DNA from: Paracoccus sp. DMF-8
Lineage (GTDB): Bacteria; Pseudomonadota; Alphaproteobacteria; Rhodobacterales; Rhodobacteraceae
NCBI RefSeq assembly: GCF_029309835.1
Contig: NZ_JARJHL010000011.1
Coordinates: 186,001 to 250,000, forward strand
Length of the DNA stretch: 64,000 nt
Direction of reading: 5' to 3'
Shown here piece after piece: positions 1-64,000 of this stretch; position 1 is the first letter of the stretch; every line of letters starts with the position of its first letter. The notes beneath the pieces were generated by a model. The model saw only the letters and a list, made by a program, of their open reading frames with translations. It made no database searches and had not been told where the DNA came from. A program made the translations under genes and the position numbers.

Positions 1-645
1 ATAGGCGCGCTGAACCTCGATCATGCGGGTGATTTCCAGAACCGGGTCGACGTTCGATTCCTCCAGAAAGCCCTGACGCACGCGGGGATCCTCCAGCGGT
101 TCGGGGTTGTTGCCGGGGGTGAACAGGGTTCCTTCCTGATGCAGCAGTTCCGAAGGGTCGGGCGCGGCATAGACGCCGATCCGACCTATCGGCTGATCGT
201 CTGCGGATATCGTGCCGTCGACACCGATTCCGACATTTCTGACGCCTGCGGGAATGGCGATCGGGGCCCGGCCGTCGTCCAGCAGCGCATTGCCGGCCAT
301 ATCGACCAGTTCGCCGTCGGCATTGGGCGTAAAGGCGCCGGCGCGGGTCAGGCGCGGCCCTTCGGCAGTCTGGACCATGAAGAAACCTTCGCCCTCAAGC
401 GCGATATCGAACTGGCCGTTGGTCTGGGTCAGGACGCCGGGGCTCAGATCGACCATCCGTCCGCGCGCATTGGCCATGGCCAGCGTTTCCCCGCGACGGT
501 CCAGCGACACCATGTATTCGGTGAAGACCACACCTTCGCGGCGAAAGCCGTTCGTGTTCGCGTTGGCGATATTGTTAGCCACGGTGCGCATTTCGCGCAT
601 CAGGCCCGATTGCCGGGTCAATGCGGCATAGATGGCGTTTTCCAT
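1..645 (-). CDS. flgF: Flagellar basal-body rod protein FlgF (partial, C-terminus off window)
   Basis: Structural protein of the proximal flagellar rod. About 215 residues are visible, beginning MENAIYAALTRQSGLM at the ATG at 645-643 and running off the left edge. The N-terminus carries the rod/hook signature (NNIANANTNGF, about residues 24-34). The middle holds the flagellar basal-body motif GEGFFMVQT followed by RLTRAGAF, and the end IEVQRAY starts the C-terminal rod helix. It is the last visible gene of a minus-strand run flgB-flgC-fliE-fliQ-flgF. FlgG is the nearest alternative because FlgF and FlgG are paralogues; FlgF is preferred because of its position after fliQ and the divergent N-terminal motif. 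Confidence 0.85.
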   Translation of the reverse strand, partial: MENAIYAALTRQSGLMREMRTVANNIANANTNGFRREGVVFTEYMVSLDRRGETLAMANARGRMVDLSPGVLTQTNGQFDIALEGEGFFMVQTAEGPRLTRAGAFTPNADGELVDMAGNALLDDGRAPIAIPAGVRNVGIGVDGTISADDQPIGRIGVYAAPDPSELLHQEGTLFTPGNNPEPLEDPRVRQGFLEESNVDPVLEITRMIEVQRAY

Positions 646-648
646 GGG

Positions 649-915
649 TCAGCCTCCGCTGATCAGGGGGATGATCTGGTCGGTGAAAAGCCCGACAGGA
701 TTCGCCGTCATGAAGCTCATCGTGACCCAGAACACGACCAGCATCAGGCCGACCTTGGGCACGAAGGTCAGTGTCATTTCCTGAACCGAGGTCAGCGCCT
801 GAAACAGGCCGATGACCACGCCCGTCACAAGGGCGGCCAGCAGCAGCGGCGCGGCCATGCGGACTGCGATCCATAAAGCCCGGCGCGTCAGGTCAAAGAT
901 GAGATCTTCGGGCAT
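649..915 (-). CDS. fliQ: Flagellar export apparatus protein FliQ
   Basis: Small inner-membrane subunit of the flagellar type III export gate (with FliP and FliR). 88 residues, the usual family length. Two hydrophobic helices are visible (about residues 16-38 and 50-72), with the family-typical GLFQALTSVQEMTLTFVPK between them. The ATG at 915-913 is chosen because the upstream in-frame extension is out-of-frame fliE sequence. It lies 3 nt before flgF and 7 nt after fliE, so the genes are almost certainly co-transcribed. Confidence 0.95.
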   Translation of the reverse strand: MPEDLIFDLTRRALWIAVRMAAPLLLAALVTGVVIGLFQALTSVQEMTLTFVPKVGLMLVVFWVTMSFMTANPVGLFTDQIIPLISGG

Positions 916-922
916 CTCGGCC

Positions 923-1204
923 TCAGACCGGCATCCGCAGGATTTCCTGATAGGCTTCGACCACCTTGTCGCGGATCGCCGTGGCGGTTTCCAATGCGAC
1001 TTCGGCGCGGGCGATGGCCTGGACCAGATCATGGGTTTCGGCCTGTCCGGTCATTGCTGCGGTCGCGGTCGTGTCGACGCCTTGCATGACGCGCGCGAAT
1101 TCGGTTGCGGCATTGGTCATGCCCTGCGGCAGCGATTCGGCCTCGGGGGCGATCGAGGGCAGCGCGCGACTATAGGCAGAGATGGCAGAGGTTGCTGAAA
1201 TCAT
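923..1204 (-). CDS. fliE: Flagellar hook-basal body complex protein FliE
   Basis: Adapter between the MS ring and the rod. 93 residues, ending in the family-typical VVEAYQEILRMPV. The C-terminal half is the conserved FliE region with the short helix around VEVALETA. It sits 13 nt downstream of flgC and just before fliQ, the usual rod-gene cluster of alphaproteobacteria. Confidence 0.93.
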   Translation of the reverse strand: MISATSAISAYSRALPSIAPEAESLPQGMTNAATEFARVMQGVDTTATAAMTGQAETHDLVQAIARAEVALETATAIRDKVVEAYQEILRMPV

Positions 1205-1217
1205 GGGATGTGCCTTT

Positions 1218-1610
1218 CTAGCGGCGGATCAGATCAAGAAGGGAAGAGTTCATCTGGCGCGATTGCTCAAACACGCGCAGGTTCGCCTCATAACTGCGGC
1301 TCGCCTCTCGCAGATCGGCGATTTCGACGATCAGATCGACGTTCGAACCGGCGTAATAACCATCATCATTGGCCATCGGATGCGCCGGGTCATAGACCTG
1401 CGGCAGTTCCCGCGTATCCAGCCGGGTCGGGCTGGGTTCGACGCCGCCGGTGCGGGTGCCGCCATCGACCGCCTGCTGAAAGGTCACCAGCTTGCGCCGA
1501 TAGCCGGGCGTGTCGATATTGGCGATGTTTTCCGATACATGGCGGAGTCGGACGGCCTGGGCCTTCATGCCCGAAATGGCGATCTGGCTGGCCGAGAGGG
1601 TGTCTGACAC
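1218..1610 (-). CDS. flgC: Flagellar basal-body rod protein FlgC
   Basis: Proximal rod subunit, 130 residues. It has the rod N-terminal motif HVSENIANIDTPGYRRK (about residues 24-40), a short middle domain, and the C-terminal helix with DLIVEIADLREASRSYEAN and RVFEQSRQMNSSLLDLIR, which is typical of FlgC. It lies 12 nt downstream of flgB in the same direction. Confidence 0.95.
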   Translation of the reverse strand: MSDTLSASQIAISGMKAQAVRLRHVSENIANIDTPGYRRKLVTFQQAVDGGTRTGGVEPSPTRLDTRELPQVYDPAHPMANDDGYYAGSNVDLIVEIADLREASRSYEANLRVFEQSRQMNSSLLDLIRR

Positions 1611-1622
1611 GGGCTGATTCCT

Positions 1623-2012
1623 TTACGCGCGGCGGCCGATGCTGGTGCGGATCAGGCCAAGCGAGGTTTTCGTGACTGTCAGCGCCAGATCGAATTCGCG
1701 TTTGGCATCGGCCAGGCGGAACATCTCATCCTCGATCGAGACGGTGTTGCCGTTCGGCGCGGGTTCGCCATCCGCATCAATCAGGCGCGACGCACCCATG
1801 CCCCAGCCCGAACCCGGGATATGGCGATCATGGGTGGCGCGCAGGCCCGTCGGCGCCGTTTCGTCATAAGAGCGGGCAAAACCGGCCAGATCCTTTGCGC
1901 GATAATCCGGGGTATCCGCATTCGCGACATTGGTGGCGATCAGCCGCTGGCGTTTTGCGCCATGGGCGATCAGGGCATCCGCCATCCGAAGCGTATCGAT
2001 TCGTTCAAACAC
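1623..2012 (-). CDS. flgB: Flagellar basal-body rod protein FlgB
   Basis: Proximal rod subunit, 129 residues, of normal length. It shows the rod motif LIATNVANADTPDYRAKD (about residues 24-41) and the C-terminal helix with FDLALTVTKTSLGLIRTSIG. A Shine-Dalgarno-like GGGAGA precedes the ATG at 2012. It is the first gene of the minus-strand rod cluster and is divergent from fliI, sharing a 95-bp promoter region. Confidence 0.94.
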   Translation of the reverse strand: MFERIDTLRMADALIAHGAKRQRLIATNVANADTPDYRAKDLAGFARSYDETAPTGLRATHDRHIPGSGWGMGASRLIDADGEPAPNGNTVSIEDEMFRLADAKREFDLALTVTKTSLGLIRTSIGRRA

Positions 2013-2107
2013 AGAAATCTCCCATCCGTCGATAACCCGGTCTTAACCCCGATAGGTTTAGAAACCGTTTCGAAGGGCGCGGATTTCAGAACGGAAGGGC
2101 ACGGGAA
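2013..2107. promoter_or_regulatory. Divergent flgB/fliI promoter region with palindrome
   Basis: This 95-bp gap drives both flagellar units. It contains a TTAACC at 2043-2048 and a perfect 5-bp-arm palindrome GGTTTAGAAACC at 2055-2066. CtrA, the usual regulator of alphaproteobacterial flagellar genes, binds TTAA-N7-TTAA. The elements here resemble half sites but not a full site (the spacing is wrong), so the regulator is not assigned. Confidence 0.4.
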
Positions 2108-3443
2108 TTGGAACGAATTCTCTCGATCACCTCGCGGATCAGGCAGATGCGGCCCGTCCGCTATTATGGCGCGGTGCATGCGATTCAGGCGGGGGTGGTG
2201 CTGGTCGCAGGGCTGAACGACCATGCCGCATTGGGGGATCGCGTGCGATTCGACATGCCCGGCGGCGCGGAACTGGCAGGCGAAATCATCGCGCTGGAGG
2301 GGCGAATCGCATCGGTCCTGACCGAGGGCCCGGCAGAGGGGCTGCATATCGGCGCGCGTGCCGAACTGCTGTTTTCCCCCGCCATCGCGCCATCGGAAAG
2401 CTGGGTCGGACGAATCATCGACCCCTTTGGCCGGCCGCTGGATGGTCGGCCGCTTGGCGCTGGCCCGGCGGAACGACCCTATCGCGCGGCCCTGCCGCCC
2501 GCCGCAACGCGCAAGCGGTTGGGGACAAGGCTGGCGACGGGGCTGGCGATCTTTGACACCTTGCTGCCCTTGGTGCGGGGGCAGCGGGTGGGCCTGTTCG
2601 CGGGTTCCGGTGTCGGGAAATCGACGCTTTTGTCCAATCTTGCCAAGGGGGTTGCGGCGGATGTCGTGGTGATCGCCATGATCGGCGAGCGGGGGCGGGA
2701 ATTGCGTGAATTCGTCGAATCGGTTCTGGGCCCCGAAGGGATGGCGCGGGCGGTTGTCGTCGCGGCAACCTCGGATCAGTCGCCGCTGATGCGCCGGCGC
2801 TGTGCCTGGGCCGGGATGAGCGTGGCCGAACATTTCCGGGATCAGGGCAAGCATGTGCTTTTTCTGGCCGATTCCATCACCCGCTTTGCCGAGGCGCATC
2901 GCGAAATCGCCCTGGCGGGCGGTGAAAGCCCCCAGCTATCGCGGCTTTCCGCCCTCGACCTCGAACCTGATCATGGCTCTGGCGGAACGTTCCGGGCCGG
3001 GGCCCGAGGGGGCGGGGGATATCACCGGGATCTTTTCGGTGCTGGTCGCCGGTTCGGATATGGAGGAGCCGGTGGCCGATATCCTGCGCGGCGTGCTGGA
3101 TGGCCATGTCGTGCTGGATCGCGCGATTGCGGAACGGGGGCGTTTCCCGGCGATCGACGTGCTGCGCTCGGTGTCGCGGTCCTTGCCGCATGCTGCGACA
3201 TCCGACGAAAACCGCATGATTGCAAAGGCCCGCGCCATGCTGGGCTCCTATTCGGAATCCGAACTGATGATTCGCGCCGGCCTGTATTCCCCCGGCTCTG
3301 ACCCGATTCTGGACGAGGCGGTTCGCCTTTATCCGGGGCTGGACCATTTCGTGACGCTGGCCAGCCCCTCTGTCGCGCAGAGCTTTGCGATGCTGGGCGA
3401 AAGCCTGTCGCCCGGCGCGGCGCGCGGCGGTGCGCGGGGTTAG
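2108..3443 (+). pseudogene. fliI: Flagellum-specific ATPase FliI, broken by a 1-base frameshift
   Basis: ATPase that powers flagellar protein export. The first frame (TTG start at 2108, AAGG about 9 nt upstream; an in-frame ATG lies at 2147) encodes the N-terminal barrel, Walker A GSGVGKST (about residues 166-173), the GERGRE motif and the Walker B strand VLFLADS. After codon 271 the homology moves to another frame, starting SYRGFPPS and continuing through the catalytic C-terminus to 3443. The junction is at GGTGAAAGCC (2921-2930): removing one A restores GE-AP-SYRG. The C-terminal part is perfectly preserved, so a sequencing insertion or a very recent mutation is likely. If real, the cell would lack FliI. 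Confidence 0.85.
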
Positions 3444-3447
3444 GAAT

Positions 3448-4284
3448 TCATTGGCACAGCCGCCAGCCGCCGTTGCGCGGCTTCACGTCGAAATGCAGGT
3501 GATCGTCATGGGCGGCATTGGCGCCGGGGCCCAGAACCGTGGTGAAATACAGGCAGGCGGCGCTGCGGATCGCCGCCTGAAAGGCTTCGGCCAGATCGCC
3601 GCTATCCTGTCGCGGCGTGATGTCGAACCGCGAACCGTCGGAAAATCCGAAAGCCATGATATCAAAGGCATTTCCGGTCGCATGTTCGGACAGATCGCCG
3701 CCGCCCCCGTTCCCGATCACATCGCGGCATTGATAGGTAGAGCCGGGTTCGATGGTGGTCAGACGTGCCGCGCCGGGCAGAAAATGCGTGGCGGGCAGCA
3801 AATGGTCGCGGGACCAGAACGCGAGTTGCCGGGCGGTCTCGCAGCGCATCACCGGCGCACCCGAAAGGGTCAGGCCGGGCAGGATCTCCGATATCCGGAG
3901 GGGGCGTTCCATGCCGCAGCCGGGCTGGTCGGTTTCGCGGATGGCGGGCAGTTCCTCATATCTGCTGCCAAGGGAATAGAGCGTCAAAAGGCAGGCGGAA
4001 TAGGCAAACTCATCCTCGGGCGGGATGGTCGCGGGGGGCGTCTGGTCCGCGTCATTCCCGGACGGCGCCGGATCGCCCTGTTCGGCTGCGGCGGGTTCAT
4101 CGGTCGCGGGGGCGTCTTCGGTTGTCGCTGGCCCCGATTGCGGGGGCCTTGCGGGATCTGTGGCGGGGTCGGGCGTCTGTGCGGTATCGGGCTTGGGTGC
4201 CGGGCGATCGGCTGCGGTTTCCTGTGCCATTGCGGGCAGGCCAAGCGCCAAAAGCGCAAGGGCGATCCGGGCGCCGCGCCACAT
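3448..4284 (-). CDS. Extensin-like C-terminal domain protein (cell-wall hydrolase-like)
   Basis: 278 residues: a signal peptide (about 1-20, ending AMA), a Pro/Ala/Asp-rich linker (about 21-95), then an Extensin_C domain. The domain has the conserved SEHATGNAFDI and HDDHLHFD motifs, which resemble the metal-binding motifs of LAS (D-Ala-D-Ala carboxypeptidase-like) peptidases. Four or more cysteines (ACLL, PGCG, MRCE, YQCRD) suggest a disulfide-bonded periplasmic enzyme. It probably acts on peptidoglycan, consistent with the upstream L,D-transpeptidase in the same direction. The enzymatic activity is inferred, not shown. Confidence 0.8.
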   Translation of the reverse strand: MWRGARIALALLALGLPAMAQETAADRPAPKPDTAQTPDPATDPARPPQSGPATTEDAPATDEPAAAEQGDPAPSGNDADQTPPATIPPEDEFAYSACLLTLYSLGSRYEELPAIRETDQPGCGMERPLRISEILPGLTLSGAPVMRCETARQLAFWSRDHLLPATHFLPGAARLTTIEPGSTYQCRDVIGNGGGGDLSEHATGNAFDIMAFGFSDGSRFDITPRQDSGDLAEAFQAAIRSAACLYFTTVLGPGANAAHDDHLHFDVKPRNGGWRLCQ

Positions 4285-4285
4285 C

Positions 4286-4810
4286 CTAGTGACCTGTCCG
4301 CGCGGCGTTCGCCGGGGTCACGACCGTATCCGCAGGCGGTGCGGCACGACGGCGCGGCGGGGCTGTCGGCGACAGGGTGGGTTGCGGGCTTTCGCTTGCC
4401 ACGGGTGCGGCGGGCAGGGTGGTCGTGGTGATCGTGCCTGCGGCATGTGCCGGGGAAACTGCAGTGGGATCGGTCGGGACGCCTTCGGGACCGACAGCCT
4501 GCGCGATGGCCGATGACAGGGGATCCGCCCCATCCACCGGCGCCACCGGCAATGTGGATGAGGGGGATTGGCCGGCCACCGTTTCGGCGACCGCCGCCGC
4601 CGCAGGTGTCTGGTCGGGCAGGGCCGTCACGGCGGCGGGTGCGGTTTCGTTCGGTGCGTCAGGTGTTTTTGGCGTGTCGGGCGTCGCGGGTTGTGGCGCG
4701 GACATGTCGACGATCCGGGGGCGGGCCATGGGCCGCGTGGCGCTGACCGAAACGACGGTCGTGGCCACCGCTGCCGAGGTCGTCGCGGCGGGTGTCGTCA
4801 CCCCAGTCAC
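4286..4810 (-). CDS. Pro/Thr/Ala-rich low-complexity protein
   Basis: 174 residues, almost entirely Pro, Ala, Thr, Val and Ser, with no recognisable fold, cysteines or signal peptide. The GTG start (4810-4808) overlaps the TGA of the upstream L,D-transpeptidase by 3 nt, and the gene ends 1 nt before the extensin-like gene, so all three look translationally coupled. The composition resembles a wall-spanning linker. It may be a detached linker of either neighbour, but no function can be named. GC-rich low-complexity frames can be spurious; the tight spacing on both sides is the main support. Confidence 0.55.
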   Translation of the reverse strand: MTGVTTPAATTSAAVATTVVSVSATRPMARPRIVDMSAPQPATPDTPKTPDAPNETAPAAVTALPDQTPAAAAVAETVAGQSPSSTLPVAPVDGADPLSSAIAQAVGPEGVPTDPTAVSPAHAAGTITTTTLPAAPVASESPQPTLSPTAPPRRRAAPPADTVVTPANAARTGH

Positions 4811-5895
4811 ATCTGCGATGGCTGACCCGGGGCCAGGAATTCGACGACGGTCTTGCCGGACTGCACCATGCCCGCCAGTTCCCGCGCGTCCCAGTTGGTC
4901 AGGCGCACACAGCCATTCGACTGGCTGACGAACAGCTTTGACGGGGTCGCGGTGCCGTGGATGCCATAGGTCGGCTGCGACAGGTCGATCCAGACATTGC
5001 CGACGGGGCCGTTCGGTCCGGGCGGAATCGTCAGGACGCGGTCATTGTTGCCCTGCTTGAAATTCCGGTTGGGGTTGTAGGTATAGACCGGGTCCAGTGC
5101 GACCGCATCGACCGTATGGGTGCCATGCGGCGACGGCGTCTGATCAGAGCCGACGGTCGCCGGATAATCGGCAACCATCCGGCCGCGGTCATCATGGGCC
5201 GCAACCCGGCGGGTCGCCTTGTCGATGATGATGCGCGCAACCTTGCCGCGAATCGGCTTGGCCGGGACGGTTGCCTGAATCGTGGCGCCGGGAACAAAGG
5301 CGATGCCGGGGTTCAGCCTGACCAGAAACTTTTCGTCCATGTGAAAGCGTTCGGCCAGCTTTTCCTCGATCGAGGTATAGCCCTGAGAGGTCATCTTGGC
5401 CTTTTCGCCGTAGTCCGAGGGGATGTTGTCGACCAGCCCATAGCTGTCTTCGTCGGTGATCGTATAGGTCATGGTCAGCGGTTCGGCGGCAAAGGGCTGC
5501 AGCAACTGCCAGACCACCGGGCTCATCCGCCCGTCCGCCGGGCAGACCGGCACGGGCGCTGAAAGGCCTTGATGGCGCTCGCTCATCCCGCCGCGCCAGC
5601 CATCGACCACGCCGGGCGAAATGCCCGACCGGTCCAGCAGGATCTGCACCCTGGCGGTGATCGCCGACTGCCCCGAAGGCAGGTCGCCGCACTGATAATC
5701 CGCAGCCTCGATATCGGCGTGTGGTGAAGCGCAGCGCCGTGGCCGTCTGCGCAGGAGCTGGAGCCTGTCGCCAGCGGCGGACACGCCAGCGTTTCGGCAG
5801 AAAATGCGGCCTGCCACACCCAGAAAACACTGCGCACTGGGTGATGCCGGAAACGGCTGCGGGTCAGATGCGGCAGCAATCCTGCGCACGGGCAA
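4807..5895 (-). pseudogene. L,D-transpeptidase (YkuD) with N-terminal peptidoglycan-binding region, frame-disrupted
   Basis: Periplasmic enzyme forming 3-3 peptidoglycan cross-links. The YkuD catalytic domain is intact (about the last 150 residues), with IHGTATP and the SNGCVR motif that carries the catalytic Cys. Before it are a LysM-like segment and a PG-binding-like segment. The N-terminal third is inconsistent between frames: around 5535-5590 the expected AIKAFQR...GLPADG appears in two frames with compensating indels (bases missing near GAGCGCC, extra C and G nearby), and around 5700-5800 the signal-peptide region shifts frame again. The true start cannot be fixed. Errors in GC runs are the simplest cause. 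Confidence 0.7.
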
Positions 5896-6075
5896 GGATC
5901 GGGGCTTTGGTCTACGGACGGCTCCGGGGCTGCTCGGAACGTTTTTTTCGCTTCGGCGGGCGCTTGTCCGCCGCGTTGCAAGCGCGGTGGGATCACGATT
6001 GATTCAAGACAGCGTTCTGGGGGAGACGGTGGCGACAAAGCCGCGCCACACCCGGTCAGGGTGATGGCCGCGGCA

Positions 6076-6847
6076 TCAGATCGTCGAGTTCAGCGTATAG
6101 CCTTCGCGGAAATACTGGCGTGAAACCGTGACCGCGACGGCATCGGCCCAATAGGTCCGTTCGATCATCAGCACCGGCGCACCCGCAGAGCGCATGCACC
6201 GACCCACGAAATCAGGCAGTTGCGCCGTATTCGTCGCGGACACTTTCATGGTTCCGTGGTTCCAGGAGACATTGGCCGACAGCCATTCATGCGGCGAAAC
6301 CCGGTCCAGATCGGCAAGGGCGAAGCCCGGTGCGGCCTCGGATTGACCCAACGCAATTCGCAGCAATAGGCTGGTCATCGAGCCAGATGGATGGCATGGC
6401 TTCACTCGCGGGCATGCCGCAGCCAAGGATCAACTGCCGGGCGACCTTGTCGCAGGAATTGTCAGATCGCGCCCGACAAGCCGAGTAGCCATACAGGGCG
6501 CCGCGCGCCTCGATTTCGTCGCGGATAAAGATCTTGGGCAGCGTCGATTGCTGCGGCGGGTGCTGTGCGACCCTTGTGCCGACCTTGCGCCGCCGTTCCA
6601 GCAGGCCGCTTTCGGCCAGCGAGGTCAATGCCCGGTTGATCGTCGCCCGCGCGCAGCCGAATTCGGCAGCCAGCGTTGTTTCGGTGGGGATCAGCGTGCC
6701 CGGCCATTGGCCATTTCGGATCCGCGAAAGAACCTCGGATTGTACTGCCTGCCACGTCATCATGCGGCGAGTTCCCTTTACCTGCTCGGGCGATATCGGA
6801 GTCGGCGTGGAACGATCAGTTAAGACATTGATGCTATTCATGTTCAT
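6076..6847 (-). pseudogene. GntR-family (HutC subfamily) transcriptional regulator, frameshifted
   Basis: DNA-binding repressor. The N-terminal winged helix is clear (WQAVQSEVLSRIRNGQWPG, then TTLAAEFGCARATINRAL, then GLLERRRKVGTRVA). The C-terminal UTRA ligand domain (DLDRVSPHEWLSANVSW to REGYTLNSTI) is read in another frame, the shift lying between about 6340 and 6420. It is divergent from an MFS pump gene across a short AT-rich region with several inverted repeats, the usual local regulator/target arrangement. HutC proteins often sense urocanate, but no hut gene is present, so the ligand is unknown. Confidence 0.75.
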
Positions 6848-6918
6848 TATAGGGTAAACGGGGCGGTTTGACTATGCATCATTAACATAAACATATACAA
6901 GGTTATGTTATAATGAAC
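6842..6918. promoter_or_regulatory. Inverted-repeat operator region between gntR and the MFS gene
   Basis: An AT-rich island in GC-rich DNA. A 10-bp perfect inverted repeat GTTCATTATA (6842-6851) / TATAATGAAC (6909-6918) has its left copy overlapping the gntR start codon. Inside it lies a second inverted repeat TAACATAA (6883-6890) / TTATGTTA (6903-6910) with a 12-nt spacer. This is where an autoregulating GntR protein should bind; the assignment to this regulator is an inference from position. Confidence 0.55.
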
Positions 6919-7052
6919 CGACGGGTTTACATCAATAGCTTTGCTGAATACCTGATTTCCGGCATACGCAATCACCTTGTCGAGGATTGACATTCCGGCA
7001 ATGCGGGCAGAAGCCTTCCGGATTGCGAGAATTTTCAGCGAATAGGTCGAAA

Positions 7053-8252
7053 ATGACGGATTCAAGCGCAACGCGCATGGCCGCGCCGACGGCGACGGCC
7101 TGGACCGTTCTGGTTGCTCTCAGCCTGTGCCACATGGTCAATGATGTGATGCAGTCGATGTTGTCGGCGATTTATCCGCTGCTGCGACAGGAATTCGACC
7201 TCAGCTATCGCCAGATCGGGCATATCACCTTTGCCTTCCAGTTCACCGCCTCGATGCTGCAGCCGCTGGTGGGGATCGTGACCGACAAGCATCCGATGCC
7301 CCGGTCGCTGGCGCTTGGCATGGGTTCGACCTTCATCGGGGTGATGATGCTGGCGCTTGCGGAAAGCTACGGGTTTTTGCTGGTCGGCGCGATGCTGATC
7401 GGCATCGGATCGGCGGTGTTTCACCCGGAAAGCTCGCGTGTGGCGCGCACCGCATCGGGGGGGCGGTTCGGGACGGCGCAGTCGCTGTTCCAGCTGGGCG
7501 GCAATTTCGGTCAGGCGCTTGGCCCGCTGCTGGCGGCCTTTCTGGTCGTGCCCTTCGGGCGCCCCTCGATCGTCTTTGTCGCTGTGGCCGCCGCGATCGG
7601 GACGATGGTGCTGTATCGCATCGGATCTCGGGCCGAGGGGCGGCGACGCGCCACCGCCGTCACCGGCCAACGCCCGCCCCTGCCGCTGCCGAAACCCGTT
7701 GTCGTGCGCGCGATCATCGTGCTGGCGATCCTGACCTTTACCAAGAACATCTATACCGCCAGCCTGTCGAGCTATTACACCTTTTTCCTGATCGAGAAAT
7801 TCGGCGTGTCCGAACAGACCTCGCAGCTCATGCTGTTCCTGTTTCTGGGCGGGATGGCGGCGGGTGTCATGCTGGGCGGGCTGGTCGGCGACCGGGTCGG
7901 GCCGCTCAAGGTGATCTGGTTCTCGATCCTCGGCGTGCTGCCCTTTACGCTGGCGCTGCCCCATGTCGGGTTCGAGGCGACGGCGATTCTCAGCGTCGTC
8001 ATCGGGCTGATCCTTGCCTCGGCCTTTCCGGCCATTGTGGTCTTTGCGCAGGAACTGGTGCCCGGCCGGACCGGCATGATCGCGGGCATCTTTTTCGGCT
8101 TTGCCCTTGGCATGGGCGGGGTTGCCGCCGCCGTTCTGGGCGAGGTCGCGGACGCACGCGGCATCGAATATGTCTATTGGATCTGTTCGTTCCTGCCGTT
8201 GCTTGGCGTGCTGACGATCCTGCTGCCCAGGTCGATGCACAGGCTGCGCTGA
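7053..8252 (+). CDS. MFS transporter, fosmidomycin-resistance (Fsr) type
   Basis: 399 residues, 12 predicted membrane helices, of the major facilitator superfamily. The N-terminal SLCHMVNDVMQSMLSAIYPL and the following LLRQEFDLSYRQIG are characteristic of the Fsr family of proton-driven drug exporters, as is FHPESSRVAR after helix 4. The ATG at 7053 is preferred; an in-frame ATG at 6987 would add 22 polar residues. The stop codon overlaps the start of the next gene (TGATG at 8250-8254), so a polysaccharide-type enzyme is co-transcribed with the pump. The substrate is not known; Fsr homologues also export other small molecules. Confidence 0.85.
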   Translation: MTDSSATRMAAPTATAWTVLVALSLCHMVNDVMQSMLSAIYPLLRQEFDLSYRQIGHITFAFQFTASMLQPLVGIVTDKHPMPRSLALGMGSTFIGVMMLALAESYGFLLVGAMLIGIGSAVFHPESSRVARTASGGRFGTAQSLFQLGGNFGQALGPLLAAFLVVPFGRPSIVFVAVAAAIGTMVLYRIGSRAEGRRRATAVTGQRPPLPLPKPVVVRAIIVLAILTFTKNIYTASLSSYYTFFLIEKFGVSEQTSQLMLFLFLGGMAAGVMLGGLVGDRVGPLKVIWFSILGVLPFTLALPHVGFEATAILSVVIGLILASAFPAIVVFAQELVPGRTGMIAGIFFGFALGMGGVAAAVLGEVADARGIEYVYWICSFLPLLGVLTILLPRSMHRLR

Positions 8253-9998
8253 TGGCCCCCGTTCCGAAGGCCCCGGTCACGCGGGTCTTTCACATCAGCC
8301 CCGAGTGGTGCGGGCAGGAACGCGTGACGCAGGCCTTTCGCCTGAACGGCTACCGCGCGCTGTGCGACGACAGCGGCGCGGTGGCCCGTGACATCGTCTT
8401 TTCGCAGGCGACGGGCCGCGCGGCCCTGACGCGCTGGCCGCGCATCTGCCTGTTCACCGGCCTCTATGCCGCCAGCCCCGCATGGCAGCCCCCGCTGGAG
8501 GCATGGCGCCGGTTCGCATGGCTGGACCGGACCTTTCCCCGCGCCGCCTTCATCCTGACCACGCGCGACCCCGAGGGCTGGATTCTGGATCGCCTGACCC
8601 GCGACGGCGGCGCGCTGGCCCGCTGCCATGCCCGGCATCTGGACGTTGCCCCCGATGCCTTGCCCGACATCTGGCAGGCCGATTGGCACGCCCATCAGGC
8701 TGCGGTTCAGGCCCATTTCGGCGATGATCCCCGGCTGATCCGCGTGGATATCGACCGCGAAACCCCGGCCGACCTGTGCCGCAGGATGGCCGCGCTGATG
8801 CCCTTGAAACCGTGCCTGCGGGGCGGGCGTGGCTGCCTGAAACCGACGCGGCCAAGGGCCTGCTGTCCCTGCTGGAGACCGCGCCGGAACCGGCGCCCTC
8901 GATGCCGCTGATATCGCGCGCGATATCGCGGATTTCTGCCTTGCCGGGCTGTCGCCGGATGGCACGGGAACCGAGGCGGTCTCGCGCTATTCCTGCCACT
9001 GGGACGGCGGCGATCAGCTGCGCGGGCGGCATGGCGCGGTATTGCCGATTGCCCTGACCGGCGCGGGAAACGGCACCGGCACGCGGCGCATCGCGGTCGC
9101 CGATCTGGACCTGCATTTCAAACAGGGGCGGCTGGCGGGTGTCATCAACGATGTGCTGCGTCTTGGCCGCGCCGATCCGATCCGCGTCGATATGGAGGAT
9201 TCGCGCTGGATGGGCTCGCCCGATGGCAAACCCCTTGGCGCGCCCGTCCTGTGCCGCAACCGCCGCGCCGGCGCGCGCAATGTCGTCCTTTGGCCGCTGC
9301 CGGGGCAGCACGATATCGGCCTGCCGGGCTTTGACCCCGCTGCGCGCCCCGATCCGATCCCCTTCGAGGACAAGCTGGACAAGGTGCTCTGGCGCGGCAT
9401 GATTTCCGGCAATCTGGTGACGGGCGAACGCCGCCCCGGTCTGCCGTCCTTTCATTTCCTGAACGATCTGGAACAGGCGGGCGATGACCCTGCCGCGCGG
9501 GCCGAGGCTTGGGACAAGCTGTCGCGCACCTCTCGGCTGGCGTTCGTGCGGGCCTGGATCGACCATCCCGATTTCGATATCGGCGTCGTCATGGCCTGGC
9601 GCTTCCGCGGTTTTGCCGATGACCCGCTGCTGGCCCCCTATTGCCGCCCGCGCGCGGGGCGCGGTCTGATGAATCGCTACCGTTATCAGCTGTATATGGC
9701 GGGTTACGATCACGGCTCGAATTTCATCGGCGCCATCGACAGCCAGTCGGTGCTGCTGAAGGAAGAAGACGGTTGGGAAGTGTTTTATTCCGGACGCTTC
9801 AAACCGTGGATACATTATATACCGCTGGAACGGTATTGCGCCGATATTGCCGAAAAACTGGCCTGGGCGCGCGAAAACCCCAACAAATGCAAAGAGATGT
9901 CGCAGGCCGCGCGGGTTCAGGCCGCCTATCTGCGCGACCCCGCGATCCGGCGGATGGCCTTGACCCATATCCTCGACGGAATCGGCGGGGCGGGTTAA
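8252..9998 (+). pseudogene. Sulfotransferase-like domain fused to a GT90 (CAP10) glycosyltransferase, two frameshifts
   Basis: Read through two single-base deletions (near 8803 and near 8888) the gene gives one continuous protein of about 580 residues. The first 200 residues resemble a small sulfotransferase (VFHISPEWCGQERV, later FILTTRDPEGW). The rest is a GT90/CAP10-type domain with SGNLVTGERRPG, RYRYQLYMAGYDHGSNF, LLKEEDGWEVFYS and PWIHYIPLERY. GT90 enzymes transfer sugars onto capsule or LPS. Frame order is 2 to 1 to 0, and each junction restores good sequence if one base is added (for instance AALDALETVP). The upstream MFS gene overlaps by 1 nt. The fusion itself rests on the repaired reading. 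Confidence 0.7.
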
Positions 9999-10023
9999 TC
10001 AGGCCACAACCCGAGGAGATGAC

Positions 10024-10503
10024 ATGACCACGATCAAGGCCACCCCGATCACCGCCGCAGCCTTTGCCCCCTTTGGCGAGGTCCTGACCGCCCGCGATAC
10101 GCCCAGCAAGATGATCAATGCCGGGAAATGCGAACGCCATCATGCGCTGGCCACCGTGCAGCGCGGCGGGGGCGAGGCGATCATTTCCATCTTCCGTTCC
10201 GAACCCGTCAGCCTGCCCTATGAATGCCGGTTGCTGGAACGCCACCCGCTTGGCTCTCAGGCCTTCATGCCGTTGGGCGACCAGCCCTGGCTGTCGGTGG
10301 TCGCCCCGGACGAAGGCGGCAGGCCCGGCCAGCCGCTGGCCTTTATCGTGCCCGCAGGCGTGGGCGTGAACCTGCATGCGGGAACCTGGCACGGGGTGCT
10401 GACACCCCTGGACCATGCCGCCGATTTTCTGGTCGTGGACCGCGAAGGCGATGGCGTGAACCTTGAGGAAGTCGTGATTCCCGGCGTGACGATCACCCGA
10501 TGA
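10024..10503 (+). CDS. allA: Ureidoglycolate lyase
   Basis: Splits ureidoglycolate to glyoxylate and urea, the last step of allantoin breakdown. 159 residues, the family length. The cupin-like fold shows [13 protein letters not shown] at the start, the CERHHAL segment and the metal/substrate region [14 protein letters not shown] near residue 120. A clear Shine-Dalgarno (GAGGAG) precedes the ATG. No other purine-catabolic gene is visible here. The stop codon overlaps the rnhB start (ATGA). Confidence 0.9.
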
Positions 10504-11145
10504 AAACCTTTCCCGACCTGAGTTTCGAGGAAGCGGCACGGGCACGCGGCGCGCGCATCATCGCGGGCGTCGACGAGGTCGGGCGCGGCCCGCTGGCCGG
10601 GCCGGTGGTCGCGGCGGCGGTGATTCTGGCCGGGCCGCTGCCCCCCGGCATCAATGATTCGAAACAGACCAGCGCGCGCCGGCGCGAAAATCTGGCCGAA
10701 TGGATCATGGAGCATTGCATCTGGGGGCACGGCCTTGCCGATGTCGCCGAAATCGACCGGCTGAACATCTACCACGCCTCGCATCTGGCGATGTGCCGCG
10801 CGGTGGAACGGCTGGCCCAGCATCCGCGCGGTATGATGCCCGATTACGTTCTGGTCGATGGCAAGGCGGTCCCGTAGGCGTTGCAGATCCCGGCCGAGGG
10901 AATCATCAAGGGCGATGCCCGTTCGCTATCGATCGCGGCAGCCTCGATCGTGGCCAAGGTGCTGCGCGATCGGATCATGGTGGATTTGGCGCAACAGCAT
11001 CCCGGCTATGGCTGGGAGAAAAACGCGGGTTATCCGACAGCGCAGCATCGCGAATCTATCCACAGGCTGGGGATAACTCTACATCATCGGCGTTCGTTCA
11101 AACCCATCCACAACATCTTGTGTAAAGACCAAAAGCCAAGTTGTT

Positions 11146-11147
<2 letters not shown>
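10500..11147 (+). pseudogene. rnhB: Ribonuclease HII with an in-frame TAG
   Basis: Removes RNA from RNA/DNA hybrids, including misincorporated ribonucleotides. The two parts are in the same frame, 215 codons in total, split by a TAG at 10875-10877. Before it are the catalytic [12 protein letters not shown] and DYVLVDGK segments. After it are [17 protein letters not shown] and [11 protein letters not shown], all well conserved. The context is CCG TAG GCG, where a TAT (Tyr) codon would fit. A single substitution or base-call error explains it; the conserved tail argues against long-standing decay. ATGA overlap with allA. Confidence 0.85.
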
Positions 11148-12370
<1,223 letters not shown>

Positions 12371-12439
12371 TCCGACACAGGAATTGCGTTTCGCCGAGTC
12401 CCGCTTGCCGTGAGTTCCGCACGGCCGGGACCAAACTTG

Positions 12440-12495
12440 CCCCGCCTTTTGCATCGGTCCGCCGGTGCCAAGGGCGGGGACTTTTCGTTTTCCCC
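12440..12495 (+). terminator. Strong rho-independent terminator after ccrM
   Basis: An 18-nt stem (12440-12457 pairing with 12462-12479) with one internal mismatch and a TCCG loop is followed by ACTTTTCGTTTT. This is one of the best terminators in the window and closes the ccrM transcript before the GSCFA gene. Confidence 0.85.
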
Positions 12496-12516
12496 TTGCC
12501 GTGGCATTCAGGCGCG

Positions 12517-13569
12517 ATGACGCATCCCTATGACGACCTTCCCGACAGCGCCTTCTGGCGCAGCGCCGTGGCCGAGGCGGGGCCGCAGGCGCTGGAGGGG
12601 ATCTTCACGCCGAAATTCCCGCTGGACCGCAGCGCGGCGATTGCCACGGCGGGCAGTTGCTTCGCCCAGCATATCGGGCGGGCGCTGCGCCGGGCCGGGC
12701 TGAACGTGCTGGACGCCGAACCCGCGCCTGCGGGCAGGCCGAAGCGCGTCGCCGAGGCCTATGGCTACGGCGTCTATTCGGCGCGTTACGGCAATATCTA
12801 TACGACCCGGCAACTGGTCCAGCTGATCCGTGACGCGATGGCGGGCCGTGTCGATCCCGCCGATATCTGGACCCGCGACGGGCGTTTCCATGACGCGCTG
12901 CGCCCGACCGTCGAGCCGGGCGGGCTGGCCTCCTTGGACGAGGCGGTGGCCTTGCGTCGGGCCCATCTGCGCGCGGTGCTGGGGATGCTGCGCAAGGCGT
13001 CGCATTTCGTGTTCACGCTTGGGCTGACGGAATGCTGGGCGGATCGCGAAACGGGCCGGGTCTGGCCGACCTGTCCGGGCGTGGTGGCGGGCGAATTCGA
13101 CCCCGCGCAGCACGAATTCCTGAACCTTGGCTGGCAGGATGTCATGGCCGATCTGGCGCTGGCCCGCGGGCTGTTGCAGGATCTGCATCCGGGGATGAAG
13201 ATGATCCTGACGGTGTCGCCCGTGCCGCTGACCGCGACCGCATCGGGGCGGCACGTCCTGCCCGCGACCAGCCGGTCCAAGGCGGTGCTGCTGGCCGCCG
13301 CCAATGAATTCGCGGCCGGGCATGATGATGTCGATTACTTTCCGTCCTATGAAATCGTGACCAACCCGGCGGCGCGCGGCGGGTTTTTCGCCCCGAACCT
13401 GCGCGAGGTGACGCAAGCCGGCGTCGATACCGTCATCGCGACGTTTCTGGGCGCCCATGGCATCGACGCTCCCGCGCCGCAGCCGCTGGAGGTCGACACC
13501 CCGACCGACACCACTCCCGCCGAAGATGTCATCTGCGAGGAAATCCTGCTGGAGGCGCTGCGCAAATGA
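12517..13569 (+). CDS. GSCFA-domain protein (SGNH-type esterase-like)
   Basis: 350 residues. The name-giving motif AGSCFAQHIGRALRR is at about residues 43-57, followed by YGVYSARYGNIYTTRQL and FVFTLGLTECW, the conserved blocks of the GSCFA family, a relative of GDSL/SGNH esterases thought to act on polysaccharides. No signal peptide is visible, so it would act in the cytoplasm. The ATG at 12517 is chosen; earlier in-frame codons run into the terminator. It overlaps the next gene by 4 nt (ATGA). The substrate is unknown. Confidence 0.85.
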   Translation: MTHPYDDLPDSAFWRSAVAEAGPQALEGIFTPKFPLDRSAAIATAGSCFAQHIGRALRRAGLNVLDAEPAPAGRPKRVAEAYGYGVYSARYGNIYTTRQLVQLIRDAMAGRVDPADIWTRDGRFHDALRPTVEPGGLASLDEAVALRRAHLRAVLGMLRKASHFVFTLGLTECWADRETGRVWPTCPGVVAGEFDPAQHEFLNLGWQDVMADLALARGLLQDLHPGMKMILTVSPVPLTATASGRHVLPATSRSKAVLLAAANEFAAGHDDVDYFPSYEIVTNPAARGGFFAPNLREVTQAGVDTVIATFLGAHGIDAPAPQPLEVDTPTDTTPAEDVICEEILLEALRK

Positions 13570-14351
13570 TGCCGCGCAACCCTTTGGTGATCGGCAATTC
13601 GCATACTGCGGCGGTGCGGATCGCGCTGCGCGACGGGCCCGGACGCTGGCCCGGTTTCGACCCGGATATCTTTGCCATGCCGGGGGGCACGCTGTTCAGG
13701 CTGGAACTGCGTGACCGCGCATTCGTGCCGACCGATGCCGAGACGAAAAAGCAGATGGTCTTTTACAACGGCGTGCCGGAACTGCCGCTGTCGGGCTATG
13801 ACGGCTTTGTCGTGCTGGGGGGCATTTCCTTCAAACAGATCGCCGAATTGCAGGCGACGCATCGCAGCGGCGATTTCCCCTCGGTCCGGGCGGGCAAGGC
13901 CTGCCGTCTGGTCTCGACCGGCTTTGTCGATGCGATGATGCAGCGCCGGATCGCCGATTCCTCGGCGCTGCGGGTCATGCGCGCGCTGCATGGGCTGGGT
14001 CAGGGGCCGGTGGTATTCATGGATACGGTCTTTCCTTCGGCCGAGGCGCATGTGGGGGCCAAGGGTTTCAGGACCTATGTCGAAATGGTCGCGCGCGGCG
14101 ATGGTGCGGCCTTTCACGCGCGCTATATCGACCTTTTGGACCGCGAAATCGGCGATGCGGCGATCCGGCTGCCGCAGCCTGCTGAAACCGTCGTTGACGG
14201 GCTGTTCACCGCGCCGGAATGGATGCGCGGCTCGATACGGCTGAACCCGCATGACGACGTGCCCCATGACGCGGATGATTACGGCCATGCCAATGCCAGC
14301 TATGGCGCCTTGCAGGTGGATGCGGTGATCCGGGCCTTTGCTGCGCTATAG
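13566..14351 (+). CDS. SGNH-like hydrolase partner of the GSCFA protein
   Basis: 261 residues. The N-terminal VIGNSHTAAV (about residues 8-17) places a Ser in a GxSH context as in SGNH-type blocks, and the C-terminal HDADDYGHANASYG carries an Asp and a His in the order expected of the catalytic Asp-x-x-His. No signal peptide is seen. Translational coupling with the GSCFA gene suggests that the pair works together on one substrate, perhaps removing or adding acyl groups on a surface glycan. Fold assignment is from motifs only. Confidence 0.6.
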   Translation: MMPRNPLVIGNSHTAAVRIALRDGPGRWPGFDPDIFAMPGGTLFRLELRDRAFVPTDAETKKQMVFYNGVPELPLSGYDGFVVLGGISFKQIAELQATHRSGDFPSVRAGKACRLVSTGFVDAMMQRRIADSSALRVMRALHGLGQGPVVFMDTVFPSAEAHVGAKGFRTYVEMVARGDGAAFHARYIDLLDREIGDAAIRLPQPAETVVDGLFTAPEWMRGSIRLNPHDDVPHDADDYGHANASYGALQVDAVIRAFAAL

Positions 14352-14388
14352 CGCGCCGCAGGATATTGTTTCGCGGCGCTATAGCGCA
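14342..14388. terminator. Large inverted repeat at the convergent gene ends
   Basis: The palindrome GCGCTATAGCGC occurs at 14343-14354 and again at 14376-14387. Together they form the arms of a longer inverted repeat (TGCGCTATAGCGC...CCGC against GCGGCGCTATAGCGCA) around a 13-nt loop. Each copy contains the last two codons and the stop (GCG CTA TAG) of one of the two converging genes. It probably acts as a bidirectional transcription stop. Confidence 0.6.
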
Positions 14389-15518
14389 CCGCGCGGGGGC
14401 GGGTTTTCGCCGCGGGTATAGGGCGCCCAATCCGCGATCTCGGGATAGAACTGGCGCCGCCATGCGCGGACGCGCGGGTTCATGCGCCGCCGCCAGACCG
14501 GCGGGATCATCGCGACAAAGGTCATCGCGGGATAGCCGAACGGCAGTTGCGGGGCATCTTCCTGCGAATAGGTCTGCAACAGGGGAAAGCGGCGGTCGGG
14601 TTTGTAATGGTGATCCGAATGGCGTTGCAGGTTGATCAGCAGCCAGTTCGACGCGGTATGCGAGGCATTCCAGCTATGACGCGGCAGGACATGTTCATAT
14701 TTGCCATTGCCCAGATATTTGCGCGTCAGGCCGTAATGTTCGACGTAATTGGTCAGCTCCAACTGCCAGATCGCGACAAAGGCCTGCCAGATGAACAGCA
14801 ACAGCCCCGTCCCGCCACCCAAGACCAGGGCCAGCGCCAGCATCGCCAGTTGCAGCGCCCCGTAGCGCCAGAACGGGTTGCGCAGATCAAAGGCCGACCG
14901 TCCCGACCGCGTCAGCCGCGCGGTTTCGGCGCGCCATGCGCTGGCCGGGCAATCGGCCGAGACACGCAGGAAGTAGCGGAAAAAGCCTTCGTTATACCGT
15001 GCCGTCACCGCATCGCGGGGCGTCGCCACCCAAGAATGATGCACCAGCAGATGTTCGGTGCGGAAATGCGAATAGAGCGTCGAGGCCAGCAGCAGATCGC
15101 CCAGCCACCGCTCTGCCCGGTTGCGCTGGTGCAGCAGCTCATGGGCGTAAACCATGCCGATGGTGCCGGAACTGACGCCGATGCCGAAAAACAGCCCCAG
15201 CTTTTCAGGGCCGCCCAGATGCCCCTGCCGCGTGACATACCAGATCGTGCCAAAGATCAGAGCCGCCTGAACCGGAAACCAGATCAAGGTGATGGCGCGA
15301 TACCAGAACAGATGTTCCTCGGGCGTTTGGGGATCGGGGTTTTCGCCGTTCAGCCCCAGCACCAGATCCATGAAGGTGACCAGATACCACGCATAGGCGG
15401 GCAGGGTCAGGAACCACCAGCCGCCCTTGAGTGCCGCCAGCACCGTCAGGGGGATCATGCCAAGCGACATCCAGAAGGGCAGGGCGTCGATCAGCCGGTG
15501 GCGCAGCGGTTGGGTCAT
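14379..15518 (-). CDS. alkB: Alkane 1-monooxygenase (AlkB-type membrane di-iron hydroxylase)
   Basis: Oxidises terminal methyl groups of medium-chain alkanes with rubredoxin. 379 residues with several membrane helices. Four His-rich blocks are visible: HELLHQ, EHLLVHHSW, HSWNASHTASNW and LQRHSDHHYKP, matching the eight or more conserved histidines of the family. The ATG at 15518 overlaps the mutY stop (ATGA), so it is expressed from the mutY transcript. No rubredoxin gene is in view. Fatty-acid or xylene hydroxylase relatives share the fold, so the natural substrate is not certain. Confidence 0.85.
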   Translation of the reverse strand: MTQPLRHRLIDALPFWMSLGMIPLTVLAALKGGWWFLTLPAYAWYLVTFMDLVLGLNGENPDPQTPEEHLFWYRAITLIWFPVQAALIFGTIWYVTRQGHLGGPEKLGLFFGIGVSSGTIGMVYAHELLHQRNRAERWLGDLLLASTLYSHFRTEHLLVHHSWVATPRDAVTARYNEGFFRYFLRVSADCPASAWRAETARLTRSGRSAFDLRNPFWRYGALQLAMLALALVLGGGTGLLLFIWQAFVAIWQLELTNYVEHYGLTRKYLGNGKYEHVLPRHSWNASHTASNWLLINLQRHSDHHYKPDRRFPLLQTYSQEDAPQLPFGYPAMTFVAMIPPVWRRRMNPRVRAWRRQFYPEIADWAPYTRGENPPPRGAL

Positions 15519-16564
15519 GTCAGGCTCCGGGCAGGGCTGGTTGCGGTGGGATCTGCCGGACAGGCCAGCGACCAGACCTTGCGCATCAGGCCGGGCAGCG
15601 CCTCTGGGTCGAATTCGTCCAGGGGACAGCCTGCCGCGCGTCGCTGGCGTCGCAAGGGGGCGGCCATCACTGTAAGCTCCAGCGCGAAATGGGTAAAGAT
15701 GCGGCGCACCGCGCCGACCTGACGCCAGTCGGCGGGGGCGGGCGGGGGCAGGTCGCTGCCGTCCCACCCGGTCGAGGGGAAGGCCAGCGTGCCGCCCAGC
15801 AGGCCCTTGGGCGCGCGTTCCTCGACCAGAACGGCGCTGTTCGTCAGCCCGACCCAGGCAATGCCCCGACGTTCGGGTTTCGGCTTTTTCGGGGATTTGC
15901 GCGGCAGATCGGCGGCAATGCCCCGCGCGCGGGCGTCACAATCGTCCGTCAGGGGACAGATCGTGCAGGCCGGGCTGCGCGGCGTGCAGATCGTCGCGCC
16001 CAGATCCATCGCGGCCTGCGCGAAATCGCCCGGCCGCTTTTGCGGGGTCAGGGTCGCGGCCAGATCGCGCAAAACAGGCTTGGCGGCGGGCATCGGGGTT
16101 TCGACGGCAAACAGCCGCGCCGTGACACGTTCGACATTGCCGTCGACCACGGTTTCAGGCGCGTCATGGGCGATCGCCGCAATCGCGGCCGAGGTATAGG
16201 GGCCGACGCCGGGCAGCCCGGCCAGCCCCTCGCGCGTGGTCGGAAAGCCGCCCTGCGCCGCGACCTGACGGGCGCAGGCGACCAGATTGCGGGCGCGGGC
16301 GTAATAGCCCAGACCCGCCCATTCGGCCATGACCTGCGCATCATCGGCGCGGGCCAGATCCTCGACCGTTGGCCACAGCGTCGTAAAGCGTTCGAAATAG
16401 GATTTCACCGCCGCGACAGTGGTTTGCTGCAACATGATTTCCGACAGCCAGACGCGATAGGGGTCGCCGCGCCCCGCGCCGGGCGGGACGCGCCAGGGCA
16501 GCTTGCGGGCGTGGCGGTCATACCAGCCGAGCAGCCGTGTCGCGATCACTGAGCTTTCACGCAA
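15515..16564 (-). CDS. mutY: A/G-specific adenine glycosylase MutY
   Basis: Removes A mispaired with 8-oxoG. 349 residues. It has the N-terminal WYDRHARKLPWR, the helix-hairpin-helix GLPGVGPYTSAAI and the catalytic Asp in VVDGNVERV. The 4Fe-4S cysteines (C-x6-C-x2-C-x5-C in CTPRSPACTICPLTDDC) precede a C-terminal NUDIX-like domain. The TTG start (16564) may be too early; a GTG at 16549 fits family length better. Divergent from the DUF721 gene. Confidence 0.93.
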   Translation of the reverse strand: MRESSVIATRLLGWYDRHARKLPWRVPPGAGRGDPYRVWLSEIMLQQTTVAAVKSYFERFTTLWPTVEDLARADDAQVMAEWAGLGYYARARNLVACARQVAAQGGFPTTREGLAGLPGVGPYTSAAIAAIAHDAPETVVDGNVERVTARLFAVETPMPAAKPVLRDLAATLTPQKRPGDFAQAAMDLGATICTPRSPACTICPLTDDCDARARGIAADLPRKSPKKPKPERRGIAWVGLTNSAVLVEERAPKGLLGGTLAFPSTGWDGSDLPPPAPADWRQVGAVRRIFTHFALELTVMAAPLRRQRRAAGCPLDEFDPEALPGLMRKVWSLACPADPTATSPARSLT

Positions 16565-16638
16565 TTTTCAGACCTTGTCTCTGGCAAATGGATGCGGGGC
16601 GGTCCAGACTGCGGCGCAGTTTAACCATGCGGTTCCAG

Positions 16639-17211
16639 ATGGCCCAGACCAAAGCCAAGCACAATGCCGACAACCGCCGCAACGATGCTGGCCTGCGCCG
16701 TCGCATGCGCGGCTTTGAAACGGCGGCGGCGCTGGTTGCAACCCCGGTGCGGGCGGTCGGTGAGACGCGCGGCTTTGCCGTGGCGCGGCTGTTGACCAAC
16801 TGGGCCGAGGTGGTCGGCCCCGAGCTTGCGCAATCGACCCGCCCCGTCCGCATCAGCCACGGGCGCGGTTTTGGCGCGACGCTGACCCTGCTGGTGCAGG
16901 GCGCCCATGCCCCCCTGATCGAAATGCAAAAGGACCGCATCAGGGAAAAGGTGAACGCCTGCTACGGCTTCAACGCGGTGTCGCGCATCACCCTGACCCA
17001 GACCGCGCCCACCGGCTTTGCCGAGGGGCAGGCCAGCTTTGACCACGGGCCGAAGGAACCCCGCCGTCGCCCGCCCAGCCCCGAAGCCTGCCGGCAGGCC
17101 GAGGCCATCGCCGGCGGTTTTCAAGATCCCGTCCTGTCCGCCGCAATCCGGCAGATGGCGCTGAACACCATGTCCAAAACGGACGACAACGACCGAAAGG
17201 CACGCAGATGA
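16639..17211 (+). CDS. DciA-like DUF721 protein
   Basis: 190 residues. The DUF721 region (LLTNWAEVVGPELAQSTRPVR, LLVQGAHAPLIEMQKDRI) is the KH-like domain of DciA, the replicative-helicase operator of bacteria that lack DnaC. The role in helicase loading is known for the family and inferred here. The ATG at 16639 is taken because residues before it match no homologous start. It overlaps the dsbA-like gene by 4 nt. Confidence 0.8.
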   Translation: MAQTKAKHNADNRRNDAGLRRRMRGFETAAALVATPVRAVGETRGFAVARLLTNWAEVVGPELAQSTRPVRISHGRGFGATLTLLVQGAHAPLIEMQKDRIREKVNACYGFNAVSRITLTQTAPTGFAEGQASFDHGPKEPRRRPPSPEACRQAEAIAGGFQDPVLSAAIRQMALNTMSKTDDNDRKARR

Positions 17212-17879
17212 CCCTTGACCGCCCCTTCTTCATGGTGGCCGCCGCCGCCGCGATTTCGGCTCTTACCTTTGGCCCGGCGCTGGCGCAGGACGCCGCCCCC
17301 GCCCAGGGCGAAACCGCGCAGGCCAGCCAGGAAGCCCCCGAGGGCAAGGTCCTGCCCGACATCGTGCTGGGCCAGGAAAGCGCGCCGGTCACCTTCATCG
17401 AATATGCCAGCTTCACCTGCAGCCATTGCCGCGATTTCCACAACAACAACTTTGACAAGCTGAAGACGGAATATATCGACACCGGCAAGGTCAAGTTCAT
17501 CCAGCGCGATGTCTATTTCGACGCGGTCGGCCTGTGGGCGGGCGTGCTGGCGCGCTGCGGCGGTGACGACAAATATTACGCGGTCTCGGACCTGCTGTTC
17601 ACCGAACAGACGACCTGGCTGGCGGGCAAGACCGGCGAGGAAATCGCCACGAACCTGCGCAAGATCGGCGCCAAGGCGGGCATGGCGCCCGACCAGATGG
17701 AAGCCTGCTGGAACAACCAGCAGACCGTCGCCGATCTGGTCACGACCTTCCAGACCAACGCAGGCGGCGACAAGATCGAAGGCACGCCGACCTTCATCAT
17801 CAATGGCGAAACCGTCCACAACCAACCTTAGGAATCGCTGAAGGAGGTTCTGGACGCCAAGGTTGCGGCAGCGGGCTGA
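17208..17879 (+). pseudogene. DsbA-like periplasmic thiol-disulfide protein with an in-frame TAG
   Basis: Thioredoxin-fold oxidoreductase of the DsbA/Thioredoxin_4 family. A signal peptide (about 1-26, ending ALA-Q) precedes the active site FTCSHC. The frame is stopped by a TAG at 17829-17831, then continues in frame for 15 more codons to a TGA. Family members have QPY followed by a short last helix, so a Tyr codon was expected at the TAG. Only the last helix is lost, so the product could still fold. Operon with the DUF721 gene (ATGA overlap). Confidence 0.8.
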
Positions 17880-17885
17880 TAGGCC

Positions 17886-19001
17886 GTGAAGCCTCTGGCC
17901 GGGCTGAAAGTCGTTGAACTGGCACGGATTCTGGCTGGCCCCTGGGCCGGTCAGACGCTTGCCGATCTGGGGGCCGAGGTCATCAAGGTCGAAGCCCCCG
18001 AAGGCGATGACACCCGCCGTTGGAGGCCGCCCTTCATCACCCGCGACGGCGACGAAAGCGCGGCCTATTTCCACGCGACCAATCGCGGCAAGGCATCCGT
18101 CACCGCCGATTTCCGCACGGCCGAGGGGCAGGCCAAGGTCCGCGACCTGATCCGCGACGCCGATGTCGTGCTGGAAAACTTCAAGCTGGGCGGGCTGGCG
18201 AAATACGGGCTGGATCATGCGTCGCTGGCGCAGGTGAACCCGCGGCTTGTCTATTGCTCGATCACCGGCTTCGGGCAGACCGGCCCCTATGCGGCCCGCG
18301 CGGGTTACGATTACATCATTCAGGGCATGTCCGGCCTGATGAGCGTGACCGGCGCGCCCGATGGCCAGCCGCAAAAGGTCGGCGTGCCGGTCGCTCGATA
18401 TTTTCACGGGCATCTATGCCGTCGTCGGCATTCTGGCGGCGCTGCATCAGCGACAGACCACGGGCCGGGGCCAACGTATCGATATGGCGCTGTTCGATGT
18501 CGCGACGGCGGTGATGGCCAATCAGGCGATGAACTATCTGGCGACGGGGACGGCACCGCAGCGGCTTGGCAATGCCCATCCCCAATCTGGTGCCCTATGC
18601 GGTCTTTGACTGCGCCGATGCCTGGATCATCATCGCGACCGGAAATGACGGGCAATATCGCCGGCCTGTGCGCCGGTTCTGGGCCTGCCCGCGCTGGCCG
18701 ATGCGCCCGATGTCCACGACCAACGCCCAACGCACATCGCCAACCGCGAGAGCCGACGGCGGCCCTGTCATCCGTGACGAAACTGTGGAAACGCGACGAG
18801 CTGCTGGCCGCCTGTGAATCGCAGAGCGTGCCCGCCGGTCCGATCAACGACATGGCCGATGTCTTCGCCGATCCCCAGATCATCGCGCGGGGCCTGCAAA
18901 TCGCCCCCGAAGGCATCCCCGGCGTCCGCACCCCCATCGTCTTTTCCGATTCGGAACTGTCGCTGGACCGGGCGTCCCCGCGTCTTGGGCAGGACGATTA
19001 A
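17886..19001 (+). pseudogene. CaiB/BaiF-type CoA-transferase, multiply frameshifted
   Basis: Family III acyl-CoA transferase. The N-terminal 165 codons are intact from a GTG start (LKVVELARILAGPWAGQTLADLGAEV, later the NPRLVYCSITGFGQTGPY block). From about 18385 to 18790 the reading frame must change at least five times. At one point CATCCCC would need to lose a C to read NAHPNLVPY. The C-terminus is again in one frame (QSVPAGPINDMADVFADP). This is the densest indel cluster in the window. The acyl substrate cannot be told; formyl-CoA or succinyl-CoA types are possible. Confidence 0.7.
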
Positions 19002-21223
19002 AGCCCGAGCGCGGCAAGCTCGTCGGCCAGCGGCGCCGCATCGTCCAGACGCAAGCGCACCGGCAGGGTCAGCACCTTGGGGCGAAAGCTGCGGGGCAGG
19101 CGCACGGCGTCCTTTTCGGTGGTGACAAGCTGGGTGCCGGTCAGCCGCGCCTCGGTTTCCAGACGGGTCAGCAGGGCCTGGGTAAAGGGCTGGTGATCCT
19201 CCAGCGCCTCGGCCCGGATGATCTGGGCGCCAAGGCCGGACAGCGTGGCAAAGAATTTCTGCGGATGGCCGATCCCGGCAAAGGCCAGAACGCGCAGGTC
19301 GTGCCAGTCCATGCCCATCTGCAACGGATCCAGCGAACCGGTCAGCCGCGCCACGCCTGATGCCGCATCGCCCCAGTTGTCCGCGAACCGCGCCTGCGCG
19401 GCGGCGTCGCCGATGGTCAGCAGCAGATCGGCGCGGGCAAGGCCGCGCGCGACGGGTTCGCGCAGCGGGCCTGCGGGCAGGCACAGCCCGTTGCCGAAAC
19501 CACGCGCGGCATCGGCGACGACCAGCGATAGGTCGTGATGCAGCGACGGGTCCTGAAAGCCGTCGTCCAGCACGATCACCTGCGCGCCATCCGCCACCGC
19601 CGCCTCTGCGCCCGCCACGCGGTCATCTGCGACCCAGACCGGCGCGAAGGATGACATCAGCAGCGGCTCATCCCCGACCTGCGCGGCCTTGTGCCGGCGC
19701 TCATCGACGCGCAACGGTCCCTTTTCGCTGCCGCCAAAGCCGCGAGAAACGATCTGCACCCGCACCCCGCGCTGGTCCAGCATCTGCGCCAGCATGATGA
19801 CGGTCGGCGTCTTGCCGGTGCCGCCCGCGTTGATATTGCCGATGCAGATCACCGGCACGCCGACGCGCCTGCGCGACCCGCGCGCCAGCCGCCGGGCCGT
19901 GCCCGTGGCGTAAAGCGCGCCAAGCGGCGACAGCGCGCGGGCAGCCAGTCCGGGCTTGCGGTCGTTCCAGAACCGGGGCGCGCGCAGCGTCACTGGCCGC
20001 GCCCCGATCGCGCCCAGCACCGTGGCGGCGATATGGCGGATGACCGCCGCGCCGCCGGTGCTGACGCCCCTGGCATTCTGTGCCAGAACCGCGGCCTGAT
20101 CGGCGGCGGACAGGTCGTTCAGGGCCTTGCGCAGCCCTTCGGCATCGGGAACGGGACGCGCCGCCCCCGCGCCGTCAAGTTGCGCCCATTCGGCCTCGAA
20201 CGGGCCGGGCAGGGGGCCGTGGATGATGGCCGAGCCAAGCGCCGCCGGTTCAAAGGGATGGCGGGGGGGCAGGCCCTCGCCCTCGATCAGCGTGCCGCCC
20301 ATGAAACAGACCGGCGCCAGCCGATACCACAGGCCCATTTCGTCATCCTCTTCGGCGATGAGGATCTGGTCATCCGCGCAGGGGTCTTCGTCATCGGAAC
20401 GCAGCACCACGGCCATCCCCATTTCCGCAGCCATTTCCGTCAGTTCGGGGATGATCCGTCCGGGCACGCCCGCCGGGATCAGCATGGCGCGGTGGTTGTA
20501 TTGCAGCATCTCCTGATGGGCGGCGATTGCGACATGCGCCTCGGGGATGGTGGGCGAGGCGGCCAGCCAGATGTGGCGCTCGCGCAGCAACTGGGCCATG
20601 ACCAGCCGTTCGGGCTCATTGCCGCGCAGGGGCGCGCGAATATCGGTCACCGGCCCTGTCACCTCGATCGCGGCCCGGCGGCCGCCAAGGTCGCGGGCCA
20701 GCGTGGCCGAAGGCTGGTCGGGGGCCAGGATATGGTCGATGCGCGAAAACAGGCTGCGCGTCAGGCTGTTTTTCCAGAAGCCGCGCCGGTTCTGGCCGGT
20801 CAGGCGCGATTCGGCCATGATGATCGGGGCGTGGCGATGGGCGAAATCCGCGATCAGCGCGGCGGGCAGATCCTCGCCCAGAATCAGCAGGGCGGCGGGG
20901 TCCAGTTGCGCGGTCATGCGCGTGGCGCTGGCGGCGTCGGGCAGGGGCGGCATCCGCAATGTCCCGCGCGGCAGCCCGTCCAGGCTGGTCCCGCCCCCCG
21001 AAATCAGGATGCGCAGATCCGGGCGCGAGGATCGCAGCGCCTGCAGCACGGGCGCCAGCGCCGCAGGATCGTCGGCGCCGCTTTCCAGATGCACGAACAG
21101 CAAAGGCCCCGGCCCCGGCAACTGGCCGGGTTCGGGGATCGCGACATCCTCGGTTGCGGGAAAGGTCTTGCGCAGGTGCAGCCACAGCGCCAGCTTGCCC
21201 GCGCTGTCATGCAGCGCCGCCAA
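18998..21223 (-). CDS. Single ORF: Kdo transferase-like WaaA domain followed by LpxK lipid A 4'-kinase
   Basis: 741 residues. The first ~410 are a Kdo-transferase-like glycosyltransferase ([35 protein letters not shown]). The rest is LpxK, beginning [13 protein letters not shown], with the Walker [13 protein letters not shown] and [17 protein letters not shown]. The two are normally separate overlapping genes. A GTG at 19993-19991 sits exactly where lpxK should start, and removing one base from the CCCC run at 20002-20005 would give waaA a stop there (GTGA overlap). The fusion may therefore be an indel artefact. The first codon is TTG (21223), 7 nt after the DUF4170 stop. Confidence 0.75.
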
Positions 21224-21229
21224 TCCGGG

Positions 21230-21475
21230 TCAGCCGCCCAGCTTTTCGGTGGCGCTGGCCTCGATCTCTTCGTCGCGCAGGCGATGCAGATGGGCGATGA
21301 AATAGCGGGTCTGGGCGCTGTCCACGGTGCGCTGCGCCTCGGCCTTCCAGGCGGCATGGGCGGCTTGGTAATTGGGGAAAACGCCGACGACGTGGATCTT
21401 GTCGGGGTCGCGGAATTCGGTCCGCGCGGAATCGACAAGCTCTCCGCCGAAGACGAGGTGAAGACGTTGCGTCAT
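21230..21475 (-). CDS. DUF4170 protein
   Basis: 81 residues, a small soluble protein typical of alphaproteobacteria (RLHLVFGGEL, HVVGVFPNYQAAHAAWKAEAQ, RYFIAHLHRL). Its function is unknown. In this group it commonly sits next to lipid A/Kdo genes, as here directly before waaA-lpxK. The ATG at 21475 is used; the longer in-frame extension has no homologous character. Confidence 0.8.
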   Translation of the reverse strand: MTQRLHLVFGGELVDSARTEFRDPDKIHVVGVFPNYQAAHAAWKAEAQRTVDSAQTRYFIAHLHRLRDEEIEASATEKLGG

Positions 21476-21822
21476 GCTCTTGCTCTCGTGCTGGGTGATC
21501 GGCGCGAACTTAGCCGAGCATATCGCCGCAACCAAGGCTATTTCCTAAAAACCTTGGGGCTTTGCGTTTGCGTCGAATCACCGCCGGGGCTATGGATGAA
21601 GAAGGGCCGGGATGGTCAGGTTCAGTTTGTTAACTCGTGCGTGGTTGTGTGGTGGCACGCGCGATAGAAGGGTTCCGGCCTTAGGGGGGCTGGGACCCTT
21701 CATTATTTCCCGCCTGACGTCGCGTCGCACCGCATCTTTTCGCGTGACTTTCGGAGCCCTGTCAGTGCAGCGGATCTGGCTGTCCGGACGCCCGTTTGCG
21801 GGCGGAACCGGCATTGGGGCGG
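21476..21822. other. 347-bp gap without a supported gene
   Basis: It lies between the DUF4170 start and the tRNA-Leu gene. Visible: an inverted repeat CCAAGG...CCTTGG around 21533-21559 (promoter side of DUF4170) and the tRNA-distal hairpin at 21789-21804. No short ORF with a convincing ribosome site was found. Confidence 0.5.
21789..21804 (-). terminator. Hairpin downstream of tRNA-Leu
   Basis: A 6-bp stem CGCCCG/CGGGCG with a 4-nt loop, 19 nt past the tRNA 3' end on the minus strand. No T-run follows, so it may be a processing barrier rather than a full terminator. Confidence 0.45.
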
Positions 21823-21908
21823 TGGTGCGGGCGGCGGGACTTGAACCCGCACAGGCTTGCGCCCCAGGGAGTTTAAGTCCCATGCGTCTACCATTCCGCC
21901 ACGCCCGC
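21823..21908 (-). tRNA. tRNA-Leu (UAA anticodon)
   Basis: 86 nt including an encoded CCA. The acceptor stem GCGGGCG/CGCCCGC pairs fully. The D-arm is TGGCGGAATGG-like, the anticodon loop CTTAAAC gives UAA, a long variable arm typical of class II tRNA follows, and the T-loop is GTTCAAGTC. It reads tRNA-Leu for UUA (and UUG by wobble), rare codons in this GC-rich genome. Confidence 0.95.
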
Positions 21909-21974
21909 AAGTTGTTTCTGACTAGCGCGCCTTGGGTTACCGCGCAAGCGCGGCGACACACATAGGGCGTGTCG

Positions 21975-22895
21975 TCAATAGCTGCGCGTGGGGCGGTCGA
22001 AAACCTTGCGGCCCATCAGGCTGCCGACCAGTTCGACCATCAGCCGCGCCGTCTTGCCGCGTTCATCCAGAAAGGGGTTCAGCTCGACCAGATCCAGCGA
22101 GGTGACCAGCGCGCTTTCGTGCAGCAGTTCCATCACCAGATGCGCCTCGCGGAAGGTGGCGCCGCCGGGGACGGTGGTGCCGACGGCGGGGGCGATCGCG
22201 GGGTCCAGGAAATCGACATCAAGGCTGACATGCAGCATGCCGTTTTCCGCCCTGACGCGGTCCAGAAATTCGCGCAAGGGCGCGACAATGCCGCGTTCGT
22301 CCAGCACGCGCATGTCGTTCACGATGATGTCGGTCTGCATCAGCGCGGCATTTTCGGCGGGATCGACGCTGCGGATACCGAACATGCAGATGTTTTCCTG
22401 CGGGATCCGCAGCGGAAAGGGGAGCAGCGGATCAAAGCCCGCGCGCCCGGCCGCATAGGCCATCGGCGTGCCGTGCAGATTGCCCGAACTCGTCGTCTCG
22501 AAACTGTGGAAATCGCTGTGCGCGTCCAGCCAGATCACGAATTGCGGACGGTTCAGCGCCTTGGCCTGCGCGGCGACCCCCGCGACCGTCCCCAGGGACA
22601 GCGCATGGTCCCCGCCCAGAAAGATCGGCATGCCGTCAACCATTGCGGCGGTGCCTGCCGCGGCCAGCGCCTCGGTCCAGGCGATGATTTCGGGCAGATG
22701 GTGAATGGCAGCATTCGGGTGGCTGGCGGGGCGCAGCGGCGTCGGAGCGACGTCGCCGCGATCCTCGACCGTGTGGCCCAGTTCTTGCAGGGTCTGGGCG
22801 ATGCCCGCGACGCGATAGGCCGCCGGCCCCATGACGCAGCCGGGGCGGCGCTGGCCTTCGTCGACGGGGGCGCCGATCAGGATGCAATGGGTCAT
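21975..22895 (-). CDS. rocF: Arginase
   Basis: Hydrolyses arginine to ornithine and urea using two Mn ions. 306 residues. Metal ligands are visible in FLGGDHALS, WLDAHSDFHS and SLDVDFLDP. The start at 22895 has a good GCAGGAAAAG ribosome site. It is not in an operon with other arginine genes, but argD and argF are 8-10 kb away. Confidence 0.93.
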   Translation of the reverse strand: MTHCILIGAPVDEGQRRPGCVMGPAAYRVAGIAQTLQELGHTVEDRGDVAPTPLRPASHPNAAIHHLPEIIAWTEALAAAGTAAMVDGMPIFLGGDHALSLGTVAGVAAQAKALNRPQFVIWLDAHSDFHSFETTSSGNLHGTPMAYAAGRAGFDPLLPFPLRIPQENICMFGIRSVDPAENAALMQTDIIVNDMRVLDERGIVAPLREFLDRVRAENGMLHVSLDVDFLDPAIAPAVGTTVPGGATFREAHLVMELLHESALVTSLDLVELNPFLDERGKTARLMVELVGSLMGRKVFDRPTRSY

Positions 22896-23031
22896 GGCTT
22901 TTCCTGCTGATGGATGGGTCGGGGTCAGGATGCCGCCAGTTCGGGCAAAGGTCCACCGGCAGCCTTGCCCGTCGATGCAGAAAAAAGCCGCCACGCATCG
23001 CGCGGGCGCCTGAATTCGGAAAGCTCCGGGC

Positions 23032-24750
23032 CTAGCTGCGGATGCCCTTGAACCGCTCCTGCCATTCGTCGCGCTGTTCGTCGCTGATCTTGGCGAACAT
23101 CACATCCGGCGTGGTAAAGGCATGACCGGCGGGCAGCGCCTGCAACGCGGTCGCGATATCGCCCGGCCAGTCGCGGTTCCCGGTGCCCATCGCGGCCAGC
23201 ATCTGATCGGCGGCAAAGGGGATGAAGGGCGCCGACAGCACCGCATACAGCCGGATCAGGTTCAGCCCAAGCCGCACCTGCATCGCGGCCTTTTCCGGGT
23301 CCGTCTTGTAGGTGGACCAGGGCGCGGCGGATTGCAGGTATTCATTGCCCAGAACCCAGATTGCGCGCAGTTCGGCGGCGGATTTGCGGACCTCCATATG
23401 GTCCATGAAGCCCTCATAGGCGTGGATGCGGGTGGCCAGCGCCGCGATCAGCGCCTCTTCCTCGGGACCATAGCTGCCGCCTTCGGGCACCACCTCGCCG
23501 AATTTCGAGCGGCAGAATTTGGTGATGCGGCTGACGAAATTGCCCAGCACATCGGCCAGGTCCTTGTTCACCGACTGCTGGAAATTGTCCCAGGTGAATT
23601 CGCTGTCACCCGATTCCGGCGCGTGGGACAAAAGCCACCAGCGCCAGTAATCGGCGGGCAGGATCGACAGCGCCTGATCCATGAACACCCCGCGCCCCTG
23701 GCTGGTGCTGAATTGCCCGCCGTCATAGGTCAGGTAGTTGAAGCTCTTGATGTAATCGACCAGCTTCCACGGTTCACCCGAGCCGATGATCGTCGCCGGA
23801 AAGGACAGCGTATGGAAAGGCACGTTATCCTTGCCCATGAACTGGGTATAGGTGACGTCCCCCGCGCCTTCGTCCAGTCGCCACCAGCGCCGCCATGCGC
23901 TGTCGGGTTCGCCGCGCCTGTCGGTGCCTTCGGCGGTGGCGGCGATATATTCGATGGGGGCGTCGAACCAGACGTAAAAGACCTTGCCCTCCATCCCCGG
24001 CCAGGGCTGGTCGCCCTTTTTCACCGGGATGCCCCAATGCAGGTCGCGGGTGATGCCCCGGTCCTGCAGGCCGTCGCCGTCATTCAGCCATTTGCGCGCG
24101 ATCGAGGTGGTCAGGATCGGCCAGTCGGTCTTGCTGTCGATCCATGCCGCGATCTGGTCCTTCAGCGCGCGCTGGCGCAGATAGAGATGCTTGGTCGTGC
24201 GCACCTCAAGGTTCGTGCTGCCGGAAATCGCGGAACGCGGGTCGATCAGGTCGGTCGGGTCCAACTGCTTGGTGCAGTTTTCGCACTGATCCCCGCGCGC
24301 TTTGTCGTAACCGCAGTTGGGGCAGGTGCCCTCGATATAGCGGTCGGGCAGGAAACGGCCGTCGTCAATGGAATAGACCTGTTTTTCCTCGACCTCGGAA
24401 ATCCAGCCGTTTTCGTCCAGCTTGCCCGCGAAATGCTGGGTCAGCCCGTGGTTGCGCTGGCTGGACGACCGCCCGAAATGGTCGAATGACAGGCCGAAGT
24501 TGCGCGCGATTTCGGCCTGAACCTCGTGCATTTCGGCACAGAACACCTCGACCGGCTGGCCTGCCTTGGCGGCGGCCAGTTCGGCGGGCGTGCCATGTTC
24601 GTCGGTGGCGCAGATGAACATCACCTCATGCCCGCGCCCGCGCAGGTATCGCGCAAACAGGTCCGCCGGCAGTTGCGAGCCGACCAGATTGCCGAGGTGC
24701 TTGATCCCGTTGATGTAGGGGATCGCCGAGGTGATGAGATGCCGGGCCAT
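23032..24750 (-). CDS. metG: Methionyl-tRNA synthetase
   Basis: Charges tRNA-Met. 572 residues. It has the class I signature region [13 protein letters not shown], zinc-binding CPNCGY...CENC (about residues 148-164), the KMSKS-equivalent QFSTSQGRG and the C-terminal anticodon-binding helices. It lacks the C-terminal tRNA-binding extension of some homologues. The ATG at 24750 is chosen; upstream in-frame sequence is not synthetase-like. Confidence 0.96.
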
Positions 24751-24970
24751 GTGCGCGTCCTGAAAAACCTGCGGGACTCTTAGCGTCAGGTGCCCGCCTT
24801 GACCAGATGCCAGCCGTTCCCGCGCAGCGCATGTCAGGATGAGCGTTTTGCGGGCCGGACAACCTGCAGCATCGAAAAACTTGCGGATCTGACGTGGCGG
24901 GCATAGTATCCGAACGAGCGTTTGACAAAAAACCTGCGCAGAACCGTCACGCAAAGATCGGCTGAACGTC

Positions 24971-25786
24971 ATGAAACTTTCTTATGGGCCGATGCGGCCA
25001 CCGTCATTCTATCTGTCATGGGTGCTGGCACTGACCCTGGGCGCGCTGATCGCCGATCTGGTGCTGAGCGATTCCATCACCCAGGTTTTCAAGGAAAATC
25101 ACAGCATCGAAGGCATGTCGGCCATTCTGTTGCTGGTGGCGGCGGGCATGTGGTTCGGCTTTGGCGCCCATCGCCGCCAACCGCGCGACTGGCATATTCC
25201 GGTCATCCTGATCCTGATGGCGCTGCGCGAACTGGATTTTGACAAGGCCTTCACGACCGAGGGCATCTTGCAGCTTCGCCTGTATTCGGGCGCGGCGCCG
25301 CTGTGGGAAAAGGCCATCGGGGCGTTTTTCGTCCTGCTGATCCTGATCTGCGGCCTGCGGCTGGCATGGTTCAACCTGCCCCGCTGGTTTCGGGGGCTGC
25401 GCAGGGGCGATCCGACCAGTTGGCTGGTCGGCGCATCGAGCGTGCTGCTGATCGTGGCGAAATCGCTGGACGGGATCGACCGCAAGCTCGCGCCCTTCGG
25501 CATCAGTTTTTCACGCGATTTCGTCACCCAATCCGGCCGATTCGAGGAGCTGATGGAGATGGTGATGGCGATCCTGCTGATTCAGGCCGTCATCTATTAC
25601 GCAAGGCCGGTGCGTGATCTGGGCGCGCAGCGATCCGGTCAGGCGGATCGCGGCAAGTTCAGCGCGCGGCGGATCACGCGGTCCACGGCCGCGCTTGTCG
25701 GCAGCGCGCCCGACAGCGCATCGCCGACGGGCACCCAACTGGCCTCCAGCGCGTCATCGCCTGCGACGGGAAAGCCCTCCAGATAG
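24971..25786 (+). CDS. Multi-pass membrane protein of unknown function
   Basis: 271 residues as an open frame, with five or six hydrophobic helices (about 15-34, 50-65, 78-88, 116-134, 150-165, 200-218). Conserved-looking polar blocks sit at helix ends: [17 protein letters not shown] and RFEELMEM. This pattern of buried acidic and basic residues is seen in membrane hydrolases, but I cannot assign a family. The last ~50 codons overlap the convergent NUDIX gene by 148 bp and look out of frame; a stop exists in another frame near 25616. The true C-terminus may be near residue 215. Confidence 0.6.
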
Positions 25787-26082
25787 TCGCACAGCACCGC
25801 CGCCAGCAGGAAATGAAAGCGCAGCGTGCCATCCTCGCCGTGCTGAATCACATCGACATTGTCCAGATAGGCCAGCGGACGGGCGGTGACGCCGGTTTCC
25901 TCGACCAGTTCGCGGGCGGCGGCGTCCAGCGCGGTCTCGCCCGGCTCGACATGGCCGCCCGGAAAACCCCAAAGCCCGGCGTCCGGCGGATTTTTCCGCC
26001 GCACCAGCAGCACCTGACCGTCGCGGATCACCACCGCCAGCGCGGCAAGACGGGGGTAAGATGGCGCAGCGGTTGTCGTCAT
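25639..26082 (-). CDS. NUDIX hydrolase
   Basis: 147 residues. A complete NUDIX box, GGHVEPGETALDAAARELVE followed by ETGV, matches G-x5-E-x7-REUxEExGU. It hydrolyses nucleoside diphosphates linked to another moiety; the actual substrate is unknown. It ends 2 nt before the membrane-protein gene at 26085-27020, so it may be part of that group's transcript. Confidence 0.9.
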   Translation of the reverse strand: MTTTAAPSYPRLAALAVVIRDGQVLLVRRKNPPDAGLWGFPGGHVEPGETALDAAARELVEETGVTARPLAYLDNVDVIQHGEDGTLRFHFLLAAVLCDYLEGFPVAGDDALEASWVPVGDALSGALPTSAAVDRVIRRALNLPRSA

Positions 26083-26084
26083 GT

Positions 26085-27020
26085 CTATCCGGGCGTGGCG
26101 CCGACACTGTTCAGGATGGACTGGCGCATCGCGGCTTTTTGCTCGTCGATGGCGGTGGCCAGTCCTGCCTCGAACTCTTCACGGTTGAAATATTCGTCCA
26201 GTTTGACAACGGCATAATCAACGGCCAGCCAGCCCACGACCGCGCCGGCAACACCGCCGACGACGGTGCCCACCGGGCCGACGACGCTGCCTGCCGCCGC
26301 ACCTGCCGCCGCCGCGCCGCCGATGCCGCCTGCCTTGCCCAGACCCTTGGCCGCCGCCTTGGCGGCGGTTGCGGCCACGACTTTCTTGGCGATGGGTTTG
26401 ACGATGGCGACGACCGCCACGGTCGCCGAAGCCGAGGCCAGCGGGGCGGTGACCAGCATCCGCCGCTGTGCATCGTGCAGCGATTTTTCGATTGCGTCGG
26501 TCAGGGGCTGGCCGGTGGTTTCGGCCAGTCTCTCGCCTTCGCGCGTGAAGGCATCGGTGACGGTTGTGCGATAGATCTCGGTCAGCGCGGCCATCTCGGC
26601 GCTGTGACGATCCTCGAACCCGGCAAACAGATGTTGGCGCATCAGGCTGCCGACTTCTTCCTCGATGCCAAGCGTTTCCGCGCCTGCCGCCAGCAATTCG
26701 GCATATTGGCCCCAGACCGAATAATGAAAATCGGCATAGGCGGGAATCGCGGCATGGACGGGCCGGAACATGCGGTCCAGCGCCGGGTCCAGATGGGCCG
26801 CGACCGCCTGTGCGCCCGCCTGCCTTGCGCGGGTTTCGATCTGGCCCAACTGTTGCTGCGTCAGGCTGGCCGGCGCCGGGGGCGCGTCGGGCAGGGGGCG
26901 CAGCAGGGCCAGACCGACCAGAATCAGCGTGGCCGCGATCAGGACCAGAATCGTCGCCCAGAAGTAAAAGCCGATCCCGCGTCCCGTCGGCCTGGTCGTG
27001 GCGGGTGAAAGCGGGTTCAT
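26085..27020 (-). CDS. Membrane protein with glycine-zipper region, unknown family
   Basis: 311 residues. It has one N-terminal helix (about 18-40), a long Ala/Glu-rich helical region with LTQQQLGQIETRARQAG, then a second hydrophobic stretch rich in Gly/Ala (about 200-270: KAGGIGGAAAAGAAAGS and VGTVVGGVAGAVVGW) that resembles glycine-zipper membrane motifs. The C-terminus returns to a charged helix. It overlaps its upstream partner by 4 nt (ATGA), so the two are co-translated. No family is recognised. Confidence 0.6.
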   Translation of the reverse strand: MNPLSPATTRPTGRGIGFYFWATILVLIAATLILVGLALLRPLPDAPPAPASLTQQQLGQIETRARQAGAQAVAAHLDPALDRMFRPVHAAIPAYADFHYSVWGQYAELLAAGAETLGIEEEVGSLMRQHLFAGFEDRHSAEMAALTEIYRTTVTDAFTREGERLAETTGQPLTDAIEKSLHDAQRRMLVTAPLASASATVAVVAIVKPIAKKVVAATAAKAAAKGLGKAGGIGGAAAAGAAAGSVVGPVGTVVGGVAGAVVGWLAVDYAVVKLDEYFNREEFEAGLATAIDEQKAAMRQSILNSVGATPG

Positions 27021-27790
27021 GCGCGCAGCCTGACGAGGTTGAAAGTCGTGGCAATATCGCCGAAAAACCGGCCAATCGCCATGAATATCAGCGCATTATA
27101 GACAAACAGCAAGGCCGCGCCGCCCCAGATCCTGTTCAGCGATTTCAGCATCCAGCGGATCGCGGCTTCCAGCAGTTGCAGCGCGCTCAGCGCCTCGATC
27201 ATGCCGTCGCGGCGGGCGGGCAGTTCCTGCAAGGCGGCGTTCAGCACCTGCGCGAAACTGCCCGCGTCCAGATAGGCGGGGGGCGGCAGGATGTTTTGCT
27301 GCATCCAGAAATGGACAAGGCAAAAGGGCAGCGCGACACCCGCCGCGACCCAAGCGCTGGCCGAAACCGCGAATTCCGGGCGCAATTCGCGCGCGGCGAT
27401 GCGGCGCAGGGCGGCCACCGCGGCCAGCGTGCAAAGCCCAAGCGCGGCGGCCAGCAGCAGTTCCGCGCCATGGGCGCCAAGCGCGAAATGAAAGACGCCC
27501 AGAGTGATCGCGCCCGCCTCGACCACGGCCAGAATCGCGCCGCTGATCCGTCCGGTGAACCAGTGCTTATAGCGCGATTGCGGCAGAAAGACGCTTTCGC
27601 GCAGGGCCAGAACCAGACGGATGCGGCGCTGCCAGATACCTGCGCCGACCAGCAGAAAGGCGGCCAAAGGGGCGATCATCGCGGCCGGGGTCGCGGGATA
27701 GCCCACGCGCCACAGGGCAAACAGCAGCGCACAGCAGGCCCCCGCCAGGATCTCGGGCCAGAAGCCCGCCGGTTCGCGGGCCGCAGCCAC
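27017..27790 (-). CDS. Polytopic membrane protein, partner of the glycine-zipper protein
   Basis: 257 residues, with about six hydrophobic segments (12-30, 36-52, 85-105, 108-125, 140-165, 225-245) and a cytosolic-looking middle loop (ARRDGMIEALSALQLLEAAI). No known motif. It overlaps the next gene by 4 nt and begins 1 nt after the gcrA stop, so gcrA, this gene and the glycine-zipper gene may form one transcript. Confidence 0.6.
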   Translation of the reverse strand: MAAAREPAGFWPEILAGACCALLFALWRVGYPATPAAMIAPLAAFLLVGAGIWQRRIRLVLALRESVFLPQSRYKHWFTGRISGAILAVVEAGAITLGVFHFALGAHGAELLLAAALGLCTLAAVAALRRIAARELRPEFAVSASAWVAAGVALPFCLVHFWMQQNILPPPAYLDAGSFAQVLNAALQELPARRDGMIEALSALQLLEAAIRWMLKSLNRIWGGAALLFVYNALIFMAIGRFFGDIATTFNLVRLRA

Positions 27791-27791
27791 C

Positions 27792-28406
27792 TTAGCGGCG
27801 ACGGTCGCGGCGCGAACTCATGGGCTGGAATGCGACGCTGACATGCGCCTCGCAATAGGGTTTGCCGGGTTGGCTGGGCATGCCGCAGAACCAGAATTTT
27901 TCCGTCGCGGGGTCGCCGATCGGCCATTTGCAGGTCCGCTCGGTCAGCTCCATCAGGGTCAGCTTGCGCGATTTCTTTTCGATCTCGCGGACCGAGGCCA
28001 GCGTTTCGGGGCTGATTTCATTCGTCGGCACCGGGGGCAGGGGCTGGCCGGCCGGGATCACGGTGCGGCGCAATTGCGGTTGCGGCGCGGTTTCGGCCAC
28101 CGGTGCGGGCTCGGCCGCGGGTTCTTCGACCGGGCGGGGCTGCGGTTCGGGCGCGGGCTTGGCCGCAGGCGCGGGTTTCGGCGCGGCGGTTGCAGCGGGT
28201 TCGGGGGCCGGTGCGGGCGCTGCGGCGGGTTGCGCGGCTGCCGGGGCCGGGGTTTCGTCATTGCGGTTCGACAGGCCAAGCCGGTGGACCTTGCCGATCA
28301 CGGCGTTGCGGGTCACGCCGCCAAGCTCTTTTGCAATCTGGCTGGCCGATTGGCCTTCGGACCACATGCGTTTCAGCGTTTCGACGCGTTCATCCGTCCA
28401 GGACAT
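27792..28406 (-). CDS. gcrA: Cell-cycle regulator GcrA
   Basis: Transcription factor that acts with sigma-70 at promoters whose GANTC site is methylated. 204 residues. The N-terminal DNA-binding helices (MSWTDERVETLKRMWSEGQS, then ASQIAKELGGVTRNAVIGKV) are highly characteristic. A long Pro/Ala/Glu linker (about 50-125) precedes the C-terminal zinc/sigma-binding domain (CKWPIGDP, FWFCG, PYCEAH). With ccrM 16 kb away, both halves of the alphaproteobacterial methylation circuit are in this window. Confidence 0.95.
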   Translation of the reverse strand: MSWTDERVETLKRMWSEGQSASQIAKELGGVTRNAVIGKVHRLGLSNRNDETPAPAAAQPAAAPAPAPEPAATAAPKPAPAAKPAPEPQPRPVEEPAAEPAPVAETAPQPQLRRTVIPAGQPLPPVPTNEISPETLASVREIEKKSRKLTLMELTERTCKWPIGDPATEKFWFCGMPSQPGKPYCEAHVSVAFQPMSSRRDRRR

Positions 28407-28533
28407 GACTTGCCTTTCCATTCCGGGCGCGGATCGCCCGAGAGACTTGTTGCGGCTTTAATTCTGCGAGGCCCGCATCTAATACGGGATGCACTGAAAT
28501 ACCCGCACAACCCGGCAAATTCAAGGAGCGCCG

Positions 28534-29355
28534 ATGCGCGACCCCGCGACTACCCCAGAATTTTCCGATTTCGGCGTGCGCCGCTTTGGCCGCGTCAACT
28601 GGATCGGCCTGTATACGCTGTGCCGGCGCGAGACGATGCGCTTTATGTCCGTGTGGCAGCAGACGATCTTTGCGCCCCTGATGACGGCCGCGCTGTTCGT
28701 CACCGTTTTCGCCCTGGCGATGGGCGAGGGGCGCGGCGCGGTCATGGGCCTGCCCTATCTGGAATTCCTTGGCCCCGGCATCCTGATGATGACGGTGATC
28801 CAGAATGCCTTTGCGAATACCTCGTCTTCGATGATTTCGGCCAAGATGCAGGGCAATATCGTCGATACGCTGATGCCGCCGCTGTCGGCGGGGGAAATCC
28901 TGACCGGCTATCTGACCGGCGCGCTGATCCGGGCGCTGATCGTCGCGGCCGTGATCGCGGCGGGCATGGCGCTGGCGATCGGGCAGGGCGTTGCCCATCC
29001 GGTCTGGGCGCTGGTCTTTGTCGTGCTGGGCGCGCTGCTGATGGGCGGGCTGGGGTTGCTGGGCGGGATCATCGCGCAGAAATTCGACCAGATGGCGGTC
29101 ATCACGAATTTCATCGTGACGCCGCTGTCCTTTCTGTCGGGCACCTTCTATTCCGTGCAGGCCCTGCCCGAGCCTTTCCGCACGCTGGCCCATTGGAACC
29201 CGATCTTTTTCCTGATCGACGGGGCGCGCTATGGTTTCGTTGGCGTCAGTGACGCGCCGGTCTGGCGCGGCTTTTGCGTGGTGCTGGTCTCGGTTCTGGT
29301 CGTCGGCTTCATCGCCTGGCGCTGGCTCAGGACAGGCTATCGGATGAAGCCATGA
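28534..29355 (+). CDS. ABC-2 type transporter permease
   Basis: 273 residues with six membrane helices and the ABC-2 signature blocks (FLGPGILMMTVIQNAFANTS, then SAGEILTGYLTGALIRA, then FLSGTFYSVQALP). This subgroup (YadH-like) works with a separate ATPase, which is not adjacent on this side. Polysaccharide or drug export is possible; there is no direct evidence. The 3' end overlaps the convergent GST by 29 bp. Confidence 0.85.
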   Translation: MRDPATTPEFSDFGVRRFGRVNWIGLYTLCRRETMRFMSVWQQTIFAPLMTAALFVTVFALAMGEGRGAVMGLPYLEFLGPGILMMTVIQNAFANTSSSMISAKMQGNIVDTLMPPLSAGEILTGYLTGALIRALIVAAVIAAGMALAIGQGVAHPVWALVFVVLGALLMGGLGLLGGIIAQKFDQMAVITNFIVTPLSFLSGTFYSVQALPEPFRTLAHWNPIFFLIDGARYGFVGVSDAPVWRGFCVVLVSVLVVGFIAWRWLRTGYRMKP

Positions 29356-29977
29356 CCAAAAGCCCGTCCCGCGTCGCCAGGACCGAGGGGTTTTCGCGCA
29401 TCACCGCCCACCACCGCGACAGGACCTGATATTCGGCCAGCACTTCTGCCCCTTCGCGGGCAGAGGCAAAGGCGTCGATCATCCCCGCCAGATGCAGGTC
29501 GCCAAGCGTCGGGTTCTGTGCCGAATTCGGGGCGACCAGCCTGTCCAGCGCGGCCAGCACCTTGCGGCTGGCATCCAGCCCGGCGTGGATGCGCCAATGT
29601 TCGACCTCATACCCCTTGGCCGGGGAAAAGACCGCGTTGGTATAGACCTGACGGACCAGCGGGTCATAGCCGTAGTTGTCCGCGACCTCGATCACCTGCG
29701 CCATGCGGGCGCGGCGGATCGGGCCTTTGGGTTGCAGTTTCGGGCCGTCGAAGGCCTCGTCCAGATAGCGGCAGATCGCGCCGGTTTCATAGATCGCGAA
29801 ATCGCCATGTTCCAGCGCGGGCACCTTGCCGAAGGGATGCAGCGCCAGATGGTCGTCGGGCAGCGGGCCAAAGGGGTCGATTTCCGCCCATTCAGCCGTC
29901 AGGCCCTTGGCATGCAGGACCATGCGGGCAATGCGGGAATAGACGCTGTAGCGGTAGCCGTGCAGGATGATGCTCAT
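29327..29977 (-). CDS. Glutathione S-transferase family protein
   Basis: 216 residues. The N-terminal thioredoxin fold (ILHGYRYSVYSRIARMVLHA, then FGKVPALEHGDFAIYETGAI with the cis-Pro and the Glu/Thr glutathione site) and the C-terminal helical domain match a bacterial GST. It detoxifies or modifies electrophiles by conjugation; the substrate is unknown. Divergent from a YdcZ-like gene. Confidence 0.88.
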   Translation of the reverse strand: MSIILHGYRYSVYSRIARMVLHAKGLTAEWAEIDPFGPLPDDHLALHPFGKVPALEHGDFAIYETGAICRYLDEAFDGPKLQPKGPIRRARMAQVIEVADNYGYDPLVRQVYTNAVFSPAKGYEVEHWRIHAGLDASRKVLAALDRLVAPNSAQNPTLGDLHLAGMIDAFASAREGAEVLAEYQVLSRWWAVMRENPSVLATRDGLLVMASSDSLS

Positions 29978-30133
29978 GCGCGCGTCATAGCAAATGTGGC
30001 GGGCCGGGAAAATACGATCTGTTGTGTCGGGAATATATAGCGGATCTTGAAAAATGCCGGGTTGCGTCCCGCGGTTTGGCGGCGCAGGAAAAGGGCGGCC
30101 TGTCGTCAGCCCGCCCGTCGAGGAAGGAAAACC

Positions 30134-30577
30134 ATGCAAATCCCCTTTGTTGCCGTCATCTTCGTCATTCTGGCAGGTGCCTGCATTTCCATTCAGGCAC
30201 CGATCAACGCGGCCCTTGGGCGCGCGGTGCAAAGCCCGCTGGTCGCGGCGGCGATTTCCTTTGCCGTGGGTTTCGTGCTGCTGACGCTGGCGGCCTTTGC
30301 CTCGGGCGACGGGCGCGGGTTTGCCACCGCCTTTCGTCAGGACTGGAAGCTGTGGCTGGGCGGCATTCTGGGCGCCTTTTACGTCTGGACCATCGTCTGG
30401 ACCCTGCCGCGCATGGGCGTCGTCACCGCGATCTGCGCCATGGCGCTTGGCCAGATGGTCGCGGCGATCATTCTGGACCGTGTCGGGGCCTTTGGCCTGC
30501 CGGTGCGCGAGGTCTCGATCCCGCGCATCGTGGCGGCGCTGATGGTGGCGGGCGGGTTGGTGCTGTCGCGGTTCTAA
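30134..30577 (+). CDS. DMT-superfamily membrane protein, YdcZ type
   Basis: 147 residues, about five helices, a single half-size EamA-like unit (DMT_YdcZ). Motifs FVILAGACISIQAPINAALGR and VWTIVWTLPRMGVVTAICAM are typical. These small transporters usually work as oligomers; the substrate is not known. A strong ribosome site (GAGGAAGG) precedes the ATG. Confidence 0.85.
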   Translation: MQIPFVAVIFVILAGACISIQAPINAALGRAVQSPLVAAAISFAVGFVLLTLAAFASGDGRGFATAFRQDWKLWLGGILGAFYVWTIVWTLPRMGVVTAICAMALGQMVAAIILDRVGAFGLPVREVSIPRIVAALMVAGGLVLSRF

Positions 30578-30654
30578 GCCCGCTTGCGAATCTGCGATTT
30601 CCGCGATATGCGGGCGCCATGATCATCCGGACCGCCCTTTCCATCCGTCCCCGA

Positions 30655-30669
30655 CGTTGACATTCAACG
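30655..30669 (+). promoter_or_regulatory. Inverted repeat before argD
   Basis: CGTTGA-CAT-TCAACG, a 6-bp-arm inverted repeat 74 nt before the argD start; it contains TTGACA (30658-30663), a possible -35 box. It could be an operator for the argD unit. No ArgR-box match is claimed. Confidence 0.35.
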
Positions 30670-30742
30670 CCCGATCACGCCTGCCTTTTCCAAACATCGC
30701 CAACGCCGCCCTGCGCGGCTGATCCCTGCAAAGGATATCGCC

Positions 30743-31915
30743 ATGATTCCGCATGTTTTGCCGACCTATAACCGCGCCGATCTTGCCTTTGAACGGGGCG
30801 AGGGTTCCTGGGCCATCGCGACCGACGGGACGCGATATCTGGATCTGGGCGCCGGGATCGCGGTCAATGTGCTGGGCCATGCCAACCCCGATCTGGTCGC
30901 GGCGCTGACTGAACAGGCGGGCAGGATCTGGCATGTATCCAACCTGTATCACATCCCGCAGCAGGAAAAGCTGGCCGATCAACTGGTCGAAAGCACCTTT
31001 GCCGATACGGTTTTCTTTACCAATTCCGGCACCGAGGCCGCCGAACTGGCGATCAAGATGGTGCGCAAATACTGGACCGATCAGGGCCAGCCCGACCGGA
31101 TCGAGATCCTGACCTTTGAAGGTGCGTTCCATGGTCGTTCGACCGGGGCGATTGCCGCTGCCGGGTCGGAAAAGATGGTCGCGGGTTACGGCCCCCTGAT
31201 GCCCGGTTTTCGCAGCCTGCCTTGGGGCGATATCGACGCTTTGAAAGCCGCGATCAGTGACCAGACCGCCGCTGTCATGCTGGAACCCTTGCAGGGCGAA
31301 GGCGGCATCCGCCCGCTGCCCGATGCCGATCTGGCCGCCATCCGGGCGCTTTGCGACCAGACCGGCGCGCTGCTGGTCTTGGACGAGGTGCAATGCGGCA
31401 TGGGCCGGACCGGCAAGCTGTTTGCCCATGAATGGGCGGGCATCACGCCCGACATCATGATGGTCGCCAAGGGTATCGGCGGCGGGTTCCCCCTGGGCGC
31501 CGTTCTGGCCACCGAAAAGGCGGCGAAAGCGATGGTCGCGGGCAGCCATGGTTCGACCTATGGCGGCAACCCGCTGGCCTGCGCGGTCGGTGCCCGCGTC
31601 ATGGATATCGTCGCCACCCCCGAATTTCTGGCCGAGGTGAACCGCAAGGCCGCCCTGTTCCGCCAGAAGCTGGAATCGCTGGTCGCCGCCCATCCCGCCG
31701 TGTTCGACAGCGTGCGCGGTCAGGGCCTGATGCTGGGCCTGAAGCTGAAAATCGCGCCCGCCGATCTGGTCAAGGCCGGTTACGCCGAACATCTGCTGAC
31801 CGTTCCCGCCGCCGACAACACCCTGCGCCTGCTGCCGCCCCTGAACATCGCGGACGAAGATATCGCCGAGGCCGTGGCCCGGCTGGACCGGGCTGCGGGG
31901 CGGCTGGATGGCTGA
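30743..31915 (+). CDS. argD: Acetylornithine aminotransferase
   Basis: PLP enzyme that converts N-acetylglutamate semialdehyde to N-acetylornithine (arginine synthesis). 390 residues. PLP-binding elements are seen: FFTNSGTEAAELAIKMVRKY, LVLDEVQCGMGRTG and MMVAKGIGGGFPLGA with the active-site Lys. The downstream GNAT gene overlaps by 8 nt and argF follows, giving an arginine operon argD-GNAT-argF. Confidence 0.95.
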   Translation: MIPHVLPTYNRADLAFERGEGSWAIATDGTRYLDLGAGIAVNVLGHANPDLVAALTEQAGRIWHVSNLYHIPQQEKLADQLVESTFADTVFFTNSGTEAAELAIKMVRKYWTDQGQPDRIEILTFEGAFHGRSTGAIAAAGSEKMVAGYGPLMPGFRSLPWGDIDALKAAISDQTAAVMLEPLQGEGGIRPLPDADLAAIRALCDQTGALLVLDEVQCGMGRTGKLFAHEWAGITPDIMMVAKGIGGGFPLGAVLATEKAAKAMVAGSHGSTYGGNPLACAVGARVMDIVATPEFLAEVNRKAALFRQKLESLVAAHPAVFDSVRGQGLMLGLKLKIAPADLVKAGYAEHLLTVPAADNTLRLLPPLNIADEDIAEAVARLDRAAGRLDG

Positions 31916-32423
31916 GGACCAGCAACCCGATGCCAGCGAAGGGGCGGGGGTCACCTATGACTTCCGCCCGGTCGCGCATGGCGACATGATCCTGCTGGCG
32001 CGCTGGCTGCGCGAACCCGTGGTTGCGGCATGGTGGCGCGACCCGGTGCGTCAGCTTGCCGAAATCCAGCAGGATCTGGCCAATCCGCAGATGGAACAGG
32101 TCATTGTCACCGCCGACGGCGACCCCATCGCCTATGCCCAGGTCTACGAAGTCCACGCCTTTGACGCCCCGCATCTGGCCGCGCAGCCGCAGGGCGCGCT
32201 GGCCATCGACTGCTTTGCAGGACCCGAGGGGCTGGGGCATGGCAAGGCATGGCTGCGCGAACTGGGCGACCGCCTGCTGTCAGGCGCATTCGTCATCGTC
32301 GTCGATCCCGAACCCGGCAATATGCGCGCGGTCGCGGCCTATCAGGGCGCGGGCTTTACGGATCGCGGCATGGGCAATGACGCTCAGGGCAACCCGGCCC
32401 GGATCATGACGCGCCACCGATGA
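31908..32423 (+). CDS. GNAT family N-acetyltransferase
   Basis: 171 residues. Acetyl-CoA dependent acetyltransferase, close in shape to AAC(6')- or siderophore-type enzymes (FRPVAHGDMILLARWLREP, AIDCFAGPEGLGHGKAWLRE, VVDPEPGNMRAVAAYQGAGF). The acceptor is unknown. It is coupled to argD (8-nt overlap) and followed by argF, so it may act on an arginine-pathway compound, but this arrangement could also be neutral. Confidence 0.82.
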   Translation: MAEDQQPDASEGAGVTYDFRPVAHGDMILLARWLREPVVAAWWRDPVRQLAEIQQDLANPQMEQVIVTADGDPIAYAQVYEVHAFDAPHLAAQPQGALAIDCFAGPEGLGHGKAWLRELGDRLLSGAFVIVVDPEPGNMRAVAAYQGAGFTDRGMGNDAQGNPARIMTRHR

Positions 32424-32531
32424 GGCGTGCAAAATCCGCACCAGAATCCCCGGTTTGCCTGTCGTTCCCCACTTGACCCGCCACCCGCCTTCTTGCTTGG
32501 CTCGCGGGATGCATCTGAAAGCCAATGTCAC

Positions 32532-33458
32532 ATGAACAGTTTCCTTGATATCCACACCACCGAAAAATCCGAACTGCGCGGCATGATCGAAAGCGCCCGC
32601 CGCATGAAAGAGGCGCGCAATGGCCGGCCCAAGGGCGCCCCGGACGACGAGCTGCCGCTGAAAAACCGCATGGTCGCGCTGATTTTCGAAAAGCCCTCGA
32701 CCCGGACCCGCGTCAGCTTCGACCTTGGCGTGCGCCAGATGGGCGGGCAGACGATGGTGCTGTCGGGGACGGAACTGCAACTGGGGCATGGCGAAACCAT
32801 CGCCGACACCGCCCGCGTGCTGTCGCGCTATGTCGACCTGATCATGATCCGCACCTTCGAGGAAGCGACCCTGCAGGAAATGGCCGAATATGCCGATGTG
32901 CCGGTCATCAACGGGCTGACGAACCGCACCCACCCCTGCCAGATCATGGCCGATGTCCTGACCTATGAGGAACACCGTGGCCCCATCGCGGGCAAGAAAG
33001 TCGTCTGGTCGGGCGATGGCAACAATGTCTGTGCCAGCCTGATTCAGGCTGCGGGGCAATTCGGTTTCGACTTTACCTTTACCGGCCCGGCGGCGCTGGA
33101 CCCGGAACGGGTCTGGATGGATTTCGCCCGCGAACAGGGGGTGGCCGCTGAAATCCAGCGCGATCCGGCCAAGGCCGTGGCGGGGGCGGATCTGGTGGTC
33201 ACCGATACCTGGGTGTCGATGCATGATCCGCAATCCGCCAAGGAACGCCGCCACAACCAGTTGCGCGGCTATCAGGTCAATAAAAAGCTGATGGCCCATG
33301 CCAAGCCGGATGCGCTGTTCATGCATTGCCTGCCCGCCCATCGCGAGGACGAGGTCACCAGCGCCGTCATGGACGGCCCGCACTCCGTGGTCTTTGATGA
33401 GGCTGAAAACCGCCTGCACGCGCAAAAGGCGGTAATGCGCTGGTGCCTGAACGTCTGA
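32532..33458 (+). CDS. argF: Ornithine carbamoyltransferase
   Basis: Makes citrulline from ornithine and carbamoyl phosphate. 308 residues. Carbamoyl-phosphate motif [12 protein letters not shown], ornithine motif [11 protein letters not shown] and NRTHPCQ are visible. The ATG at 32532 is selected; the longer frame begins with non-homologous sequence. Confidence 0.96.
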
Positions 33459-33562
33459 AAACCCGGTGATGATCTTCCCTGCCGGGCTGCGGCGGGGAAC
33501 GTCGCTGGCCCCCGCGCGATGCGGGCCGTTCTATCCCGTCCCATCCCGGCTGATGGCCCCGA

Positions 33563-34291
33563 TCAATGGCCCCGATCAATGGCATGGGCGATCATCGCGG
33601 GCACCTGGGCGGCGAGGCCGATAGGGGGCAGGACGACGCCTTCGAATTCCGCCTCGGCCAGGGCGCGGGGCAGGTCCTGGGTGACATGGTCCGCGCGCGT
33701 CGCAAAAAACGGCAGGCAGATCGCGCGCTGCCCGAATCCACGCGCGGATTCAAAGATATGCGGGGCTTCCTCGACAAAGCCGCAGGCGGTGCGGGCGACA
33801 TGGGGGATCAGCTTTTCGGCCAGCGCATAGACCGCTTCGGCGGGTGCCCGCGACCGCCCCGAACCGTGACCCGCGATCATCACGCCCGTCTCTGCCAGCC
33901 GCCAGCCCTGCGCGGCGGCGGCCTCGGTCAGCAAGGCCAGCGCAAGCTGCGCCAGACCCGGATCGGCGCCGAAAGGGGGCAGGATGCGGGGCGCGCCAGC
34001 CTCGATTCCGGCCCCCACCTCGGCCAGCCTGCGCGGCAGTTCGACCCGCGTGAACCAGCCCCCGGCCATGAACATCGGATAGACCAGCAGGCCGCGCCCG
34101 GCGCCGGCCTTGCCGACGGAGGCCGCGACCGCGCGCTCCAGCGCGCCGGGCATGGCCAGCGTCGCGCCCCGGACATCGCGCGCGCCCAGCATGGCCGAAA
34201 CCTTCGCCGCCAGCCCCTCGACCGCCTGTTGCTGGCCTTCCGGGTCGCCCGGCTGGCCGTGGGCGACGATGAGGATGGCGGGCTCAGTCAC
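33563..34291 (-). CDS. CbiX/sirohydrochlorin chelatase-like protein
   Basis: 242 residues. Two CbiX-like halves are suggested: IVAHGQPGDPE at the N-terminus and VMIAGHGSGRSR in the second half, each with the His of the metal site. The family inserts Co, Ni or Fe into sirohydrochlorin. GTG start (34291) overlaps the DUF4202 gene. No other cobalamin or heme d1 gene is in the window, so the exact metal is open. nnrU lies nearby, which fits a siroheme/heme d1 setting but is not proof. Confidence 0.78.
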   Translation of the reverse strand: MTEPAILIVAHGQPGDPEGQQQAVEGLAAKVSAMLGARDVRGATLAMPGALERAVAASVGKAGAGRGLLVYPMFMAGGWFTRVELPRRLAEVGAGIEAGAPRILPPFGADPGLAQLALALLTEAAAAQGWRLAETGVMIAGHGSGRSRAPAEAVYALAEKLIPHVARTACGFVEEAPHIFESARGFGQRAICLPFFATRADHVTQDLPRALAEAEFEGVVLPPIGLAAQVPAMIAHAIDRGH

Positions 34292-34844
34292 GAAAGGATG
34301 TCGCGAAAGGTTCGGGAATATCGAATTCCTGCAAGGCCCGCGCCCGCGCCATGGCCGACATCTTGCGCGCCGTCTTGTCGACGATGCGGACCATTTCATC
34401 GGGTTCGCGCGTCCCCGCAAAGGGACCCATATACCAGCGGATAAAGGTGAAACAGGCGACATCCTCCAGCGCCTGCACATCGGGGTCGCGCTTGATCCCC
34501 TGTTTCATCAGCATCTTTTCGGCATGGTGCACCGCACCGTCATCATAACCGGCATCGCGCATGATGCCCGCGACGCGGGCGGCGTGGCGGCGGCCCTGTT
34601 CGGTGCGCCAGGCCAGATAGCCCGCGCGGTCCATCGGGAAATCGGCGCGGGGCAGGGTCCAGCGTTCGATATGCTGGCCCCGGCAGGCGATGCGCAGGGG
34701 GGCGTCCGCATCGGGATACAGCAGCTCCTGTTCGGCGGTCATGCGCTGGCCATAGAGCAGTTCGGCAGGCTGGCCGTCGGTCAGGTGCGGGTCTTGGGCA
34801 TTGGCCTTGTCGATGGCGTCGAAGGCGGTCTGAAGGCGGGACAT
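34284..34844 (-). CDS. DUF4202 protein
   Basis: 186 residues, soluble. Conserved blocks HIERWTLPR, MDRAGYLAWRTEQGRRHAA and VACFTFIRWYMGPFAG carry several His/Trp/Arg residues that look like an active or ligand site. Its function is unknown. In many proteobacteria DUF4202 genes lie near siroheme/sulfate-reduction genes. Here it precedes CbiX with an 8-nt overlap, so the two are coupled. Confidence 0.8.
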   Translation of the reverse strand: MSRLQTAFDAIDKANAQDPHLTDGQPAELLYGQRMTAEQELLYPDADAPLRIACRGQHIERWTLPRADFPMDRAGYLAWRTEQGRRHAARVAGIMRDAGYDDGAVHHAEKMLMKQGIKRDPDVQALEDVACFTFIRWYMGPFAGTREPDEMVRIVDKTARKMSAMARARALQEFDIPEPFATSFRD

Positions 34845-34938
34845 CTGGGGCTCCGGATTTGGCTGGGGTCATTTTGCCGCAGCAGGCCGGGGCGTCAATC
34901 GCATTGCCGAGGATGCGGCGCGGCAATAGCCTGTCGCC

Positions 34939-35448
34939 ATGATGTCTTGGGTCGAATTCATCGCGGCGCTGGCCGCATTTCTGGCGGCGCATATGGTGCC
35001 CGTCCGCCTGAAGGGACCGCTGACCGCGTTGCTTGGGCGGCGCGGCTATATCATCGCCTTCAGCCTGCTGTCGCTGGCCTTGCTGTATTGGCTGATCATG
35101 GCCGCAGGCCGCGCGCCACATGTCGCGTTCTGGCCACAGCAGGAATGGATGCGCTGGCTGGTCAATATCGTGATGCCGCTGGCTTTTCTGCTGGGCGCGA
35201 CCTGCGGCATGGCAGGGATCCTGACCGGCTTTGCGCTGTGGTCGGGCGCGCATCTGATCGCGAACGGAGACCTTGCCCATGTCATCCTGTTCGGGCTGAT
35301 GCTGGCCTATGCGCTGGCCGGTCTGGCCCGCGCAAGGCCCGCATTCCGGCCAAGGCCGACGCCCCTGCGCATCGTGACCGGACTGGGGCTGTGGGCGGTT
35401 GTCTGGCATCTCCACACCGCCGTCATCGGCGTGTCGCCCATGCCCTAG
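34939..35448 (+). CDS. nnrU: NnrU family membrane protein
   Basis: 169 residues, about four to five helices, with the NnrU signature TGFALWSGAHLIANGDLAHVI. NnrU is linked to nitric oxide/denitrification in Rhodobacterales, where it is needed for normal nitrite/NO metabolism; the biochemical role is unknown. No NO regulator box was seen upstream. The stop codons of this gene and the convergent FAD gene overlap at a shared CTAG (35445-35448). Confidence 0.88.
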   Translation: MMSWVEFIAALAAFLAAHMVPVRLKGPLTALLGRRGYIIAFSLLSLALLYWLIMAAGRAPHVAFWPQQEWMRWLVNIVMPLAFLLGATCGMAGILTGFALWSGAHLIANGDLAHVILFGLMLAYALAGLARARPAFRPRPTPLRIVTGLGLWAVVWHLHTAVIGVSPMP

Positions 35449-36448
35449 GGGCGAAAATCCGGGGGCACGCGGTCGCGCCCCTCCAGCACCAGATCGGCGA
35501 TCATGCCGGCCACGGCGGGGGCCATGCCAAAGCCGATCTTGAACCCGCCATTCGCGACGAACCGCCCGGGCCGCCCCGGCCAGCCCCGACCAGCGGCGCG
35601 CGGGATCTGGCGCGCGGACGCAGCCCTGCCCAACGGTCGATCACCTCGGCCCCTTCCAGCGCGGGGCACAGGCGGCGGGCCAGGTCGATCAACTCGTCCA
35701 GTTGACCATCTGTCCCCAGCCCGTCGCTTTCGCGTTCCGAGGTCGACCCGATCCCCACCGTCCCGTCGCCATGGGGCACGATATGCAGTGCCTCGGCAAA
35801 GACCTGCGGCGCGTCGCACGCGTCGAAACGCAGCAGCGCCGACTGGCCCTTGACGCCATTGCCGCCGAATTCGGCCAGCCCCTGCGCGCCGGTCGCCCAG
35901 ATCATCGTGTCATCGGGGGCGGGCGTACCCTCGATCACCTCGGCGCCGGCGGCCCGCAGGGCGGCGGCCAGCGCGGCCAGTGCGCGGCGCGGATTCAGCC
36001 GCGCGGTCAGGTTGTCGAACAGCCACAGCCCGTCCGGGCTTTCGGGGATCAGGGCCGCATCGGGGCTGTCCAGAATTTCCAGCCGCGCCCATTCGGGCCA
36101 GTTCCGGCGCGCGGCGGCGATGCGGTCCCGGATGCGCGGCAGGGTCGCGGCGGCCAGCGGTTGCAGGCGGCCGGTGCGCCCGTAACCGGGATCTGTCTCC
36201 CCCGCTGCGGCGATGCCGGCCCACCAGTCGGCGGCGCCGGCCAGCGCCTCCAGCTGCACCTGTTTCTTGTCATTCCAGTTTTCAGGCGCATGGGGGGCCA
36301 GCGCGCCGACGGTGCCGCCCGACGATCCCGCGCCGATCTGCCGCGCTTCGAACAGGCGGACGGGGGCGCCGCGCCGGGTCAGTTCCCATGCGCAGGACAG
36401 GCCGAAAATGCCGCCGCCCGCGATCGTCACGGGTTTTTCGCTTGCCAT
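35445..36448 (-). pseudogene. FAD-dependent D-amino-acid-oxidase-like protein, one frameshift
   Basis: Oxidoreductase of the DAO family (glycine oxidase/DadA/MnmC1 relatives). About 330 codons. The FAD-binding Rossmann motif is VTIAGGGIFGLSCAWELTRR (about residues 5-24). The main frame ends wrongly after LRPRARSRAPLVGA; one base is missing near 35577-35590, after which the C-terminus reads GRFVANGGFKIGFGM. Divergent from mnmD. MnmC enzymes normally carry this type of domain fused to MnmD, so this may supply that step. Confidence 0.75.
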
Positions 36449-36495
36449 TCCGCCGCCCTTTCCGCATCTGCCCCGAAACGCCGGAGTTAGCGCGA

Positions 36496-37176
36496 ATGAC
36501 CGCCACGGACCAGAGCCAGCCCGATGCAACCGATCCCGCGCTGGAATGGCGCGAGGGCGGGATTCCCGTCTCGACCCGCTTTGACGACCCCTATTTCAGT
36601 CTGGCGGGGGGGCTGGATGAGACGCGCCATGTCTTTCTGGCCGGAAACGATCTGCCCGCGCGGCTGCGGCCGGGGTTGCATATCGCCGAACTGGGCTTTG
36701 GCACCGGGCTGAACCTGCTGGCGCTGGCGCAGATGGCGGGGGATATGGCCCTGCGCTACACCTCGTTCGAGGGGTTTCCGATGAGCGTGGCGGAGCTGGC
36801 CCGTGCCCATGGCGCTTTTCCCGAACTGGCCGATCTGGCCGCAGAGCTGCGCGCGGGCTGGTCCGCCCCACGGTTTCGCCTGCGCCGGATCGAGGTCGAG
36901 ATCATCACCGGCGATGTCCGCGCCAGTTTGCCCGACTGGCCGGGCCGCGCGGATGTCTGGTTCCTGGACGGTTTTTCCCCCGCCAAGAACCCGGATATGT
37001 GGGGCGAGGATGTGATGGCCGGGGTCGGGCGCCACACCGCGCCGGGCGGCACGTTCGCGACCTATACCGCTGCGGGCCATGTCCGCCGCGCCCTGCAGGC
37101 GGCGGGGTTCGCGGTCGAAAGGGCGCCGGGTTTCGCGGGCAAACGGCATATGAGCCGGGGGCGGATGCCGGGTTAG
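36496..37176 (+). CDS. mnmD: tRNA 5-aminomethyl-2-thiouridine methyltransferase MnmD-like
   Basis: SAM-dependent methyltransferase that makes mnm5s2U34 in tRNA. 226 residues. The N-terminal VSTRFDDPYFSLAGGLDETR and SAM-binding HIAELGFGTGLNLLAL are characteristic; ADVWFLDGFSPAKNPDMW is the MnmD signature. The gene lacks the C-terminal FAD domain of full MnmC, which is here a separate divergent gene. The ATG at 36496 is chosen. Confidence 0.88.
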   Translation: MTATDQSQPDATDPALEWREGGIPVSTRFDDPYFSLAGGLDETRHVFLAGNDLPARLRPGLHIAELGFGTGLNLLALAQMAGDMALRYTSFEGFPMSVAELARAHGAFPELADLAAELRAGWSAPRFRLRRIEVEIITGDVRASLPDWPGRADVWFLDGFSPAKNPDMWGEDVMAGVGRHTAPGGTFATYTAAGHVRRALQAAGFAVERAPGFAGKRHMSRGRMPG

Positions 37177-37195
37177 GCGCGCGCGCCCCGCAGGA

Positions 37196-37942
37196 TCAGC
37201 CCCGGGGGCCGCCGCGACGATCCCGGCGCACCTCAGGGATATGGCTGGGCCGGAACTTCGTGGCCGGATGGGGCGGCTGGCCGCGTGTCCGGTTCCAGAA
37301 GGCGGTGCCGCCGCGCCGCAGGAACAGCGGCAGCGTCAGCAGGATGCCCGCGACAAAGCCGCCGTTATGCGCCCAATAGGCCACCCCGGAATCGGCGCCG
37401 CTGGTCAGCCCCATGATCAGTTGCAGCCCGAACCAGACCAGCAGGATCACCCATGCCGGAACGACAATGCGGCGGATCAGGATGATGATGATCGCGATCA
37501 CGTCGATGCGGGCGCGCGGAAACAGCAGCAGATAGCCCCCCATCACCCCGGCAATCGCCCCCGAGGCCCCGACCATCGGCACCGTCGAATAAGGATCGGT
37601 CACAACCTGCGCCAGCGCCGCCAGCATGCCGCAGGCAAGGTAAAAGACCAGAAAGCCGGCATGGCCCATCTGGTCCTCCATATTGTCGCCAAAGACCCAT
37701 AAAAACAGCATGTTGCCTAGAATATGCAGCAACCCGCCATGCAGGAACATATGGGTGACCAGCGCGGGCAGGCGCATGCCTTCGGTGATGGCCAGCGGAT
37801 ACAGCGCGTTTTCGACCCAAAGCCGCAGCATATTGCCGCCCCAGCTTTCGGTCAGGACATAGATCAGCAGGTTCAGCGCGATCAGCCCGATGGTGACATA
37901 GGGCGTCCGGGACGATGGATTGTGATCGCGGATCGGAAACAT
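37196..37942 (-). CDS. Rhomboid family intramembrane serine protease
   Basis: 248 residues, six helices. The catalytic Ser is in VGASGAIAGVMGGYLL (about residue 137) and the catalytic His in AYWAHNGGFVAG (about residue 203), the rhomboid dyad. THMFLHGGLLHILGNMLFLW gives the conserved loop. It cleaves membrane proteins inside the bilayer; the substrate is unknown. Confidence 0.92.
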   Translation of the reverse strand: MFPIRDHNPSSRTPYVTIGLIALNLLIYVLTESWGGNMLRLWVENALYPLAITEGMRLPALVTHMFLHGGLLHILGNMLFLWVFGDNMEDQMGHAGFLVFYLACGMLAALAQVVTDPYSTVPMVGASGAIAGVMGGYLLLFPRARIDVIAIIIILIRRIVVPAWVILLVWFGLQLIMGLTSGADSGVAYWAHNGGFVAGILLTLPLFLRRGGTAFWNRTRGQPPHPATKFRPSHIPEVRRDRRGGPRG

Positions 37943-38010
37943 GCGCGGCTTTCGGGTAAAGTCACAGGCTGCCCCGCCATGGGCCGCCGCGCAAGTGGCA
38001 GCGGCCGCCA

Positions 38011-38026
38011 CCCCGGAATTCCGGGG
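38011..38026 (-). terminator. Perfect 16-bp palindrome after accA
   Basis: CCCCGGAATTCCGGGG lies 10 nt past the accA stop (minus strand) and before rhomboid. It forms a 6-bp stem with an AATT loop; no T-run, so termination is uncertain. Confidence 0.35.
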
Positions 38027-38036
38027 ATGACGGGCC

Positions 38037-38996
38037 TTAGCTGGCCAGCGTCCTGCTGCCCATCGCCAGATATTTCTCGCGGCGCGACCGGATTAGATCG
38101 GCGGGGGACATGCCGTCCATTTCGCCCAGCATATCCGCAATCGCGCGGCCGACGGCGCTGATCGCGGCCTGCGGGTCGCGCTGTGCGCCGCCCATCGGTT
38201 CGGGAATGATCTGGTCGATGACGCCCAGCTTTTTCAGGTCCTGCGCGGTCAGGCGCAGCGCCTCGGCCGCTTCGCGCATCTTTTCGGCGTCCTTCCACAG
38301 GATCGAGGCGCAGCCTTCGGGCGAGATCACCGAATAGATCGAATGTTCCAGCATGGCGACGCGGTTGCCGGTGGCAAAGGCCACGGCGCCGCCGGACCCC
38401 CCCTCGCCGATGATGACAGACACCAGCGGCACGCCGATCTGCAGGCATTTTTCGGTGGAACGGGCGATGGCTTCGGACTGGCCGCGTTCCTCGGCACCCT
38501 TGCCGGGATAGGCGCCCGGCGTGTCGACCAATGTGATCACAGGCAGGTGAAAGCGATGCGCCAGATCCATCAGGCGGATCGCCTTGCGGTAGCCTTCAGG
38601 GCGGGCCATGCCGAAATTATGATGGATGCGGGTCTTGGTGTCATTGCCCTTTTCATGGCCGATCACCACGCAAGGCGCATCGTTGAAACGCGCCAGACCG
38701 CCCATGACGGCGTGATCCTCGCCAAAGGCGCGATCACCGGCCAGGGGGGTGTATTCGGTGAAAAGCGCCTGAATATACTGGCTGCAATGGGGCCGGTTCG
38801 GGTGGCGCGCGACCTGCGCCTTGCGCCACGGGTCAAGGTTCTTGTAAAGGTCGCGCAGCAGGTCATCGGCCTTTTTGTCCAGCGCGGATGCCTCTTTCTC
38901 CAGATCGACGCCTTCGCCCTTGGTGGCCAGAACACGAAGCTCTTCGGCCTTGCCTTCGATATCGGCAAGGGGCTTTTCGAAATCGAGATAGGTCAT
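38037..38996 (-). CDS. accA: Acetyl-CoA carboxylase carboxyltransferase subunit alpha
   Basis: Transfers the carboxyl group from biotin to acetyl-CoA with AccD. 319 residues. Motifs [37 protein letters not shown] and [20 protein letters not shown] are family-specific. A single-gene unit here; accD is elsewhere. Confidence 0.96.
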
Positions 38997-39059
38997 CCGT
39001 TGCTCCGGTGCGTGGACAGTCGTGGCCTATATGCGGTGCATAGGGCGGAATTGCAACTT

Positions 39060-39503
39060 TCAGGTGGCAGTCCAGCGGGCCAGCGCGGCGTCGTCGCTGT
39101 CCCTGGCCGTGACCCATGCGCCGGGGCCGTCGGCGGTGATTTCGCGCTTCCAGAAGGGCGCGCGGGATTTCAGCCAGTCCATCAGGAATTCCGCCCCCTG
39201 AAAGGCTGCGGCGCGGTGGCGGGCAGCGGTGGCGACCATCATGATCGGCTGACCGACGGCGATCAGGCCGTAACGGTGGATGACCAGCCAGTCCGACAGG
39301 CCGAACCTGTCGGCGGCCCTGCGCCCGTAATCGTTCAGCAGGTTTTCGGTCATGCCGGGGTAATGTTCGATTTCCAGCCCGGTCAGGCGCCCCCCTTCGC
39401 CCCGGACCAGCCCGGAAAAGGTGACGATCGCACCCGCGCCCTTGCCGAAACCCGCCAGTTCTGCGGCAAGGTCAAAGGCTGCGGTCTGGACGCGGGCGAC
39501 CAT
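39060..39503 (-). CDS. moaE: Molybdopterin synthase catalytic subunit MoaE
   Basis: Large subunit of the enzyme that adds the dithiolene sulfurs to molybdopterin. 147 residues. LEIEHYPGMTE, VIHRYGLIAVGQP and APFWKREI are family motifs, including the Lys residues of the active site. 1 nt gap after moaD. Confidence 0.94.
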   Translation of the reverse strand: MVARVQTAAFDLAAELAGFGKGAGAIVTFSGLVRGEGGRLTGLEIEHYPGMTENLLNDYGRRAADRFGLSDWLVIHRYGLIAVGQPIMMVATAARHRAAAFQGAEFLMDWLKSRAPFWKREITADGPGAWVTARDSDDAALARWTAT

Positions 39504-39504
39504 C

Positions 39505-39756
39505 CTAGCCCCCGGTCATCGGCGGGAAAAAGGCGATCTCGCGCGCGCCCGTGATCGGCGTGTCCAGTTCGGCCAGTTCCTGATCGACCGCGCAGCGCAC
39601 CGCCTGCATGTCGGCAAAGGCCAGCGCGTGCCAGTCATCCATCGCCGCAAGCTGCGCAACCAGTTCGGCAACGGTCGCGGCTTCGGTTTCGATCCGTTCC
39701 CTGGGCTGGCCGATGCGTTCGCGCAGCCATGCGAAATACAGGACATCAACCTGCAT
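39505..39756 (-). CDS. moaD: Molybdopterin synthase sulfur carrier subunit MoaD
   Basis: Ubiquitin-like sulfur carrier, about 83 residues, ending with the essential Gly-Gly that is thiocarboxylated. An upstream GTG at 39765 is in frame, but ATG 39756 is closer to homologous starts. Overlaps the pgsA 3' end. Confidence 0.92.
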   Translation of the reverse strand: MQVDVLYFAWLRERIGQPRERIETEAATVAELVAQLAAMDDWHALAFADMQAVRCAVDQELAELDTPITGAREIAFFPPMTGG

Positions 39757-40375
39757 CGCGGTCACGCAGATAGGGTTTGGCCTTGACGAAATAATCCCAG
39801 CCCGTGATGGCGGTCAGCGCCGCCGCGATCCAGATCAGCGCCAGCCCCGCCTGCGTCGCCAGATCCGACCAGCTGTCGGACCATGGCAGGCTGGTTTCGC
39901 CGACCAGCGGCGGATGGCCGGTTTCGTAATAATTCAGCCCGGTGCCCAGAAACAGCACGGCAATCGCCACCATCTGAAAGGTGGTTTTCCATTTGGCGAT
40001 CCTGGTGACCTTGAGCTTGCTGGCATTGGCGCCCAGGAATTCGCGCAGGCCGGACACAAAGACCTCGCGGAACAGGATCACGGTCGCGGGCAGGATCAGC
40101 CAGGGGTTCATGCCGGAATAGCCGGTGATGACGACCAGCGCGATCACCACCATCGCCTTGTCGGCAATCGGGTCCATCGCCGCGCCAAAGCGGCTTTCCT
40201 GCCCCCATTTCCGGGCCAGATGGCCGTCGAACCAATCGGTCACGGCGGCGATCAGGAACAGGGCAAGGGCTGCGAAATCGGCCTCTGGCCTGCTGAAGCA
40301 GAAAAACATCAGCGGCACCAGAGGCGCCGCGATCAGCCGCAGAAGGGTCAGGATATTTGGCAAGGTCCAGCGCAT
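39746..40375 (-). CDS. pgsA: CDP-diacylglycerol-glycerol-3-phosphate 3-phosphatidyltransferase
   Basis: Makes phosphatidylglycerophosphate, the first step to phosphatidylglycerol. 209 residues. The CDP-alcohol phosphotransferase motif is complete in DGHLARKWGQ followed by SRFGAAMDPIADK. Four to six helices. First gene of pgsA-moaD-moaE. Confidence 0.95.
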   Translation of the reverse strand: MRWTLPNILTLLRLIAAPLVPLMFFCFSRPEADFAALALFLIAAVTDWFDGHLARKWGQESRFGAAMDPIADKAMVVIALVVITGYSGMNPWLILPATVILFREVFVSGLREFLGANASKLKVTRIAKWKTTFQMVAIAVLFLGTGLNYYETGHPPLVGETSLPWSDSWSDLATQAGLALIWIAAALTAITGWDYFVKAKPYLRDRDAG

Positions 40376-40512
40376 GCGCGCAATCTAGGGCTTTGCGGCG
40401 GCGGGGGGAAGGGGGCAGTCATCCGCAAGGACCCGCCCATCCCGCCGACAGAGCTTGCCCCCGCTCCGGTGCCGGTCCAAGACGGGTGCGTAATGAGTTG
40501 AAAGGATCGGCC

Positions 40513-41073
40513 ATGACCCAACCGGAACGGAAACAACCCTGGTATCGCAGCTGGCAAAAGCTTGCGGCTGCGCTGATCGTGGCGGTCGCCTTGGCGCCCT
40601 TTGCCGCGATGATGCTTGGCAAGCCCTTTCTGCCGTCTCCGGCATGGGCGGAAAGGTCGCAGACGGCCGCGCTGATCGCGGGCGGATTGATTGCCGTGTT
40701 CTTTGCGATCTGGGTCGCGGGGGCGATGTTTCCGCATTACCATCCCCTGCGCCGGATCGTGGCCCGGCTGGCCTTTGCGGGCGCGGGATTCGCCCTTGGC
40801 CTGCTGGTGGTTTCCGTCACCGCGCCGATGGCGATGGCGCTGGTCGCGGGGCAGCAGACGCAGATCACCTATGTCGTCGACAATGTGCCACGCTATGACC
40901 GGCGCGGCTGCCGCGGTTCCGTCGAACTGCAGGACATGCCGCCGATCTACGACAGCCTGTGCGGCATCCGGTCCGAGGTCCGCAGCAAGCTGGCGCGCGG
41001 ACATCGGATCGCGGTCGAGGGGCGTGGCACCGCGATGGGCCTGTTTCCACAGCGGATCGTCACCGCGCGCTGA
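40513..41073 (+). CDS. Membrane protein of unknown function
   Basis: 186 residues: three hydrophobic helices (about 17-38, 52-72, 83-103) followed by a C-terminal soluble region with two cysteines (RRGCRGS and DSLCGIR) and TQITYVVDNVPRYD. A good AAAGGA ribosome site precedes the ATG. No family is recognised. It lies between two minus-strand genes and is a single-gene unit. Confidence 0.65.
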   Translation: MTQPERKQPWYRSWQKLAAALIVAVALAPFAAMMLGKPFLPSPAWAERSQTAALIAGGLIAVFFAIWVAGAMFPHYHPLRRIVARLAFAGAGFALGLLVVSVTAPMAMALVAGQQTQITYVVDNVPRYDRRGCRGSVELQDMPPIYDSLCGIRSEVRSKLARGHRIAVEGRGTAMGLFPQRIVTAR

Positions 41074-41076
41074 GGG

Positions 41077-42960
41077 CTAGCCCGCGTTGAAATGGTCGTG
41101 GATTTTCCGGGCCAGCGATTCGCTGATCCCGTCGACGGCCATCAGATCGGGCATACCAGCGCGGCTGACCGCCTTGGCGCTGCCGAAATGCGCCAGCAGC
41201 GCGCGTTTGCGCGATGCGCCGACCCCCGCGATTTCGTCCAGAGGGTTCGCCATCACCGATTTCGCCCGCCGCGCGCGGTGGGTGCCGATGGCCCAACGAT
41301 GCGCCTCATCCCGCAGGCGCTGGATGAAATACAGGACCGGATCATTCATCGCCAGGGCAAAGGGGCGCTGGCCGGGACGGTGGAATTCTTCCTTGCCGTG
41401 ATCGCGGTCGACGCCCTTGGCGACGCCCAGAACGGGGATGTCGTCGACCCCCATCTCGACCATGATTTCATGAACCGCGCTGATCTGCCCCGCGCCGCCG
41501 TCGATCAGCAGCAGGTCGGGCCAGGCTTCGGTCCGGCGATCCGGGTCGTCTTTCAGCAGGCGGGCAAAGCGGCGGGTCAGCACCTCTTTCATCATGCCGA
41601 AGTCGTCGCCGGGGGTGATTTCCGTCCCCTTGATGTTGAACTTGCGATACTGGTTCTTCATCCAGCCATCGGGCCCGGATACGACCATGCCGCCCACGGC
41701 ATTGGTGCCCTGGATATGGCTGTTGTCATAGATCTCGATCCGGCGGGGCGGGGCGTGCAGGTCCAGCTTTTCCGCCAGACCATCCAGCAGGCGCATCTGA
41801 GTCGCGCTTTCCGACATGCGGCGGGCCAGCGATCTGCGGGCATTGCGCAGGGCGTTTTCCACCAGCTCGGATTTTTCGCCGCGTTGGGGGACGCCGATGG
41901 TCACGCGACGCCCCGCGCGTTCCGACAGAATGTCGGTCAGCAGATCCTGATCCTCGACCCCGTGGGACAGCAGGATCATGCGGGGGGGCACCTTGCCATC
42001 GTAGAACTGCGCCAGAAAGGCCTGCATCACCTCATCATGTGATTCGGCACCGCCAAGCCGGGGATAAAAGTCGCGGTTCCCCCAATTTTGATTGCCACGG
42101 ATGAAGAAAACCTGAACGCAGGCCTGTCCGTTTTCCATATACAGCGCGAAGATATCGGCCTCGGGGACGCCGCGCGGGTTGATCGCCTGCACCGATTGCA
42201 CGGCGGTCAGCGCCTTGATGCGGTCGCGCAGGGCGGCGGCGCGTTCGTATTCCATATCCTCGGACGCCTGCGCCATCTGGGCCGCAAGCTCGGCCTGAAT
42301 GCTGGTCGATTTGCCCTGCAAGAAGCGTTCGGCATCCGACACCAGCGCCTGATAATCGGCCAGCCCGATCCGGCCCACGCAGGGACCGGCGCAGCGCTTG
42401 ATCTGAAACAGCAGGCAGGGCCGGGTGCGCGACTGAAAGGTCGCATCCGTGCAGGATCGCAGTTGGAACACCCGCTGCAACTGGTTCAGCGTCCGGTTCA
42501 CCGCGCCCGCGCTGGCAAAGGGGCCGTAGTAATCGCCCGGCTCCGATTTGGCGCCGCGATGTTTCTTGATCTGGGCGAATTCGTGGGATTTCGCGACCAG
42601 GATATTCGGGAACGACTTGTCATCGCGCAGCAGCACGTTGTAGCGGGGCTTGAGCTGCTTGATGAGGTTCTGTTCCAGCAGCAGCGCCTCGGTTTCGGTG
42701 CGCGTGGTCAGGAACATCATGGAACAGGTTTCGCGGATCATCCGGGCGATGCGCCCCGAATGGCCGGTCATCCGCGCATAGTTCGACACCCGCGCGCGCA
42801 GGTTCCGGGCCTTGCCGACATACAGAACCGCGCCCTGATGATCCAGCATCCGGTAGACGCCGGGGCTGCCGTCAAGGTTGCGGACATAGTCCTGGATCAG
42901 GGCGCTTCCGGTCAGGCCAGCGGGCCGCTCGGGTGCCTTTTCTGGGGGTGCGTCGGTCAT
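41077..42960 (-). CDS. uvrC: Excinuclease ABC subunit C
   Basis: Makes the dual incision in nucleotide-excision repair. 627 residues. The N-terminal GIY-YIG domain begins [20 protein letters not shown]. The UVR region is about 200-240, the RNase H-like nuclease about 390-550 ([36 protein letters not shown]), and the C-terminal HhH motif [17 protein letters not shown]. Confidence 0.97.
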
Positions 42961-43259
42961 GCTGTTAACAAAGTGATTCCCGCGACTGGCTGCAAGTTCC
43001 GAAGGGTGAGATCAAGGCGAAACCTATCCACGGAATCTGTGGATAACTTTGTGGAGAAAGGTTCAATCACAGAGTGTAACCCGCGGCTCACCGGGTTTTC
43101 GATGGTTTGCTTAAAAAATAGGCATCTTTTAAGTGCATTGAAAATAAAGGAAATTTTATGTGATAATCGCAAGCCGCTGATATTCCGAGTGTTTTTCTGA
43201 CGGAACCGTGACGGATAGGTGAAAGGTGCACAACTTGTCGCAGCCCCTGCGTGTGCGGC
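42961..43259. promoter_or_regulatory. 299-bp region with a DnaA-box palindrome and GANTC site before uvrC
   Basis: The inverted repeat TATCCAC-GGAATCT-GTGGATA (43025-43045) includes a perfect DnaA box TGTGGATAA (43038-43046) and a near match CTATCCACG (43024-43032). A GAATC (CcrM site, 43033-43037) sits in its spacer; another GATTC is near 42974. The rest is an AT-rich stretch (43105-43195) with no supported ORF. Probable promoter region of uvrC. Whether DnaA binds here is unknown. Confidence 0.55.
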
Positions 43260-44030
43260 CTATTCCACGCCCAGAATATCCGGGGTGCGCCAGCCCAGAT
43301 GCTGCCCGCCATCGACGCAGATCAACTGTCCCGTGACCGAGGGCGAATCGAGGAAAAAACCCACTGCCGCCGTCACATCCGCAGCATCCGCGCCGCGTTC
43401 CAGAATGGTCGCGGCGCGCTGGCGGGCAAAGTGATCGGCGGATTGGCGGATGCCCTGCATGGTCGGTCCCGGCCCGATGGCATTGACGCGGATATCGGGC
43501 GCCAGCTCTCGCGCGGCGGTCTGTGTCAATGTCCACAGCCCGGCCTTGGCCAGCGAATAGGTCATGAATTCCGGCGTCGGTTTCAGCACGCGCTGATCGA
43601 CCATATTGATGATCAACCCCTGCGCGACAGGTTCGGCCCCGCTGCGGTCGGCGGCGGGGACCTGCGCGGCAAAGGCCTGCGTCAGCAGAAAAGGCGCCTG
43701 CAGGTTCGAATGGAAATGCCGCCGCCAGCTTTCGCGGCTGGCCGTGCGGATATTGTCATATTCAAAGATCGAGGCGCTGTTGACCAGCACCCGCAACGGG
43801 CCAAGCGCCTCTGTGACGCGCGGCACCAGTGCCTCGGCCGCGTCCAGATCCAGCAGATCGGCCTGAAAGGTTTCGGCGCGGACGCCAAGGGCGCGGGCCT
43901 CGGTCGCGGTGGCCAGGGCGTCTTCGGCCGAGCCGTTGTAATGGATCGCCACATCCATGCCGCGCCCGGCCAGATACAGGGCGATCGCCCGGCCAAGACG
44001 GCGGCCGGCGCCGGTCACGAGTGCGGTCAT
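43260..44030 (-). CDS. SDR-family reductase, FolM/pteridine-reductase-like
   Basis: 256 residues. NADPH motif TALVTGAGRRLGRAIALYLA, the NSAS motif, catalytic YSLAK (Tyr-x3-Lys) and the PGPTM segment are visible. The order and the GRRLGRAIA cofactor loop resemble dihydromonapterin/pteridine reductases rather than FabG. It reduces a pterin or other carbonyl with NAD(P)H. Confidence 0.82.
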   Translation of the reverse strand: MTALVTGAGRRLGRAIALYLAGRGMDVAIHYNGSAEDALATATEARALGVRAETFQADLLDLDAAEALVPRVTEALGPLRVLVNSASIFEYDNIRTASRESWRRHFHSNLQAPFLLTQAFAAQVPAADRSGAEPVAQGLIINMVDQRVLKPTPEFMTYSLAKAGLWTLTQTAARELAPDIRVNAIGPGPTMQGIRQSADHFARQRAATILERGADAADVTAAVGFFLDSPSVTGQLICVDGGQHLGWRTPDILGVE

Positions 44031-44041
44031 CGGATGCCTCC

Positions 44042-44152
44042 CTAGCGGCGTTTGATGCCCAGGAAGCGGGCGATGGTGCGGCGAACGGCGGGACCGGCCA
44101 ACAGCGCCAGCGCCACCATGATCAGCAGGAAGGTCAGGACGATCTTGACCAT
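44042..44152 (-). CDS. 36-residue single-pass membrane peptide
   Basis: A short frame between the S49 peptidase and the SDR gene. It has a hydrophobic helix (VLTFLLIMVALALLAG) followed by a positively charged tail (RRTIARFLGIKRR). Its ATG overlaps the peptidase stop by one base (TGATG), a strong sign of translational coupling. The composition (TM helix plus Arg/Lys tail) is typical of small regulatory membrane proteins. No family is recognised; it could also be incidental. Confidence 0.55.
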   Translation of the reverse strand: MVKIVLTFLLIMVALALLAGPAVRRTIARFLGIKRR

Positions 44153-44961
44153 CAGCCGCGAATCCCGAACCGCATTTCAGCGGCGCGACGTTCGGCGGCC
44201 TCGACGAAATCATCGGCGCTGAGACCAAAGCGGCGCAGCAGCGGCACACGCTGGCCATAGGGCAGGAAGGCGACATCCTTGCCGTAAAGTTCGCGCATCT
44301 TGGGGATCAGATGGCCGATGCCGTCGGCAAGGCCCAGTTCGACCGCCTGATTGCCGGTCCAGATATCGCCGGTGAACAGGTCGGTATCCGGCGCCAGCCG
44401 GTTGCCGCGCCGCTGGCGGACGTAATCCTTGAACGTCTCGTGCATGGGTTCCAGCAGGCGGTTCAGGCGTGCGACATCTTCGGGTTTTTGCGGCTGGAAC
44501 GGGTCCAGCATGGATTTCGAGCGCCCGGCGGTATGGACGCGCCGTTCGATCCCGTAGCGCTGGATCAGTTCGGTAAAGCCGAAGCCCGCCGAAATCACCC
44601 CGATCGACCCCAGGACAGAGGTCGCATCGGCCCAGATCCGGTCGCCCGCGCAGGCCAGCCAATAGCCGCCGGAAGCCGCGACATCCTCGACAAAGATATG
44701 CACCGGCATGTCCAGCTCATCCCCCAGGCGGCGGATGCGGGCGGCGATCAGGCTGGATTGCACCGGCGATCCGCCGGGAGAGTTCACGGCAATCGCCACG
44801 GCCACCGGCTTGCGGCGGCGGAAGGCACGTTCCAGCATCGGCGCGACCGAGGCATCCGACAGCGATGTGCCGCGTGTGGACATGCCGATTGGCCCTTGCA
44901 GGCGGATGACGGCGACGGTGGGCTTGCGCGTGATGAACGGGATTCTCGTGCCCTCCGACAT
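44152..44961 (-). CDS. S49 family signal-peptide-peptidase-like protease (SppA/SohB)
   Basis: 269 residues. Serine protease with a Ser-Lys dyad: Ser in VAASGGYWLAC (about residue 107) and Lys in AGRSKSMLDPF (about residue 159). NSPGGSP forms the oxyanion region. It probably degrades membrane-derived peptides or proteins. No N-terminal TM helix is obvious, so it may be cytosolic or monotopic. Followed by the 36-residue membrane peptide. Confidence 0.88.
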   Translation of the reverse strand: MSEGTRIPFITRKPTVAVIRLQGPIGMSTRGTSLSDASVAPMLERAFRRRKPVAVAIAVNSPGGSPVQSSLIAARIRRLGDELDMPVHIFVEDVAASGGYWLACAGDRIWADATSVLGSIGVISAGFGFTELIQRYGIERRVHTAGRSKSMLDPFQPQKPEDVARLNRLLEPMHETFKDYVRQRRGNRLAPDTDLFTGDIWTGNQAVELGLADGIGHLIPKMRELYGKDVAFLPYGQRVPLLRRFGLSADDFVEAAERRAAEMRFGIRG

Positions 44962-45044
44962 AGGCGCGCGGGGCAGGGCTGGCAAGGGATCGGCGCGGGT
45001 TGCCGCGAAGTCCCGCAGGCAAAGTTCCGCACGGGGCGGGCCGA

Positions 45045-45073
45045 AATGAAAAACGCGCCCCAAAGGGCGCGTT
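45045..45073 (-). terminator. Rho-independent terminator of the pet operon
   Basis: A 9-bp stem AACGCGCCC/GGGCGCGTT with a 4-nt loop, followed in the minus direction by a T-run (GCGTTTTTCATTT). It sits 23 nt past the petC stop. Confidence 0.85.
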
Positions 45074-45096
45074 CCATGTCGTTGATCCTGCGGCGA

Positions 45097-46317
45097 TCAA
45101 TGTGTTTCGTCGCGGTGTTTGATCGGCCACCACAGGCGCTTGTTGGTCAGATAGAGCAGCGCCGACAGCACGATCAGGAACAGGACCGAAACCAGACCGA
45201 CCTGTTTGCGGTCCATCAGCTTCGGTTCCGCCGTCCACATCAGGAAGGCCGCCACGTCCTGCGCCATCTGATCGACGGTCGCGGGCGTGCCGTCTTCGTA
45301 GGTGACCTGATCGTCCATCAGCGGTTGCGGCATCTGGATCCAGTTACCGGCAAAGGCGGCGTTGTGATACAGCGTCGTCCCGGCCTCTTCCTTGGTTTCG
45401 CCGTCATAGCCGACCAGAACCGCGTGGATGTATTCCGGGCCGCCGATCCCGTTCACAAGCTGCGAAAGACCGGTGCCGTAGGGGCCGTGAAAGCCGGCGC
45501 GCGCCTTGGCCATCAGCGACAGATCGGGACCCATGCCATCGGCGTGGGGGATCGTCGGGAAATGGTCGGTGACGACGCGGGGACGTTCTTCGCCGGTTTC
45601 GGCGTCGATGATCGGGTTCAGGTTCGCGGCATAGGCCTTGACCTGATCTTCGGGCAGGCCGACGCCATTCGGGTCGGACAGCGTGCGGATCGGGACGTAG
45701 CGCAGACCGTGGCAGGCCGCGCAGACCTCGGTATAGACCTGAAGGCCGCGTTGCAGCTGGAACTGGTCGAACTTGCCAAAGGGACCTTCGAAGCTGAAGG
45801 AGATGTCTTCGATATGCGCGGCGGCATGCAGATCGCCTTCTTCGGCAGCATGTTCACCTTCGGCGGCCGGGGCAGCTTCGTCCTCGGCGGCCGCAGCTTC
45901 TTCAGCGGGGGCTTCCTCGGCTGCCGGGGCAGCGTCGGTTTCCGCAGGCGCTTCCTCTGCTGCGGGGGCTTCGGCCTCTGCCTCGGGGGCGGCGGCTTCG
46001 GCTTCTGCGGCCGGTTCCTCTGCTTCGGGTTCCGCGACGGGCGCCTCTGCTGCGGGTTCCTCTACCGCGCTTTCTTCGGCGGCGGCCGGGGCGGCCTCTG
46101 CTTCCGGGGCGGTCTCCGCTTCTGCTTCGGGTGCGGATTCGGTTGACGCGGCTTCCGGTGCGGCTTCTGCTTCGGGCGCGGCTGCGCCCGAATGATAGCT
46201 GGACCCGGCAGGGGCGGTGACGCCCGGTGCCGTGCTGTTGTCCTGCGCCATGACACCGCCTGCCAAGGCAACCGTCAGGGCCGCAACAGCCGTGAGCGTC
46301 GTGTTTCTCAGGGTCAT
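45097..46317 (-). CDS. petC: Cytochrome c1 of the bc1 complex
   Basis: Heme c subunit of ubiquinol-cytochrome c oxidoreductase. 406 residues: signal peptide (about 1-24), an extended Ala/Glu/Pro-rich acidic insert (about 45-155), heme motif VCAACH, the [11 protein letters not shown] region and a C-terminal anchor helix. The long acidic insert is a hallmark of Paracoccus cytochrome c1 and is the best taxonomic clue here. Last gene of petA-petB-petC. Confidence 0.97.
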
Positions 46318-46329
46318 TGTTGCCTCTCC

Positions 46330-48235
<1,906 letters not shown>

Positions 48236-48581
48236 GATCAGATCTCCAATTCTGCCCGTAGGGCTATACGGCTATACGACAGTATGGGCCGCGTTTTGCG
48301 CGACCTTCGCGGGGCGGTTGTAGCGATCAAAATCCTGTCAGTCCAGCGCCCGCCAGCCATCAAACCGGGGCAATCCGCCGCAACTGTGGGATTTTGGGCG
48401 CGCAATTCCGCTTTGCATTTGGTCAAAGGCAGCGGATTCACCCCTGACGCGAGGCCGGAGCGCCCGACATTGCGGTGATCGCGCCAACAAATCCGCTGCG
48501 ACGGTGAGTCGCAGCCTTTGCCGCGAGAAAGGATTCGTTTTCGCGACAATCGCATGACGGCAAGGCGTGGCGATATCCCCC
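48236..48581. other. 346-bp gap: petA promoter side and radC 3' end
   Basis: It holds the upstream region of petABC on the minus strand. Two GANTC sites are seen (48506-48510 and 48532-48536), but no clear -10/-35 pair or regulator box. The inner 48250-48480 part is GC-rich with no supported ORF. Confidence 0.45.
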
Positions 48582-49376
48582 CTACAGCAGACCCTGCGCC
48601 CGAAAGCTGAGTTCGCGGGATTTTCCGATGATCAGATGATCGTGGACGGTGATTTCCATCACTTCGGCCGCGTCGATGATGCGGCGGGTCATGATCATAT
48701 CCGCTTCCGAAGGCGAGGGATCGCCCGAGGGGTGATTGTGGACCAGAATCAGGGCGCTTGCGTTCAGTTCCAACGCCCGGCGGACGATTTCGCGCGGATA
48801 GACCGGGACATGGTTGACCGTGCCCTTGGCCTGTTCTTCATCCGCGACCAGCACGTTCTTGCGGTCCAGATAGAGGATGCGGAAATGTTCGATCTCGGCA
48901 TGGGCCATCGCCGTGTGGCAGTAATCGACCAGTGCATCCCAACTGCTGAGAACGGGGCGGTTCATCACCTTGGACCGCGCCAGCCGGCCCGCCGCCGCCT
49001 CGACGATCTTGAGTTCCTGAACCACGGCCGGGCCGACGCCGGAAATCGCGGTCAGCCGTGCGGGGCTGGCCGACAGCACACGGTTGAAATCGCCGAAATG
49101 GTCCAGAAGCCGACGCGCCAGCGGTTTCACATCCCGCCGGGGGATGGCGCGGAATAGGACGAGTTCCAGCAATTCGTAATCGGGCATGGCCGCGGCGCCG
49201 CCGGACATGAATCTTTCGCGCAGGCGGGCGCGGTGATCCGCGATATAGCTGGGCAAACGCCCCGCGCCCTTGGGCAGCAGGGCGACGGGACCCGCCTCAT
49301 TGCCGCCGATGACCACCGGAGCGGAGTGGCCGAACAGCGGTAATGGGGCTTCGTCGAAGGCATGATTCTTGTCCAT
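48582..49376 (-). CDS. radC: RadC/UPF0758 family JAB-domain protein
   Basis: 264 residues. N-terminal helix-hairpin-helix (ISGVGPAVVQELK) and a C-terminal JAMM metal site (HNHPSGDPSPSEAD). The family name suggests DNA repair, but radC activity is not established; DNA-related metalloprotease or nuclease roles are debated. Confidence 0.9.
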   Translation of the reverse strand: MDKNHAFDEAPLPLFGHSAPVVIGGNEAGPVALLPKGAGRLPSYIADHRARLRERFMSGGAAAMPDYELLELVLFRAIPRRDVKPLARRLLDHFGDFNRVLSASPARLTAISGVGPAVVQELKIVEAAAGRLARSKVMNRPVLSSWDALVDYCHTAMAHAEIEHFRILYLDRKNVLVADEEQAKGTVNHVPVYPREIVRRALELNASALILVHNHPSGDPSPSEADMIMTRRIIDAAEVMEITVHDHLIIGKSRELSFRAQGLL

Positions 49377-49402
49377 GCCCCAGCTTTGCAGATGAGTGGT
49401 GA

Positions 49403-49434
49403 AAAATGCGTTAACGGGCCCCGAAGGGCCCGTT
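49403..49434 (-). terminator. Terminator after dnaJ
   Basis: A 9-bp stem AACGGGCCC/GGGCCCGTT (49413-49434) which on the minus strand has a TTCG tetraloop, followed by AACGCATTTTT. It is 3 nt past the dnaJ stop and ends the dnaKJ transcript. Confidence 0.82.
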
Positions 49435-49436
49435 GG

Positions 49437-50594
49437 TCAACCTTTCATCTCATCCCAGAAATTCTTGATCTTCTGGAAGAAGCCCGAGGTTTGCGGGTTG
49501 TTGTCGGCCTGGATCGCTTCGAATTCGCGCAGCAGTTCCTTTTGCCGCGCGGTCAGGTTCACGGGGGTTTCGACGGTCAGCTCGATCAGCATGTCGCCAT
49601 GATCGCCCTGCATTCCCGCGCCGTGACGCAGGGGCGGCATGCCCTTGCCGCGCAGGCGCATCTGCCGCCCGGTCTGGGTTCCCGCAGGCACCTTGACGCG
49701 CGAACGTCCGCCTTCGATCGTCGGAACCTCGATTTCGCCGCCAAGGGTCGCGGTCGCCATGCTGACCGGAACCGCGCAGGCCAGCATCTTGCCGTCGCGC
49801 TGAAAGATCGCGTGTTCCTTGACCTCGATGAAGATATACAGGTCGCCCGAGGGGCCGCCGCGCATGCCGGCCTCGCCCTCGCCCGCCAGACGGATGCGGG
49901 TGCCGGTTTCGACGCCCGCCGGGATGTTGACGGACAGGCTGCGGTCCTTTTCAATGCGACCGGCGCCGTGGCAACTGGTGCAGGGGTTCTTGATGATCTG
50001 GCCCTGACCGCCGCAGGTCGGGCAGGTGCGTTCGACCGTAAAGAAACCCTGGCTGGCGCGGACCTTGCCCATGCCCGCACAGGTCGGACAGGTGGCCGGA
50101 TCGACCGCGCCCTCGGCGCCGGTGCCGTTGCAGGCGGTGCAGGCAACCGAGCCGGGAAGGGTGATGGTCTTTTGCAGACCATTATATGCCTCTTCCAGGG
50201 TGACGCGCAGGTTGTAGCGCAGATCCTGGCCACGGCTGGCGCGCGAGCGCCCGCCGGGCTGGCCGCCGCGACCCATGAAGTCGCCGAACAGATCCTCGAA
50301 CACATCGGCAAAGGCCGAACCGAAATCGCCGCCGGGCTGGCCGCCGCGCCCGAAACCGCCACCGCCGTTTTCAAAGGCGGCATGGCCGAAACGGTCGTAG
50401 GCCGCCTTGCGCTGGCCGTCTTTCAGGCAGTCATAAGCCTCGTTCACTTCCTTGAAGGCGGCTTCGGACACCTTGCAATCCCGATTGCGGTCGGGGTGCA
50501 GTTCCTTGGCCTTTGAACGATAGGCTTTCTTGATTTCATCGGCCGAGGCAGCTTTCGTGACACCCAGCACGTCGTAATAATCACGTTTTGCCAT
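49437..50594 (-). CDS. dnaJ: Chaperone DnaJ
   Basis: Hsp40 co-chaperone that stimulates DnaK. 385 residues. The J domain with HPD (ELHPDRNRD), a Gly-rich region, four zinc-finger CxxCxGxG repeats (about residues 153-210) and the C-terminal substrate domains. 82 nt after dnaK in the same direction. Confidence 0.97.
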
Positions 50595-50624
50595 GTGGTT
50601 CCCGCAGGGGCCTTTCATGTGAAT

Positions 50625-50658
50625 GACCGGCCCTGCGCCTGTGCGTCATGGGCCGGTC
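50625..50658 (-). promoter_or_regulatory. Hairpin between dnaK and dnaJ
   Basis: A perfect 9-bp inverted repeat GACCGGCCC / GGGCCGGTC with a 16-nt loop. It could be an attenuator, an RNA-stability element that gives more dnaK than dnaJ, or a partial terminator. No T-run follows. Confidence 0.5.
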
Positions 50659-50676
50659 TTGTGTCATCCGGATCGC

Positions 50677-52590
50677 TTACTTGCGCTTGTCTTCGCCAAG
50701 GTCCTCGAAATCGGCATCGACGATTTCATCGTCCACGTCGCGGGGACCGGGTTCGCCATCGGCGCTGTCACCGGCTTCGGACTGGCTGGCCTTGTAGATC
50801 GCCTCGCCCAGTTTCATCGAGGCGTCCATCAGGTTCTGAATGGCGCCCTTGATCTTGCCGGCATCATCTGACTTGAGCGCGTCTTCCAGAGCGCCGATCG
50901 CCAGTTCGATCACTTCGACGGTCGAGCCGTCGACCTTGTCGCCATGTTCTTCCAGCGATTTCCGGGTCGTGTGAACAAGGCTTTCGGCCTGATTGCGGGC
51001 CTCGACCAGTTCCTTGCGGGCCTTGTCGGCTTCGGCATTCGCCTCGGCGTCCTTGACCATCTTCTCGATATCTTCGTCGGACAGACCGCCCGAGGCCTGG
51101 ATCGTGATCTTCTGTTCCTTGCCCGTGCCCTTGTCCTTGGCCGAAACCGAGACGATGCCGTTGGCGTCGATGTCAAAGGTCACTTCGATCTGCGGCATGC
51201 CGCGCGGTGCGGGCGGGATGTTTTCAAGGTTGAACTGACCCAGCAGCTTGTTGTCGGCCGCCATTTCGCGTTCGCCCTGGAACACCCGGATGGTCACGGC
51301 GTTCTGGTTGTCTTCCGCGGTCGAAAAGATCTGCGACTTTTTCGTCGGGATCGTCGTGTTGCGGTCGATCAGGCGGGTGAAGACACCGCCAAGCGTTTCG
51401 ATGCCAAGCGACAGCGGCGTCACGTCCAGCAGGACCACGTCCTTGACGTCGCCTTGCAGAACGCCGGCCTGAACGGCGGCGCCCAGAGCCACGACCTCGT
51501 CGGGGTTCACGCCCTTATGCGGTTCCTTGCCAAAGAATTCGGTGACGGCTTCGATGACCTTGGGCATGCGGGTCTGACCGCCGACCAGAATCACCTCGTC
51601 GATGTCGGCCTTGGACATGCCGGCGTCTTTCAGGGCTTCCTGAACCGGCTTCATGGTGCGCTTGATCAGGTCGCCGACCAAGCTGTCCAGCTTGGCGCGG
51701 GTCAGTTTCATGACCAGGTGCAGCGGCGTGCCGTTCTGCGCATCCATGGTGATGAAGGGCAGGTTGATTTCGGTCTGGTTCGAGCTGGACAGTTCGATCT
51801 TGGCCTTTTCAGCCGCCTCTTTCAGGCGCTGCAGGGCCATCTTGTCCTTGGTCAGGTCGTTGCCATGCTCTTTCTTGAACTCATCCGCGAGATAGTTGAC
51901 GACGCGCATGTCGAAATCTTCACCACCCAGGAAGGTGTCGCCGTTCGTGGATTTTACCTCGAACAGGCCATCGTCGATTTCCAGAATGGTGATGTCGAAG
52001 GTGCCGCCGCCAAGGTCATAGACCGCGATGGTTTTCGATTCCTTTTTGTCCAGACCATAGGCCAGCGCGGCGGCGGTCGGTTCGTTGATGATGCGCAGAA
52101 CCTCAAGGCCCGCGATCTTGCCCGCGTCCTTGGTCGCCTGACGCTGCGCGTCGTTGAAATAGGCGGGAACCGTGATGACGGCCTGCGTGACGGGTTCGCC
52201 CAGATAGCTTTCGGCGGTTTCCTTCATCTTTTGCAGGGTGACGGCGCTGATCTGGGCGGGCGAATAGTTTTCGCCGCGTGCCTCGACCCAGGCATCGCCA
52301 TTGCCGCCATCGACGATGTCATAGGGAACCAGACCCTTGTCCTTTTCCACCTCGGCGTCAGAGACCTTGCGGCCGATCAGGCGCTTGACGGCGAAAATCG
52401 TGTTGGTCGGGTTGGTCACGGCCTGACGTTTCGCAGGCTGGCCCACCAGACGTTCGTTTTCGGTGAATGCGACGATCGAGGGGGTCGTGCGCGCACCCTC
52501 GGAGTTTTCGATGACCTTGGGTTGGCTGCCGTCCATGATGGCGACGCAGCTGTTGGTCGTGCCCAGGTCGATGCCGATAACTTTAGACAT
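50677..52590 (-). CDS. dnaK: Chaperone DnaK (Hsp70)
   Basis: 637 residues. N-terminal ATPase with [18 protein letters not shown], phosphate loops ([20 protein letters not shown]) and [11 protein letters not shown]-terminal substrate domain. The start at 52590 has GAGAGGAT upstream. Confidence 0.98.
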
Positions 52591-52704
52591 ATACCATATC
52601 CTCTCTTGCGGCGATTTGACGGCCCTCAGATCCTGTCCGGCCTCTGGGACCTAATCCCTGATGAACACCGACGGAACCTTGCAGCCCCGTGGCGGCTCGC
52701 AACT

Positions 52705-52734
52705 CTATATAGGGTGACGAAACCGGGCTGCAAG
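52705..52734 (-). promoter_or_regulatory. RpoH (sigma-32) type promoter of dnaK
   Basis: Minus strand: CTTG (52734-52731), then exactly 17 nt, then CCTATAT (52713-52707). It matches the alphaproteobacterial RpoH pattern CTTG-N17-CYTATNT, about 115 nt before dnaK. Confidence 0.75.
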
Positions 52735-52773
52735 CGGTCAGGAACAGATGATTTTGCAGATCTTCACCGCCGG

Positions 52774-53655
52774 TCAGACCGTGCCGATGAAGCGTTCCGG
52801 CAGCAGATGCAGGTCGCCATCGACGAACCAGTCGATCTTGTACATGCCGGTGCGGCCTTCCTTGAAACTGTCGATGACGCGCTGGCGATGGCGCGAGAAA
52901 TCAAAGGCATTTTCGTCGTCGATGATGCGCTGGCGCAGAAAGGCGTTCGACACCATCAGATAGGTCTGTTCCGACCATGCCCAACTGCCCGCGCCGACGA
53001 TGACCTCTTGCCCCTCGCCGTCCTTGAAACGCAGCTTCAGCCGGTCGCGGTGGCGGTTGATGTGAAACATCTGGTCGAACCATTTCAGGTGGAACGTATA
53101 CAGATTCGGGTCCAGATGGATCTGGTGATAGGACGATCCATGCCCATCCGGGCCCCAGATGATCGGCACCGAGGTCATGCTGGGCTTCGTATACCAGCCG
53201 TTCATCCGCACATAGCGGCGCTGCGCGAACATCGGGCGGGAATAATCGTAGTCGTTTTCCTGATCGAAGCGGTGGCACAGCTCCAGCCCAAGGGCGGTGA
53301 TCACCTCTTGTTCGCGGGGGATGCCCAGAATGTAATCGACCAGCCCCGCGCCGTGCTGCGGGTCCAGCACCAGGATTTCATCGACATCGTTCCACACCAC
53401 CCGCTGATAGCGTTCGGTCAGTTCGGAACAAAAGGTGCTGAGCCAGACAAAGCGGTCCTGATCCAGTCGCGGGTTCAGGGGATCGCGTTCGATTTCGATG
53501 ACATTGCAGTCGCCCGCCATCTCATGCGCATAGGGCTGGGGGCCGTGGGTGATGATATACAGGTGCTCCGGCGCGACATGCTTGCGGTAATGGCGCAGCC
53601 AGATATCCAGAAAGAACTGGTCGTTATAGACCATCGTGACAAAGGCGACGGACAT
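52774..53655 (-). CDS. Glycosyltransferase family 2-like (Glyco_tranf_2_4) protein
   Basis: 293 residues. It has the nucleotide-sugar region IERDPLNPRLDQDRFVWLST and the metal motif VVWNDVDEILVLD (DxD) with the WWxx-type VWFD-like blocks of this family. It makes an unknown glycosidic bond of a surface glycan. It follows the FkbM gene by 9 nt in a minus-strand unit. Confidence 0.82.
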   Translation of the reverse strand: MSVAFVTMVYNDQFFLDIWLRHYRKHVAPEHLYIITHGPQPYAHEMAGDCNVIEIERDPLNPRLDQDRFVWLSTFCSELTERYQRVVWNDVDEILVLDPQHGAGLVDYILGIPREQEVITALGLELCHRFDQENDYDYSRPMFAQRRYVRMNGWYTKPSMTSVPIIWGPDGHGSSYHQIHLDPNLYTFHLKWFDQMFHINRHRDRLKLRFKDGEGQEVIVGAGSWAWSEQTYLMVSNAFLRQRIIDDENAFDFSRHRQRVIDSFKEGRTGMYKIDWFVDGDLHLLPERFIGTV

Positions 53656-53664
53656 CTGCGCGCG

Positions 53665-54480
53665 TCACTTTGGCAAAAAGATCGCGGCGTGCTTGCCGGC
53701 GCGGACATATTCGTAATTCCGCGCCTCCATGAATTCGCGCTGTTCGGCGATGTCGCGGCCGGCAAGGTTGGCGACGACAATGGGGCGGTCGTTTTCCAGC
53801 ACCTTTTCCGCGCCGCGCAGGGCATAGATTTTCTGGCCGGGCGTATCCAGATGGATCAGGCCAAGGTTCTTGATGCCCAGACCGTCGATGGTGGCGGACT
53901 GCAGCTTGCCGCCGTCGCGCCGCAGATAGGTCGCTTCGGACAGGCGGTCGGGCCGCGAACTGGCGCGGGTCATGGCCGAGGTTCCATCGTCGATGATGCA
54001 ATCATGCAGCACCACCTGAGAGGTCTTGAGATTGGCCTTGATCGTGCGGCGCAGCGGATCCTGCATGACCTTTTGCGGCTCGACCAGATGCAGTTTCGAG
54101 GGGGCAAGAAAGCGGTGCATGACCAGCCCCGACAGGCCGGTATAGCTGCCGACATCCAGCAAGGCCCGTCCGTTCAGATCGGGCAGCAGATCGAACAGTT
54201 GCACGAACAGCACCGGGTCCGGCACCGTGTGACGGGTCGCGATTTTCAGTTGATAGCCGTCAAAGGCCGCCTAGGGCAGCGCGATCTGAAAGACCTCATC
54301 CTCGTAAAAGACGGGACAGGTGCCGTCGATGGGGTTGGATTGCAGCCCGACCTGATGCTCCAGCCTGACCAGCAGGCGGCTGGCCTGTTCCAGCAGTTCG
54401 GCGCCTTGCAGCGTGGTTTCCGCCACGGCAGGATCCCCGGTTGCAAGTTCCAGATGCTGTTCGGTACTGTCTTTACTCAT
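53665..54480 (-). pseudogene. FkbM-type methyltransferase with an in-frame TAG
   Basis: SAM-dependent sugar/glycan O-methyltransferase. 271 codons from the ATG at 54480. A TAG at 54273-54271 (context CCC TAG GCG) interrupts the N-terminal part; the frame then continues without change into the methyltransferase core (RALLDVGSYTGLSGLVMHRF and later HLDTPGQKIYALRGAEK). The N-terminal half is thus an intact 69-residue lead. Point mutation or base-call error is likely. Confidence 0.75.
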
Positions 54481-54638
54481 GACCCGTTTCCCCAAGATTG
54501 GCGGATTTCCGCTTATCTTGGCGGTGGCTGACGGGCAAGTGCAGAATAATCCGCTGTGATGGATAAGCCGCACCCGGATCCGGTCAGGCTGAACGCCGGG
54601 CCGCGCGCAAGAAAGGCATGTTTACCTGCCCGCCGCCT

Positions 54639-55508
54639 TTATTTGCCCGCCGACCAGCTTGCCGACATGGCGTTGCGGGTGACGAATTCCGCCATCAGCC
54701 CGATCATCAGCACGGCAAGGCCGACATAGATCGGATATTCCAGATTGGAATTGCGCGGGGCGTAATTGATGAAGGTGAAGCCGCGCGTCTGGTCCACGAT
54801 ATGGAACAGCGGGTTCCAGTCGAACATCTTCAGCATGAAGGGGGGCAGGGTGTTCGCCACGAACATCTTGCCCGATGCGATCATGTTGATGCGCTGGAAA
54901 AGCTGGGTCAGGATCTTTGTGCCCTGCGGCCACCACGGGCGCAGGGCCAGAAAGACCAGGCCGACGGTCGCGCCCGAAAACCAGGCCAGCAGCAGCATCG
55001 CGTAACAGGCCAGCGGCTGGTCCAGCGTGATCGGCTTGACCAGAACGTGATAGCCCCACAGCAGCACAAAGATCGAAATCGTCTGCCGATACAGCACCGC
55101 CAGCGCGGCGGCCGTGATCATCACGGCGGTGCTCAGCGGGCCGTGCTTGGTCAGCCCGCCGACCCCGCCCGCACCGACACCCGCGACCGCGCCCATGGTC
55201 TGGGAATAGGTCATGAACATGAAAATGCCGGACATGATATACAGGATGAAATCGCCCCGGATCGGCGAATTGCGCACACCCATGATCATGTAGATGCCGT
55301 AAAAGCCCAGAATGAACAGGCTGGATTGCACGATCGTCATCAGCAGGCCGACGACGGCATTCGCATGTTCCTTGCGCAGATCATAGACCGTGACATGATA
55401 GATCAGCGCCAGCGTGGTGAACGCGGCCTCCACCATGTTGCGATTTCGGCGCGCTGTGAACATGAATGCGATCGACCGTGCTGTGTTTGACCCGGGCGGC
55501 TTGCCCAT
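54639..55508 (-). CDS. ABC-2 permease, polysaccharide-export (KpsM/Wzm) type
   Basis: 289 residues from the ATG at 55508 (in-frame ATG 55526 is an alternative). Six helices; KITLDQPLACYAMLLLAWFS-like and FDWNPLFHIVDQTRGFTF blocks are typical of capsule or O-antigen exporters. The ATPase partner is not in the window. Its neighbours (cysQ, kdsB, GTs) support surface-glycan export. Confidence 0.82.
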   Translation of the reverse strand: MGKPPGSNTARSIAFMFTARRNRNMVEAAFTTLALIYHVTVYDLRKEHANAVVGLLMTIVQSSLFILGFYGIYMIMGVRNSPIRGDFILYIMSGIFMFMTYSQTMGAVAGVGAGGVGGLTKHGPLSTAVMITAAALAVLYRQTISIFVLLWGYHVLVKPITLDQPLACYAMLLLAWFSGATVGLVFLALRPWWPQGTKILTQLFQRINMIASGKMFVANTLPPFMLKMFDWNPLFHIVDQTRGFTFINYAPRNSNLEYPIYVGLAVLMIGLMAEFVTRNAMSASWSAGK

Positions 55509-55592
55509 CCCGTCCCGGCGGATCATAAGAGGCCGCGCGACGGGGTTCAATCGGGTTACACCCTTCCGCCGCCGGGCGGGAAAGGATTTTAC

Positions 55593-56390
55593 ATGCAATC
55601 TGAATCAATGATGATCGAACTGCGCCGTCTGGCGCTGGAGGCCGGGGCCCGGATCATGGAAATCTATGGCGCCGATGATTTCGAGGTCCGCGCCAAATCC
55701 GACGCTTCGCCCGTGACCGAGGCGGATGAGGCCGCCGATGCGCTGATTTCCGCCGGTCTGCGCGCCGCTTTCCCCGATATTCCGCTGGTAACCGAAGAAC
55801 AGGCCGCGACCCATGGTCAGACCCTGTCCACCTTCCTGATTGTCGATCCGCTGGACGGCACCAAGGAATTCGTCCAGCGCCGTGGCGATTTCACCGTCAA
55901 TATCGCCTATGTCGTCGACGGCACCCCGGTTCTGGGCGTGGTCTATGCCCCGGCCAGGGAACGGCTGTTCTACACCACCGCCGAAGGAGGCGCGGTCGAG
56001 GAAAAGGGCCCGTTCGGCCCGACGCCGGGCGAGGTCGCCCCGATCGGCGTCAACTCGACTCTCGACAACCGCGCGCTGATGGTCGTCGCCTCGAAATCGC
56101 ACCGCGATCAGGCGACGGACGACTATATCGGCCAATATGGCGTGCGCGACATGACCAGCGCGGGGTCGTCGCTGAAATTCTGTCTGGTCGCGACCGGAGA
56201 GGCGGATCTGTATCCCCGCCTTGGCCGCACCATGGAATGGGACACGGCGGCCGGCGATGCGGTTTTGCGCGCGGCAGGCGGGCAGGTCGTGCGGTTCGAC
56301 GATCACACGCCGCTGGCCTATGGCAAGCCGGGCTTTGACAATCCGTTCTTCATCGCCTTTGCGCCGGGCGTCCTGCTGGTGAAGGGCTGA
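55593..56390 (+). CDS. cysQ: 3'(2'),5'-bisphosphate nucleotidase CysQ
   Basis: Hydrolyses PAP from sulfate activation. 265 residues. Inositol-phosphatase motifs DPLDGTKEFV and WDTAAGDAVL, and metal-binding ADEAADALI and VTEEQ. Near a sulfotransferase-rich envelope genome, removal of PAP would support sulfation. Divergent from the ABC-2 permease. Confidence 0.93.
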   Translation: MQSESMMIELRRLALEAGARIMEIYGADDFEVRAKSDASPVTEADEAADALISAGLRAAFPDIPLVTEEQAATHGQTLSTFLIVDPLDGTKEFVQRRGDFTVNIAYVVDGTPVLGVVYAPARERLFYTTAEGGAVEEKGPFGPTPGEVAPIGVNSTLDNRALMVVASKSHRDQATDDYIGQYGVRDMTSAGSSLKFCLVATGEADLYPRLGRTMEWDTAAGDAVLRAAGGQVVRFDDHTPLAYGKPGFDNPFFIAFAPGVLLVKG

Positions 56391-56393
56391 GCC

Positions 56394-57194
56394 TTGTCCA
56401 CCGTCATCGTCATTCCCGCGCGCTACCAGTCCTCGCGCTATCCGGGCAAGCCGCTGGTCGCGCTGAAGGGCGCCTCCGGGCGCGAACTCAGCCTGATCCA
56501 GCGCAGCTGGATGGCCGCGCAAGAGGTCGCCGGTATTGATCGTGTCGTCGTCGCGACCGATGACGACCGCATCCGCGACCATGCGCAGGGATTCGGGGCC
56601 GAGGTCGTGATGACCTCGCCCGCCGCGCGCAATGGCACGGAACGCTGCGCCGAGGCGGTGACCAATCTGGGCATCGCCCCCGAAATCGTCGTGAACCTGC
56701 AAGGCGACGCGCCGCTGACCCCCGCATGGTTCATCGAGGATCTGGTCACCGGGCTGCGCGCCGATCCCGGCGCCGATGTGGCGACCCCGGTGCTGCAATG
56801 CACGGGCGCGATGCGCGCCGATCTGATCGAGGATCGCAGGCAGGGCCGCGTCGGCGGCACCACGGCGGTCTTTGGCCATGACAATCGCGCGATGTATTTT
56901 TCCAAAGAGGTCATCCCCTATGCGGGCGGCGATTACGGCGACGATCAGCCGACGCCGGTGTTCCACCATGTCGGCGTCTATGCCTATCGTCCCGCCGCGC
57001 TGGCCGAATACGCGACCTGGGACGAAGGCCGCGCCGAGGTGCTGGAGGGGCTGGAGCAGTTGCGTTTCCTTGAACGCGGCCGCCGCGTGCTTTGCGTCCC
57101 GGTCGAGGCGCGGGGGCGCGAGTTCTGGGAACTGAACAACCCCTCTGACGTGGCGCGTATCGAACAGATGATGCACCGCATGGGACTGGATTGA
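56394..57194 (+). CDS. kdsB: 3-deoxy-manno-octulosonate (Kdo) cytidylyltransferase
   Basis: Activates Kdo to CMP-Kdo. 266 residues. The N-terminal VIVIPARYQSSRYPGKPL and ATDDDRI, ARNGTERCAEA, LQGDAPL and VFHHVGVYAYRPAAL are typical. TTG start at 56394, 3 nt after the cysQ stop. Overlaps the next GT gene (TTGA). Confidence 0.9.
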   Translation: MSTVIVIPARYQSSRYPGKPLVALKGASGRELSLIQRSWMAAQEVAGIDRVVVATDDDRIRDHAQGFGAEVVMTSPAARNGTERCAEAVTNLGIAPEIVVNLQGDAPLTPAWFIEDLVTGLRADPGADVATPVLQCTGAMRADLIEDRRQGRVGGTTAVFGHDNRAMYFSKEVIPYAGGDYGDDQPTPVFHHVGVYAYRPAALAEYATWDEGRAEVLEGLEQLRFLERGRRVLCVPVEARGREFWELNNPSDVARIEQMMHRMGLD

Positions 57195-58518
57195 GCGGGC
57201 AGGTCCAATCGACGGCAGGGGCCACGGCCCCGACCCGTCTGCCGCGTCTCAGCATCGTCATCCTGTCCCGTCACCGTCCGCAGGCGCTGGCGCTGTGCCT
57301 TGCGGCGCTGGAACGGCAGGATCATCCCGATTTCGAACTGGTGCTGGTCGCGGATCCGGCGGGTCTGGACCTGCGCCCGGACCTGAACATCAAGCGCATC
57401 TCCTTTGACCGGGCGAATGTCTCGGCGGCGCGCAATCTGGGGATCGCGCAGGCTGCGGGGCAGGTGATTGCCTTTATCGACGACGATGCGCTGGCGCCGC
57501 CGAACTGGGCGCGGCGGCTTTGTGCGGGTTTCGCCGATCCGCGCGTGATCGCGGCGACGGGGTTCACCCGTGGGCCTGACGGGCTGTCATGGCAGGCGCA
57601 GGGCGAACGCATCGCGCCAAGCGGGGAAACATTCGCGATTGCCGTGGCCGACAGGGTCGGCCTTGGCCCGCGCGACGGCTGCCCGGTCAGCACCATCGGC
57701 ACGAATTGCGCCTTTCGCCGTGACGCGCTGCTGGCGATTGGCGGTTTCGACCCGGCGTTTCGCTATTTTCTGGATGAAAGCGACGTGAACATGCGCATGG
57801 CCGCCCGCTTTCCCGACGCGCTGACCGCCATCATTCCGGATGCCGAGGTGATCCACGGCATTGCCGCAGGTCCGCAACGCGCCGCGCAGGGCGTGCCGCG
57901 CAGCCTGACGGATATCGGCCGCTCTGCCGTGATCTTTGCCCAGAGGTATCGGGCGAGCCTGCCGCCGCTGGAACTGGAACAGCGGCAACGGCTTTGCGGC
58001 ATATGCTGGGGGGGCGGCTAGGCCCGCTTGGCGTGGGGCGCCTGCTGGCCAGCCTGCGCCGGGGCATGGCCGAGGCGCTGCACCACCCGCCGCCCGCGCC
58101 ACCCGCACCGATCCGGGCGGAGGATCGCGATTTTCTGCCCCTGAACGCGGTCCCGCTTGCCGACGCTGCGCCACTGGTGCTGACCGGCTGGCACTGGCAG
58201 GCCGCCAGGCTGCGCGCCCGCGCCGCGCAGGCCGTGGCCGCCGGCCGCACCGCCTGCCTGCTGCTGCTGACCCCGACCATCCTGCCCCATGAGCTGACCC
58301 TGACCCCCGGTGGCTGGTGGGAACAGCGTGGCGGGCTTTGGGGGCAGGTGAAAAGTTCCCGACCATTCGCCGTCCGCCTGCGTCGCAGCCGCAATCTGCT
58401 GGTTTCACGCTTTCAGGCGGCGATGATTCGCCGATTTGTAGGCAACGGGCCAGAAAGCCTGCGGAAAAGTAAAGCAGATCAATATTCTACCGACGGCAAC
58501 CAATTCACCAATCTTTAG
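57191..58518 (+). pseudogene. Family 2 glycosyltransferase, one frameshift
   Basis: The first part (267 codons) is a GT-A glycosyltransferase: LSIVILSRHRPQALALCLAA, the VSAARNLGIAQAAG block, FIDDDALAPPNWA with the metal DDD and STIGTNCAFRRD. One base is missing near 57992; the frame then continues RHMLGGRLGPLGVGRLL to 58518. The C-terminal extension of ~170 residues is of unknown function. Co-transcribed with kdsB. Confidence 0.72.
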
Positions 58519-58590
58519 TTGATCCATCGCAGGGTGACACATAAACACACCCTCAAGGATCGTGCGTAAACGCATCAGGAGAAGATCGTA

Positions 58591-59481
58591 ATGACTCGTA
58601 AGGTCACCAAAGCCATTTTCCCCGTCGCGGGACTTGGGACGCGCTTTCTGCCGGCGACAAAAAGTATTCCCAAGGAAATCATGACCTTGGTGGATCGCCC
58701 CCTGATTCAATACGCCATCGACGAGGCGCGTGAGGCGGGCATCACCGAATTCATCTTTGTCACCTCGCGGGGCAAGGGCGCGCTGGAAGATTACTTCGAC
58801 CACGCGCATGAGCTGGAATCGAGCCTCAAGAAATCCGGCAAGACCGAACTGCTGGACATTCTGCGCGGCACCAATATGGACAGCGGCGCCATTGCCTATG
58901 TGCGTCAGCACAAGGCGCTTGGTCTGGGCCATGCCGTCTGGTGCGCCCGTCGCCTGCTGGGCGACGAACCCGTTGCCGTCATCCTGACCGATGACGTCAT
59001 CATGGGTGAACCGCCCTGCCTGCAACAGATGGTCGAAGCCTATAAGGAAACCGGCGGCACCATGGTTGCGACCATGGAGGTGCCGATCGAAAAGACCAAG
59101 GCCTACGGTGTTCTGGACATTGCCGAGGATATGGGCGCCATCGTCCGCGCCAAGGGCATGGTCGAAAAGCCCAAGGAAAACCCGCCCTCGAACCTCGCGG
59201 TGATCGGGCGTTACATCCTTGCGCCGACGGTGATGGACAACCTGAACAAGCTGAAACAGGGCGCGGGCGGGGAAATCCAGTTGACCGATGCCATCGCCGA
59301 CGAAATCGACGAAGGCCGTGGCGTCTACGGTCTGCGCTTTCGCGGCCAGCGTTTCGACTGCGGGTCCAAGGCCGGGTTCCTGCAGGCGACCGTGGCATTC
59401 GGTCTGGCGCGCGACGAACTGAAGGATGAATTCGCCGAATATCTGCATGACATCATGTCGATGCGCAAAGCCGCCGAATAA
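58591..59481 (+). CDS. galU: UTP-glucose-1-phosphate uridylyltransferase
   Basis: Makes UDP-glucose. 296 residues. The nucleotidyltransferase motif VAGLGTRFLPATKSIPKE and the EMLPL-like signature, plus VGLGHAVWCAR, are clear. A good GGAGAAG ribosome site. Followed 2 nt later by galE. Confidence 0.96.
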   Translation: MTRKVTKAIFPVAGLGTRFLPATKSIPKEIMTLVDRPLIQYAIDEAREAGITEFIFVTSRGKGALEDYFDHAHELESSLKKSGKTELLDILRGTNMDSGAIAYVRQHKALGLGHAVWCARRLLGDEPVAVILTDDVIMGEPPCLQQMVEAYKETGGTMVATMEVPIEKTKAYGVLDIAEDMGAIVRAKGMVEKPKENPPSNLAVIGRYILAPTVMDNLNKLKQGAGGEIQLTDAIADEIDEGRGVYGLRFRGQRFDCGSKAGFLQATVAFGLARDELKDEFAEYLHDIMSMRKAAE

Positions 59482-59483
59482 CC

Positions 59484-60485
59484 ATGGCGGACAGGGTTCT
59501 GGTGACGGGCGGCGCGGGCTATATCGGCTCGCACGCCTGCAAGGCATTGAAAGCGGCGGGGTTCATCCCCGTCACCTATGACAACCTCTGCACAGGCTGG
59601 GAACAGGCGGTCAAATTCGGCCCCTTTGAACGCGGCGACCTGATGGACCGGGCGCGGCTGGATCAGGTGCTGGCCGAACACCGCCCCATCGCCGTCATGC
59701 ATTTCGCCGCCCTCAGCCAGGTGGGCGAGGCGATGCGGGAACCGGGCAAATACTGGCGCGGCAATGTCACGGCCTCGCTGTCCTTGATCGAGGCGGTGAT
59801 TGCCGCAGGCATCCGCGATTTCGTCTTTTCGTCGACCTGCGCGACCTATGGCGATCATGACGGCGTGGTGCTGGACGAAAACACCCCGCAGACGCCGCTG
59901 AACGCCTATGGCGCCAGCAAGCGCGCGATTGAAGACATGCTGAAGGATTTCGGCGCCTCGGACAGGTTGCGCTCGGTGATCTTTCGCTATTTCAACGTCG
60001 CGGGCGCGGATCCCGATGGCGAGGTCGGCGAATTCCACCAGCCCGAAACCCACCTGATTCCGCTGATTCTGGATGCCGTTGACGGCAAGCGTCCGGCGCT
60101 GACCATCCACGGCACCGATTACCCGACCAAAGACGGCACCTGCATCCGCGACTATGTCCATGTCATGGATCTGGTCGATGCCCATGTGCTGGGTCTGAAA
60201 CGTCTGCGCGAAGGCCGGATCATCCCCGATGGCGGGACCGAGGTGTTCTGTCTGGGCACCGGCAACGGCTTTTCCGTGCGCGAGGTCATCGACCATTCGC
60301 GCCATGTGACCAACAGGACCGTGCCGATGACCGAAGGGCCGCGCCGCGCCGGTGATGCGGTCAAGCTGGTCTGCGGCAGCGAACGGGCCATGTCGGATCT
60401 TGGCTGGCAGCCGGATCGTTCGACCCTGCCGCAGATGATTGCCGATGCGTGGCGCTGGCACCAGAACGGCGGTTATGACCGCTGA
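59484..60485 (+). CDS. galE: UDP-glucose 4-epimerase
   Basis: Converts UDP-Glc to UDP-Gal. 333 residues. NAD motif VTGGAGYIGSHACKALK, catalytic S-T-C and Tyr in YGASKRAIED, the FRYFNVAGADP block. Directly after galU; overlaps the GT1 gene by 11 nt. Confidence 0.95.
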   Translation: MADRVLVTGGAGYIGSHACKALKAAGFIPVTYDNLCTGWEQAVKFGPFERGDLMDRARLDQVLAEHRPIAVMHFAALSQVGEAMREPGKYWRGNVTASLSLIEAVIAAGIRDFVFSSTCATYGDHDGVVLDENTPQTPLNAYGASKRAIEDMLKDFGASDRLRSVIFRYFNVAGADPDGEVGEFHQPETHLIPLILDAVDGKRPALTIHGTDYPTKDGTCIRDYVHVMDLVDAHVLGLKRLREGRIIPDGGTEVFCLGTGNGFSVREVIDHSRHVTNRTVPMTEGPRRAGDAVKLVCGSERAMSDLGWQPDRSTLPQMIADAWRWHQNGGYDR

Positions 60486-61716
60486 ACCGGGCATCCTGCT
60501 GGATGTCTCGCGGCTGGTCTCGCGTCTTGGGCGGGGTCCGCTGACCGGCATCGACCGGGTCGAGGCCGAATGGCTGGACCATCTGCAGGGCCGCGATCAC
60601 CTGTTGCTGTGCCGGGTTTCCGGCGGGCAGCTTTTGCTGCCGCCGGCCGCTGGTGCCCTGCTGCTCGGCTGGTCGGCGGGCGATCTGTCGGACCTGCCCG
60701 CGCCCGGCCTGCTGGACCGGTTGCGCGGGCGCAATGGCGCCCCTCACCGCGCGCAGGCCGCGCTGCGCCGCATGGCGGTGGCCGCAACGACGCGCCGCGC
60801 GCATGGGCTTGGCGACAGGGCGGCGGCGCGGCTTGGGGCAGGGGCGGTTTATCTGAACCTGGGCCATGCAAACTGGGACCGCCGCGTCTTTGCCGCGCTG
60901 TCCCCCTTGCACCGGGCCGTGCTGATCCATGACACGATCCCGCTGGACCACCCCGAATTCACCCGCAAGGGCCAGTCACAGGTCTTTCGCGACCGCTTCA
61001 TGGTTGCGGTCGGCATGGCGGATCTGGTGCTGACGGTATCGCAGGCCAGCGCCGATGCGGTTGCCCTGTGGCGGGGCAGGCTGGCCATCGCCCGCCGCGC
61101 GCCGATCGTCGCGACGCCCATCGGTACAAGGCTGGCGCCCGCCGGAAACCCGCCGCAGGGGCTGGACCTGACGCGGCCCTTTTTCGTCACCCTTGGCACG
61201 ATCGAGCCGCGCAAGAACCATGCCCTGCTGCTGGATGTCTGGGACCGTCTTGCCCGCGATCTGCCGCCCGCCGATCTGCCGCGCCTGTTCATCATCGGAC
61301 GCCGGGGGTGGGAAAACCACGACACATTTGCCCGTCTGGACGCCCTGCCGCAGGACGGTCCGGTGCGCGAATTCAACGATCTGGACGATGCGACCGTCGC
61401 GGCATTGCTGGAACGCAGCTACGGCCTGCTGATGCCAAGCCGGGCCGAGGGCTTCGGCCTGCCCCTGACCGAGGCGGCCGGGCGCGGCATCCCGGTGCTG
61501 GCCACGCCCCTTGCCGCCGCGCGCGAAATGCTGGGCGATTACGCGATCTGGCTGGACCCGGACGATCCCGCCGCATGGGCCGAAACCATCCTGCGCATGG
61601 CGAAAGAATCGCGCCAGCGACTGCCGCAATACGGGAATGTTACCTGGCAACAACACTTTGAAAGTGTGCATCGCGTCATTGATGAAGCAAGGCGACTGGT
61701 CTATCAGACTGGTTAA
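60475..61716 (+). CDS. Glycosyltransferase family 1 (GT-B)
   Basis: 413 residues. N-terminal acceptor domain, C-terminal sugar-nucleotide domain with FVTLGTIEPRKNHALLLDVW, LMPSRAEGFGLPLTEAAGRG (the E-x7-E motif) and the PIGTRLAPAG linker. It adds a sugar to the envelope glycan. The ATG at 60475 overlaps galE, so translation is coupled. Confidence 0.88.
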   Translation: MTAEPGILLDVSRLVSRLGRGPLTGIDRVEAEWLDHLQGRDHLLLCRVSGGQLLLPPAAGALLLGWSAGDLSDLPAPGLLDRLRGRNGAPHRAQAALRRMAVAATTRRAHGLGDRAAARLGAGAVYLNLGHANWDRRVFAALSPLHRAVLIHDTIPLDHPEFTRKGQSQVFRDRFMVAVGMADLVLTVSQASADAVALWRGRLAIARRAPIVATPIGTRLAPAGNPPQGLDLTRPFFVTLGTIEPRKNHALLLDVWDRLARDLPPADLPRLFIIGRRGWENHDTFARLDALPQDGPVREFNDLDDATVAALLERSYGLLMPSRAEGFGLPLTEAAGRGIPVLATPLAAAREMLGDYAIWLDPDDPAAWAETILRMAKESRQRLPQYGNVTWQQHFESVHRVIDEARRLVYQTG

Positions 61717-61734
61717 CGGGGTGGTCGGGCATTG

Positions 61735-62757
61735 GTGCGCATTATCAGGAAAATAAAGCGCAGGCTGAAGATGCGTGCCCACAGGCAATACCTGCTGGGC
61801 CGTGCCATCCGTCGTCGCCGCAGGCTGCACCCCATCGTCAACCGCACCCGCCAGATCGGGCGGGGCGATATCCTGCTGTTCATGACGCTGCGCAATGAAA
61901 AGCCGCGCCTGGCCTATTTTCTGGACTATTACCGGCGGCTTGGCGTCCAGCATTTTCTGGTCGTCGACAACGATTCCGATGATGGCAGCGGGGAATATCT
62001 GGCGGGCCAGCCCGATATTTCAGTCTGGTCCACGCGCGCCAGCTACAAGGACAGCCGCTTTGGCATGGACTGGATGAACTACCTGCTGCGGCGCCATGGC
62101 AGCGGGCATTGGTGTCTGACGGTCGATCCCGACGAATTTCTGGTCTATCCACATTGCGATACGCGGCCCCTGCGGGCGCTGACCGACTGGCTGGATGCCT
62201 CGACGATCAAATCCTTTTCCGCGATGCTGCTGGACATGTATCCCAAGGGCCAGATCACCGAACAACCCTATGTCGAAGGGCAGAACCCCTTTGAAATCGC
62301 CTGCTGGTTCGATCCGGCGAATTACGCGATCCGCAAGAATGGCGAATTCGGCAATCTGTGGATTCAGGGCGGGCCGCGCGGCCGTGTCTTTTTCCCCGAG
62401 GATCCGCAGAACGCCCCCGCGCTGAACAAGATCCCGCTGGTCCGGTGGGAACGGTCCTATGCCTATGCCAGCTCGACCCATATGCTGCTGCCGCGCTCGC
62501 TGAACCTCGTCTATGACGAGGATGGCGGCGAAAAGGCCTCGGGGTGCCTGCTGCATGCGAAATTCCTGTCCACCTTCGTCGCCAAATCGGCCGAAGAACT
62601 GGACCGCCAGCAGCATTATGCCGACAGTCAGGAATACCGCGCCTATCATTCCGCGTTGAAGGATGACATCGACCTGTGGTGCGACCAGTCGCGGCGCTTC
62701 GACGACTGGCGCCAGCTTGAGGACCTTGGCCTGATTTCCAAGGGCAACTGGGCATGA
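61735..62757 (+). CDS. Glycosyltransferase family 2-like (Glyco_tranf_2_4) protein
   Basis: 340 residues from a GTG (61735); a TTG immediately upstream is also in frame and an ATG lies 12 codons later. N-terminal Arg/Lys-rich segment, then FMTLRNEKPRLAYFLDYYRR and LTVDPDEFLVYP with the metal-binding D-P-D-E. Related to the gene at 52774-53655. TGA overlaps the next ATG. Confidence 0.82.
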   Translation: MRIIRKIKRRLKMRAHRQYLLGRAIRRRRRLHPIVNRTRQIGRGDILLFMTLRNEKPRLAYFLDYYRRLGVQHFLVVDNDSDDGSGEYLAGQPDISVWSTRASYKDSRFGMDWMNYLLRRHGSGHWCLTVDPDEFLVYPHCDTRPLRALTDWLDASTIKSFSAMLLDMYPKGQITEQPYVEGQNPFEIACWFDPANYAIRKNGEFGNLWIQGGPRGRVFFPEDPQNAPALNKIPLVRWERSYAYASSTHMLLPRSLNLVYDEDGGEKASGCLLHAKFLSTFVAKSAEELDRQQHYADSQEYRAYHSALKDDIDLWCDQSRRFDDWRQLEDLGLISKGNWA

Positions 62758-64000
62758 CGATGGCGGTGGCGGGCGGCAGGCAGGTCAAGCTGGGCGTGGT
62801 GATGCTGTGCCACAACGAACTGGCGCTGGCCGCGCGCATGGTGCGGACCTGGGTCACGGGCGGGGCGGCGGTGTCGGTCCATGTCGATGCCCGCACCCCC
62901 GATGCCGAGGTGGCCGGGATGCAGGCCGCGCTGGCCGATCAGCGCGATGTCGTCTTTTGCCGCAGGCGGCCCTGCGAATGGGGCATGTTCGGCATGGTCG
63001 ACGCCACACAAGAGGCGGCGGCGATGCTGCTGGACCGTTTCGAGCATGTTACCCATGTGCTGCTGGTCTCGGGCTCTTGCCTGCCGCTGCGTCCGATTGC
63101 CGATCTGGTCGCCTTTCTGCAACGCCACCCGCAGCGCGACTTTCTGGAAAGCGTCACGGCGGTTGATGTCGGCTGGACCGTCGGCGGCTTGAACGAGGAA
63201 CGCTTTACCCTGCGTTTTCCGTTTTCCTTTCGCCACCGGCGCTGGCTTTTCGACAATTATGTTGACCTGCAACGCCGGTTGCGGGTGCGGCGCAGGATCC
63301 CCGAAGGCATCGTGCCGCATCTGGGATCGCAATGGTGGTGCCTGACGCGGGGCACGCTGACTGCGATCCTGACCGATCCGCGCCGCCCGGAATTCGACCG
63401 CTATTTCCAGCGGGTCTGGGTGCCGGATGAAAGCTATTTCCAGACGCTGGCGCGGCGCCATTCGGTGAATATCGAAAGCCGGTCGCTGACGCTGGCGAAA
63501 TTCGACGATCAGGGCAAACCCTATATCTTCTACGAAGATCACCGCCAGATGCTGGAGGAATCGGGCTGTTTCATCGCCCGCAAGATCTGGCCCCATGCAA
63601 CCGGGCTTTACGATTATTTTCCGCGCCCGGCAGGGGTCGCGCCATCCGCCGCCGAACCGCAGCCCGCGCGGATCGGGCGGCTGATCAACCGGGCGGTGGC
63701 GCGGCGCAATCTGGGGCGGCCGGGGCTGTATATGCAAAGCCGCTTTCCCAGACAGGACTGCGAAAACGGCAAGACCGCCGCGCCCTATGCGGTGCTTTAC
63801 GGCTTTTCCGACATGTTCCCCGGCTTTCAGGAATGGCTGCAGGCCCGCGTCGATGCCGATGTCCATGGCCATCTGCTGGCCCCGGACGAGGTCGAATTCG
63901 CGGGCGGGGCGCAGGTCGGGCCGGGGGCGCTGCCGAACAGTGCGGCGCTGCGCGATCTGGACCCAAAGGGCTTTCTGGCCAACCTGATCCGCGCCTCGAA
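62754..64000 (+). CDS. GT14-like (core-2/I-branching type) glycosyltransferase, partial
   Basis: At least 415 codons, running off the right edge. GT14 features: VVMLCHNELALAARMV, LLVSGSCLPLRPIADLVAF and WTVGGLNEERFT. The ATG at 62754 overlaps the upstream stop (ATGA). It probably branches an envelope glycan; members of this group in Rhodobacteraceae often carry a C-terminal DUF5928, which would lie beyond the edge. Confidence 0.72.
   Translation, partial: MTMAVAGGRQVKLGVVMLCHNELALAARMVRTWVTGGAAVSVHVDARTPDAEVAGMQAALADQRDVVFCRRRPCEWGMFGMVDATQEAAAMLLDRFEHVTHVLLVSGSCLPLRPIADLVAFLQRHPQRDFLESVTAVDVGWTVGGLNEERFTLRFPFSFRHRRWLFDNYVDLQRRLRVRRRIPEGIVPHLGSQWWCLTRGTLTAILTDPRRPEFDRYFQRVWVPDESYFQTLARRHSVNIESRSLTLAKFDDQGKPYIFYEDHRQMLEESGCFIARKIWPHATGLYDYFPRPAGVAPSAAEPQPARIGRLINRAVARRNLGRPGLYMQSRFPRQDCENGKTAAPYAVLYGFSDMFPGFQEWLQARVDADVHGHLLAPDEVEFAGGAQVGPGALPNSAALRDLDPKGFLANLIRAS

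Follow-up and report, generated by a model that had tools for sequence, protein, structure and literature searches.

The intergenic region upstream of uvrC

The DNA analysed was a 64-kb stretch (the window) of contig NZ_JARJHL010000011.1 from Paracoccus sp. DMF-8, and all coordinates given without another source are positions in this window. An element of 133 bp was found in the intergenic region between a short-chain dehydrogenase gene and uvrC, with a palindrome of the form TATCCAC-N7-GTGGATA (43025-43045, N7 being GGAATCT) as one of its ends. The features of the region are listed below.

39746..40375, minus strand: next gene after uvrC, which we take to encode a pgsA-like phosphatidyltransferase
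41077..42960, minus strand: uvrC, 627 aa (Pfam UvrC_RNaseH_dom, GIY-YIG, UVR)
42975..42979, no strand: GANTC in the leader of uvrC, fully conserved (59/59 family loci)
42988..42999, minus strand: leader block GAACTTGCAGCC, conserved in the family according to alignments
43022..43154, minus strand: whole element, 133 bp, matching positions 3-137 of the 140 positions of model R2 (described below)
43024..43032, plus strand: DnaA box I, inverted, CTATCCACG, two mismatches to TTWTNCACA, head-to-head with box II
43033..43037, no strand: GAATC (CcrM-type GANTC) in the spacer between boxes I and II, weakly conserved
43038..43046, minus strand: DnaA box II, TTATCCACA, perfect, from the sequence
43050..43058, minus strand: DnaA box III, TTCTCCACA, one mismatch, 12 bp upstream of box II, from the sequence
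43109..43123, no strand: palindrome GCCTATTTTTTAAGC, AT-centred, in agreement with the published Fis consensus
43131..43142, minus strand: IHF-like site TTCAATGCACTT, degenerate, from the sequence
43260..44030, minus strand: short-chain dehydrogenase (Pfam adh_short_C2), on the far side of the element from uvrC

Towards uvrC, the order is the degenerate IHF-like site, the palindrome with the Fis consensus (GnnYAnnnnnTRnnC, as given in the available text of PMC8682772), 50 bp, and then DnaA boxes III, II and I, with box I ending 63 bp before the uvrC ATG. In this direction the three boxes read TTCTCCACA-AAG-TTATCCACA-GATTC-CGTGGATAG. Boxes I and II stand head-to-head, 14 bp from start to start, and box III, which has the same orientation as box II, precedes it by 12 bp. 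The stretch beside the boxes is AT-rich, with a GC content of 0.40 compared to 0.65 for the window. The original prediction, which had described the palindrome as a perfect DnaA box and a near-perfect inverted one with a GANTC in the spacer, was correct in each of these parts, the inverted box having two mismatches. It had overlooked the third box adjoining the palindrome, the AT-rich palindrome beyond box III, and the unity of all of these as one conserved element.

TATCCACN7GTGGATA has no second match in the window, even with two mismatches allowed (0.10 expected; 10 of 100 shuffles have one), and the exact match is unique in the 4.05-Mb assembly. DnaA boxes with at most one mismatch were not enriched across the window (11 found versus 12.2 expected). 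The 14-bp pair of boxes has one further match in the window, at 49406, which looks spurious and has no R2 match. A site in rnhB, proposed earlier as a comparable combination of GAATC and a DnaA-like box, turned out to be background, as it did not match the element model and its partner box is at 12 bp and not at 14. In that site (11052-11076) GAATC overlaps CTATCCACA (11052-11064) and is followed by GGC and TGGGGATAA, so that a DnaA-like pair stands head-to-head at 12 bp. A structured RNA was also considered and rejected, with Rfam giving two weak matches only, both below gathering scores.

The genes downstream of the element follow the order uvrC-pgsA-moaD-moaE (39060-42960). Of 27 loci from the class, 24 have a pgsA homologue no more than about 1.5 kb beyond uvrC; one of these homologues is weak and lies on the opposite strand. 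In 13 of the 27 loci moaE was nearby. A homologue of the dehydrogenase was present at 27 of 29 family loci and at 17 of the 27 class loci. The leader block at 42988-42999 probably belongs to the promoter or leader of uvrC; inspection by eye found no sigma-70 promoter in the leader block of the family. The leader GANTC at 42975-42979 adjoins a conserved TTGCAGC block.

Conservation and genomic places of the element

With blastn, the 331-bp stretch 42940-43270 gave matches in 51 of the 61 genus genomes, most of which stopped near query position 115 and spanned the uvrC start to the far end of the box cluster. R1, a model of sequence alone that covers 130 bp and was built from 27 of the 30 genus loci fetched, matched 187 of 198 family genomes, or 186 of 197 genera. 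In the sample of the order, all rows of which come from one family, 147 of 149 genomes matched R1. The uvrC gene was directly downstream at all 30 fetched loci, this genome among them, and alignment of the fetched family loci showed that the gap between the dehydrogenase and uvrC is conserved in blocks. Box II and an inverted box I (three mismatches at most) were 14 bp apart at 30/30 loci of the genus and 29/29 of other genera, all chosen as best matches. Box I carries three mismatches in most of the genus and family loci, with 8/30 and 6/29 passing a limit of two. Conservation across Paracoccus had been named beforehand as a check on the palindrome, and its absence as a reason to give up the idea; the palindrome element is conserved.

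At E <= 0.1, R1 matched 128 of 190 genomes of the class, with the matches outside the family covering mainly the boxes, and uvrC was present at 14 of the 17 best R1 loci outside the family. The gene itself was found in 180 of the 190 class genomes, three of them from this family; 147 others were listed with their places. Regions of up to about 1 kb upstream of uvrC (less at contig ends) were sampled from 107 of these 147 non-family genomes, and because the best-scoring uvrC were taken first, reduced genomes are under-represented in this sample. The box pair at exactly 14 bp (at most one mismatch in box II and two in the inverted box I) occurred in 57 of the 107 regions and was absent from 50 at the limits used. 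Other spacings between 9 and 40 bp were seen in 0-6 regions, except for 26 bp, the distance from box III to box I, which was seen in 26. The 14-bp pair was found on the opposite strand in 8 of the 107 regions, and ten sets of dinucleotide shuffles gave it in 0-1 of 107.

Among the 57 class elements, 55 have a box III (three mismatches at most) that precedes box II by exactly 12 bp, compared to 0-24 at other offsets, this mismatch limit being loose. IHF-like sites were found 97-100 bp before box II, of which 23 were perfect (WATCARNNNNTTR) and 43 were within one mismatch, and 46 Fis-type sites, by a looser pattern, were found 77-79 bp before box II. The distances between the IHF-like sites, the Fis-type sites and the boxes are fixed, and over some 100 bp the spacing therefore varies by no more than 2-3 bp.

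A second model, R2, was trained on alphaproteobacteria only, with 46 elements from the class and 4 from the family, which match it by construction. One of the 57 class elements (L241) looked spurious by eye and was excluded, and two more had too little upstream sequence; 54 were written out and 46 used. In the 64-kb window R2 gave 71.7 bits (E 1.3e-21) at the element and no other place below E = 0.1, the two other matches (E 0.12 and 0.16) overlapping the element. At E <= 0.01, R2 matched 144 of the 190 class genomes. Among the 104 non-family class genomes with both places listed, the best R2 match was before uvrC and on the same strand in 86, at 21-918 bp from the start of the UvrC match, and the best listed match was elsewhere in 18, some of these being weak. 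The best match was at uvrC in 40 of the 58 listed class genomes that had not been used for training, and none of the 46 training genomes was among the 18 with the match elsewhere. No R2 place was listed for 43 of the 147 class genomes with a listed uvrC, though some of them show weak E-values.

The loci away from uvrC that we studied numbered 18, consisting of 16 fetched loci (from 13 of the 18 genomes, with further sites in G505, G423 and G388) together with L125 and L130. None of these held uvrC, and five kept the dehydrogenase (44-54% identity). At one locus (L301) the element adjoins uvrB, and at L130 and, outside the class, L279 it adjoins a pgsA homologue.

In the phylum R2 matched 194 of 249 genomes, one of which had nine matches. 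Up to nine element matches were seen in small genomes outside the class (family f157). Twelve loci from outside the class were fetched and the neighbours of seven scanned with Pfam: an amine oxidase gene was found beside four, with COQ7 opposite in three of these, and the remaining three elements were located at hemE, in a gap between SpoU methylase and CDP-alcohol transferase genes, and in a gap with radical-SAM and DEAD helicase genes on its two sides. The exact composite pattern was present in at least 117 stretches of a named genome collection, of which 80 were listed. Their titles name Alpha-, Beta-, Zeta- and Gammaproteobacteria, with the classes assigned by us from the organism names, and they also include Citrifermentans, which we take to be a genus outside Pseudomonadota, and metagenome bins labelled Nitrospira and Desulfobulbus. 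A uvrC gene follows the match within 1.2 kb in 55 of the 80 listed stretches. Among the remaining 25, five have no more than 400 bp of sequence left on the side expected for uvrC, and ten were looked at further. The next gene was priA in one Dechloromonas and one Azonexus, the order in Mariprofundus was amine oxidase-element-COQ7, and that in the Desulfobulbus bin, which may be contamination, was hemE-element-priA. R2 matched all 14 of the listed loci on which it was run, with 41-69 bits. The Citrifermentans bremense locus (L351), from the genome of a strain, has an exact composite match with 45.8 bits, and two neighbouring ORFs that were scanned gave no Pfam match.

Comparison with E. coli sites and alternative readings

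In E. coli, DARS sites recharge DnaA, the replication starter protein. We compared the element with a 158-kb sample of E. coli K-12 MG1655 comprising DARS1, DARS2, oriC, the datA area (datA being taken as the stretch between tRNA glyY and queG) and two 40-kb controls. The triple of boxes with 12- and 14-bp spacing (mismatch limits 3/2/2) occurred at the DARS1 and DARS2 cores only, and not in oriC, the datA area or the controls. R2 ranked DARS1 first (31.7 bits, E 9.4e-9, positions 11-137 of 140), followed by putative datA (19.6 bits, 66-126), oriC (17.6 bits, 62-123), DARS2 (17.5 bits, 74-136) and a match of 9.9 bits. Only the matches at DARS1 and DARS2 run through box I, whereas those at oriC and putative datA stop at box II.

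DARS1, between bioD and uvrB, reads TAATACACA-TGG-TTATCCACA-GGAAT-AGTGGATAA, and the order, orientation and 12/14 spacing of its boxes III-II-I equal those in the window. Both sites carry TATCCAC-N7-GTGGATA and both adjoin a uvr gene. The flank beside the DARS1 core, reported to be stimulatory for DARS1, also aligns to R2, but its similarity is weak. DARS1 differs in that it is on the strand opposite to uvrB, lacks a clear IHF-like site or palindrome in the part of the flank that aligns (31.7 bits for DARS1 versus 71.7 for the window element), and is next to uvrB and not uvrC. The core of DARS2, near mutH, reads TTCTTCACA-ACT-CTATCCACA-GAAAA-GGTGAATAA and has the same 12/14-bp triple as the window; it was identified as the core because the triple sits between the arms, 38 bp apart, of a deletion of DARS2 boxes I-III described in the available text of PMC4585315. 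IHF and Fis belong to DARS2; in the window the IHF-like site is degenerate and the palindrome fits the Fis consensus. However, by strict consensus the distances from box II, in the direction of box III, are 137 bp for a Fis site and 425 bp for an IHF site of DARS2, and not 78 and 99, and R2 aligns to the core part only. At about 1050-1112 of the E. coli DARS2-mutH locus (L142), TTATCCCAG faces a perfect box head-to-head, with a weak R2 match of 9.8 bits.

According to the available text of PMC10380432 and PMC8682772, head-to-head boxes I and II are characteristic of DARSs and essential, letting two DnaA-ADP molecules touch and drop their ADP, and box III is stimulating. IHF and Fis act at DARS2 (same sources and PMC4245941), and PMC4245941, in the portion available, describes both Fis and the core of DARS2 as confined to relatives of E. 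coli among the gamma-proteobacteria.

Although an AT-rich stretch beside DnaA boxes would suit a chromosomal replication origin, it is extremely improbable that the element is one. In a congener (G047) what we take to be the KOPS motif switches polarity within the region from about 60 to 120 kb. This region holds parS (67.6 and 69.4 kb) and, at 72.7-72.9 kb, three perfect boxes adjoining AT-rich DNA, whereas uvrC of G047 is located at 2,914 of 3,222 kb, with no turn of polarity there. On 11 large contigs, treated as circular, uvrC was about 220-740 kb from parS. The identity with oriC was rejected on the basis of KOPS polarity, parS and this better origin candidate; GC skew was too weak for use in placing the origin. 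The likely origin of G047 (about 12600-13050 of L058, 72.6-73.0 kb of contig C1) is about 3 kb from the nearer of the two parS. It shares with the element a perfect box, a second box 12 bp away and AT-rich DNA, but differs in that its R2 match is partial, with 13 bits, and ends before box I. In three genus genomes (G011, G013 and G036) a pair of perfect DnaA boxes recurs exactly 153 bp apart.

The element could also be an operator through which DnaA, with no exchange of nucleotides, represses or times the transcription of uvrC-pgsA-moaDE, and hence excision repair and the synthesis of phosphatidylglycerol. Box I is close to the uvrC ATG (63 bp) and is followed by conserved leader blocks in the family, pgsA is kept after uvrC at most class loci (24/27), and E. 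coli DARS1 overlaps the promoter uvrBp3, with DnaA repressing uvrB (PMC6015884, available text). Nevertheless, the distance to uvrC varies between 21 and 918 bp while the inside of the element is fixed, the best listed match is elsewhere in 18/104 genomes (some weak), none of the 18 loci away from uvrC holds this gene, five of them keeping the dehydrogenase instead, and the elements examined in other classes adjoin other genes. Because it is also present away from uvrC, the element is not merely a uvrC operator, and we consider this explanation unlikely. The earlier suggestion of a link between uvrC and replication timing held in its general part, a conserved DnaA element fitting replication control, and found no support for a role specific to uvrC. 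Storage of DnaA by the cluster, or promotion of the hydrolysis of its ATP as at datA, is improbable: the combination of an IHF-like site with DnaA boxes is common to datA and the element, and putative datA comes second to DARS1 among the R2 matches in the 158 kb of E. coli, but this match ends before box I, the 12/14 triple is absent, and a head-to-head pair is a hallmark of DARS (PMC10380432, available text). The gating of the DnaA site by CcrM methylation of the spacer GANTC, as first proposed, is very improbable. The spacer GANTC is present in the window and at 20 of 30 genus loci, but at 11 of 29 loci of other genera and in 10 of the 57 class elements (counted in a slightly wider window), and this weak conservation does not support it as a part of the device. 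The GANTC in the leader, 60-100 bp after the start of box II, was found at all 30 genus and all 29 other-genus loci, and is the better candidate for control by CcrM/GcrA.

A candidate site for DnaA-ADP reactivation

We consider it probable that the element is a DARS-type site, a candidate predicted from its sequence, at which DnaA-ADP would be reactivated. The element is conserved in its anatomy and in its fixed internal spacing, its box geometry is equal to that of both E. coli DARS cores, and it is distinct from oriC; its class-wide version has, in addition to the core of boxes, an IHF-like site and a palindrome at set distances. By analogy with E. coli, DnaA-ADP would bind box II and, head-to-head, box I, with loading aided by box III, and the complex would be held by bending through IHF and a palindrome-binding protein. 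The opposed AAA+ domains would then be in contact and ADP would be released, after which the freed DnaA would reload with ATP and provide more DnaA-ATP for the next initiation at oriC.

Against the DARS reading, the IHF site in the window is degenerate and box I has two mismatches, and R2 gives oriC and putative datA scores no lower than that of DARS2 (17.6 and 19.6 versus 17.5 bits). The same sites could be used for titration or for datA-like hydrolysis. A stand-alone small Fis was not seen in this genome (assembly 84.5% complete), in which five HTH_8 matches were found in ORFs of 228-657 aa. For this reason, and because Fis is described as gamma-proteobacterial in the available text of PMC4245941, a protein other than Fis probably binds the palindrome. 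Repression of uvrC-pgsA by DnaA is possible as a side effect, since DnaA represses uvrB at DARS1 in E. coli (PMC6015884, available text). Acidic phospholipids have been suggested to help to make ATP-DnaA from ADP-DnaA (PMC10380432, available text), and by way of acidic phospholipids pgsA may provide a functional link between the uvrC-pgsA neighbourhood and DnaA-ATP.

The kind of site, DARS, is already known. Many proteobacterial species have conserved sequences that resemble DARS1 and DARS2, according to the available text of a review (PMC10380432, citing Fujimitsu 2009), and another review, likewise by its available text, places DARS-like sequences at uvrB and mutH in Vibrio cholerae (PMC6090056). 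Within the searchable literature on DARS in Alphaproteobacteria (Caulobacter, Rhodobacter, Sinorhizobium, Agrobacterium) or with uvrC, the available portions of PMC6090056, PMC6015884, PMC10532879 and PMC4285127 yielded no description of the element, and the alphaproteobacterial site and its architecture appear to be undescribed there.

A wider idea we regard as tenable but somewhat short of probable. A single ancestral DnaA-reactivation element, with an IHF site, a dedicated palindrome and boxes III-II-I at fixed distances, may have been kept, as a single copy or several, throughout Pseudomonadota and perhaps further afield, in places typical of each lineage (uvrC in Alpha-, priA in some Betaproteobacteria, and in other lineages the gap between an amine oxidase gene and COQ7). 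The E. coli DARS would then be worn-down descendants of this element, and the alphaproteobacterial palindrome would be bound by a protein that is not Fis.

We know of no described DARS-type site in alphaproteobacteria. With a conserved candidate of 133 bp, the recycling of DnaA-ADP outside gamma-proteobacteria becomes testable by a deletion of a few bp. If the reading is true, DARS would be an old device, with an architecture fuller than E. coli DARS1 shows.
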